Below, piece by piece: positions 1 through 37,783 of a stretch of 37,783 nucleotides of DNA; within the stretch, counting starts at the first letter, position 1, and every line of letters starts with the position of its first letter. The position numbers were made by a program, and so were the translations under genes. The stretch comes from Bacteroidaceae bacterium (GTDB lineage: Bacteria; Bacteroidota; Bacteroidia; Bacteroidales; Bacteroidaceae): the NCBI GenBank assembly GCA_017462065.1, contig JAFTRV010000051.1, positions 1 through 37,783 on the forward strand, written 5' to 3'. Under the pieces are notes generated by a model that worked only from the letters and a program-made list of their open reading frames with translations, made no database searches and was not told the origin of the DNA.

Positions 1-39
1 ACGTATTTGTCTTTAAGCATAACTGTCTGATTTAGACTG

Positions 40-71
40 CAAAAGTAAATTCAAATCCGTTCGCTCACAAA
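40..71 (-). promoter_or_regulatory. Promoter reading out of the left edge
   Basis: On the minus strand TTTG (68-71) is followed after 20 nt by TACTTTTG (40-47), a close match to the Bacteroidota -33/-7 consensus. It would drive a gene starting to the left of the window. No coding sequence for that gene is visible here. Confidence 0.5.
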
Positions 72-154
72 ACTTGCATAACAAATTAAATATCAATCAT
101 TTCAAAGAACTATTTCGATTTTTTAGTGGACACTTATGAAAAATGTATATAGAT

Positions 155-187
155 AAACAGCCAATTGCAGTCTGCAATTGGCTGTTT
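155..187. terminator. Perfect 16-bp inverted repeat, probable terminator
   Basis: Arms 155-170 and 172-187 are perfect reverse complements around a single central T, so the real loop is three or more bases. The repeat is followed by TTTTGATT on the plus strand and has an A/T-rich flank on the other side, so it could terminate transcription in either direction. It lies between the outward promoter at the left edge and the end of the dnaE operon. Confidence 0.5.
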
Positions 188-295
188 TGATTATAACAAT
201 AGATGTTCTGTTAAAAAACGCCACTCGCCCGGCACAAGCGTTGTCTGTGCATCGTGCGACCTGCGGCTATGCAATCTATTCAAATGGCTAATAGG

Positions 296-391
296 GCTAA
301 TTGACCAAATTGCATTTGCTTCGCAAACACAATTAGCGCTTCCCTAATGGCTAATTGACCAAATTGCATTTGCTTCGCAAACACAATTAGC
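296..391. repeat. Two identical 42-bp direct repeats, 54-bp period
   Basis: Copies at 296-337 and 350-391 are identical over 42 bp and separated by 12 bp. Each copy begins GCTAATTG and ends CAATTAGC, so its ends are inverted repeats. Each also contains TTTGC-TTC-GCAAA, a small hairpin. The pair sits just downstream of the dnaE-trxA operon and next to a long palindrome. The sequence has no coding potential that I can support. It could be a local duplication, a transcript-end structure or part of a dispersed palindromic family. Between 188 and 295 I see nothing recognisable. Confidence 0.7.
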
Positions 392-394
392 TCT

Positions 395-442
395 ATTAGC
401 ATATAACGGTATACTCAATCGAGTATACCGTTATATGCTAAT
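395..442 (-). terminator. Long perfect palindrome overlapping the stop codon
   Basis: Arms 395-416 and 421-442 are perfect 22-bp reverse complements around a 4-nt loop. One arm encodes the last residues of the upstream minus-strand gene, and its TGA stop (417-415) lies at the loop edge. The hairpin is A/T-rich and has no clean U-tract after it. It could be a terminator or an mRNA 3'-end stabiliser for the dnaE-trxA operon. The sequence shows the hairpin directly; the function is inferred. Confidence 0.5.
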
Positions 443-735
443 TCACCTTCGACAACGAAGAATAGCTCTTCGGGGTCGAACTCTCCTATTCCGTTCTTTT
501 TGGCCTCTTTCGCTATGAACTCCGCTATTTCGTTGATGTCGATATCGACATACTCGCTGTTGCTGTCAAGGATACCGCTCTTGTCGTAGTAGTCGTATAT
601 GGTGTCAAGGAAATAGTAGAACTCGTCGTCGCTGTACTTGTCTTTCAGGTCTTGAGGCAATCTTTCTCTTATGTAGGCAATGGTCTTCTCGTCATCGAGG
701 TCTTCCATGCCGAACTCGTCGTTCTGCATAGCCAT
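415..735 (-). CDS. Small acidic protein of unknown function, dnaE-trxA operon
   Basis: A 106-residue, strongly acidic protein with no signal peptide or membrane segment. It is rich in Asp, Glu and Tyr, with predicted helices around residues 10-35 and 68-82. I recognise it only as a small protein found beside trxA and dnaE in Bacteroidales and assign no function. Its ATG overlaps the trxA stop codon (TAATG), so it is probably translationally coupled to thioredoxin. A second ATG two codons later is an alternative start. The coding end runs into a 22-bp-arm palindrome whose loop edge holds the stop codon. The position, as the last gene of a replication-polymerase/thioredoxin operon, suggests a housekeeping role, but nothing in the residues shows which. 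Confidence 0.8.
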   Translation of the reverse strand: MAMQNDEFGMEDLDDEKTIAYIRERLPQDLKDKYSDDEFYYFLDTIYDYYDKSGILDSNSEYVDIDINEIAEFIAKEAKKNGIGEFDPEELFFVVEGELAYNGILD

Positions 736-1052
736 TATCCTAAGAGTGCTTCGAACTTTGCCTGAACGTCGCTCTTTGACTTTGAGCCTACGAACTTGTC
801 TACAACCTGGCCGTTCTTGATGAAGATGACGGTGGGGACGTTGCGGATGCCGTACTCTGCCGTAAGGTCATCGGCCTCTTCGATGTCGCACTTCGCTACT
901 GCTATGCGGCCTTCATATTCCTGTGAAAGCTCTTCGATGATTGGAGCAAGCTGCTTGCAAGGTCCGCACCATGATGCGCTGAAGTCCAACACGATAGGTA
1001 ATTCTGTTGCCATGAACTCCTTTGAGTTCTCGTTTGTTACAATTGTTGCCAT
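735..1052 (-). CDS. trxA: Thioredoxin
   Basis: A 105-residue protein of normal thioredoxin length. It carries the WCGPC redox motif (Trp28, Cys29-Gly-Pro-Cys32) and the cis-proline region VPTVIF near residue 75. No signal peptide is present, so it acts in the cytoplasm as a general disulfide reductant, for example for ribonucleotide reductase and peroxidases, and is recharged by thioredoxin reductase. It starts 19 nt after the dnaE stop, and its stop codon overlaps the start of the next gene, so the three genes look like one operon. Confidence 0.95.
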   Translation of the reverse strand: MATIVTNENSKEFMATELPIVLDFSASWCGPCKQLAPIIEELSQEYEGRIAVAKCDIEEADDLTAEYGIRNVPTVIFIKNGQVVDKFVGSKSKSDVQAKFEALLG

Positions 1053-1071
1053 AATTAAAACAATTTAGTGG

Positions 1072-4000
1072 TTAGTTAAATTTATATTCAATATTGTCTA
1101 AGCTCTTTATGTAGTCTATAAGCTCTTGGGTAGCCTCAATGTCGTGGCTCCTGGATGCCAGCTCAAGGGTGAACTCATGCTCGTAGTCCTTAATCTTGAA
1201 TATGAGCTTGCAGTTGCCGGGGTGCTTCTCGGCATAATCGACGATGGTGCTGTAGACGTCATCGGTCAATGACATCACATCGAACGATATTGTAAGGCTC
1301 TTGACAAGGTCCTGCTTTATCTCGGTCATCAGCTCTATGCTGCTTACCGAAAAGTCGAACTTGGTCTGGTCCCAACGGCGTGGCTGGCAGCTGCCTTTTA
1401 TATAAAGGAAGTTGCCGGGAATAAAGTAGTTCTGCCATTTCATCCATTCGTCGCCAAAGAAGAACAGCTCTGCCGTGCCCGAGAAGTCCTCGACCTTAGC
1501 CACTCCGTAGGGGCTGCCTTTCTTTGTGAAGCCTGTGCGTGGCGGGTCGCTTACTACGCCGCCGAATGTTATCTTGCGGCCTGCGAGCTTCTGCATCTCC
1601 TCTATCTCAGCTGCCTTTGTGTTGCAGAACTCGTTAAGTATTATCGAGTAGTCGTCGAGCGGGTGTGCCGAAAGATATATGCCTACGAGCTCACGCTCAC
1701 GGTTGAGCTTCTCGAGCGTGCTCCAGTTGCCGCCCTCGGGTATCTCTGGCTTTGGTATCTCTGCCATCTCGGTATCGCCGAACAGGGTGTTGGTGGCGCT
1801 GGCCTTGTCGGTCTGGTAGAGGTTGCCGTACCTTATAAGCGCCTCAAGGAACTGCTCTCCCTTGCTGTTGGTGTTGGCGTACTGCTCGCGCGTTATGCCG
1901 CCCGGCAGCTCGTCGAACGCTCCGGCGAAGGCAAGGCACTCGAGGTTCTTGCGGTTGCACGCCGTGAGGTTCACTCGCTCCACAAAGTCGAATATGCTCT
2001 TGAACGGGCCGTTGGCCTCACGCTCGTCAATGATGCATTGCACGGCATTCTCGCCCACGCCCTTTACGGCGCAGAGCCCGAAGCGGACATCGCCGTTCTT
2101 GTTTACGCTGAACTTGCGGCGCGACTCGTTCACGTCGGGGCCAAGCACGTTTATGCCCATGTTCTTGCACTCCTGCATCAGCTTGGTGATTTCGGTTATC
2201 TTGTCAAGGTTGCGGCTCATGGCGCCCGCCATGTACTGCGGCGGGTAGTTGGCCTTGAGGTATGCTGTCTGGTATGCGACCCATGAATAGCATGTGGCGT
2301 GCGACTTGTTGAATGCGTACGATGCGAACTTCTCCCAGTCGGCCCATATCTTCTCGAGAATCTTCTCGTCGTGACCGTTCTTCTTGCCGCCGTTGATGAA
2401 CTTGGGCTTCAGCTCGTCGAGCTTCGCCTTGAGCTTCTTGCCCATAGCCTTACGCAGCGTGTCGCTCTCGCCTCGGGTGAAGTCGGCAAGCAGGCGCGAC
2501 AGCAACATCACCTGCTCCTGGTACACGGTAATGCCGTATGTGTCCTTCAAATACTTCTCCATGCACGGAATGTCGTACTGAACGAGCGAGGGGTTGTGCT
2601 TGCGCTGAATGAAGTCGGGGATATAATCCATAGGGCCCGGGCGGTAGAGGGCGTTCATGGCAATGAGGTCCTCGAATGTGCTGGGCTGCAGCTCGCGCAG
2701 GTACTTCTGCATGCCGGGCGACTCGAACTGGAATGTGCCGATGGTGTTGCCGTTGCAGTACAGCTCGTATGTCTTGGGGTCGTCAATGGGGATAGAATCT
2801 ATGTCTACATCAATCTTAAGGCTCTGGCGTATGTTCTCTATCGCCTCCTTTATTACGGACAGTGTCTTAAGCCCCAAGAAGTCCATCTTGATGAGCCCGG
2901 TCTCCTCGATGACGCTTCCTTCGTACTGTGTCACGAGCATCTTCTCGCCGGTCTCCTTGTCTTCGGCGATGCTTATGGGCACGTGGTCGGTAATGTCGTC
3001 CCTGCAGATGATTGTGCCGCAGGCATGAACGCCGGTGTTGCGGACGTTGCCCTCGAGCATCTTCGCATACTTTATGGTGTCACGCAGCAGCGGGTCGGGC
3101 GAAGCCTCGGCCTCTCTGAGCTCGGGTACTACAGATATCGCATTCTGCAAGTTCATCTTGAGCCCGTCGGGCAGGCGGTCGGGGATAGCCTTGCACAGCT
3201 TGTTCGAAACGTCGAGCGGCACTTTCTGCACTCGCGCGACATCCTTTATGGCGAGCTTGGTCGCCATTGTGCCGTACGTGATGATGTGAGCTACCTTCTC
3301 CTGCCCGTATTTCTCCGTTACCCAGTTTAGGACACGGCCTCGTCCGTCGTCGTCGAAGTCCACGTCGATATCGGGCAGCGATATGCGGTCGGGGTTAAGG
3401 AAACGCTCGAACAGAAGGTCGTATTTTATGGGGTCCACACGGGTTATTCCCAGTGCGTACGCAACGACGCTTCCTGCGGCAGAACCACGTCCGGGACCTA
3501 CCGAGACGTTCAGCTCTTCACGTGCCGCGCGTATGAAGTCCTGCACAATGAGGAAGTAGCCCGGGAAACCCATTGTCTTCATGATGTGCAGCTCAAAGTC
3601 TATGCGGTCGATAAGCTCTTGCGAGAAGGGCTCTTCGTAGCACTTCTTGGCTCCGTCGTACGTGAGCTTTCTCAGATAGTCGCCCTCAAGCTTTATTCGG
3701 TATAGCTTGTCGTAGCCGCCAAGCTTCTTTATCTTCTTTTCTGCCTCTTCCTGCGACATCACGACATTGCCCTTCTCGTCACGGGTGAACTCGTTGAACA
3801 GCTCCTCGTGCGTGATTGTCTGCCTGTATCCCTCTTCGGTGCCGAACTCTTCGGGTATTGCGAAGTTAGGCATGATAGGCGCATTGTCTATGGTGTAGAA
3901 TTCCACCTTGTCGCAAATCTCCACGGTGTTGGCCATAGCCTCGGGCACGTCGCTGAACATCTCCCACATCTCGGCCTTCGTCTTCATCCACTCCTGCTTT

Positions 4001-4767
4001 GAGTAGAGCATGCGGTTGGGGTCGTCAAGGTCTCTTCCCGTGCTAAGGCATATGAGGCGGTCGTGCGCCTCGGCGTTCTCCTCATCGACAAAATGGACGT
4101 CGTTGGAGCATATCAGCTTCACGCCGCATTTTCTCGCAAGCTCAATTATATGTCCGTTCACCTCGACCTGTATCGGGTACACCTCGTGGTTGGCACGCTC
4201 AACGGTTGCCTTGTGTATCTGCAGTTCGAGATAGTAGTCGTCGCCGAACACCTTCTTGAACCACATGACGGCCTCTTCGGCCTTGTCAAGGTTGCCGCTC
4301 TTTATGAGTTGCGGTATCTCGCCTCCAAGGCATGCCGAGCAGCAGATAATGCCCTCGTGGTATTTCTCAATCTCCACCTTGTCGGTACGGGGGTTATAGT
4401 AATAGCCCTCGCTCCATGCCTTAGAGACAATCTTTACAAGGTTGTGGTAGCCCTTCTCGTTCTTCGCAAGCAGTATGAGGTGGTGTCCGCGCATGTCCTC
4501 TTTCAGCTCTTTGTTGAACAGACGACGCTCCGCCACGTAAACCTCGCAGCCTATGATAGGCTTGAACTTCTCGCTCTCCTCCTTGCCTTTGTTTATTTTG
4601 CTGACATAATTAAAGAACTCCTTGACTCCCATCATGTTTCCGTGGTCGGTCAAGGCAATTCCCTTCATGTTGTCGGCAATAGCCTTATCGACAAGCTTCT
4701 TGATAGCGGCTTGTCCGTCGAGTATCGAGTATTGCGAGTGAACGTGCAGGTGGACGAAATCTTGCAT
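1072..4767 (-). CDS. dnaE: DNA polymerase III subunit alpha
   Basis: The 1231-residue catalytic subunit of the replicative DNA polymerase. The N-terminal PHP domain starts at once with the HxH pattern (FVHLHVHSQYS, residues 4-14) and has CSNDVHF near residue 220. The palm has the metal-binding aspartates in PDIDVDF near residue 465 and a further Asp in LIKMDFLGLKTL near residue 630. The little-finger and helix-hairpin-helix region follows, with an OB-fold at about 1040-1110 (KITFGGVVSD...). Family members are about 1150-1250 residues, so this is full length. It is first in an operon with trxA and a small acidic protein. A possible -7 box, TATCTTTA, lies at 4799-4792. Confidence 0.97.
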   Translation of the reverse strand: MQDFVHLHVHSQYSILDGQAAIKKLVDKAIADNMKGIALTDHGNMMGVKEFFNYVSKINKGKEESEKFKPIIGCEVYVAERRLFNKELKEDMRGHHLILLAKNEKGYHNLVKIVSKAWSEGYYYNPRTDKVEIEKYHEGIICCSACLGGEIPQLIKSGNLDKAEEAVMWFKKVFGDDYYLELQIHKATVERANHEVYPIQVEVNGHIIELARKCGVKLICSNDVHFVDEENAEAHDRLICLSTGRDLDDPNRMLYSKQEWMKTKAEMWEMFSDVPEAMANTVEICDKVEFYTIDNAPIMPNFAIPEEFGTEEGYRQTITHEELFNEFTRDEKGNVVMSQEEAEKKIKKLGGYDKLYRIKLEGDYLRKLTYDGAKKCYEEPFSQELIDRIDFELHIMKTMGFPGYFLIVQDFIRAAREELNVSVGPGRGSAAGSVVAYALGITRVDPIKYDLLFERFLNPDRISLPDIDVDFDDDGRGRVLNWVTEKYGQEKVAHIITYGTMATKLAIKDVARVQKVPLDVSNKLCKAIPDRLPDGLKMNLQNAISVVPELREAEASPDPLLRDTIKYAKMLEGNVRNTGVHACGTIICRDDITDHVPISIAEDKETGEKMLVTQYEGSVIEETGLIKMDFLGLKTLSVIKEAIENIRQSLKIDVDIDSIPIDDPKTYELYCNGNTIGTFQFESPGMQKYLRELQPSTFEDLIAMNALYRPGPMDYIPDFIQRKHNPSLVQYDIPCMEKYLKDTYGITVYQEQVMLLSRLLADFTRGESDTLRKAMGKKLKAKLDELKPKFINGGKKNGHDEKILEKIWADWEKFASYAFNKSHATCYSWVAYQTAYLKANYPPQYMAGAMSRNLDKITEITKLMQECKNMGINVLGPDVNESRRKFSVNKNGDVRFGLCAVKGVGENAVQCIIDEREANGPFKSIFDFVERVNLTACNRKNLECLAFAGAFDELPGGITREQYANTNSKGEQFLEALIRYGNLYQTDKASATNTLFGDTEMAEIPKPEIPEGGNWSTLEKLNRERELVGIYLSAHPLDDYSIILNEFCNTKAAEIEEMQKLAGRKITFGGVVSDPPRTGFTKKGSPYGVAKVEDFSGTAELFFFGDEWMKWQNYFIPGNFLYIKGSCQPRRWDQTKFDFSVSSIELMTEIKQDLVKSLTISFDVMSLTDDVYSTIVDYAEKHPGNCKLIFKIKDYEHEFTLELASRSHDIEATQELIDYIKSLDNIEYKFN

Positions 4768-4958
4768 GAGCTAATAAACTTAATTTGTTGTTAAAGATAA
4801 TACCTTTTACTCATTTAACTCGGCTTTTTATAAGAAAAGTTATTAACATTAACTATTATATGCTCTTTTCTTTTGTTTTATAAAGGAATAGAGTCGCTTG
4901 CTGCGGAAATCTCCATTTTGGGGCGTCAGGCCATGTTTGTCTTTTTTTACCAATTTTA

Positions 4959-4988
4959 TTGTTGTTTAATATTTTATTATTACTTTTG
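4959..4988 (+). promoter_or_regulatory. Promoter of the psd-pssA operon
   Basis: TTG (4959-4961), 19 nt, then TACTTTTG (4981-4988), a good Bacteroidota promoter ending 24 bp before the psd ATG. The rest of the 245-bp gap between dnaE and psd shows only A/T-rich sequence. Confidence 0.65.
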
Positions 4989-5012
4989 TGAAATAACAAA
5001 TAAAAGTTCGGC

Positions 5013-5708
5013 ATGAAAAAGTTTAAGAGAATACGAAAGCTTAAGGATTACAGAATCCATAGAGAAGGCACAGAAATCCTTATAGTTTCGTTCCTGATAT
5101 TCGCTCTGCTAAATTTCCCCTTTTGGTATTTCCTGCCATCATTCATCCTGTTGAACTCTTTTGTCGGACTTGCTTCGCTGGTGACCTATCTGTTGATAGT
5201 GAACTTCTTCCGTAGTCCCAAAAGAATATTTCCCGGGGATATCGAGGGTGTAGTGGTAGCGCCTGCCGACGGAAAGGTAGTGGTGATAGAAAAGGTCTTT
5301 GAGCCCGACCACTTCAAGGACGAGAGAATACAGGTCTCAATATTCATGAGCCCCATGAACGTTCACGCCAACTGGTATCCGGTAGACGGAGTGGTTACAA
5401 GGGCCGAACATCAGAAAGGAAAGTTCCACCGAGCATGGCTTCCGAAGGCAAGCACCGAGAACGAACGCTCGCTCGTTGTCATTAAAATGGAAGACGGCCG
5501 GGAAATTCTCGTGCGTCAGATAGCCGGCGCTATGGCACGCCGCATCGTGACATATGCCGCAGCCGGCGAGGAGTGCTTTATCGACCAGCACTTAGGCTTC
5601 ATAAAGTTCGGTTCTCGTGTAGACCTTTACCTGCCGCTTGACGCAGACATAAAGGTTGAACTTGAACAGAAGACGGTCGGAAACGAAACTGTTATAGCAA
5701 ATATCTGA
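5013..5708 (+). CDS. psd: Phosphatidylserine decarboxylase, short form
   Basis: Converts phosphatidylserine to phosphatidylethanolamine at the inner membrane. The 231-residue protein has two hydrophobic segments at about 23-42 and 44-66. The PSD core follows, with APADGKV (83-89) and [12 protein letters not shown] (112-123). The self-cleavage site is in [11 protein letters not shown], where processing between Gly200 and Ser201 would create the pyruvoyl cofactor. The length fits the short PSD-A class rather than the roughly 320-residue enterobacterial form. pssA, which makes the substrate, begins 4 bp after the stop, so the two sequential enzymes are co-transcribed. Confidence 0.95.
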
Positions 5709-5712
5709 TATC

Positions 5713-6426
5713 ATGTCAATAAAAAGGCATATCCCGAATGCGGTAACATGCTGTAATCTCTTTTCAGGGTGTATCGCTTGTGTAATGGCATTCAAAGGCG
5801 CTTTTGACCTTGCTATGCTTTTTATAGTGCTTGGCGCTGTGTTTGATTTCTTCGACGGCATGGTGGCGCGTCTCCTGCACGTCTCTTCTCCGTTGGGAGT
5901 CCAAATGGACTCTCTTGCCGACGATGTCACATTCGGCTTCGCTCCTGCGACAATTGTCTTCTGCTACATGCAGAATGCGCTTGTCTATCCGCCTTGCTTG
6001 GGTACGCTGTCCGGAATTATCCCTTATGCAGCATTCGCTATTGCCGTGTTCTCGGCATGCAGGCTTGCCAAGTTCAATGTGGACAAGCGTCAGACAAATA
6101 CGTTCATAGGTCTTCCGACACCGGCGAACGCCCTCTTCTGGTCGTCGTTGATAACGGGAGCGGGCGGCCGGATATCAAATTTCGAATTCGCATGGCTTGT
6201 CATGCTTGGCCTTATCTGTCTCTTCTCTTTCTTCCTTGTTTCAGAGATTCCTATGTTCTCTCTGAAATTCAAGAATTTGAGTTGGAGAAGCAATAGAATA
6301 AGGTACATTTTCATCCTTGTGTCGTTGCCGATGCTGGCTCTCGGTTTCTTGGCTCCGGTTGCCATTATATCATGGTATCTTTTGCTTTCGATAGCTCTTT
6401 TTGTCAAAAGCTCGAAGAGCCGATAA
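5713..6426 (+). CDS. pssA: CDP-diacylglycerol--serine O-phosphatidyltransferase
   Basis: Makes phosphatidylserine from CDP-diacylglycerol and serine, feeding the adjacent decarboxylase. The CDP-alcohol phosphatidyltransferase signature is complete: Asp48-Gly49, Ala52-Arg53, Gly62, Asp66 and Asp70 (DG-x2-AR-x8-G-x3-D-x3-D). The 237-residue protein is mostly hydrophobic with about six to eight membrane segments, typical of the type II serine transferase. The 4-bp gap after psd supports one operon. DUF4834 follows after 72 bp with no strong terminator between them. Confidence 0.95.
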   Translation: MSIKRHIPNAVTCCNLFSGCIACVMAFKGAFDLAMLFIVLGAVFDFFDGMVARLLHVSSPLGVQMDSLADDVTFGFAPATIVFCYMQNALVYPPCLGTLSGIIPYAAFAIAVFSACRLAKFNVDKRQTNTFIGLPTPANALFWSSLITGAGGRISNFEFAWLVMLGLICLFSFFLVSEIPMFSLKFKNLSWRSNRIRYIFILVSLPMLALGFLAPVAIISWYLLLSIALFVKSSKSR

Positions 6427-6498
6427 GCCGTTCCTGAACATTTTGGCTCTGTTTACGTTATAAGCAAAGCCTGCAGTTTCTAATTTAAATCCGTATCT

Positions 6499-6762
6499 AT
6501 GTTATCTTATATATTGTTCATTTGTATTGTAGGGTTTCTGCTAATGCTGCTTTTGCCCGCAATAATACTCTCGTTCTTTTCCAAGCTGCTTTATATTCTC
6601 GGTTTCAGAAGAAAGCCGCATGGCGGGCAAAGAAAAGAGCAGGGCTGGCAAAACGCGGGCGACAAAGCCCAGTCCGCCAATGCGGGCAAAAAAAATGAAC
6701 ACCGTAAAAAGGTGTTCGATGATGACGAAGGCGAATATGTCGATTTTGAGGAGATAAAGTAA
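6499..6762 (+). CDS. Small membrane protein, DUF4834-like
   Basis: An 87-residue protein with an N-terminal hydrophobic anchor of about 30 residues (4-34). A basic, Gly/Gln/Lys-rich linker and an acidic C-terminus (DDDEGEYVDFEEIK) follow. This architecture and its place after psd-pssA match the DUF4834 family of Bacteroidales. The function is unknown. The charged tail should be cytoplasmic. A short hairpin (AACGC-TTTCA-GCGTT, 6761-6775) at the convergent junction with tadA may be a weak terminator. Confidence 0.8.
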   Translation: MLSYILFICIVGFLLMLLLPAIILSFFSKLLYILGFRRKPHGGQRKEQGWQNAGDKAQSANAGKKNEHRKKVFDDDEGEYVDFEEIK

Positions 6763-6767
6763 CGCTT

Positions 6768-7199
6768 TCAGCGTTTGCTGTTGAAAAAGCTCTTCATTAG
6801 CTCAGTTGCCTCTTCGGCGCATACTCCTGCTATAACCTCGGTCTTGGGGTGAAGCACGTCGGGCGCATATCTTCTGTAGCCTCTCTTTTCATCGGCAGCT
6901 CCGTAGACGAGCTTCCCTAACTGCGACCATGCTATCGCTCCTGCGCACATGGGGCATGGCTCGACCGTTACGTAAAGCGTACAGTCGTTAAGGTATTTCC
7001 CGCCTACAGCGGTGGCTGCTGCCGTTATCGCCTGCATCTCGGCATGCGCGGTAACGTCGTTGAGCATCTCCGTAAGGTTGTGGGCGCGTGCTACGATGCG
7101 TCCTTTGCACACTACGATAGCTCCGATAGGCACTTCGTCCTCGGAATATGCTTTCTTCGCTTCAATGAGCGCCTGTTTCATGTAGTCGATGTCGTTCAT
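6768..7199 (-). CDS. tadA: tRNA-specific adenosine deaminase
   Basis: Deaminates adenosine 34 of tRNA-Arg(ACG) to inosine. The cytidine-deaminase-fold zinc site is complete: His52-Ala-Glu54 (TAHAEMQAI) and Pro-Cys82-Pro-Met-Cys85 (VEPCPMCAGA), with Glu54 as the proton shuttle. I chose the ATG at 7199, giving 143 residues, because it lies 4 nt after the stop of the upstream gene. A longer frame back to 7253 would overlap that gene and adds a non-conserved leader. A guanine-deaminase-like role is the main alternative, but TadA is the better fit. Confidence 0.9.
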   Translation of the reverse strand: MNDIDYMKQALIEAKKAYSEDEVPIGAIVVCKGRIVARAHNLTEMLNDVTAHAEMQAITAAATAVGGKYLNDCTLYVTVEPCPMCAGAIAWSQLGKLVYGAADEKRGYRRYAPDVLHPKTEVIAGVCAEEATELMKSFFNSKR

Positions 7200-7203
7200 A
7201 GGC

Positions 7204-7443
7204 TCAGCGTCGCATGTCATGCTCTCCAAAAAGGGTGGGGTAGTCCTCGTCAAGGTTCTTGTATATGAACGACAGCAGGGTCTCGCGCATCCAGTTGCTC
7301 TTGTTGGTTATGCGGTATTTCTTCAGGTAGTCGTCGATGATTCTCATCTCTTCGTCGCTTACGAGGCATACAATGCGTGAATGGCGTACAGGCTGTGTCC
7401 GGGTTGTCGTAGCTTTAGGCTTTTTTGTCTTTCTTATACTCAT
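7204..7443 (-). CDS. Small basic protein, ribbon-helix-helix-like
   Basis: A 79-residue protein. The first 20 residues are rich in Lys, Arg and Thr. The segment RIVCLVSDEEMRIIDDYLKK, followed by NKSNWMRETLLSFI, has a strand-helix-helix pattern resembling ribbon-helix-helix DNA-binding proteins of the CopG/MobC kind. No toxin gene is adjacent. It is instead the first gene of a unit with tadA, 4 nt upstream of it. It could be a regulator of this or the divergent yraN unit. That is inference from fold pattern and position only. Confidence 0.7.
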   Translation of the reverse strand: MSIRKTKKPKATTTRTQPVRHSRIVCLVSDEEMRIIDDYLKKYRITNKSNWMRETLLSFIYKNLDEDYPTLFGEHDMRR

Positions 7444-7473
7444 TTGAGCTTTCTTTGTCTGTTTTGACTATTG

Positions 7474-7504
7474 CAAAAATAGTCTATCTTTAAAGGAATT
7501 GCAA
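7474..7504 (-). promoter_or_regulatory. Promoter for the small basic protein and tadA
   Basis: Minus strand TTG (7504-7502), 20 nt, then TATTTTTG (7481-7474), a good -33/-7 match. It overlaps back to back with the yraN promoter. Confidence 0.55.
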
Positions 7505-7512
7505 GTTTTTCA

Positions 7513-7544
7513 TTTGCTTTTGCATGCCGCATGTATTATCTTCG
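7513..7544 (+). promoter_or_regulatory. Promoter of yraN-yjbR-birA
   Basis: TTTG (7513-7516), 20 nt, then TATCTTCG (7537-7544). The 16-nt string TATCTTCGCTGAATAA here is identical in the T9SS-plug and fhs promoters of this window. Confidence 0.6.
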
Positions 7545-7567
7545 CTGAATAAAACAGGATATTTTGT

Positions 7568-7930
7568 ATGGCGGAACATAATTTGCTCGGCAACAAAGGC
7601 GAAATGCTGGCCTCCCGTTATCTGCTCGATAAAGGGTTTGCCGTTCTGCATTACAATTGGCGTTCGGGGCATAAGGAGATTGACCTGATTGCCCGTGAAC
7701 GTGACACTCTTGTCTTCGTTGAGGTCAAGAGTCGCCGTAACGAGCAGTACGGTGACGCTGCCGACGCAGTGACTGAAGAGAAGATCAGACGGCTCCTGAC
7801 CGCTGCCGAATCGTATGTGATGCGTTACAGAGTAGACTCTCCTGTACGCTTTGACATCGTTACGGTGATAGGCGAGCATGAACCATACAAGATTGAACAT
7901 ATTAGAGACGCTTTTTATCCCAATTGGTAG
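7568..7930 (+). CDS. yraN: YraN/UPF0102 family nuclease-like protein
   Basis: A 120-residue protein of the UPF0102 family. The PD-(D/E)XK-like core is visible: Glu37 and Asp39 in HKEIDLIA, and Glu52-Val-Lys54 in VFVEVKSR. The family resembles Holliday-junction resolvases, but its physiological role is not settled. There is no signal peptide. It is first in a plus-strand unit with the YjbR-like gene (9 bp later) and birA. Confidence 0.9.
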   Translation: MAEHNLLGNKGEMLASRYLLDKGFAVLHYNWRSGHKEIDLIARERDTLVFVEVKSRRNEQYGDAADAVTEEKIRRLLTAAESYVMRYRVDSPVRFDIVTVIGEHEPYKIEHIRDAFYPNW

Positions 7931-7939
7931 TTTTGTGTT

Positions 7940-8287
7940 ATGAATATCGAAGACGCGCGCTTGTATTGCCTCGGGAAGAGAAACGCTACCGAGGATTTCC
8001 CTTTTGACGAAACGACCCTTGCTTTCAGAGTCGAGAACAAGATATTTGCAATAGTGGACCTTGAGAATGTCAAGTGGTTCTGCGTGAAGTGTGACGCTGA
8101 CTATGCAATAGAGCTGCGTGACAAGTACCCGCAGATTCTCCCGGCATGGCACATGAACAAACGCTATTGGAATCAGCTTGACATAGCCGCTCTTGACGAC
8201 GAACTGTTCTATTCGCTCATAGACCACTCCTATGAAGAGGTACTGAAGAAACTGCCAAAGAAAATCCGTTGCAATTATGGGCTCTAA
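7940..8287 (+). CDS. MmcQ/YjbR family protein
   Basis: A 115-residue protein with the features of the MmcQ/YjbR family: an N-terminal CLGKRNATEDFPF segment, a central beta region (FAIVDLENVKWFCVKC), the WHMNKRYWNQLDI motif and a C-terminal SYEEVLKKLPKK helix. The fold is CyaY-like and often described as DNA-binding, but no precise function is known. Its last 11 bp overlap birA, implying translational coupling. Confidence 0.9.
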   Translation: MNIEDARLYCLGKRNATEDFPFDETTLAFRVENKIFAIVDLENVKWFCVKCDADYAIELRDKYPQILPAWHMNKRYWNQLDIAALDDELFYSLIDHSYEEVLKKLPKKIRCNYGL

Positions 8288-9029
8288 TGTCTTTATAAAG
8301 ACTCTTGACAGCATTGACTCCACTAACCGTTATGTCCGTGATGAGGCCGCTTCGCTGTGGAATGAGGCCGGTGCGGCTAAGGTCGTGGCTCTCTCTGCCC
8401 TTAGCCAGACATCGGGCAGGGGGCAGCGGGGCAACGTGTGGTTGTCCGAGGGCGGCAAGAATCTCCTTCTCTCTATTCTTGTAAGGCCTTGTTGGCTGGG
8501 TGTCAAGGAGCAGTTCCTGCTTTCTCAGGCAATATCGTTGGCTCTGTTGCGTGCGATGGAGCATTACGGGCTGCATGCCGAGATAAAATGGCCGAACGAC
8601 ATATATGTCGGCAACAGGAAACTCGCAGGCGTGCTTGTCGAGCTTGACTGTATGTCGGGAACTGTCGAAAAGGCTGTGATAGGGGTTGGGCTTAATGTCA
8701 ATCAGTCCTCTTTCCCTGCGATGGACCGCATACCGGTCTCTATGGCGATGATTGGAGGCGGCGGCTACTCGGTCGATGATGTTCGTGACAAGTTGCTCGA
8801 ATCTTTTCTGTACTATTATGAAATTCTCGAAAGAGGCGAAAAGGCGTCGATAGAGAATGAGTATAAGAGGCATCTCAAAGGCTATATGCTCCCGATGTCC
8901 TACAATGACGGCAATTCGGTTTTTGAGGCGGCAGTGGTGGACGTGGAGCCATGCGGCAGGCTGTGCCTGAGAGATGCTGCGGGAACGCTCCGCTGCTATG
9001 GGTTCAAGGAGGTAGAGCTACTCCTTTGA
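8277..9029 (+). CDS. birA: Biotin--protein ligase (no repressor domain)
   Basis: Activates biotin to biotinyl-AMP and attaches it to carrier proteins such as the biotin subunits of carboxylases. The catalytic motifs are present: the GRGQRG loop (47-52) and KWPNDIYVGNRKLAGVLVE from residue 104, with the lysine that contacts the adenylate. The 250-residue protein begins directly at the catalytic domain (FIKTLDSIDSTN), so there is no N-terminal helix-turn-helix and it should not act as a repressor. The ATG lies inside the end of the preceding gene. The 3' end overlaps the convergent small membrane gene by 12 bp. Confidence 0.95.
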   Translation: MGSNVFIKTLDSIDSTNRYVRDEAASLWNEAGAAKVVALSALSQTSGRGQRGNVWLSEGGKNLLLSILVRPCWLGVKEQFLLSQAISLALLRAMEHYGLHAEIKWPNDIYVGNRKLAGVLVELDCMSGTVEKAVIGVGLNVNQSSFPAMDRIPVSMAMIGGGGYSVDDVRDKLLESFLYYYEILERGEKASIENEYKRHLKGYMLPMSYNDGNSVFEAAVVDVEPCGRLCLRDAAGTLRCYGFKEVELLL

Positions 9030-9251
9030 CTCTTTATTTCTGCTCATCTCCCTCTCACGCTCCTCGCTCAGCTTTTTACGGCGGCGGAGCAGAACCCATA
9101 ACAGGACAAGGATGCCGCACGACACGGCAATGGTCACCCATTTTTCGGTGTTTGACATTTCGTTGTTCTTGGGAAACAGATATATATACATTATCGATGT
9201 ATATATCGCAAGCACGGCTACCGTTATGTTGGGGTTCTTAAGAAATCTCAT
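9018..9251 (-). CDS. Small two-helix membrane protein
   Basis: A 77-residue protein with two hydrophobic segments (about 8-26 and 38-56), then a highly charged tail (RRRKKLSEEREREMSRNKESKE). I do not recognise a family. The charge pattern suggests both ends face the cytoplasm. Its coding end overlaps the last 12 bp of birA tail to tail. It diverges from pyrH with a 144-bp A/T-rich gap in which I see no convincing consensus promoter. Confidence 0.7.
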   Translation of the reverse strand: MRFLKNPNITVAVLAIYTSIMYIYLFPKNNEMSNTEKWVTIAVSCGILVLLWVLLRRRKKLSEEREREMSRNKESKE

Positions 9252-9395
9252 GGCGTTAGTTTTTGACGGCGCTAATTTAAGTATTTTTTCGCATGTAATG
9301 AATTTGCTTAACCTTTTACCTCAAAATATAGTATATTTTAAGATTTTGTTCTAATTTTACAAAGTTGTGACGATTAATTACTAAAACATACAGAT

Positions 9396-10106
9396 ATGGC
9401 AAAATTCAAACGTATTCTGCTGAAGCTCAGCGGAGAGAGCCTTATGGGCGAACAGGGTTACGGAATTGACGTAAAGCGTCTGAACGAGTATGCGGCCCAG
9501 ATAAAGGAGGTTGCGGAAATGGGCGTACAGATAGGAATTGTAATAGGAGGCGGCAATATTTTCCGTGGCCTGACAGGAGCGGGCAAGGGATTCGACCGTG
9601 TAAAGGGTGACCAGATGGGCATGATGGCGACTGTAATCAACAGCCTTGCCCTTAGTTCGGCTCTTGGAGCGGCCGGCGTTCCCAACAAGGTGCTTACTGC
9701 GATACGCATGGAGCCTGTCGGCGAGTTCTACACAAAATGGAAGGCAATAGACGCCATGAACGAAGGCAAAGTGGTCATAATGGCTGCCGGAACAGGAAGT
9801 CCTTATTTTACGACTGACACGGGCTCGTCATTGCGAGGCATAGAAATTGAGGCAGACGTGATGCTCAAGGGTACAAGAGTAGACGGCATTTATACGGCCG
9901 ACCCTGAAAAAGACCCGACAGCGACCAAGTTCAGCGATATCTCATACGACGAGGTTATAAGCCGAGGCCTTAAGGTCATGGATATAACAGCTACAGCGAT
10001 GTGCCGTGAGAACAATCTTCCTATCTACGTCTTTAATATGGACGTGGTCGGCAATCTCAAGAAGGTTATGAACGGAGAGGAAATAGGTACTTACGTTCAT
10101 CCATAA
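9396..10106 (+). CDS. pyrH: UMP kinase
   Basis: Phosphorylates UMP to UDP with ATP in pyrimidine nucleotide synthesis. The 236-residue length is standard for the hexameric bacterial enzyme of the amino-acid-kinase fold. The N-terminal KRILLKLSGESLMG (residues 5-18) is the phosphate-binding strand-loop. The glycine-rich VIGGGNIFRG follows near residue 50, and TDTGSSLRGIEIEADV and TRVDGIYTADPEKDP form the nucleotide sites. It is a single gene followed by a strong terminator hairpin. Confidence 0.96.
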   Translation: MAKFKRILLKLSGESLMGEQGYGIDVKRLNEYAAQIKEVAEMGVQIGIVIGGGNIFRGLTGAGKGFDRVKGDQMGMMATVINSLALSSALGAAGVPNKVLTAIRMEPVGEFYTKWKAIDAMNEGKVVIMAAGTGSPYFTTDTGSSLRGIEIEADVMLKGTRVDGIYTADPEKDPTATKFSDISYDEVISRGLKVMDITATAMCRENNLPIYVFNMDVVGNLKKVMNGEEIGTYVHP

Positions 10107-10116
10107 CGTATTATTC

Positions 10117-10166
10117 ATATAAAAAGCGTAGCGGAAACATTTTGTGTTCCGCTACGCTTTTTATAT
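10117..10166. terminator. Bidirectional terminator, pyrH / beta-helix protein
   Basis: Arms 10117-10139 and 10145-10166 pair over about 22 bp with one bulged base, around GCGTAGCGGAA and its complement. T- and A-tracts on either side make it usable in both directions. It separates pyrH (+) from the five-gene operon ending at 10181 (-). Confidence 0.8.
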
Positions 10167-10180
10167 GGGGGTTGTTGCTC

Positions 10181-11845
10181 TTATTCAGCCTCTTTAATCA
10201 TTAGCCAGCCTCCTTTTTGCGTCGCTCCGTTCTTGAATGCCGTAGCGTTTTGGCTAATAGCGTGCAGTATTCCGTTCGTAAGGTTCGCATTGGTGGTTGA
10301 AACGGCATAGCTGTATGCGCTAAGCACTGTTCTGCCGCCAGTGACAATCAGGTTGTCCGCATCTACGGCAACGCTCTTGCTGTCGTCGTCGTCTGCCCCG
10401 TTGAAGTTCTCGGCCTCTGACAGTAATGTAGCTTCGCCGCCCTTTATCATCGCAATCTTGCAGTTCAGGCCCTTGGCTCCCTTGCCGCTGCACTTCATGG
10501 CTATCGTGCCGTTGTTTAAGGTGAAGTTGCCCTCGCACTTGATGCCGCCAGCCGATGTGGTGTCGTTCAGCACTGTACCTTCGCAGAAGCCTGTGACTTT
10601 TCCGTTGTTGAACGTGATGCTCTTGTCGCAGTTGATAACTTTAGAGCCGTTGCCTTTTACGGTTCCGTGGACAATGCCGCCGTTCTGCACGAACTCTCCG
10701 TTCGTCTTTATGCCCGAACTCTTGTCGCCTGTAGTGGTGAACTCGACATATCCTCCGTTGATTGTGGCTTTAGGAACAATGAGAGGGTCGGGCTCTGTGG
10801 CTTCATATACGGCTTTAATAGCCTCTCCGCCCGATATTATAGTTGTCTTTCCTGCATCGATTATCACTTCGCCTTTGCCGCAGTCAATGCCGTCGTTAGC
10901 TGCGGTTATATTAATGACCGGAGCATGTTCTGCCGTGCGGCTTATCATTAGCTTGTCGTTCGTGTGGAAGCCGTCCTTCGCAGCGTTCTTTATGTTAATG
11001 TTGCCACTGCGTATTCTAATATAGTCGTCGCTGCATATGCCATGCCCTCCGAGGCTGGTAACGTTAAGCGTTCCCGTACCGTCGAATATGAGCTGTCCTT
11101 CGCTGAAAAGCGTTCCTTTCTGGTCCTCGTATGTTATTCCGTCGCTGCTCAATACCGGGGCATTGTATGTGGCGCCGTCGCATAGGCTGTTTGTGCTTCC
11201 CTCTTCGACAGTTAAGTATACAGTCTTTCCCGTCTGTATGTTTATGGCCGGGCCTGCACTGTTCGTAAGGTCAAGCCCGCATAGCACGAGCTGGAACTTC
11301 TTGGGACTGTATATCTTAAGCGAGCCGTTGCCGCTCTTTCCCGAAACTACATATGCCGTTTTTCCTTTCGTTCCTGTAATGACAAGGTGCGCTCCATCCT
11401 TAGTATATGTAACTACGCTGGTGTTTCCGCTGACAGCGACATCGTTCTCCGTGAACTGTATGTCTATTACATAAGAAACCGTAAAGTTCTCGACAAAGTC
11501 TCCCGATTCGTCTATCAGTTCGTCTGTGATAATGGTCTCAGTTACCTCGTTGTAGCTCTTCTTGTCGTTGCTGTCGAACGAAACAGTGGGAGCGAGGCTG
11601 TATTCAAGCTTCTCCTGCTTGTTGCCGGTCTTGGATATATCCTCGACCTTGTCCGTGTGGAAACTATGCCTCTCGCCCTCGTTCATGGAAAGGGTGACAA
11701 TCTTCTTCGCTTCGTCGAAGGTAATCTCGCTGACCGCTTTTGTGTCAAGCGGCAGGGTAGTGCCGTCCGTGTTGTTCACGTTTATTACCTGTGCTTGCAG
11801 GCCGGCTGCTACCAGCAGCATTGTCGCAAATGTATATCGTCTCAT
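10181..11845 (-). CDS. Exported beta-helix carbohydrate-binding-type protein
   Basis: A 554-residue protein with a signal peptide (MRRYTFATMLLVAAGLQAQ). Residues 20-75 contain a short beta-rich segment. From about residue 140 the sequence resembles the Cthe_2159 (PF14262, DUF4353) carbohydrate-binding family: repeated rungs such as GGHGICSDDYIRIRSGNI, AAKDGFHTNDKLMI, AANDGIDCGKGEVIIDAG and SGGEAIKAVY, which fit a right-handed beta-helix with bound metal at the Asp/Asn turns. Some family members bind acidic polysaccharides. The ligand here is unknown. It has no C-terminal T9SS tail, but its ATG overlaps by 4 nt the stop of a gene that encodes one. It is the last gene of the VTC operon. Confidence 0.85.
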   Translation of the reverse strand: MRRYTFATMLLVAAGLQAQVINVNNTDGTTLPLDTKAVSEITFDEAKKIVTLSMNEGERHSFHTDKVEDISKTGNKQEKLEYSLAPTVSFDSNDKKSYNEVTETIITDELIDESGDFVENFTVSYVIDIQFTENDVAVSGNTSVVTYTKDGAHLVITGTKGKTAYVVSGKSGNGSLKIYSPKKFQLVLCGLDLTNSAGPAINIQTGKTVYLTVEEGSTNSLCDGATYNAPVLSSDGITYEDQKGTLFSEGQLIFDGTGTLNVTSLGGHGICSDDYIRIRSGNINIKNAAKDGFHTNDKLMISRTAEHAPVINITAANDGIDCGKGEVIIDAGKTTIISGGEAIKAVYEATEPDPLIVPKATINGGYVEFTTTGDKSSGIKTNGEFVQNGGIVHGTVKGNGSKVINCDKSITFNNGKVTGFCEGTVLNDTTSAGGIKCEGNFTLNNGTIAMKCSGKGAKGLNCKIAMIKGGEATLLSEAENFNGADDDDSKSVAVDADNLIVTGGRTVLSAYSYAVSTTNANLTNGILHAISQNATAFKNGATQKGGWLMIKEAE

Positions 11846-12297
11846 CTCTTTACAAATTTAGCGGTGCGGTCATCAACTTTTATTATATATATGCCTTTGG
11901 GCAGTTGAGCGATGCTTGCTACGCCGTTGTCGGCCTTTTGGCGCGTGCATATGACTTCTGTGCCAATGATGTCGTATACGGCAATCGTAATTCCCGCTCT
12001 GCAGTTCACGGCTATCGCATCGTTCGAAACGTAGGCAATAAGTTTTTCTGCTTCAAGCTCAAGATTGTCGATATTGCTGTAATCGCCGAAGTGTATTCTG
12101 CTTATCTCGCTCATGGCGGCAGAGAGTGTGGTGCCGTCGGCTTTGGTTATATTTACGGTCACGTCATCGAATGTTATCTTTTCAAATTCGCTGAATTCAA
12201 TGGTTTCGCTGATGCTTCCTTTTTCCACAATCATCTGTTGCGCCATAGCCGGTATGGCTGCGGCTAAGAATAAAATAATCGTGTAGAATTTTTTCAT
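11842..12297 (-). CDS. Small exported protein with T9SS-type tail
   Basis: A 151-residue protein with a signal peptide (MKKFYTIILFLAAAIPAMAQ). A roughly 50-residue beta segment follows (FEKITFDDVTVNITKADGTT, then SEISRIHFGD). The C-terminal ~80 residues match the type IX secretion type A sorting domain: IAVYDIIGTEV, then LPKGIYIIKVDDRTAKFVKR at the very end. It should be exported across the outer membrane and possibly anchored to surface LPS. Almost no passenger domain is present, so it may be an adaptor or surface anchor for a partner. The neighbouring beta-helix protein is the obvious candidate, because their genes overlap by 4 nt. The partner role is inference. Confidence 0.8.
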   Translation of the reverse strand: MKKFYTIILFLAAAIPAMAQQMIVEKGSISETIEFSEFEKITFDDVTVNITKADGTTLSAAMSEISRIHFGDYSNIDNLELEAEKLIAYVSNDAIAVNCRAGITIAVYDIIGTEVICTRQKADNGVASIAQLPKGIYIIKVDDRTAKFVKR

Positions 12298-12308
12298 ATA
12301 TTCCCTTT

Positions 12309-13148
12309 TTAAATGTCTAATGAATATTCGACGCCGACTGCATGTCCGCTCGGCTCGTCATCGTCGCTCTTGTCCTGGTAGAGGTAATAGAGCGAAATGG
12401 AGTTCTTCTTGTTTATTTTCCAGGTGCCGCCTGCACGGTAACGGAGCTTGTCGTACCCTTTCCATTTGTCGAGGCGTGTATAAAGCTCTACCGATGCGAA
12501 AGGCGTAATCTTGCACTTCGGGATGTCGTACTTCACCTGCAGGCGCGAGCGGAGCGAGAGGTCGTTCTTGGCGTTCTTGAACTCACGGTCTACGGTTACC
12601 TTTTCTTTCCATTCCCCTTTATATCCGCCTTCTCTCTCGTAACGTACTTTCTTCTCGTCAATAGTCGCCGAGCCGGTATGCGTGTACTGAAGACGCTCGC
12701 GCAACGAAATTTCGAAACGTCCTATCTTGTATTCTCCGCTGATTGTGGCATATACCCTGTTGCGTATAGTCCAATAGTCGGCGTCAATGTTCTTGTTGTA
12801 ATATCCGAGCTCGGCGTCAATCTCCTCCTTGATGCTCGTTTCGCTCATTTTGTGCCCGTAAATGAAGCTATAACCGACATTAGCCTTAACCCACTTGATT
12901 ATTTTGTAGTCAATTTTAGCGCCTATCGCAATACGCTCGGCGTCTTTGACAGCCTTTATCGTACGCACTTCGGCGTCGATAACGAACTTGGTGTTCTTGG
13001 TGGCTTTCTTCGAGAACTCGGCTGTTGCCCAAATTCCGAATTCGTCACCTCTGTCCTGCGCGTCAATGGTGCTGAACGACGTGCATGCGAGCGTGGCCGC
13101 AAGCATTATTGCAGCCAGGCGGCTTTTAGTTCTTGAGTTTGTATTCAT
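12309..13148 (-). CDS. DUF2490 outer-membrane beta-barrel protein
   Basis: A 279-residue protein with a signal peptide ending near IDAQ (about residue 31). A series of alternating amphipathic strands follows, such as EFGIWATAEFSKKAT, KFVIDAEVRTI, KWVKANVGYSFIYGHK, YRAGGTWKINKKNSISLYYLYQ, and a terminal AVGVEYSLDI. This pattern and the layout match DUF2490, predicted outer-membrane barrels of unknown function. The start overlaps the end of the DUF4956 gene by 23 bp, which strongly suggests translational coupling. It could be the outer-membrane component of the operon's putative export or assembly path. Confidence 0.85.
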   Translation of the reverse strand: MNTNSRTKSRLAAIMLAATLACTSFSTIDAQDRGDEFGIWATAEFSKKATKNTKFVIDAEVRTIKAVKDAERIAIGAKIDYKIIKWVKANVGYSFIYGHKMSETSIKEEIDAELGYYNKNIDADYWTIRNRVYATISGEYKIGRFEISLRERLQYTHTGSATIDEKKVRYEREGGYKGEWKEKVTVDREFKNAKNDLSLRSRLQVKYDIPKCKITPFASVELYTRLDKWKGYDKLRYRAGGTWKINKKNSISLYYLYQDKSDDDEPSGHAVGVEYSLDI

Positions 13149-13983
13149 CTACCGGAGCTTTTAATGTTGTGTCTACCGAATTGTTCGACTGACCGCTTTT
13201 GTAATACATCTTTACTATAGCCGCATCCTTTAGGAAGTCTATGCTGCCTACCTCAACCTTTTCAATCTTAAGGCCTGTACGCTTTTCAAGGTCTGCAATA
13301 AGTTCTTCTCTCTTGTCGGTCGCAATAAGGTTTATGTTGTCATATTTGATTACTTTGTATGAATAGTGGCTTATTAGGAGCTTGCTTTCGCATATCCAAA
13401 TGGATATAATGAACAACAAATTTATTATAAGCACCTCGCCGTAGCTCAGCTCGCTGACAGTAAGGCCGTTTATCGCACTTATCGCTATTATGATGAAAAG
13501 GTATGTCATCTCTCGTATCGCAACCTGCTCGGTACGGTATCTGATGATGCTGAATATGGCGAATAGTCCCAGAGCTATGCCCGCTTTCAGCTTCACGTCG
13601 CCAAGCACGTATATGAGCATGAATGTGCTTATGGCTATAAGAATGTATGTGAAGAAGAACTCTCCACGTTTGCATTTTGGATAGTATAGCCCACGCACGA
13701 CAATCATTATGGCGATGAGGTTTATCAGGAATGCGATTAAAAGGTCTCTGACGTGCGGCACGTCTATGAACTTGTTGTCGCTTATTCTCTTCTCCTTAAT
13801 GCCGATGGACATCTTCTCTTCTTTGAAGTCATCGTCTACGTCAATGTTGTAGCTGTTGTCAAGGACTTCCGTTATTATAGCATTCTCCGCTCCCGCTGTT
13901 ACCGATGCGTAGCTTTGCGCATTCGCTTGTGTATTTATTCCTAAACTAAGGAAAAAAAACAAAAGTGCTGTTATTATTCTCAT
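13126..13983 (-). CDS. DUF4956 inner-membrane protein
   Basis: The ATG at 13983 gives 285 residues with a signal peptide (MRIITALLFFFLSLGINTQANAQ). A TTG three codons upstream is less likely. After a charged region facing the periplasm come five hydrophobic segments: RDLLIAFLINLIAIMIVV, FFFTYILIAISTFMLIYVL, LKAGIALGLFAIFSIIRYR, EMTYLFIIIAISAING and EVLIINLLFIISIWI. A soluble C-terminal domain of about 90 residues (ELIADLEKRTGLKIEKVEVG) follows. This is the DUF4956 family, which often neighbours VTC-domain genes. It begins 10 nt after the VTC stop. It could be a membrane partner or channel for the VTC enzyme; this is inference. Confidence 0.87.
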   Translation of the reverse strand: MRIITALLFFFLSLGINTQANAQSYASVTAGAENAIITEVLDNSYNIDVDDDFKEEKMSIGIKEKRISDNKFIDVPHVRDLLIAFLINLIAIMIVVRGLYYPKCKRGEFFFTYILIAISTFMLIYVLGDVKLKAGIALGLFAIFSIIRYRTEQVAIREMTYLFIIIAISAINGLTVSELSYGEVLIINLLFIISIWICESKLLISHYSYKVIKYDNINLIATDKREELIADLEKRTGLKIEKVEVGSIDFLKDAAIVKMYYKSGQSNNSVDTTLKAPVDEYKLKN

Positions 13984-13993
13984 GTCTGTCAAT

Positions 13994-14761
13994 TTATAGT
14001 TTGTATTCCATTTTATTTATCATTACAAGTCGCTCTTTGAAGTTATTGCGTTTCAGCGTTTTGTTCGTCAGAGCGCTGCCTATGCAGTATTTGCTGAATC
14101 CGGAACGCTTGATGCGCAGCTCCCTTAGGATGTCCAAAGCCGGCGAGGGTACGTTGCCGTCACGTTTCAGCTCAATGATTGCTACTCTGTCCAGCCTGTC
14201 GTGCCCGTCGCTCTTTATGTGGTGAAATCTAAGGTTGAAGTCAATAGTGAGTCGTTCGGTCTTAGCGTAGTTCACTAATGTTATGCGGTTGAACCAGTTC
14301 TCGATGACAGGCGCTATCTCATTAATATCGTACCATGCGTGCTTCTCCATGAATGGTATAATGCTCTCCTGTTCTTCGCCGACAGTGTCGTGCCCTTGAA
14401 TGGCTATTCTTTTTTTCTTGGTGCGTCCGTGATTGTTCTTGTTCTTTATCTCAAAGAATGTATCCTCGCTGTCGAGGTAGGTTCTTACCCTTATCTTCTC
14501 ACGTGTAGTCCTGCCGCAATGGTGCATGTTGTACATCTGGTAGTCCTCGGTGTCGAAGTAGGTCGTGTGGTATGATGCGATGCGTTTCCCGTTGATGTCT
14601 TGGATAAAGTACTTGCCGCGTACGGCAACGAGAAATGCGTGCAACTGCTCGGCGGTTGCAACGAATTTCGTGTCGGTGCGGTTCATCAGTTTGATGCCCG
14701 ACATCTCCTTTAGAGTTATTGGAGGCAGCAATTGTGCCTTTTCTGCTATGCCGTTGTCCAT
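13994..14761 (-). CDS. VTC-type polyphosphate polymerase domain protein
   Basis: A 255-residue cytosolic protein consisting of a VTC/triphosphate-tunnel domain alone. Tunnel-type residues are visible: Lys32 (RTDTKF), YFDT (68-71), Arg91 and Arg93 (KIRVRTY), Glu104 and Lys106 (FFEIKNK), Lys115-Arg118 (TKKKR), Arg170 (RLTIDF), Glu197 and Lys199 (IIELKR) and Lys224 (FSKYCIG). In yeast Vtc4 the equivalent basic residues hold the growing polyphosphate, and a Glu binds metal. There is no SPX domain or membrane segment. I chose the ATG at 14761 because a -7 box at 14828-14821 leaves the upstream ATG (14806) almost at the transcription start. It is first in the five-gene operon. Substrate and product are unproven. 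Confidence 0.87.
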   Translation of the reverse strand: MDNGIAEKAQLLPPITLKEMSGIKLMNRTDTKFVATAEQLHAFLVAVRGKYFIQDINGKRIASYHTTYFDTEDYQMYNMHHCGRTTREKIRVRTYLDSEDTFFEIKNKNNHGRTKKKRIAIQGHDTVGEEQESIIPFMEKHAWYDINEIAPVIENWFNRITLVNYAKTERLTIDFNLRFHHIKSDGHDRLDRVAIIELKRDGNVPSPALDILRELRIKRSGFSKYCIGSALTNKTLKRNNFKERLVMINKMEYKL

Positions 14762-14820
14762 ATGCGTCTCATGTTGTTGGTGCAATGATGTGCCGGCAGG
14801 CGGCATTGCCGTGTTTGTTG

Positions 14821-14828
14821 CAAAGATA
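14821..14828 (-). promoter_or_regulatory. -7 box of the VTC operon
   Basis: Minus-strand TATCTTTG at 14828-14821 matches TAnnTTTG exactly. No clear -33 TTG lies 19-21 nt upstream, where the sequence is A/T-rich. It is the only good promoter-like site before the five-gene operon. Confidence 0.45.
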
Positions 14829-14912
14829 GGGAAAAGATTTATAAATAAAATAAATCCCCTCTTAATTATATAAACTTTAATAATTTATATATAAAACAGG
14901 CTTTTTGATATG

Positions 14913-14943
14913 TTGCTATTGCATTCTATTTTTATTATCTTCG
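14913..14943 (+). promoter_or_regulatory. Promoter of the HD-domain gene
   Basis: TTG (14913-14915), 20 nt, then TATCTTCG (14936-14943), about 45 bp before the ATG and divergent from the VTC operon promoter. Confidence 0.55.
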
Positions 14944-14987
14944 TGAAATAAATAGAGTAATATAATTAATAATGTAAAATATTTTCA

Positions 14988-15527
14988 ATGGATGCGAATG
15001 AGATAATCGACCGTTACTACCCTTGCGGCAGCGAACTGAGGAATATATATATGGCGCACGCCGAAAAGGTAACAGAGCTTGCTCTTGAGCTTGCCGCCAG
15101 GCATCCCGAACTTAATATGGATATGCAGTTCATAAAGGAGGCTGCAATGCTTCACGATATCGGTATTTTTCTCACCGACGCTCCTCGCATATTCTGCTAC
15201 GGCAAGGAGCATTACCTGTGTCACGGGTATCTTGGCGCAGAACTGTTGCGTTCTTTGGGGTATGAACGCCATGCGAGAGTCTGCGAGCGTCATACAGGAA
15301 CGGGAATCCTAAAGTCGCAGATTAAGGCTAACGGCTGGAACTTGCCGGCAAGGGATTTCCTGCCCGAAACGCTTGAGGAGCAGCTCATCTGCTTTGCCGA
15401 CAAATTCTACTCAAAAACCAAGCATCTGTATGTTCCAAGAACGTTGGAGCAGGTTGTGGAAAGCATGCGGAAAATCTCGGAGGAATCGGCCGAAAAGGTG
15501 AAATATTGGGCGACGCTTTTCATGTAA
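14988..15527 (+). CDS. HD-domain phosphohydrolase-like protein
   Basis: A 179-residue HD-superfamily protein. The metal ligands visible are His24 (YMAHAEKV), His56-Asp57 (AAMLHDIG), His79 (YLCHGYLG) and His102 (CERHTGTG), with a late Asp in CFADKFYSKTKHL. This is the HDIG-like layout of small metal-dependent phosphohydrolases. The substrate, probably a nucleotide or phosphate ester, cannot be read from the sequence. It is a single gene followed at once by an intrinsic terminator. Confidence 0.88.
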   Translation: MDANEIIDRYYPCGSELRNIYMAHAEKVTELALELAARHPELNMDMQFIKEAAMLHDIGIFLTDAPRIFCYGKEHYLCHGYLGAELLRSLGYERHARVCERHTGTGILKSQIKANGWNLPARDFLPETLEEQLICFADKFYSKTKHLYVPRTLEQVVESMRKISEESAEKVKYWATLFM

Positions 15528-15543
15528 TTGAATAATTGTTGTT

Positions 15544-15572
15544 AAAGAGCACTCTTTTAGAGTGCTTTTTTA
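15544..15572 (+). terminator. Intrinsic terminator of the HD-domain gene
   Basis: AGCACTCT (15548-15555), a short loop, then AGAGTGCT (15559-15566) followed by a run of T. This is a compact rho-independent terminator 20 bp after the stop codon. Confidence 0.8.
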
Positions 15573-15605
15573 TCTTAAATTCAGAAAAATAGTCCTTTAT
15601 TTTAC

Positions 15606-15613
15606 TATTTTTG
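15606..15613 (+). promoter_or_regulatory. -7 box upstream of lptD
   Basis: TATTTTTG at 15606-15613 matches TAnnTTTG. No clear -33 TTG is present at the expected distance. It would start transcription about 90 nt before the lptD ATG, just inside the structured element that follows. Confidence 0.45.
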
Positions 15614-15697
15614 CAACTTGCGAATATTATGTGGCTCCGTATGGGAATTAAGTTCGCTTAATTCAAGTCGTGCTCCATGTGCCCGCAAGTTGTTTTT
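15614..15697 (+). ncRNA. Candidate structured leader or small RNA before lptD
   Basis: CAACTTGCG (15614-15622) pairs perfectly with CGCAAGTTG (15684-15692), which is followed by TTTTT. Inside, 15638-15644 pairs with 15675-15681 (with two G-U pairs). GAATTAAG-TTCG-CTTAATTC (15645-15664) forms a perfect stem with a UUCG loop. It has a -7 box immediately upstream and a U-tract at its end. It therefore looks like either a short independent RNA or a terminator-type attenuator in the lptD leader. No known RNA family was recognised. The outer stem's 5' arm may lie partly before the transcription start, which weakens the case. Confidence 0.35.
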
Positions 15698-15708
15698 GAA
15701 CGTGTCAG

Positions 15709-18438
15709 ATGAACAATATTTCTGTTAAGATAACAATAATGCTCCTTTTGGCGGTAATTGCGTTAGCATTGCCTGCCAAAGCCGGCGTATTGCCGTTGTC
15801 CCAGAACAGGAATTTCGCATTGAGCGATTCTGTCGCTTCTGACAGTATTGTTTCCGACAGTGTAAAGGCCGAAAAGAAGGAGTTCCTGAATGCGCCGGTC
15901 TACTATGAGTGCAAGGACTCTATGGTGTGGTCGCGTGGCGGCAATGCCTACCTCTATGGCAGCGGCAAGGTCAATTACGAGAACATCGAGCTTACCGCAA
16001 GTAAAATAACCATGAACATGGACAGCAGCGTGGTGCATGCGGTAGGAACAGCCGACTCTACAGGCTATGTGACCGGTCTGCCGATATTCAAGGACGGCAA
16101 TACGCCGTACGAATCGGACCGCATGACATATAACTTCAAAACCAAGAAGGGTTTCATAAACAACGTCTATACCCAGCAGGGCGACGGTTTCTTGATGGGC
16201 GGCAAGGCGAAGAAAGACTCTTCGGACGTATTCTATTCGCAAGACGGAAAATACACCACATGCGACGCCGAGCATCCCCACTTTTACATAAAGCTTACAC
16301 GTGCCAAGATACGTCCGCAAAAGGATGTCGTCTCAGGCCCGTTGTATCTTGTCGTCGAGGATGTGCCGTTGCCGTTGGCTCTGCCGTTCGGCTTCTTCCC
16401 TTTTACCGAGGAGTACTCGTCCGGCTTTATCATGCCGTCGTATGGTGACGAGACTGAACGAGGCTTTTATCTGCGTGACGGCGGTTACTATTTCGCCATA
16501 AGCGACAAGTTCGACCTGCGTCTTACGGGTGAAATCTTCACAAAGGGCTCTTGGGGCGTGAATGCCGCATCAACGTATGCCAAGCGATATAAGCTGTCGG
16601 GTAATTTCAGCCTAAGCTATCTTGTTACCAAGAACGGTGAAAAGGGCCTGCCCGACTATGCTGTAGGAAAGAACTTCAGAGTGCAATGGAGCCATAGGCA
16701 GGACCCTAAGGCCATGCCCAACACGAATTTCTCGGCAAGCGTGAACTTCGCGACCTCGAACTACGAGCGCGCCAATCTTAACAGTCTTTATAACCCTGCG
16801 CTCAACTCGCAGAGCGTGAGGACCTCGAGCATCAGCTTCTCGCACAACTTCCCGAGCATTGGTCTCTCTTTGTCTGCGACAATGAATATCTCGCAGAACG
16901 TGCAGGACTCGACTATAGCATTGACGCTGCCTACATTGAACGTGTCGCTGTCGAAGAAGTATCCGTTCAAACGCAAGAAACGTGCCGGCGACGAACGGTG
17001 GTACGAAAAGATCTCTCTATCCTACAGCGGACAGATAAGCAACAGCGTTACTGCAAAAGAGGATAAAATCCTAAAAACCAACCTCATCGATGACTGGAGA
17101 AACGGCGTTAAGCATAATATTCCGATAAATGCGACGTTCCAGCTCTTTAACCACATAAACATAACGCCGAGCTTCAATTATACCGAACGCTGGTATTTCA
17201 AGAAGGTAAATCAGGATTGGGACGAGGCTACGAACCGGGTCGTAAGGGATACCATACACGGCTTTCATCGTGTGTATAACTTCAATGCCGCCTTGTCGGC
17301 CAATACGACCTTGTACGGTTTCTACAAGCCGGCGGGCTTCATGAAAAAGAGCCGTATACACACGGTGCGTCATGTCTTCAAGCCGTCTGTCTCGTTTACA
17401 TATGCCCCGGACTTCGGAAACGAGTTCTTCGGCTACTACGACACCTATGTGTATACCGACGAGAACGGCGAGGCCCGTACAGTGGAATACTCTCCCTATC
17501 AGGGCGCTCTGTACGGCATACCGTCGAAAGGAGAGACCGGAAGCATCTCTTTCAGCATGAGCAATAATGTGGAAATGAAGTGGCGTACCAAGAACGACTC
17601 CTTGAAGAAGATAAGCATCATCGACGAACTCGGAGCCTCGCTGTCGTACAACCTTGCGGCGAAGGTGCGACCGTGGAGTAACCTCTCTACCCGCTTGAGG
17701 CTCAAGCTCACCAAGAACTACACATTCAGCTTCAACGCTACATGGGCTACCTACGCATATACTTTCAACGAAAGGGGGCAGGTCGTTGTAGGCGAGCGTA
17801 CCGAATGGTCATACGGCCGTTTCGGCCGCTTCCAGGGCATGAGCCAGAATCTTTCGTATACCTTCAATAACAAGTCATGGGATAAGTTGAAGAATTTCTT
17901 CAACAAGTTCAAAAAAGACAAAGACGACGAGTGGAACGAAGAAGAGGGCGAGAATGTCGGAACAGAAGAGAAAAAGGAGGACGACAAAGGCGGCTCATTC
18001 AGAGACTCTACGAAAAAGAAGGCCAAGAATGCCGACGTGGACGAGGATGGCTACATGCCCTTCAAGCTGCCGTGGAGCCTTACGCTCTCCTACGGTATCA
18101 GCATGGCCGAGAATACTGCCGCAAAGATAAACATTAAGAATATGAGATATCCCTATAAGTTTACGCAGAACCTTAATATTTCGGGCAACATCGGCATCTC
18201 CGACAACTGGCGTATAAACTTTACTTCGGGATGGAACTTCGAATACAAGAAACTTACTACTACTACTTTGAACATTTCACGTGACCTCCATTGCTTTGAG
18301 ATGTCGTGTGGCGTCGTGCTAAGCCCTTACAAGTCATTCAACTTCACATTCAGGGCTACCTCGCAGATGCTCGCCGACTTCCTCAAGGTTGAGAAGCGAA
18401 GCGACAGAAGCTCGAATGTTCAGTGGTATAATGACTGA
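15709..18438 (+). CDS. lptD: LPS-assembly protein LptD (Bacteroidota type)
   Basis: The outer-membrane translocon that inserts lipopolysaccharide or lipooligosaccharide into the outer leaflet with LptE. The 909-residue protein has a signal peptide (LLLAVIALALPAKAG). An OstA-like beta-jellyroll follows at about 75-230, with the repeated YGSGKVNYENIELTA/ESDRMTYNFKTKKG pattern. A long C-terminal barrel ends SSNVQWYND. A highly charged insertion lies at about 735-780 (KKDKDDEWNEEEGENVG and EEKKEDDKGG), probably an extramembrane loop. An in-frame TGA 12 bp upstream fixes 15709 as the earliest ATG. Confidence 0.9.
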   Translation: MNNISVKITIMLLLAVIALALPAKAGVLPLSQNRNFALSDSVASDSIVSDSVKAEKKEFLNAPVYYECKDSMVWSRGGNAYLYGSGKVNYENIELTASKITMNMDSSVVHAVGTADSTGYVTGLPIFKDGNTPYESDRMTYNFKTKKGFINNVYTQQGDGFLMGGKAKKDSSDVFYSQDGKYTTCDAEHPHFYIKLTRAKIRPQKDVVSGPLYLVVEDVPLPLALPFGFFPFTEEYSSGFIMPSYGDETERGFYLRDGGYYFAISDKFDLRLTGEIFTKGSWGVNAASTYAKRYKLSGNFSLSYLVTKNGEKGLPDYAVGKNFRVQWSHRQDPKAMPNTNFSASVNFATSNYERANLNSLYNPALNSQSVRTSSISFSHNFPSIGLSLSATMNISQNVQDSTIALTLPTLNVSLSKKYPFKRKKRAGDERWYEKISLSYSGQISNSVTAKEDKILKTNLIDDWRNGVKHNIPINATFQLFNHINITPSFNYTERWYFKKVNQDWDEATNRVVRDTIHGFHRVYNFNAALSANTTLYGFYKPAGFMKKSRIHTVRHVFKPSVSFTYAPDFGNEFFGYYDTYVYTDENGEARTVEYSPYQGALYGIPSKGETGSISFSMSNNVEMKWRTKNDSLKKISIIDELGASLSYNLAAKVRPWSNLSTRLRLKLTKNYTFSFNATWATYAYTFNERGQVVVGERTEWSYGRFGRFQGMSQNLSYTFNNKSWDKLKNFFNKFKKDKDDEWNEEEGENVGTEEKKEDDKGGSFRDSTKKKAKNADVDEDGYMPFKLPWSLTLSYGISMAENTAAKINIKNMRYPYKFTQNLNISGNIGISDNWRINFTSGWNFEYKKLTTTTLNISRDLHCFEMSCGVVLSPYKSFNFTFRATSQMLADFLKVEKRSDRSSNVQWYND

Positions 18439-18472
18439 TAATACTCGCTGTTTATAAAATATGCCGTAATAT

Positions 18473-20178
18473 ATGAAATCGCATTGCACTCTTTCAAGAA
18501 CGCTCTTTATACTTTTTGCAGTACTTTCTCTTTTGTCATGTAATGACTTTGAAGGCTTGGAAAACAGAGTTGATGAATTGGAAAATAAAGTGTCGAGCTT
18601 AGAAGCATATTGCAGCACTCTCAATTCAAATATCAATTCGCTGAAGTCTGTCATAGACGCTCTTTCGGAATGTGACTAGAGAGCGTGCGCCCGGTTACGG
18701 AAGAGGGGCTTGTTGTCGCATATGACATTAAATTCTCGAAGCAGGGCAATGTCACTATTTATACTAATGCAAATGCCGTCTCGCCTATTATGGGAGTGAA
18801 AGAGTGGGGCGATGCCTATTATTGGACAATGTATGGCGACTGGGTCTTTGACTCTGAAGGCAAAAGGATAGGTACGGAAGTGGTTCCTGTTGTCAAGAAT
18901 GAAGATGGAGCGCTCTGTGTCTCGTTCGATTCTGGTACAACATGGATTGGGATTGACGTGGAACTGCATGACAATGGTTATGTTTGCTTTACAGGCGTAT
19001 CTACCGACGATGACAACGCATGCTTTACTTTGAAAGACGGAACGGAAATAGTCTTGCCGCTCTCTTCGAACAGCATCTTTTCAAGAATTCAATCATTGTC
19101 ATATATCCCAAGATACAGCGACGGAAAAGTGCCGGTCTTCGGCAATACGGCGGAATCGGGGTATGTGGCCCTTGACTTTTCGGTATCTCCCAAGAGCGTC
19201 GTTCCCAAATTGGAGAGCATCTGGCGTTCTGCTGTAATGGTAAAAGCGGTCAAGACAATGGTGCGTGCCGTCTCATATATCGACATGCCTGTATTTTATT
19301 TCTCAGCCGATGCCGCAAATGGCGTGATAACGGTCTATGCATCCACAAAGAATCTTTCAAAGGAGTTCTTTGAAGGTAAGAATTCGGCCAGTCTCGCATT
19401 GCATATAACCGACGGCGATTATGATATCACGTCCGACTATGTATGCATGTTTCCGCTCGGTGTGCGGGTGGTGGCGCATCGCGGCTACTGGAATATTGAC
19501 GAAGGTGTAGAGAATTCAATGAAAGGCTTGCTTGCGGCAGACAGCGTCGGCGTATGGGGTTGCGAACTCGATATCTGGGAAACGAAAGATAGTGTTATAA
19601 TACTGCATCACGACAAGAGTATCGACGGAAAAGTCATTGAGGAAACGAATTACAGCGAGATAGAGAAACTTGCGTTGCCCAATGGCGAACCGTATCCGAC
19701 ACTGCGTGAGTATCTTCTGACTTACAGGGATAAATGCTTTAAGACTAAGCTGATAATAGAGCTCAAGCCTCATTCGACCTCTGAGAAATCAAGACGTGTG
19801 GCAAGAAATACTGTGGCGATGGTCAAGGAGCTTGGTCTGGAGGATTGCGTTGAGTACATATCGTTCAGCAGTATTCCGTGTGACGAGGTGATAAAGAATA
19901 CGCAAGGAGCAAGAGTCTCGTATGTAAGCGAGAAGATAATTTCTGTGGGCGGTTATGCCGCAAAAGGGTATACGGGCATTGATATTAGGTCTGATGTCCT
20001 ATCGTCAAATCCATGGCTTGTAACAAATGCGCATAGTGCAGGCATGGAGGTTAATTCCTGGACTGTAAATGATGAGGATGTTGCCCGAAGCCTGATAACT
20101 CTCGGAGCGGATGTGATTACAACTGATATTCCTGAAAGGATTCAGGAAATTATCGTAGAAATGGCTTTGGCCAAATAA
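18473..20178 (+). pseudogene. Frameshifted GDPD lipoprotein with DUF4988-like N-terminus
   Basis: Two overlapping reading frames encode one protein. The first part (18473-18679, 68 residues) is a lipoprotein start with lipobox LLSC (Cys23) and a coiled coil at 27-65, ending SECD-stop. The second (from about 18676 to 20178) continues in another frame with ESVRPVTEEG, a DUF4988-like segment (VTIYTNANAVSPIMGVK, YYWTMYGDWVFDSEGKRIG). It then carries a glycerophosphodiester phosphodiesterase domain with AHRGYWN, ELDIWETKD and LHHDKS, the usual catalytic His-Arg, Glu/Asp and His. Adding one base in GACTAGAG near 18678 restores D-Y-E-S-V-R-P. Either this is a one-base deletion that inactivates the gene or an assembly error. 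A GTG at 18685 could start the second part, but it would lack any export signal. Confidence 0.85.
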
Positions 20179-20844
20179 TTACCACACGATTCTTTCTTTG
20201 CCGTGCTTGGCAAGGTAGTCATTCGCAAGAGTGAAATGGTGATTGCCGAAAAAGCCCTGATACGCCGACAATGGTGACGGGTGGGGCGATGTCAGCACAA
20301 GGTGTCTCTCTCGGTCGATGAATGCTCCTTTCTTCTGTGCATAGCTTCCCCATAGAATGAATACGATGTTTTCACGGCGTGACGCCAACTCTCTAATTGC
20401 AGCGTCGGTGAACTCCTCCCAGCCTTTTTTCTGGTGTGAGCCTGCCTGTGACGCACGTACCGTAAGCGTGGCGTTCAACAGCAGCACTCCCTGGTCGCTC
20501 CAGCGGGTAAGGTCGCCGTCAAGCGGAATAGGGGTGCCAGTGTCGCTCTCAATCTCTTTGAAAATGTTAAGCAGCGACGGCGGGAACTGAATGCCTTTGT
20601 TTACAGAGAAGCAGAGACCGTTCGCCTGTCCTGCGCCGTGATACGGGTCTTGTCCTAATATGACAACTTTTACCTTGTCGAACGGGCAGTGGTCGAATGC
20701 GTTGAAAATAAGCCTTGCCGGTGGATATATCGGGGTCGCTCCTTTATATTCGTCACGCACGAAAGCTGTAAGGCGTTCGAAATAATCCTTCTCGAACTCC
20801 TCTTTTAGCACCTCTTTCCAGCTCTGTTCTATCTTTACATCCAT
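20179..20844 (-). CDS. ung: Uracil-DNA glycosylase, family 1
   Basis: Removes uracil from DNA to begin base-excision repair. Family-1 motifs are complete: the catalytic water-activating GQDPYHGAGQANGLCFSV (Asp in GQDPYH), LLLNATLTVR, VFILWGSYAQKKG and the HPSPLSAY DNA-intercalation loop. I chose the ATG at 20844 (221 residues, MDVKIEQSWKEVL), normal family length. The longer frame to 20898 begins inside a terminator-like hairpin. The stop codon directly abuts the stop of the convergent gene, with no base between them. Confidence 0.95.
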   Translation of the reverse strand: MDVKIEQSWKEVLKEEFEKDYFERLTAFVRDEYKGATPIYPPARLIFNAFDHCPFDKVKVVILGQDPYHGAGQANGLCFSVNKGIQFPPSLLNIFKEIESDTGTPIPLDGDLTRWSDQGVLLLNATLTVRASQAGSHQKKGWEEFTDAAIRELASRRENIVFILWGSYAQKKGAFIDRERHLVLTSPHPSPLSAYQGFFGNHHFTLANDYLAKHGKERIVW

Positions 20845-20866
20845 GTCGCTGACATTATTATATATT

Positions 20867-20893
20867 ACAGGCGGGCTTTGCCGGCCCGCCTGT
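20867..20893 (-). terminator. G/C-rich hairpin after proS
   Basis: ACAGGCGGGC (20867-20876) pairs with GCCCGCCTGT (20884-20893) around a 7-nt loop, 16 bp after the proS stop and before ung. The following minus-strand sequence is A/T-rich but not a clean U-tract, so some read-through into ung is possible. Confidence 0.6.
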
Positions 20894-20908
20894 ATCATCG
20901 TTTATGAA

Positions 20909-22387
20909 TCAATATGCTCTCGCAAACAGTACTCGGCGTGCCGACGGCTTGCCTGTAACCATGCAGGTGCCCGGTGTCTCGTCCCAGCCGATAGGGATGC
21001 AACGTATCGTAGCTTTTGTCTCGTTCTTGATACGCTCTTCGGTCTCGGGCGTGCCGTCCCAGTGAGCGTATATGAAGCCGCCCTTCTCAATCTCGACCTT
21101 GAACTCCTCGTATGTGTCTACATTCCTTGTGCATGCCTCACGCATAGCGAGCGCCTTGCTGTGCAGGTTGCGCTGAATGTCGTCGAGCAGCTCTTTCACA
21201 TAGCCGGCAATGCCGTCGATAGAGCGTGTCTCCTTTGTGAGTGTGTCACGGCGCATAACCTCTATCGTGCCGTTCTCAATGTCACGTGCGCCAAGAACAA
21301 GACGGACAGGAATGCCCTTCAACTCGTATTCGGCGAACTTGAAGCCCGGGCGACGGTTGTCAGCGTCGTCGAACTTTACTGTTATGCCCATCTTCTTGAG
21401 CTCAGCGATCATTGGGTCTACCTTTGACTTGATAGTGTCAAGCTGCTCCTCATTTTTGTATATAGGCACGATGACAACCTGTATCGGCGCAAGAGCAGGA
21501 GGCAGAACAAGGCCGTTGTCGTCGGAGTGCGTCATGATGAGAGCGCCCATAAGACGTGTCGATACGCCCCATGATGTAGCCCAAACGTATTCAAGGTTGT
21601 TGTTCTTGTCCACGAACTGCACGTTGAATGCCTTTGCGAAGTTCTGGCCGAGGAAGTGAGACGTGCCGCACTGCAGCGCCTTTCCGTCCTGCATCATGCC
21701 CTCGATTGTGTATGTGTCAAGCGCTCCGGCAAATCGTTCGTTGGCCGACTTTACGCCCATTACAACCGGCAATGCCATGAAGTTGTTGGCAAAGTCGTTG
21801 TATACATGCAGCATTGTCTTGGCCTCTTTCTCGGCCTCTTCTCTTGTGGCGTGCGCTGTGTGTCCCTCTTGCCACAGGAATTCCGCGGTACGCAGGAAAA
21901 GGCGCGTGCGCATCTCCCAACGCATTACGTTAGCCCACTGATTGACCATGATAGGCAGGTCGCGGTATGACTGTATCCAGTTCTTGTATGTACTCCAAAT
22001 GATAGTCTCCGATGTGGGGCGGATAATCATCTCCTCCTCGAGCTTAGCCGCAGGGTCTACAACAACGCCGCTGCCGTCTTCGGCATTCTTAAGGCGGTAG
22101 TGTGTGACAACTGCGCACTCTTTCGCAAAGCCCTCGACATGCTCAGCCTCACGGCTCAGGAATGACTTTGGAATGAGAAGGGGGAAATATGCGTTCACGT
22201 GACCTGTCTCTTTGAACATGTCATCGAGGTTGCGCTGGATTTTCTCCCAGATAGCATAGCCGTAAGGCTTTATAACCATACATCCTCTGACGGGAGACTG
22301 CTCAGCCAAGTCCGCTTTCAATACAAGATCGTTATACCATTGCGAGTAGCTCTCGCTGCGTTTGGTCAAATCTTTAAGTTCTGCCAT
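20909..22387 (-). CDS. proS: Prolyl-tRNA synthetase (eukaryote/archaea-like type)
   Basis: A class II aminoacyl-tRNA synthetase charging tRNA-Pro. The 492-residue length, the start without a long N-terminal region and the absence of an inserted editing domain place it in the eukaryote/archaea-like ProS group common in Bacteroidota. Recognisable elements are the motif-1 region [19 protein letters not shown] (33-51), motif 2 around [15 protein letters not shown] then [24 protein letters not shown], and the anticodon-binding domain from about residue 290. A -7 box TATTTTTG at 22431-22424 precedes it. Confidence 0.95.
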
Positions 22388-22423
22388 ATATGTTATTGTT
22401 ATTGATTATTCGATTAATTCATG

Positions 22424-22431
22424 CAAAAATA
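22424..22431 (-). promoter_or_regulatory. -7 box of proS
   Basis: Minus-strand TATTTTTG (22431-22424) matches TAnnTTTG, about 36 bp before the proS ATG. No -33 element is obvious. Confidence 0.4.
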
Positions 22432-22504
22432 GTAAAAAATATTCATATAGCAGGGCTGTGCCTGAATTTCTTGCGAAAATAATAGGCTATGACTTCTATA
22501 AAGC

Positions 22505-22546
22505 GAAAGACGCCGACTGAAATGTAATTTTCAGCAGGCATCTTTC
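22505..22546 (-). terminator. Terminator-like hairpin after tRNA-Arg
   Basis: GAAAGACGCCGACTGAAA (22505-22522) and TTTCAGCAGGCATCTTTC (22529-22546) form a long stem with a small internal mismatch. It lies directly downstream of the tRNA. Confidence 0.5.
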
Positions 22547-22550
22547 ATTG

Positions 22551-22624
22551 TGATTCCGGTGGGATTCAAACCCACGACCTTCAGAACCGGAATCTGACGC
22601 TCTATTCGGCTAAGCTACGGAACC
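22551..22624 (-). tRNA. tRNA-Arg (anticodon CCG)
   Basis: A 74-nt cloverleaf on the minus strand. The acceptor stem GGTTCCG pairs with CGGAATC (one G-U), discriminator A. The D-arm is GCTTAGCCGAATAGAGC. The anticodon stem TCAGA/TCTGA encloses loop TTCCGGT, so the anticodon is CCG, reading CGG. The T-arm is GTGGG-TTTGAAT-CCCAC. CCA is not encoded. A -7-like TATCTTCG lies just upstream. Confidence 0.95.
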
Positions 22625-22634
22625 ATTTGCGATG

Positions 22635-22642
22635 CGAAGATA
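22635..22642 (-). promoter_or_regulatory. -7 box of tRNA-Arg
   Basis: Minus-strand TATCTTCG at 22642-22635 ends 10 bp before the first tRNA base, a fitting distance for a transcript starting close to the mature 5' end. Confidence 0.45.
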
Positions 22643-22714
22643 ACAAAAAAACGGCAAGCAAGCATTGATAATTTGCCAAAAAAGCTGTTTGCAGTCGTTT
22701 TATTGAGCAAAATA

Positions 22715-22746
22715 TTGAAAAATTTGCCATAAAACAGATAACTTTG
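22715..22746 (+). promoter_or_regulatory. Promoter of asnA
   Basis: TTG (22715-22717), 21 nt, then TAACTTTG (22739-22746), an exact TAnnTTTG. It predicts a leader of about 80 nt. CAGGCTG (22777-22783) and CAGCCTG (22806-22812) in it could form a 7-bp stem. Confidence 0.5.
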
Positions 22747-22834
22747 CAAAAAATAGAGTCAAAAATATATAACAAACAGGCTGATTTGTGATTTTTATCG
22801 CTGAACAGCCTGCGCTGCAGACAAATTGTCAAAT

Positions 22835-23872
22835 ATGAAACTATATAGACTTCCGAACGAATACAAGCCACTGCTCGACCTGAAGCAGACGGAGCTTGCC
22901 ATTAAACAGATAAAGGAGACATTTCAGCTTAACCTTTCGTCAAGCCTCAGGCTGCGTCGTGTGACAGCGCCTCTCTTCGTGCTTCAGGGTACCGGTCTCA
23001 ACGACGACCTCAACGGCTATGAGAATGCAGTAAGCTTTCCTATCCAGGACATGAACGGGGCTGTTGCCGAAGTTGTTCACTCTTTGGCCAAATGGAAGCG
23101 TGTCACTCTCGCCGAATATGATATTGCCCACGGGTACGGCATATATACCGACATGAATGCGATACGAGCTCACGAGGAACTTGACAATCTGCACTCTCTC
23201 TATGTAGACCAGTGGGACTGGGAAAAGGTTATAAGCGACCGCGAGCGTACCGCTGAATATCTGCGTAGCACTGTAAGAGAGATATATTCGGCAATACTGC
23301 ATACCGAATTCACGCTAAGCGAGTGCTATCCGCAGCTGAAGCCCTCTCTGCCCGAGAAAATAGAGTTCATACATAGCGAGCAGCTACGGCAGATGTACCC
23401 CGACATGACTCCTAAGGAGCGTGAGGAGGCTATAACCAAGAAGTACGGCGCCGTGTTCATTATCGGCATCGGCAACGAGCTTGGCGACGGAAAGCCTCAT
23501 GACAATCGTGCCCCTGACTATGACGATTACACGACGCCTAACGAGGACGGCTTCAACGGGCTTAACGGAGACCTTATGATTTGGAGCGATGTGCTTGGCA
23601 AGGCAATGGAACTTTCGTCTATGGGTATCCGTGTCGATAAGAAAGCTCTTCTTCATCAGTTAGAAAAGGCAGGAAAGGAGGAACGCAAGTCGCTCTACTT
23701 CCATCGCCGTCTGCTCGAAGATACTCTTCCGCTGAGTATTGGCGGAGGTATCGGCCAGTCGCGTCTTTGCATGCTTCTCTTGAAAAAGGCGCATATCGGC
23801 GAGATACAGTCAAGCATCTGGCCCGAGGAGATGAGGAAAGAGTGCAGGGCTATGAATATTCCTATAATATAA
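22835..23872 (+). CDS. asnA: Aspartate--ammonia ligase
   Basis: Makes asparagine from aspartate, ammonia and ATP. It is a class-II-synthetase-like enzyme related to AspRS. Diagnostic segments are VVHSLAKWKRVTLAEYD, GYGIYTDMNAIRAHE, LHSLYVDQWDWEKVI and the C-terminal GGGIGQSRLCMLLL. I chose the ATG at 22835 (345 residues) over an upstream in-frame TTG at 22826. Family members are about 330-350 residues. A well-placed promoter and a roughly 80-nt leader precede it. It ends 80 bp before a convergent gene with no strong terminator between them. Confidence 0.95.
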   Translation: MKLYRLPNEYKPLLDLKQTELAIKQIKETFQLNLSSSLRLRRVTAPLFVLQGTGLNDDLNGYENAVSFPIQDMNGAVAEVVHSLAKWKRVTLAEYDIAHGYGIYTDMNAIRAHEELDNLHSLYVDQWDWEKVISDRERTAEYLRSTVREIYSAILHTEFTLSECYPQLKPSLPEKIEFIHSEQLRQMYPDMTPKEREEAITKKYGAVFIIGIGNELGDGKPHDNRAPDYDDYTTPNEDGFNGLNGDLMIWSDVLGKAMELSSMGIRVDKKALLHQLEKAGKEERKSLYFHRRLLEDTLPLSIGGGIGQSRLCMLLLKKAHIGEIQSSIWPEEMRKECRAMNIPII

Positions 23873-23951
23873 TTGAGGAATATGGCTCTTGCCTTCGCTG
23901 ATGTTCAATAATCACTAACAAAGATAAGGGCCTGCCTCTTGTCATTTATTG

Positions 23952-24806
23952 TTACTGTATCCTGAATACTCTGACGCCAACGTGGCGTTTATTCTTCGCT
24001 AAGTAAAGGCACAGGGGAACAGTGTCGAGTACGACCGCTCTTTTGCCGCTTGAAGCGTGTATCATGTGAAGTTCTCCCTCAACAAGGCATGCTATGCCCA
24101 CGTGCGTGACGTCAAGTCCCTCGACGTCGGTCGCAATGGCTATGATATCGCCCTCTTTTATGACCTCTTTGGCTTTTTCTGTTCCTGTAAGCTCCTCTGG
24201 TATGTAGCTTACGCTCTTGCCTCTGTAGGGCTTTTCGAATTCAGCAATTCTATTGACAAGTTCCGGGTTGTTCTTCAGCATCGCATATTTATCGCTGTTG
24301 CGGCTCATGTAGCATAATTCAAGCCTTTGCTTGCCTGTGTGCATGTCGGAATGTATCTCTTCAATAACGCCTATTTTAGCACTGTCGTCTATCCACCAGC
24401 TTATGTAGTGCAGGCGGCTCTCGTATCCGCAGTGTATGCCATTCCTGTAACGCAGCCTTTCGATATTCCTGCAAACGCTTTTAAATGAGGCATCGTCGTC
24501 GTTGCATATAGCCATTGCTGTCACGAGCTCTACGAGAGTGGTGCAGTCGAGTTCTGTCGTGCTGACAAAGAGCGGCTCTCCGTGATGTCTGTCAAGAGTG
24601 CCTGCCACGTAGTCTGTGCCAATAAATTCTTTTGCTATGGCGACGGCTCTCTCTCCTCTGCACGCATATTTGCTAAGGGGGTGCTTGGCGAGTATCTTTT
24701 CAATGAATATGCTGTCCTCTTTGCTGTATATCGTCTCCTGTGCCTCTATGTGCAATGCATGAAAGAGAATCGAAAAAAGCATTATAAGCATTGTTTTTTT
24801 CTTCAT
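23952..24806 (-). CDS. DUF1460 amidase-like exported protein
   Basis: A 284-residue protein with an N-terminal signal (MKKKTMLIMLFSILFHALHIEAQ). The rest matches DUF1460, an N-acetylmuramoyl-L-alanine amidase-like family with an NlpC/P60-related fold. The probable catalytic Cys88 lies in TTELDCTTLVE, and the His in DVTHVGIACL near residue 230. It likely hydrolyses peptidoglycan-derived muropeptides in the periplasm. The ATG at 24806 was preferred because a -7-like TACTTTTA at 24831-24824 overlaps the upstream alternative ATG (24824). Confidence 0.88.
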   Translation of the reverse strand: MKKKTMLIMLFSILFHALHIEAQETIYSKEDSIFIEKILAKHPLSKYACRGERAVAIAKEFIGTDYVAGTLDRHHGEPLFVSTTELDCTTLVELVTAMAICNDDDASFKSVCRNIERLRYRNGIHCGYESRLHYISWWIDDSAKIGVIEEIHSDMHTGKQRLELCYMSRNSDKYAMLKNNPELVNRIAEFEKPYRGKSVSYIPEELTGTEKAKEVIKEGDIIAIATDVEGLDVTHVGIACLVEGELHMIHASSGKRAVVLDTVPLCLYLAKNKRHVGVRVFRIQ

Positions 24807-24914
24807 GGGTATGCAGTTTGGCATAAAAGTAGTTATTTTTCATGAAGTTCTCTAATCATCTTCTAAAACTTTCTGTTTAAAGCTGAATATGGCGGTTATT
24901 TGTTTTTTAATTCT

Positions 24915-24922
24915 TATCTTCG
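24915..24922 (+). promoter_or_regulatory. -7 box of the T9SS plug gene
   Basis: TATCTTCG (24915-24922) sits inside the 16-nt string TATCTTCGCTGAATAA, which is also found before yraN and fhs. No -33 TTG is visible at the right distance. Confidence 0.45.
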
Positions 24923-24938
24923 CTGAATAATTGCATTA

Positions 24939-26186
24939 ATGATGACAAGGCTCGTAATATCAATCTTCATATGGCTGTCTGCCGTAGCGGCAAATGCGCA
25001 GTTCGCTGTATCGCGCACGCAGTCGGTACGTACCCCTCAGATGACGCTCAACGGCGACTGGCTTGCTCCTGCTGTTATGGAGCTCGGGAGCGACGATGTT
25101 CTTGGCGTCTCATTCGATGAGATGTCGCATTCGTATCATCGCTATATTTGCCGTGTGACGCATCGCAATGCGGCAGGCGAGCCTTCGGAGCTGCTTGAGA
25201 CCGAATACCTCGATGGTTTCAATAATTTCCCTATCGATTCGTGGGAGAATTCAAAGAACACCACGCAACAGTATACTCATTATGAGTTTACGATACCCAA
25301 CGAAAATGTTTCGCTTAAGGCTTCGGGGAACTACAGGATAGAAATAATTGATGATGAGGCTGCCGATGCCGTGCCTGTGGCGACATTCGAGTTCGCCGTA
25401 GTTGAGCCAAAGGCAAGAATAAGCGCAATGCTTACAGGCGACACGGATACATCTTTCAACGAGGGGGAACAACAGCTCTCTTTTGTGGTAAATTACAAAG
25501 GATGCAATGTGGTCTCTCCTGCAAGCGACATTATCCCCGTGATATACCAGAACCGCCGCAAGGATAATGCTGTCATTGGCGTGAAGCCCGCATATGTACG
25601 GGGCGACGAGGCGGAATATGTCCATAATACGGAACTTATATTCGAGGCGGGCAACGAGTACCGTCGTTTTGAACTTACAGACCCGAACTCGCCCGGAATG
25701 AACGTCGAGGATGTCATATATCACGATAGTCTGTATCACGCACTGTTGTATATTGACAGGCCGTCGGCCTCGTATAACAGTTACAGAGACGAAAACGGCC
25801 GTTTTTATATAAATACCCTTGAAGGCTACGGCTCGCCGATAGAGGCCGACTATGTAAATGTCCATTTTGCCATAGCCATGCCTTATCGTGCAGGCGGAAG
25901 CTACTATCTCCTCGGCGATTTTGCGGGCAATGCCTTCGGCAAGGATAACATGCTCATGTATGACAGTGAAGAGGGGTATTACTTCACGTCGCAACTGCTA
26001 AAGCTTGGCGTGTATAATTATCAATACGCATGGATGCCCGACGGGGCGGCTTCCGCCTCATTGGACTCTACCGAAGGAAATTTTCATAACACCGGCAATG
26101 AATACCTTATATATATATATCATAGGGAGTTCGGGGCGCGCTATGATAAACTGATAGGCTTTCTCTCCTTAGGACATGACAAGTGA
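24939..26186 (+). CDS. Type IX secretion system plug protein (DUF5103)
   Basis: A 415-residue protein with a signal peptide (LVISIFIWLSAVAANAQ). It matches the DUF5103/T9SS-plug family. The first beta-sandwich carries MELGSDDVLGVSFDEM, ETEYLDGFNNFPI, YTHYEFTIPNENV and KASGNYRIEI, ending VVEPKARI. The second part (to about residue 410) has YHDSLYHALLYIDRP and SYYLLGDFAG. In the described system Plug closes the periplasmic side of the SprA translocon when PorV is not bound. Its presence suggests a functional T9SS, consistent with the T9SS-tail protein in the VTC operon. Confidence 0.88.
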   Translation: MMTRLVISIFIWLSAVAANAQFAVSRTQSVRTPQMTLNGDWLAPAVMELGSDDVLGVSFDEMSHSYHRYICRVTHRNAAGEPSELLETEYLDGFNNFPIDSWENSKNTTQQYTHYEFTIPNENVSLKASGNYRIEIIDDEAADAVPVATFEFAVVEPKARISAMLTGDTDTSFNEGEQQLSFVVNYKGCNVVSPASDIIPVIYQNRRKDNAVIGVKPAYVRGDEAEYVHNTELIFEAGNEYRRFELTDPNSPGMNVEDVIYHDSLYHALLYIDRPSASYNSYRDENGRFYINTLEGYGSPIEADYVNVHFAIAMPYRAGGSYYLLGDFAGNAFGKDNMLMYDSEEGYYFTSQLLKLGVYNYQYAWMPDGAASASLDSTEGNFHNTGNEYLIYIYHREFGARYDKLIGFLSLGHDK

Positions 26187-26198
26187 TTATGCGTGAAA

Positions 26199-26241
26199 TA
26201 AGCGTGCGGCACCTATCAGAAAGATAGCTGCCGCACGCTTA
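26199..26241. terminator. Bidirectional terminator, plug / WecA-like gene
   Basis: TAAGCGTGCGGCACCTATC (26199-26217) and GATAGCTGCCGCACGCTTA (26223-26241) pair over 19 bp with one mismatch around AGAAA. It lies between two convergent genes. Confidence 0.8.
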
Positions 26242-26253
26242 ATATTGTACTTT

Positions 26254-27420
26254 TTATAACCTGTCGATTAAATTCTCGACATGTTCCCAATATCCCTTTT
26301 TCTCGAAACTTACGGCTTTTGCAATGCGTCTGAGCATTTTCAAGCCTCTGCCGCCTTTGTTTATCTGCCGCTTTGCGAAGTTGTATAACAGGATAGTGAA
26401 TGTTATGCTCAATGCAAGCACAATGTATAGCTGCATGTCAATGGATGCTCCTAATTTATATGAGAGGAACCATGCGGCTACAACAAGGAAATTTAGAGAC
26501 AATATTGTCACTGTTGTTCCTGCGTGCGAGAATCCTAAGTCTATGAACATATGATGCAAGTGCGTCTTGTCCGGGTTGAAAGGTGACTTGCCCTTCATTA
26601 TGCGTGAAGACATGACACGGAGCGTGTCGAACACCGGTATTGACAGAACGGAAAGAGTAAACGGAATAAGTCCCATTCCCTCCTGCACGAACGCTCCGCT
26701 TAAAGAGCCCGACCTCAAAGTGCTTATAACGAACATTGACATCATAGTTCCAATGAACAGCGTACCGCCGTCGCCAATGAACATTCTTGTCTTGTAGCCG
26801 AACACGTTGTGCAGGAAGAACGGCACGATGGCGCCGGCTGCCGAAACGGCAATGGTAAGCATGACAATGTTTCCCGAATAGTAGAACATGGCCGCAAAGA
26901 GAGCCGATGCCATAAAACAGAAACCCGAAGACAAGCCGTTCACGCCGTCAATGAGATTTATGGCGTTTATTATGCCTACGCAAGCGAATATGGTAAGCGG
27001 TATCGATATCCAGTGTGATATGGTGTCTGTATCCCATAGCCCCCAGAAACAGTCAATGGACGCTCTGTTTATGTACATCAGCCATGCCACGACTAAAATC
27101 TCAACGAAGAAGCGGAATGTCGGAGTCAGGTTGATAATGTCGTCGATTGTTCCAATGTAAAGCATAATGAGCATGCCGGCTATCAGCATGAACGCATTTG
27201 GGCTGTTGAACATCGTCTGTGAGCTGCACATTCCTATGAGTACGCCGAAATATACAGCGATGCCTCCCATTACAGGGATAGGTCGGCGTTGCAGCTTTCT
27301 TGCATCCGGGTTGTCTACAAGGTTTTTCATTATAGCGATTTTCAGTATCTTCGGGTGTATCCAAAGCGTACCAACAAATGCTAACAACGCAGGGATGAGT
27401 ACTTGATATATGTCCGGCAT
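26254..27420 (-). CDS. WecA/MraY-family sugar-phosphate transferase
   Basis: A 388-residue polytopic membrane enzyme that transfers a sugar-1-phosphate (probably GlcNAc-1-P or a relative) from UDP-sugar to undecaprenyl phosphate, the first step of a surface glycan. Family motifs are DNPDARKLQRRPIPVMGGI (36-54), Asp93-Asp94 (TIDDIINL), INLIDGVNGLSSG (154-166), FIGDGGTLFIG and the HLHH signature with FNPDKTHLHHMF near residue 285. The last feature separates WecA/TagO-like enzymes from MraY. It could start O-antigen, exopolysaccharide or protein-linked glycan synthesis. It is a single gene with its own promoter. Confidence 0.9.
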   Translation of the reverse strand: MPDIYQVLIPALLAFVGTLWIHPKILKIAIMKNLVDNPDARKLQRRPIPVMGGIAVYFGVLIGMCSSQTMFNSPNAFMLIAGMLIMLYIGTIDDIINLTPTFRFFVEILVVAWLMYINRASIDCFWGLWDTDTISHWISIPLTIFACVGIINAINLIDGVNGLSSGFCFMASALFAAMFYYSGNIVMLTIAVSAAGAIVPFFLHNVFGYKTRMFIGDGGTLFIGTMMSMFVISTLRSGSLSGAFVQEGMGLIPFTLSVLSIPVFDTLRVMSSRIMKGKSPFNPDKTHLHHMFIDLGFSHAGTTVTILSLNFLVVAAWFLSYKLGASIDMQLYIVLALSITFTILLYNFAKRQINKGGRGLKMLRRIAKAVSFEKKGYWEHVENLIDRL

Positions 27421-27472
27421 GATAGTTCTCTATTTTAGTGGTTAAATTTTGTAAAACGGAGTATCTCAAACG

Positions 27473-27503
27473 CAAAAGTAAGAAACGAAGATTTAAAAAG
27501 CAA
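27473..27503 (-). promoter_or_regulatory. Promoter of the WecA-like gene
   Basis: Minus-strand TTG (27503-27501), 20 nt, then TACTTTTG (27480-27473), a near-ideal Bacteroidota promoter about 53 bp before the ATG. Confidence 0.65.
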
Positions 27504-27645
27504 CTATATTTTAAAAATATTATAGAATAATCGAAATATATTTACGTAACGCTCTAATGATGTGTAGAATTTCTTGTATATCACTGAGATAATATATAAT
27601 ATAATCGTTGAATTTGTTCGGTCGATACCGTAAATTTTGAAGTTA

Positions 27646-27677
27646 TTTGCATATAGAATTTAAAATGATTACTTTTG
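27646..27677 (+). promoter_or_regulatory. Promoter of manC
   Basis: TTTG (27646-27649), 20 nt, then TACTTTTG (27670-27677), ending 22 bp before the ATG. Between the two divergent promoters (27504-27645) I see only A/T-rich sequence. Confidence 0.65.
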
Positions 27678-27699
27678 TGAGAGTATATAAGTTTATTCT

Positions 27700-28758
27700 A
27701 TGGCATCGAATCATGTTGTTATAATGGCGGGAGGTATCGGCAGCCGTTTTTGGCCTGTAAGTTCCGAGGACAGGCCAAAGCAGTTTATCGACGTGCTTGG
27801 TTGCGGCAGAACTTTGCTTCAGCTGACATATGACCGTTTCGCAGGGATATGTCCTAAAGAGAATTTCTGGGTATTGACATCGGAGAAATACGCTCCGTTG
27901 GTAAAAGAACAGCTACCGGGCATTTCCGATGACCATATTCTCAAGGAGCCTTGTCGTCGCAGCACGGCGCCGTGTATTGCGTATGCGGCATGGAAAATCA
28001 AGAAGATAGACCCGAAAGCCAATATGGTAGTAACGCCAAGTGACCATTTCATTGCCGATGTCAATGAGTTCCGTCGTGTGATAGACTCTTCACTCGGCTT
28101 TGTAAATGACTCTGATGCGATAGTCACTCTCGGCATTAAGCCGACACGTCCCGAAACGGGCTTCGGCTACATTGAGGCCGTTCTTGGAAGCGCTACGTTG
28201 TCGAACAAAGAGATTTTCAGAGTGGACTCTTTCAAGGAAAAGCCGGCATTGGACATTGCTCAGGCTTATGTCGCAAAGAATAACTACTATTGGAACTCAG
28301 GCATATTCGTTTGGAATGTCTCTACCATAGTTAATGCATTCCGTGTTTATCAGTCGCCGATGGCTTCGGTCTTCGAATCGTTGATGCCTTACTACTTCAC
28401 GCCTGAAGAGCAGCAGGCCGTGAACGGGAAATTCCCGGAATGCCGTAGCATATCCGTCGATTACGCAATTATGGAGCGTGCCGACGAGGTGTTTGTCTTT
28501 CCTGCTGAGTTCGGCTGGAGCGACCTCGGCACTTGGTTCTCCCTTTATGAGAATCTTCCGAAGGATGTAAACGACAATGTCATAATAGGCGACAATGTAT
28601 CTATGGCCGATTCTCGCAACTGCATTGTAGATACCCGCAATTTGAAGAAGGTAATCGTGGTGGGCATGGAGGATTGTGTAATTGCCGAGAATGACGGTAG
28701 CTTGCTGGTAAGCAAAATAAACGAAGAAAACCGTATCAAGGATATTATTGACAAGTGA
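27700..28758 (+). CDS. manC: Mannose-1-phosphate guanylyltransferase
   Basis: Forms GDP-mannose from mannose-1-phosphate and GTP, a precursor for mannose- and fucose-containing glycans. The 352-residue protein has the nucleotide-binding AGGIGSRFWP (10-19) with RPKQF (25-29), ILKEPCRRSTAPCIAYAAW, VVTPSDHFI, the substrate-site TGFGYIE, and FKEKPALDIAQAYVA with NYYWNSGIFVWNV. It lacks the C-terminal isomerase half of bifunctional ManC/AlgA proteins. It is single, with its own promoter and terminator, next to the divergent WecA-like gene. Confidence 0.94.
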   Translation: MASNHVVIMAGGIGSRFWPVSSEDRPKQFIDVLGCGRTLLQLTYDRFAGICPKENFWVLTSEKYAPLVKEQLPGISDDHILKEPCRRSTAPCIAYAAWKIKKIDPKANMVVTPSDHFIADVNEFRRVIDSSLGFVNDSDAIVTLGIKPTRPETGFGYIEAVLGSATLSNKEIFRVDSFKEKPALDIAQAYVAKNNYYWNSGIFVWNVSTIVNAFRVYQSPMASVFESLMPYYFTPEEQQAVNGKFPECRSISVDYAIMERADEVFVFPAEFGWSDLGTWFSLYENLPKDVNDNVIIGDNVSMADSRNCIVDTRNLKKVIVVGMEDCVIAENDGSLLVSKINEENRIKDIIDK

Positions 28759-28777
28759 GGACGTTGAATGTATGAAT

Positions 28778-28815
28778 AAAATAACGAAGCCGCAATCTTG
28801 CGGCTTCGTTATTTT
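28778..28815. terminator. Bidirectional terminator, manC / TPR gene
   Basis: AAAATAACGAAGCCGCAA (28778-28795) and its exact complement (28798-28815) form an 18-bp stem flanked by A and T tracts. The TAA stop of the TPR gene (28811-28809) lies inside the right arm. Confidence 0.85.
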
Positions 28816-30221
28816 ATCTTGGCTATGAACTCTTCAGTTGTGATATTGCTGCTGAAAGGAACGTCAAATAGCTCGAACAGAATGTCCGACTTGTCGTATA
28901 CGGCATTCCTGACATGCTCTGATATATTCTCTTTTCCCTCCGTCCTAAATATTATGTATGCGAGATATGCATGCGTGTCGGAGTCCTCACTGCCGTTCTG
29001 TATAAGGTATTCAAAAACTTTCTTTGCCGGCAGCAGGTGGTTGTGTCTTACAAGATGCTCGCCGAGGCAGAACAGCTCATCCTTGAGTTTCCATTCCCTT
29101 TTTTCAAAGATGTCAAGGTCGGCGTTCGTGACATTCTCGCTGTCACGAGGCTCATAGAGGTGCTTGCCTGTCAGCAGTAGCTGTTCCAGGTTACCCGGTA
29201 TCATGAGGAGCGCCAATGAGATAGCCTCCTCGGCACGGGAACTCTCCCCGCGCTCGTCAAGAATCATGGCCTTGTTTATTCTTGCGAGCGTTATCTCAAT
29301 GCTGTTCTCATTGGCCTTGCCAATGAAATTCTCAAGCGTTTCCAGGGCTTTCTCTTTTTCTCCCTCGTAATAGTACGACAATGCGGTGTAGAAGAGCGCC
29401 TGCATCGAAACCTCGGGCGAGTTCTGGCGGCACCACTCGAAATATTCTCTTGCAAGCCTGTAGTTCCTTAGCTGGAAATAGCAGTAGCCTTCCATTATCT
29501 TGACATAATCCAGCCCCTCTTGTATGGTGTTGTGGTATTCGTAGCACTCAAGCGACTTGGCGTTCCTGCCGATAATGTAGTAGAGATGCCCGAGCCTTTC
29601 CCAGTAGTTCGTGTTGTACGGCTCTTCGTCAAGCAAGGCGTTGTATGTCTCTATGGCTTCGTCGCTTCGTTGAAGGTCGGTAAGGCATTCGGCCTTGATG
29701 TCGAGCAAAGCTTTTTCTGCGGGCCTGTTCTTCAGGATGCTCTCGCAAAAGGCCAATGCTTCATTGACATATCCGCACTCAATTATAATGCTCAAAGCGT
29801 CGTGCATGCTCTCGGGGTCATTCTCGCTGCTCCTCAGTATGTCGAGGGCGTGCCTCTTCGCATTGTCGAAATCTTTAAGAAGCAGAAAGGCCTCGGCCTG
29901 CAGTCTTCTTATTTCGTTGTCGTTAAGGTATTCGAACTTGGACAGGTATTGGAGAGTCTGTTCCGGCCTTCCCGTACAAAGCATGAAGCGGGCCGTCATC
30001 TTGATGTATTCCGCAGAGTTGCGAAAGAGTCGTTCCGCTATTGTAACGACTCTTTCCGCTTCTTTGAATTTCATTGCGAATATGTAGTATGACAATATGT
30101 CGGAAAGGTCGTCTATCTCAAAATAGGGCGTTTCCTTTTCCTGTATTGCCTGCTCGTATCTTTTCAGCAACTCTTGAAATTCCTGAGAATTGAAGAAGTT
30201 AATATCCTGCGGCGTTGCCAT
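28809..30221 (-). CDS. Tetratricopeptide-repeat protein
   Basis: A 470-residue soluble protein made almost entirely of helical repeats. Units with TPR spacing are visible at NAKRHALDILRSS, VNEALAFCESILKNRP, SDEAIETYNALLDEEPYNTNYWERLGHLYY and GRNAKSLECYEY, then YRLAREYFEWCRQNSP, KEKALETLENFI and AKKVFEYLIQNGS. No signal peptide or catalytic domain is seen, so it is probably a cytoplasmic protein-interaction scaffold. The partner is unknown. It follows glnS with a 15-bp gap, so the two are likely co-transcribed. Confidence 0.88.
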   Translation of the reverse strand: MATPQDINFFNSQEFQELLKRYEQAIQEKETPYFEIDDLSDILSYYIFAMKFKEAERVVTIAERLFRNSAEYIKMTARFMLCTGRPEQTLQYLSKFEYLNDNEIRRLQAEAFLLLKDFDNAKRHALDILRSSENDPESMHDALSIIIECGYVNEALAFCESILKNRPAEKALLDIKAECLTDLQRSDEAIETYNALLDEEPYNTNYWERLGHLYYIIGRNAKSLECYEYHNTIQEGLDYVKIMEGYCYFQLRNYRLAREYFEWCRQNSPEVSMQALFYTALSYYYEGEKEKALETLENFIGKANENSIEITLARINKAMILDERGESSRAEEAISLALLMIPGNLEQLLLTGKHLYEPRDSENVTNADLDIFEKREWKLKDELFCLGEHLVRHNHLLPAKKVFEYLIQNGSEDSDTHAYLAYIIFRTEGKENISEHVRNAVYDKSDILFELFDVPFSSNITTEEFIAKIK

Positions 30222-30236
30222 GCTCTACTTCTGGGC

Positions 30237-31982
30237 TTATCTGTTCTTCAGCTTGTTCCATGTATCCTTGAGAGATACGGTGCGGTTGAATATAAGGTTG
30301 TCGGCCGTTGAGTCGGGGTCGATGTTGAAATAGCCTATTCTCTGGAACTGCAGGTAGTCGAGCGGCTTGCGTTCGGCAAGGTACTTTTCTACATAGCAGT
30401 TCTTGAGGACTTTCAAGGACTCAGGGTTAATCATCTCCTTCATGGCTGTGAGGGCGTCGCAGTTCTTCGCTTCACGTATCGCCGCCATCTCGTCACGAGG
30501 ATTCTCGACGCTCCACAGACGGTCGTACAGGCGTACTTCGGCCTTCAGGCAGTGGTCGCAGCTTACCCAATGAATGGTGCTCTTTACCTTACGGTTGGCT
30601 TCGGTTTCGCCGGTCTTTGTTTGTGGAATGTATTCGCAAAGCACCTCGGTGACGTTGCCGTTCTCGTCCTTGTTGCATCCTGTGCAAAGAACGATATACG
30701 CATTCTTAAGACGCACCTCTCTGCCCGGAGTCAAGCGGAAGTAGTTCTTCGGTGCCTCCTCCATGAAATCGTCACGCTCTATCCACAGCTCACGGCTGAA
30801 CTCTATTGTATGTGTGCCGTCCTCGGGCCTTTCGGGGTTGTTGATGGCCGTGAGCTCTTCGGTTTGTCCTTCGGGGTAGTTGGTGACGACGAGCTTTACA
30901 GGGTTTATGACTGCCGAAACACGTGTCGCACGTGAGTTCAGGTCCTCTCGTACGGCGCTTTCAAGCAATGCGAAGTCGTTAAGCGCATCGTATGTGGTGT
31001 AGCCGATTTTGTCTACGAAATTCCTGATTGACTCTGGGGAATATCCACGACGGCGGAAGCCGCATAGTGTCGGCATGCGGGGGTCGTCCCATCCGGTCAC
31101 GAGCCCCTCTTTTACAAGAATGAGCAGGTTGCGTTTGCTCATGAGGGTGTAGTTCAGGTTGAGCTTGTTGAACTCGTACTGACGGGGGCGGTTGTCGTCA
31201 AGGTCCTTGCCGTCCTTGACCCAGTCTACGAACAGGTCGTACAATGGGCGGTGAGGCACGAACTCAAGGGTACACAAGGAGTGCGTTACGCCCTCGAAAT
31301 AGTCGCTCTGCCCGTGGGCGAAGTCGTACATGGGGTATGCCTTCCATTTTTCGCCGGTGCGGTGGTGCGCCGCCTTTACGACACGGTATATGATTGGGTC
31401 ACGGAAATGCATGTTGGGGCTTGCCATGTCAATCTTGGCACGCAGCACCATCTTGCCCTCTTCTATTTCGCCGGTATTCATCTTCCGGAAAAGCTCAAGG
31501 CTCTCCTCTACGGGGCGGTTGCGGTAAGGGCTGTCGGTTCCCGGTTGGGTAGGGGTGCCCTTCTGCTCGGCAATCTGTTCCGCAGTCTGTTCGTCAATGT
31601 ATGCCTTGCCCTCTTTTATGAGCTTGATTGCGAAATCCCATAGCTGGTCGAAGTAGTCCGAAGCGTAATACACGTTCGCCCAGTCGAAGCCGAGCCATTT
31701 GATATCCTCCATAATTGCGTCCACATACTCAACGTCCTCTTTGGTGGGGTTGGTGTCGTCGAAACGGAGGTTGCAAATGCCGTCGTACTTCTGTGCCATG
31801 CCAAAGTCCATGCATATGGCCTTAGCGTGTCCTATGTGGAGATAGCCGTTGGGCTCGGGCGGGAAGCGTGTCTGTACCTTTTTCCCGTTCTTGCCCTGCT
31901 CAAGGTCGTTTACTATAATCTGCTCAATAAAGCTTATGCTTTTTTTCTCGCCTTTCTCGGCTTCTATATTCTCATTCATCAT
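30237..31982 (-). CDS. glnS: Glutaminyl-tRNA synthetase
   Basis: A class I synthetase charging tRNA-Gln. The 581-residue protein has the HIGH motif in FPPEPNGYLHIGHAKAI (about 41-57), FDDTNPTKE, and YDFAHGQSDYFEGVTHS. The KMSKS-equivalent MSKRNLL follows. The C-terminal beta-barrel anticodon domains begin near residue 345. In this lineage it would charge tRNA-Gln directly. Start codons at 31982 and 31979 are adjacent. A promoter lies at 32018-32048. Confidence 0.96.
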   Translation of the reverse strand: MMNENIEAEKGEKKSISFIEQIIVNDLEQGKNGKKVQTRFPPEPNGYLHIGHAKAICMDFGMAQKYDGICNLRFDDTNPTKEDVEYVDAIMEDIKWLGFDWANVYYASDYFDQLWDFAIKLIKEGKAYIDEQTAEQIAEQKGTPTQPGTDSPYRNRPVEESLELFRKMNTGEIEEGKMVLRAKIDMASPNMHFRDPIIYRVVKAAHHRTGEKWKAYPMYDFAHGQSDYFEGVTHSLCTLEFVPHRPLYDLFVDWVKDGKDLDDNRPRQYEFNKLNLNYTLMSKRNLLILVKEGLVTGWDDPRMPTLCGFRRRGYSPESIRNFVDKIGYTTYDALNDFALLESAVREDLNSRATRVSAVINPVKLVVTNYPEGQTEELTAINNPERPEDGTHTIEFSRELWIERDDFMEEAPKNYFRLTPGREVRLKNAYIVLCTGCNKDENGNVTEVLCEYIPQTKTGETEANRKVKSTIHWVSCDHCLKAEVRLYDRLWSVENPRDEMAAIREAKNCDALTAMKEMINPESLKVLKNCYVEKYLAERKPLDYLQFQRIGYFNIDPDSTADNLIFNRTVSLKDTWNKLKNR

Positions 31983-32017
31983 TGTGATGTTTTTCTGTTG
32001 TGATTTATATTAATATA

Positions 32018-32048
32018 CAAAATTAGCTTTTTTTTTTGAATAAAGCAA
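32018..32048 (-). promoter_or_regulatory. Promoter of glnS
   Basis: Minus-strand TTG (32048-32046), 20 nt, then TAATTTTG (32025-32018), a good -33/-7 pair about 35 bp before the ATG. Confidence 0.6.
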
Positions 32049-32093
32049 TGCCTGCTTCTAAATATAATGCTTGACACTTAAACGGCTTCTCTT

Positions 32094-32969
32094 TTACTTG
32101 TCAATGGAAATGTAGTAACCCAATTTGTAGATGTTGAGTTTCTTTAGTGACGGATTCTCTCCTAACAGGTTCCTCTTTAGATTTCCTTTTTCCGCATTCC
32201 AGTATTTCATGAATAGTTTTTTAAGGCGGAACCGTTCAAGATTGTTCGCGACAGAAAGGAGTGGGGTGACGCCTATCTTTTCTTTGATTTCAACAAGTGT
32301 CTGTAACGAATGTTCTACTTTAGTTAAGAAAACTTCATTGTTATCTAAACCATTATGGAGTAGTTTGTTGTTGATGTGCAGAATGTTGATGTCACGTTGT
32401 TCGAGTTCTTTGCCGAAAAGCACGTCCTCGTATCCGTATTTTGTTATTGTTTCATCGAACATGATCGAAAGGAATAGCTCTCTCTTAATGGCAAAGTTGA
32501 ATGTCGTGAAATTCTCGAAAGGCTTCTTCCTTCGTGTTTCGGCGTCACGATGCTTGTCGGCTTTTTTTTCGTACTTGAACCTTAGCGAGCAGCTCCTGTC
32601 TGCAAGCGTCTCGGCGTGGTACAAGGAACCGCATACAACGTTATTGTCTTTAAGTGCGGTGATATAGCATTCGAGGAAATCATCCTTTTCAACTACGGCG
32701 TCGCAATCGATGAATATTATGTTGGGGTATTGTGCTTCGGTTGCAAGCAGGTTGCGTATTTTCGCCCTTCCAACGCTTTTCTCCCTGATTATTCTCCTGC
32801 AGTTCTTTAAGTTATCGACCTCAGAATTCAAGTGCAGGTTGCAAATGCTTGTACCATCCTCGCCGACAAGTACCTCGTACGGAACTCCGCGCTTTTCACC
32901 TTGTATCTGCAGCGTTTGGACAAGTCTGCAGCAATTGTAGTCTTTTGAAGGTATTAATATTGATATCAT
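32094..32969 (-). CDS. Family 2 glycosyltransferase
   Basis: The 291-residue protein begins MISILIPSKDYN, the typical first strand of a GT-A fold. EVLVGEDGTS and GRAKIRNLLATEA follow, with the metal-binding DxD-like NIIFIDCDAVVEKDD near residue 85 and the acceptor-region FETITKYGYEDVLFGKEL. It probably adds a sugar to a surface glycan; donor and acceptor are unknown. I chose the ATG at 32969 because a perfect -7 box (TAGCTTTG, 32995-32988) overlaps the longer alternative start at 32990. It is alone between housekeeping genes and looks more A/T-rich than they do. Confidence 0.88.
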   Translation of the reverse strand: MISILIPSKDYNCCRLVQTLQIQGEKRGVPYEVLVGEDGTSICNLHLNSEVDNLKNCRRIIREKSVGRAKIRNLLATEAQYPNIIFIDCDAVVEKDDFLECYITALKDNNVVCGSLYHAETLADRSCSLRFKYEKKADKHRDAETRRKKPFENFTTFNFAIKRELFLSIMFDETITKYGYEDVLFGKELEQRDINILHINNKLLHNGLDNNEVFLTKVEHSLQTLVEIKEKIGVTPLLSVANNLERFRLKKLFMKYWNAEKGNLKRNLLGENPSLKKLNIYKLGYYISIDK

Positions 32970-32987
32970 GCTCCATATAATGTTATG

Positions 32988-32995
32988 CAAAGCTA
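32988..32995 (-). promoter_or_regulatory. -7 box of the glycosyltransferase gene
   Basis: Minus-strand TAGCTTTG (32995-32988) fits TAnnTTTG exactly. A TTG lies 22 nt upstream (33020-33018), slightly longer than usual. Confidence 0.45.
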
Positions 32996-33075
32996 TTAAA
33001 TTCTTTCAAGAAAATGTCAATAATTCGCAGTAATCTCATTTGCTTTCAAATTAAATGCAAACCCGCTTTAAAATA

Positions 33076-33106
33076 TTGCATTTTTTCGGGATATTTACTA
33101 TCTTCG
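33076..33106 (+). promoter_or_regulatory. Promoter of fhs
   Basis: TTG (33076-33078), 20 nt, then TATCTTCG (33099-33106), within the shared string TATCTTCGCTGAATAA. It ends 40 bp before the ATG. Confidence 0.65.
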
Positions 33107-33146
33107 CTGAATAATATCGAATTGAAATAATCTAAAACATACATTT

Positions 33147-34808
33147 ATGAAGAGCGACATTCAGATAGCACATGAGACCAAGCTTGAACGTATCGAGAAC
33201 GTAGCGGCCCAGATTGGAATAGATGCCAATGACCTCGAGCATTACGGCAAGTACATAGCAAAGCTTCCGCTTAATCTTATCGGTAAGCAAAAAGGTAAAT
33301 TGATACTTGTTACTGCCATTACTGCGACTAAGGCCGGCATTGGAAAGACTACCGTTTCCATAGGTCTTGCTCTCGGTCTTAACAAAATAGGCAAAAAGGC
33401 TGTAGTCGCTCTGCGCGAGCCTTCTCTCGGTCCATGTTTCGGCATGAAGGGCGGCGCTGCCGGCGGCGGCTATGCCCAGGTGCTGCCAATGGAGAAAATC
33501 AACCTCCATTTTACGGGTGACTTCCATGCGATAACATCGGCGCACAATATGATCTCGGCGTTGCTCGACAACTACCTCTATCAGCACGCTAAGGAGGGTT
33601 TCGGCCTAAAGGAAATCCTGTGGCGTCGCGTGCTTGACGTGAACGACCGCTCGTTGCGTTCGATAATCACAGGCATAGGCCCTGCTACGAACGGTCTTGT
33701 GGAGCAGGCCGGCTTTGACATAACTCCCGCTTCGGAACTCATGGCAATACTCTGTCTTGCAAGCGACGAAGAGGATTTGCGTCGCAGAATAGAGAATATC
33801 ATGCTCGGCTATACATATTCGGGCGAGCCATTTACAGTAAAGGACTTGGGCGTCGCAGGCTCTATCATGGTGCTTCTTAAGGATGCTATTCAGCCTAATC
33901 TCGTGCAGACAACCGAGAATACTCCTGCAATCATTCATGGTGGCCCGTTCGCAAACATCGCGCATGGCTGTAACTCTCAGCTCGCAACCAAAATGGCCCT
34001 TGCCCACAGCGAATATACTATTACTGAGGCTGGCTTCGGAGCTGACCTCGGCGCCGAGAAGTTCTACAATATCCTCTGCCGCAAGAGCGGTCTTCAGCCC
34101 GACGCTACTGTAATCGTGGCAACGGCCCAGGGACTCAAGATGCATGGCGGCGTTGAACTCGACAAGATAAAGGAACCCGACATGGAGGGCTTGCGTAACG
34201 GTCTTGCCAACCTTGACCGTCATGTTGCAAACCTGCGTTCGTTCGGTCAGTCGGTGGTTGTCGTTTTCAACCGCTTCGCTACGGATACGGACGAGGAGAT
34301 GGCTCTGCTGCGTGAACACTGCGAGAAGGAGCTCGGCTTGCCGTTCGTTATAAACAATGCGTTCGCGCAGGGCGGCGAAGGCGCTGTAGAAATGGCGAGG
34401 ATAGTTGTCGATACAATTGAGAACAACCCCTCTCAGCCGTTGCGGTTCACATACGACGACAACGACAGCATACAGACGAAAATCGAGAAGGTCGCAAAGA
34501 ATATATACGGCGCGGCATCTGTCTCTTTTGCAAAGCCGGCGCTCGACCGTATCAAGCTTGCCGAAAAATATGGCCTTGCATCGTTCCCCGTGTGTATAGC
34601 TAAGACACAGTTCTCTTTCAGTGCCGACGCTAAGCAGTACGGAGCAGTAAAGGGCTTCAATCTTCAGATAAGGGATGTGGTGCTCAATGCAGGCGCAGAG
34701 ATGATAGTAGCTATTGCAGGCGATATCATCAGAATGCCGGGCTTGCCGAAGGACCCGCAGGCTAATCACATAGATTTTGTAGACGGCGAAATAGTAGGCT
34801 TGAGTTAA
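33147..34808 (+). CDS. fhs: Formate--tetrahydrofolate ligase
   Basis: Makes 10-formyl-tetrahydrofolate from formate, ATP and tetrahydrofolate for one-carbon metabolism. The 553-residue protein is standard length. The ATP loop reads [11 protein letters not shown] rather than the classical PTPAGEGKTT; I believe this variant is common in Bacteroidota. Other conserved segments are [48 protein letters not shown] and [13 protein letters not shown], plus a C-terminal [14 protein letters not shown] terminator hairpin follows. Confidence 0.96.
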
Positions 34809-34831
34809 TCGCAGAATTATAAACGTGTCAG

Positions 34832-34857
34832 AACCTTGTACTCTCGTACAGGGTTTT
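34832..34857 (+). terminator. Terminator of fhs
   Basis: AACCTTGTAC (34832-34841), TCTC loop, GTACAGGGTT (34846-34855) then TT: a 10-bp stem with one G-U pair, 24 bp after the fhs stop and just before rarA. Confidence 0.6.
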
Positions 34858-34865
34858 GATGATAT

Positions 34866-36155
34866 ATGAACACTATGGCACAACCTTTGGCGGAACGCAT
34901 GCGTCCTACCTCGTTCGAGGGGTATGTGGGGCAGAAGCACCTCGTTGGCGAGGGGGCTGTCCTGCGTCGGATGATTGATTCGGGGCGTATACTCTCATTC
35001 ATAATGTGGGGCCCTCCCGGAACGGGAAAGACCACTATCGCCCGCATTATCGCTCATCAGCTGAACCGTCCTTTCTACACCTTGAACGCAGTGTCGTCAG
35101 GCGTGAAGGAGGTGCGCGAGGTAATAGAAAAGGCCAAAAGCTCCCCTCTTTTTTCTCGCGGCGGCGCAATATTGTTCATAGACGAGATTCACCGTTTTAA
35201 CAAGTCGCAGCAGGACTCTCTGCTAAGCGCTGTGGAGACGGGAACCGTGACTTTGATAGGAGCTACGACAGAGAATCCGTCGTTTGAGGTTATCCGCCCA
35301 TTGTTGTCACGCTGTCAGTTGTATGTGCTTAAGTCGCTTGAGAAAGACGACCTCCTTTCGCTCTTGCGGCACGCCATAGACAATGATGACATTTTACGTG
35401 GCAGAGGCGTGGAGCTTAAGGAAACGGATGCGATGCTCCGTTACAGCGGCGGCGACGCTCGCAAGCTGCTTAATATACTTGAGCTTGTAGTGGAGAGCGA
35501 GCAGGCTTCGCCTGTGGTGATAACTGACGAAAAGGTAGTCAAGGCTCTTCAGCAGAATCCTGTCGCATACGACAAGGATGGCGAGATGCATTACGATATT
35601 GTCTCGGCGTTCATAAAGTCAATACGTGGCAGCGACCCCGACGCAGCTCTCTATTGGATGGCTCGTATGATTGAGGGCGGCGAAGACCCGGCGTTCATCG
35701 CGCGGCGCATAGTGATATCCGCTGCCGAGGATGTAGGCCTTGCCAACCCGAACGCCTTGCTGCTCGCCAATGCCGCATTCGATGCGGTTACGAAGATAGG
35801 CTGGCCCGAAGGCCGCATCCCTCTTGCCGAGGCTGTGGTATACTTAGCCACATCACCCAAGAGCAACTCTGCATACATGGGCATAAACAGTGCATTGCAG
35901 AAGGTGCGTGAAACGGGTAACCTCCCTGTTCCCCTGCATCTGCGTAATGCTCCGACGCAGCTTATGGCGGACCTCGGCTACTCCGACGGGTACAAATACT
36001 CCCACGACTATCCCGGCCATTTCGTGAAGCAGCAATATCTGCCCGACGAGGGCAAGGAGTTCTCTTTCTGGCATCCGCAGGACAACCCTGTAGAGGCTAA
36101 GAGCAAGGCGTGGATGCAGCAGTGTTGGGGAGACGACAAGCCTTTTACGAAGTGA
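34866..36155 (+). CDS. rarA: Replication-associated recombination protein RarA/MgsA
   Basis: An AAA+ ATPase acting at stalled replication forks. The 429-residue protein has Walker A GPPGTGKT (49-56), Walker B AILFIDEIHRF (101-111), sensor-1 GATTENPSF and the arginine-finger region RPLLSRCQLYVL. The C-terminal tetramerisation domain carries DPDAALYWMARMIEGGEDP and ARRIVISAAEDVGLANP. An internal ATG at 34875 (MAQPLAERMRP) fits the usual family start equally well. A hairpin at 36175-36210 follows. Confidence 0.95.
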   Translation: MNTMAQPLAERMRPTSFEGYVGQKHLVGEGAVLRRMIDSGRILSFIMWGPPGTGKTTIARIIAHQLNRPFYTLNAVSSGVKEVREVIEKAKSSPLFSRGGAILFIDEIHRFNKSQQDSLLSAVETGTVTLIGATTENPSFEVIRPLLSRCQLYVLKSLEKDDLLSLLRHAIDNDDILRGRGVELKETDAMLRYSGGDARKLLNILELVVESEQASPVVITDEKVVKALQQNPVAYDKDGEMHYDIVSAFIKSIRGSDPDAALYWMARMIEGGEDPAFIARRIVISAAEDVGLANPNALLLANAAFDAVTKIGWPEGRIPLAEAVVYLATSPKSNSAYMGINSALQKVRETGNLPVPLHLRNAPTQLMADLGYSDGYKYSHDYPGHFVKQQYLPDEGKEFSFWHPQDNPVEAKSKAWMQQCWGDDKPFTK

Positions 36156-36174
36156 CGGAATAATATATACATAA

Positions 36175-36210
36175 AGAGGCCGGGTCAAAAGTAATTTTGG
36201 CTCGGTCTCT
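36175..36210 (+). terminator. Hairpin after rarA, also a possible IS end
   Basis: AGAGGCCGGGTCAAAA (36175-36190) and TTTTGGCTCGGTCTCT (36195-36210) form a 16-bp stem with G-U pairs, followed by GTTTTT. It could terminate rarA. Its GGGTCAAAAGT core also resembles the sequence at 37645-37661 (GGGTGACCCAAAAGTC), so it may instead mark the end of the IS remnant. Confidence 0.5.
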
Positions 36211-36279
36211 GTTTTTCGTTGATTTTCCCGTTTTTACCTTTAAATTCGGGAAAATATCATTTTTGCACGCATAAATCCC

Positions 36280-36642
36280 TTATGCCGCCCGGCAAGATTC
36301 CCAATATGCTCTAATATTGGCAATAAAAAGTCTTTGCCGGTTGCTACTTTCCGTTTTTCGGGCAATATACTTCCTTAGATTGTGAGCAATGGCTACAAGC
36401 CCCCATTCGACAGAGACCTTTTCTGCCGACTTCAGTCTGAAACGCTTGAACCCGTGATTGAACTTTATGTTTCCGAACACAGCTTCGGGTTCTATCGGTC
36501 TTCTGCTTCTGTGTTCCAGCCCCTTTTCACTTGTCAGCAGTTCCCTTGCCTTTGCCCTGTATGCGTTATTCTTATGATTAGCCTCAATGATGCGCCTGTC
36601 TGTCTTTCCTTTGTAACACATTCCACGCAGAGGACATCTTGT
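36280..36642 (-). pseudogene. IS1182-type transposase, C-terminal remnant
   Basis: About 121 codons without a proper start. Reading from 36642 gives TRCPLRGMCYKGKTDRRIIE, then RRPIEPEAVFGNIKFNHGF, KRFRLKSAEKVSVEWGLVAIAHNL and a basic end. This is the Cys-rich segment and final catalytic-Glu region (EPEAVFG) of IS1182/DDE_Tnp_1-type transposases. Roughly three quarters of the gene is missing, so it cannot transpose. The upstream boundary (36643-36655) fuses out of frame to an XRE-type regulator. Confidence 0.8.
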
Positions 36643-36784
36643 CTATTACCTGTATGTCGGGTTGCGTAGTTTTTGTACACCACCTGGAAATAGTTACGGG
36701 GTCTTTTCCTAATTGGTCTGCAAACCAAACTCCAGTTTTACCAGCATCAGCCAATGCTCCTTTGATTCTATTCAAATCTTCCAT
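36584..36784 (-). CDS. XRE-type DNA-binding protein with replaced C-terminus
   Basis: A 66-residue protein. Residues 1-45 (LNRIKGALADAGKTGVWFAD, then QLGKDPVTISRWCTKTTQPD) are a Cro/C1-type helix-turn-helix typical of small Bacteroidota regulators. After about residue 45 the usual last helices (TLxxIAxxLxVxxxELL) are absent. The frame instead reads through the transposase remnant in the wrong frame and stops. The HTH core may still fold, but the tail is not native. A -7-like TATCTTCG (36814-36807) lies 22 bp upstream. It is probably a degraded regulator, formerly paired with the nuclease gene upstream. Confidence 0.65.
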   Translation of the reverse strand: MEDLNRIKGALADAGKTGVWFADQLGKDPVTISRWCTKTTQPDIQVIDKMSSAWNVLQRKDRQAHH

Positions 36785-36806
36785 GCATATTTCTTAATGT
36801 TTGATG

Positions 36807-36814
36807 CGAAGATA
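36807..36814 (-). promoter_or_regulatory. -7 box of the XRE-type gene
   Basis: Minus-strand TATCTTCG at 36814-36807, 22 bp before the ATG. No -33 element is seen. Confidence 0.4.
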
Positions 36815-36937
36815 CTAAAATCCATGGAAAATACTACCGCGAACATAATGAATCATTGATTTCAACTAAATATTGAAATACATTTTCCGCAAACCTGGTG
36901 GAATTTTCTAATTGTTTGTCAACTTTTCTTTGAATCC

Positions 36938-37644
36938 CTATTCTTCATCGCCCAATAGTGCATCCAACTGTGCCTGCAGTTCTTCACGTTTGGGTAAATA
37001 TAACTGATACTTTGCTGCGAATAACAGGTTAGTTATACCTTGTAGAGCATATTCCATCAGCAACTCATCTTTTCTTGCACCAAGTACAATGCCTATTGGT
37101 GGGTTGTCGTCCGGCTGGCATACTTCTGTTTGGAAATAATTGAGGTAAAGATTCATCTGCCCAATATCACCATGCTTTATCTCTGCTCGTTTCAAATCAA
37201 TAAGTACATAGCATTTAAGGATGCAGTGATAAAAGACTAAATCTACTTTGAATACTCGACTTCCAATGTGCATCTGATATTGACGACCAATGAACGCAAA
37301 ACCTCGTCCCAGTTCCAATAAGAAATGCTCCATATTGGCTTTCAATGCAACCTCTAATTCGCTTTCCTTATATCTTTTCTTTTGGGGCAGACCTGTAAAT
37401 TCAAGAACGAAGGGGTCGCGAATTATGTCTTGTGGCTTCATTATTTGATGGCCTTCATTTGCCAAAGCCAATACACCTTCTTTGTCGGTGCTCAATGCTA
37501 GACGCTGAAATAAACAACTTTTCATCTGTCTTTTCAACTCGCGTACCTTCCATCCTTCATTAATACATTGCTTCATGTAGAATTGCATTTCCAAAGAATC
37601 GTCGCATTTGAGAATTTCATAATAATGGCTCCATGTCAATTTGA
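36938..37644 (-). pseudogene. YhcG/DUF1016 PDDEXK nuclease, N-terminally truncated
   Basis: The C-terminal two thirds of a YhcG-type protein. It opens in LKLTWSHYYEILK, a segment normally preceded by about 120 residues, then WKVRELKRQMKSCLF. The PDDEXK nuclease domain follows: YQMHIGSRVFKVDLVFYH, VLIDLKRAEI (catalytic Asp...Asp-x-Lys pattern) and GQMNLYLNYF. A TTG at 37639 could start it, but family homology runs on to 37644 and stops abruptly where a GGGTGACCC palindrome begins, so I call it truncated. Related intact proteins are putative nucleases found near restriction and mobile genes. Confidence 0.8.
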
Positions 37645-37674
37645 GGGTGACCCAAAAGTCAAAATGGGTTACCC
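37645..37674. mobile_element. Probable insertion-sequence end
   Basis: GGGTGACCCA (37645-37654) and TGGGTTACCC (37665-37674) are near-perfect inverted repeats at the exact point where YhcG homology ends. The core CCCAAAAGTC resembles GGGTCAAAAGT near 36183. I infer the end of an insertion sequence extending beyond the right edge. No transposase frame is visible in the remaining 110 bp. Confidence 0.45.
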
Positions 37675-37725
37675 TTCTTCATTTTATTATTTCAGCGTTC
37701 AAATTGCCGTATGATAATAAAAAAT

Positions 37726-37760
37726 ATAGCTATTCCTTTGATAAACATTGGAATAGCTAT
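37726..37760 (+). terminator. Hairpin near the right edge
   Basis: ATAGCTATTCC (37726-37736) and GGAATAGCTAT (37750-37760) form a perfect 11-bp stem followed by TGTTTGTTTG. It could be a terminator inside the presumed insertion sequence. Confidence 0.4.
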
Positions 37761-37783
37761 TGTTTGTTTGAGAGATATTTACT

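Follow-up and report, generated by a model that had tools for sequence, protein, structure and literature searches.

A VTC-family enzyme and a DUF4956 membrane protein form a two-gene core in Bacteroidota, and the five-gene operon in the window (the whole stretch of DNA that was analyzed, 37,783 nucleotides) is most likely the Bacteroidaceae form of this core, whose outer parts (DUF2490, beta-helix or CotH proteins) are changeable. Among 119 genomes of the order Bacteroidales, a DUF4956 gene was located on the same strand at most 4.2 kb from VTC for 60 of the 61 VTC matches, the lone exception (G108) sitting at a contig end. Among 198 genomes of the phylum, 41 of 42 VTC genes had a same-strand DUF4956 gene no more than 5 kb away, and the remaining one was a fragment at a contig end. 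The VTC and DUF4956 trees had three clades in common (support 0.93 to 1.0), and three genomes carried two systems each, from different clades, in which VTC and DUF4956 were paired like with like. The two genes are inherited as one unit. Of 14 control genomes, searches with both families picked out the same three (presence only), namely, Bacteroides ihuae, Corynebacterium glutamicum, and Methanosarcina acetivorans.

The order and spacing of the five minus-strand genes given by the sequence-only reading, VTC, DUF4956, DUF2490, a small protein with a T9SS tail, and a Cthe_2159 beta-helix protein (Table 1), were confirmed from the sequence. Between the VTC stop at 13994 and the DUF4956 ATG at 13983 there is a gap of 10 nt, the DUF4956 end (13126) and the DUF2490 start (13148) overlap by 23, the DUF2490 end (12309) is followed after 11 nt by the small-protein gene start (12297), and the end of the latter (11842) overlaps the start of the Cthe_2159 gene (11845) by 4. 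The strong terminator claimed after the last gene also held, as a hairpin of 24 pairs with one bulge, which was absent from the output of a consensus terminator scan. The single -7 box claimed before the first gene is plausible and no more: the Bacteroidota -7 consensus is TAnnTTTG, and the window has 26 box-type 8-mers, no excess over the 23 that chance would give. The consensus was present in three of six upstream stretches of relatives, a weak signal with one of them too near the start to count. No match was obtained in a PHROGs search with the five operon proteins. The genome of the window is 84% complete.

Table 1. Features of the operon and its surroundings in the window
Feature	Position	Strand	Evidence
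VTC-family enzyme of the triphosphate tunnel type, 255 aa with the probable start ATG 14761	13994..14761	-	PF09359 1.4e-30
DUF4956 membrane protein	13126..13983	-	PF16316 5.8e-55, over cut-off
DUF2490 putative outer-membrane barrel	12309..13148	-	PF10677 3.9e-30, over cut-off
Small secreted protein, T9SS type A sorting tail	11842..12297	-	TIGR04183 29.4 bits, cut-off 23
Cthe_2159-family beta-helix protein, secreted	10181..11845	-	PF14262 5.3e-44, over cut-off
-7-like box TATCTTTG	14821..14828	-	Upstream of operon
Intrinsic terminator hairpin	10116..10167	-	Fold -33.4 kcal/mol, z -10.1

The VTC protein scored 107 bits with PF09359 (curated cut-off 23), its sole Pfam match up to an E value of 1, and no SPX domain was found on it. 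Its frame is open from 14806, but the probable start is ATG 14761, the residue at which the alignments with the relatives L106 and L107 begin. The family profile retrieved yeast Vtc4 (3g3q, 2e-15). In an alignment of 59 sequences, R106 (59/59), R108 (58/59), E212 (59/59), and K239 (59/59) were conserved and corresponded in profile alignments to Vtc4 R264, R266, E426, and K458, whose active-site roles and inactivating changes in yeast are treated in passages of PMC9911596 and PMC4641920. On this alignment, the family of the window VTC retains the residues whose alteration inactivates yeast Vtc4. Position 214 was basic in 59/59 sequences (K214) and the R43 position in 58/59, both of them presumably where AtTTM3 has glutamates. 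Position 45, a T in Vtc4, was D or E in 59/59; an acidic patch is present in hydrolytic TTM enzymes (in a passage of PMC4641920), so the enzyme may be a polymerase or a polyphosphatase. Two apparent fusions were discarded: a 542-aa VTC-DUF4956 frame of Bacteroides cellulosilyticus (L110) crosses a stretch of N, and the 787-aa frame with VTC in G253 seems, by eye, to be a long frame that arose by chance in GC-rich sequence. The "VTC domain" of PMC6514570 is a different domain.

The hydropathy profile of the DUF4956 protein consists of a signal-peptide-like N terminus, about five more hydrophobic stretches, and a soluble C-terminal domain. Branch B of the family aligned with MgtC over the membrane part and the C-terminal domain (hhalign 97.3%, E 2e-11, 195 columns), compared to 1.1% for the reversed control, 6 to 73% for six shuffles, and a best control E value of 3e-5. 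PF02308 matched 10 of 59 DUF4956 members at E values up to 0.1 (best 8.9e-5), with chance families reaching 5e-4 too. The window's branch alone scored 0.7% against MgtC in hhalign, and PF02308 matched neither the window protein nor branch A by itself. Profile comparison shows homology to MgtC for one branch of DUF4956, a different one from that of the window. VTC was lacking for 23 of the 64 DUF4956 matches in the phylum, so DUF4956 is not solely a VTC channel.

An export-type neighbor was present in 11 of the 15 VTC-less DUF4956 loci read. Some DUF4956 genes without VTC adjoin HlyD-type genes, an OEP gene (1.1e-34) lies near the one in L199, and CotH-like genes lie near those in L060 and L198; L203 unites a PF08757 CotH gene (5e-53), VTC, DUF4956, and HlyD_3 (1e-9). 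Among the five operon proteins, no HlyD adaptor or OEP was matched by Pfam. Cluster 6 proteins (nine loci) were taken for HlyD adaptors by eye and via L203 only, with 14.5% in direct comparison and no HlyD match in the two scanned. The TolC-like label of the 410-aa protein behind the HlyD gene was given by eye (one scanned, no Pfam match).

As for the outer genes, DUF2490 is listed as a putative porin family, TC 1.B.81, in a passage of PMC4827864. The T9SS tail read on the small protein was borne out by TIGR04183, with PF18962 just below its own cut-off (26.4 bits against 27). The Cthe_2159 protein matched its solved relative 4peu (4.4e-5), and no T9SS type A sorting domain was found in it by Pfam and TIGR04183 scans. 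The sequence-only reading had made DUF4956 and Cthe_2159 frequent neighbors of VTC and had named a lack of conserved linkage of these families and DUF2490 as a refutation; linkage was near absolute for DUF4956 but not for the others, since among the 119 order genomes DUF2490 and Cthe_2159 were found at most 6 kb from 20/61 and 6/61 VTC genes, respectively, and 28 of 48 DUF2490 matches were located away from VTC. Of the 80 named relatives, 36 had the full order VTC-DUF4956-DUF2490-Cthe_2159; the 80 ranked best among 584 relatives of a DUF4956 query and lean to close kin. A similar small gene occupied the same place in 20 of these 36 loci, 15 over most of its length and 5 in the first half only. 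Compared to L106, the nearest whole relative, VTC was 77% and DUF4956 76% identical, and the three outer genes were lower at 48 to 53%; the inner pair matched two of the three flanking genes in conservation (LptD 77%, HD 73%, PyrH 94%). In this lineage, DUF2490 and the secreted proteins are linked to the VTC-DUF4956 core. In Bacteroides thetaiotaomicron VPI-5482, DUF4956 (BT3498) and DUF2490 (BT3499) appear side by side in a table of PMC10434189, and a VTC gene is expected next to them.

Gram-positive Pel loci contain an accessory cassette of cotH, a poly-phosphate polymerase gene, and DUF4956 (PMC7112168, PMC12345266), and this three-gene synteny is reported in Pel loci only (PMC12345266). 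The CotH-VTC-DUF4956 set of Pel loci is known already, and the window operon is a variant of that cassette. VTC-DUF4956 was present in 56 of the 119 order genomes. PF11997, which we take to be part of PelF, gave four weak partial matches in the same genomes, none on a VTC contig, and no match in the window's genome (84% complete; one pel family searched). VTC-DUF4956 thus occurs outside Pel loci as well, in some cases accompanied by CotH. CotH was found in 47/57 VTC genomes compared to 22/62 others of the order. In the neighborhoods of 60 of the 61 order-level VTC genes (G076 left out), Pfam-backed (PF08757) CotH was near 16 of 60, including L080, L071, and L072, and L080 has a metallophosphatase between CotH and VTC. 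Four more loci (L055, L074, L075, and L077) have a member of the same cluster 12 near VTC, but without a Pfam CotH match, and are outside the 16. CotH and Cthe_2159 together were seen in 0/60 VTC loci, from which nothing is drawn since about two were expected by chance. The two CotH genes of the window's genome are on other contigs (C63 and C64; the window is C5). L021, L035, and L062 were rejected as CotH loci, our own profile having caught T9SS tails and lamin-tail domains; cluster 19, with no Pfam match and hhalign 38%, was left uncounted as CotH-like only, and the arylsulfotransferase label in L049 was dropped, Pfam giving PKD and a T9SS tail only. A PPK1 match was absent from 23/57 VTC genomes, including that of the window (84% complete). 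VTC as a substitute for PPK1 was rejected, their presence being independent (PPK1 in 34/57 compared to 44/62, P = 0.25).

We tentatively favor a membrane-bound module for a phosphate polymer (or a phosphate signal) that would feed the envelope, with both product and transport putative. The cytosolic VTC enzyme would sit at the cytosolic face of DUF4956, take the terminal phosphate of ATP, and build polyphosphate or a similar phosphate chain. DUF4956, with its R-x-R motif at the cytosolic mouth, would pass the chain, or a signal of its synthesis, to the periplasm, synthesis being coupled to membrane passage as in the yeast VTC complex. The outer membrane would be crossed via DUF2490, and on the cell surface the T9SS-tail and beta-helix proteins may retain or accept the product. 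The inside-to-outside path, claimed before from the letters alone, fits the conservation gradient and the export-type neighbors of some DUF4956 genes, but its DUF2490 and Cthe_2159 links are partial; DUF2490 is absent beside 41/61 VTC genes and Cthe_2159 beside 55/61. Against it also stands the Streptococcus intermedius VTC-type mutant (SIR_1593), which still aggregated and made Pel (PMC12345266). In the same work, the MgtC/ACT-type mutant (SIR_1592, with PMC7112168 probably a DUF4956 protein) made more Pel and aggregated less, and the VTC-type mutant was not singled out. Together with the MgtC relation of one DUF4956 branch and the action of MgtC on ATP synthase and PhoR, as stated in a passage of PMC12345266, this argues for a regulatory module. 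VTC would then sense or consume ATP or polyphosphate, DUF4956 would affect membrane energetics or the uptake of phosphate in the manner of MgtC, and both would tune the production of a surface polymer or protein that is synthesized elsewhere, with no export through DUF4956. We regard this as rather unlikely; it leaves the adjoining outer-membrane barrel, HlyD-type, and OEP genes, and the operon shared with secreted proteins, unexplained.

It is improbable that the TTM enzyme works in the degrading direction, as a (poly)phosphatase or another triphosphate-using enzyme recycling chains taken up or made outside. The basic K214 and R43, presumably at AtTTM3 glutamate positions, run counter to it, as does the invariant K239, the AtTTM3 counterpart of catalytic Vtc4 K458 being dispensable for hydrolysis. 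The latter point is from a passage of PMC4641920, and so is the patch of acidic residues in hydrolytic TTM enzymes, part of which D/E45 may match; the L080 metallophosphatase also suits this direction. The low counts of Cthe_2159 and DUF2490 near VTC would be expected if VTC-DUF4956 were the sole functional pair and the other three were unrelated surface genes, neighbors by chance or general co-transcription. We give this little credence: reading frames overlap, there is one terminator, and the same order recurs in the 36 relatives, though these were chosen as close kin. Equally doubtful is a dedicated inner-to-outer phosphate-chain route, in which VTC polyphosphate made at the MgtC-type protein would reach the periplasm or surface. 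There it would supply phosphate to secreted enzymes such as CotH-type kinases, for which no ATP is available outside the cell. This would explain both the co-occurrence of CotH with VTC and its position near 16/60 VTC genes.

Bacterial polyphosphate is usually credited to cytosolic PPK1 (in a passage of PMC10657179). VTC is practically never without DUF4956 in Bacteroidota, which makes a definite two-gene target, both families likewise co-occur in two control genomes, one from an actinobacterium and one from a methanogen, and the results point to relatives and a function for the DUF4956 family. We know of no route by which polyphosphate could leave a bacterium, and the conserved gene set of this gut bacterium suggests a possible path by which a phosphate polymer, or a signal based on phosphate, would cross the envelope.

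Like the Pel accessory cassette, with its DUF4956 gene of the MgtC + ACT type, secreted CotH, and cell-surface context, the operon has a VTC-type gene adjoining a DUF4956 gene; in contrast to it, the window contig is without CotH and has DUF2490, T9SS-tail, and Cthe_2159 proteins in its place. DUF4956 resembles MgtC/SapB (PF02308) in the profile homology of branch B, but is a distinct Pfam family linked to VTC, and the window's branch alone misses MgtC. With trans-envelope exporters of the HlyD-TolC type it shares that some DUF4956 genes adjoin HlyD-type genes, in L199 also OEP, whereas the window operon has the DUF2490 barrel in place of HlyD or OEP. As in the yeast VTC complex (Vtc4 TTM domain, Vtc1/Vtc3 channel), a TTM enzyme with equivalents of R264, R266, E426, and K458 is tied to a membrane protein, but no SPX domain was found, and the partner is DUF4956 in the cell envelope instead of Vtc1-type helices in the vacuole. 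The window system would thus fall outside the yeast complex, though in our proposal it would work like it.

The five-gene operon described by the sequence-only reading was observed correctly, and the intergenic gaps and overlaps that it gave (10 nt, -23 bp, 11 nt and -4 bp) were found again in the sequence. The operon ends in a hairpin of 24 pairs, and the VTC start codon probably lies at 14761. About 4 kb off the operon, another phosphate-related gene at 18685-20178 encodes a glycerophosphodiester phosphodiesterase-family protein and is likely unrelated to it.

Genes of the operon in the window
Feature	Location	Strand	Evidence
VTC gene	within 10181-14806	-	Pfam match over cut-off
DUF4956 gene	within 10181-14806	-	Pfam match over cut-off
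DUF2490 gene	within 10181-14806	-	Pfam match over cut-off
Fourth gene, 151-aa protein	within 10181-14806	-	T9SS type A tail by TIGR04183
Cthe_2159 gene	within 10181-14806	-	Pfam match over cut-off

The core pair of VTC and DUF4956 is coupled very tightly. In the order sample (119 genomes, one per genus), VTC gave 61 matches in 57 genomes and DUF4956 71 matches in 62, and 60 of the 61 VTC matches had a same-strand DUF4956 within 4.2 kb, the sole exception lying at the end of a contig in genome G108. In the phylum sample (198 genomes), 41 of 42 VTC matches were linked to DUF4956, the single unlinked one being a fragment at a contig end. DUF4956 was present in 56/57 and 37/37 VTC genomes of the two samples, respectively, and occurred without VTC in 11/71 matches of the order sample, some of them weak or near contig ends, and in 23/64 of the phylum sample. 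Among 80 named loci, picked by a DUF4956 query as the best 80 of 584 relatives and leaning to close kin, VTC stood ahead of DUF4956 in 76; two others are cut at the contig start, L110 has its VTC domain in an N-gapped frame, and L121 has no VTC.

In trees of 59 pairs, VTC and DUF4956 divided alike into three clades, of 39 (A), 9 (B1) and 11 (B2) members, with support of 0.93 to 1.0 in both. Distances of the two proteins correlated (r was 0.91 for all pairs and 0.41 inside clade A, with 0/1000 permutations as high), which, computed without species-tree control, proves little by itself. Genomes G085, G089 and G098 carry two systems each, of different clades, and every VTC adjoins a DUF4956 of its own clade. 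The nearest relatives among the named loci, L106 to L108, are from Bacteroidaceae MAGs of sheep and water buffalo gut. In comparison to L106, the inner pair (VTC 77% and DUF4956 76% identity) was conserved like two of the three flanking genes (LptD 77%, HD 73%, and PyrH 94%), and the outer three genes less so (DUF2490 53%, small protein 48%, and Cthe_2159 51%), with the same gradient in L107 and L108 among the genes present there. Surface proteins are often less conserved.

The profile of 59 VTC proteins matched the solved yeast-type Vtc4 (3g3q, 2e-15) and its sister subunits Vtc2 and Vtc3, with no other structure up to E 1; the window's VTC protein used alone matched no solved structure. In profile alignments, R106/R108, E212 and K239, kept in 58 to 59 of the 59 sequences, corresponded to Vtc4 R264/R266, E426 and K458 (numbered along chain 5iiq, three ahead of 8i6v). 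R264, R266 and E426 were the residues changed for inactivation (PMC9911596), K458 was termed catalytic, and AtTTM3 has four glutamates at sites basic in Vtc4 (PMC4641920). Set against these glutamates, the VTC sequences give a mixed picture: basic residues at K214 (59/59) and R43 (58/59), with an acidic one, D or E, at position 45 throughout the 59. Residues 43 and 45 are tentatively taken here to correspond to AtTTM3 Glu-2 and Glu-4. The Glu-4 placement fits the wording of PMC4641920 badly, as Vtc4 has T there. PPK1 had no match in the window's genome, which is 84% complete, and VTC and PPK1 presence were independent of each other across the 119 order-sample genomes.

A PF02308 (MgtC) search of 60 genomes gave a sub-cut-off match to the DUF4956 gene of G032 (9.9e-5), and this family was matched by 10 of 59 DUF4956 proteins within an E limit of 0.1, the best at 8.9e-5. 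Families ranking next, without plausible relation, reached 5e-4 with at most four DUF4956 members each. By hhalign, branch B scored 97.3% against Bacteroidales-order MgtC (E 2e-11, 195 columns), compared to 1.1% for its reversal and 6-73% for six block shuffles (best E 3e-5). Since branch A alone scored 0.7% (A and B combined, 84.6%), the MgtC link is shown at profile level for branch B and would reach A solely via the common Pfam family. An MgtC and ACT reading of a streptococcal Pel-cassette protein is already published (PMC12345266). Residues G139, R150 and F163 of DUF4956 were invariant and R148 was kept in 58/59. Hydropathy of the window's protein, with a signal-like N-terminus and about five more hydrophobic stretches, together with two short loops of basic character (100-108 and 148-152), would fit a cytosolic C-terminus.

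Neighbourhoods covered 60 of the 61 order-sample VTC loci. A PF08757-backed CotH gene was present in 16, a relative without its own Pfam match in four more, Cthe_2159 in six, none of them with CotH as well, and an adaptor-like gene directly upstream in nine, all of clade B1; three further CotH-profile matches were false. CotH occurred in 47/57 VTC genomes versus 22/62 others of the order sample (p 3e-7). The window's genome has two CotH-type genes on other contigs, L206 (G000:C63:2981-3979) and L207 (G000:C64:3198-4160), whose frames are 828 aa and 1600 aa long. Arylsulfotransferase-like and regulator-propeller proteins (clusters 7 and 8), with T9SS tails in the one member of each checked, adjoin CotH and the VTC operon in L023, L024, L028, L029, L039 and L054. 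In L024, L029 (kinase backed by Pfam His_kinase), L054, L057, L110, L115, L116 and L176, VTC-DUF4956 is followed in the same direction by genes for a histidine kinase with a LytTR-like response regulator, a pair that possibly regulates the system. A calcineurin-like metallophosphatase gene between a CotH-type gene and VTC (L080:5470-6480) possibly encodes a polyphosphate or phosphoprotein phosphatase.

For VTC-less DUF4956, 15 of the 23 phylum-sample places were covered. In nine, all of one family, the next gene in the same direction encodes 326-332 aa and was HlyD-type in the single one scanned (HlyD_D23, 8e-10). L195 has a biotinyl/HlyD-like gene (8.7e-7), L199 an OEP gene (1.1e-34), L198 and the order-sample locus L060 a CotH-like cluster 19 gene, and L201 a CotH match by profile; L196 and L197 had no export- or CotH-type gene among their neighbours. 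PF08757 CotH, VTC, DUF4956 and HlyD_3 occurred together in L203. With neighbours of this kind, DUF4956 seems to be the inner-membrane component of a set that spans the envelope; DUF2490, listed as a putative porin family (PMC4827864), may take the outer place in the window's set. The conserved locus of one family, L186-L194, with DUF4956, an HlyD-type gene and a 410-aa helical protein, without VTC and with DUF6580 upstream in the single locus scanned, is possibly a separate DUF4956 export system.

Conserved gene linkage, the check that the sequence-only reading proposed, held for VTC-DUF4956 and was partial for the outer genes. In the order sample, DUF2490 lay within 6 kb of 20/61 VTC matches, confined to clade A (20/39 members), with 28/48 DUF2490 matches away from VTC, and Cthe_2159 lay near 6/61. 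The order VTC-DUF4956-DUF2490-Cthe_2159 was present in 36/80 of the kin-leaning named loci, all 36 confirmed by a Cthe_2159-domain-only profile (E ≤ 6e-40), and 20 of these also had, in between, a gene related to the one for the small T9SS-tail protein. Members of the Cthe_2159 family bind cellulose as well as acid sugars (PMC6712302), and BT3498-99 are given as DUF4956 and DUF2490 (-7.6, next column 0.175) (PMC10434189). A second Cthe_2159 protein (973 aa) is encoded off the operon, on another contig of the window's genome, at G000:C11:41272-43425. The proposed path from cytosol (VTC) via inner membrane (DUF4956) and outer membrane (DUF2490) to the surface gained support from the conservation gradient and the export-type neighbours of some DUF4956 genes, the route itself being one that we infer; polyphosphate as its product, and the export of polyphosphate, are the best guess and not a result.

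In streptococci, clostridia and bifidobacteria, cotH, poly-phosphate polymerase and DUF4956 genes adjoin Pel genes (PMC7112168), and a C. perfringens locus has CotH with two polyphosphate-polymerase-type genes (PMC11677781). In S. intermedius, 4/4 accessory-gene deletion mutants kept aggregation and Pel production; in artificial sputum, aggregation fell by more than half in the mutants of SIR_1592 (MgtC/ACT) and SIR_1594 (CotH), Pel output was increased in the former and decreased in the latter, and the SIR_1593 (polyphosphate polymerase) mutant was not singled out by the authors, who found the three-gene synteny nowhere beyond Pel loci (PMC12345266). No paper on the VTC-DUF4956-DUF2490-Cthe_2159 set was found in a literature search that took in a minority of subscription papers and no bioRxiv preprints. 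PF11997, which we take to be part of PelF, gave four weak partial matches in the 119 order-sample genomes and was absent in that search from every VTC contig and from the window's genome. Judged by this domain, the Bacteroidota VTC-DUF4956 loci, at least 16 of them with CotH, are outside Pel.
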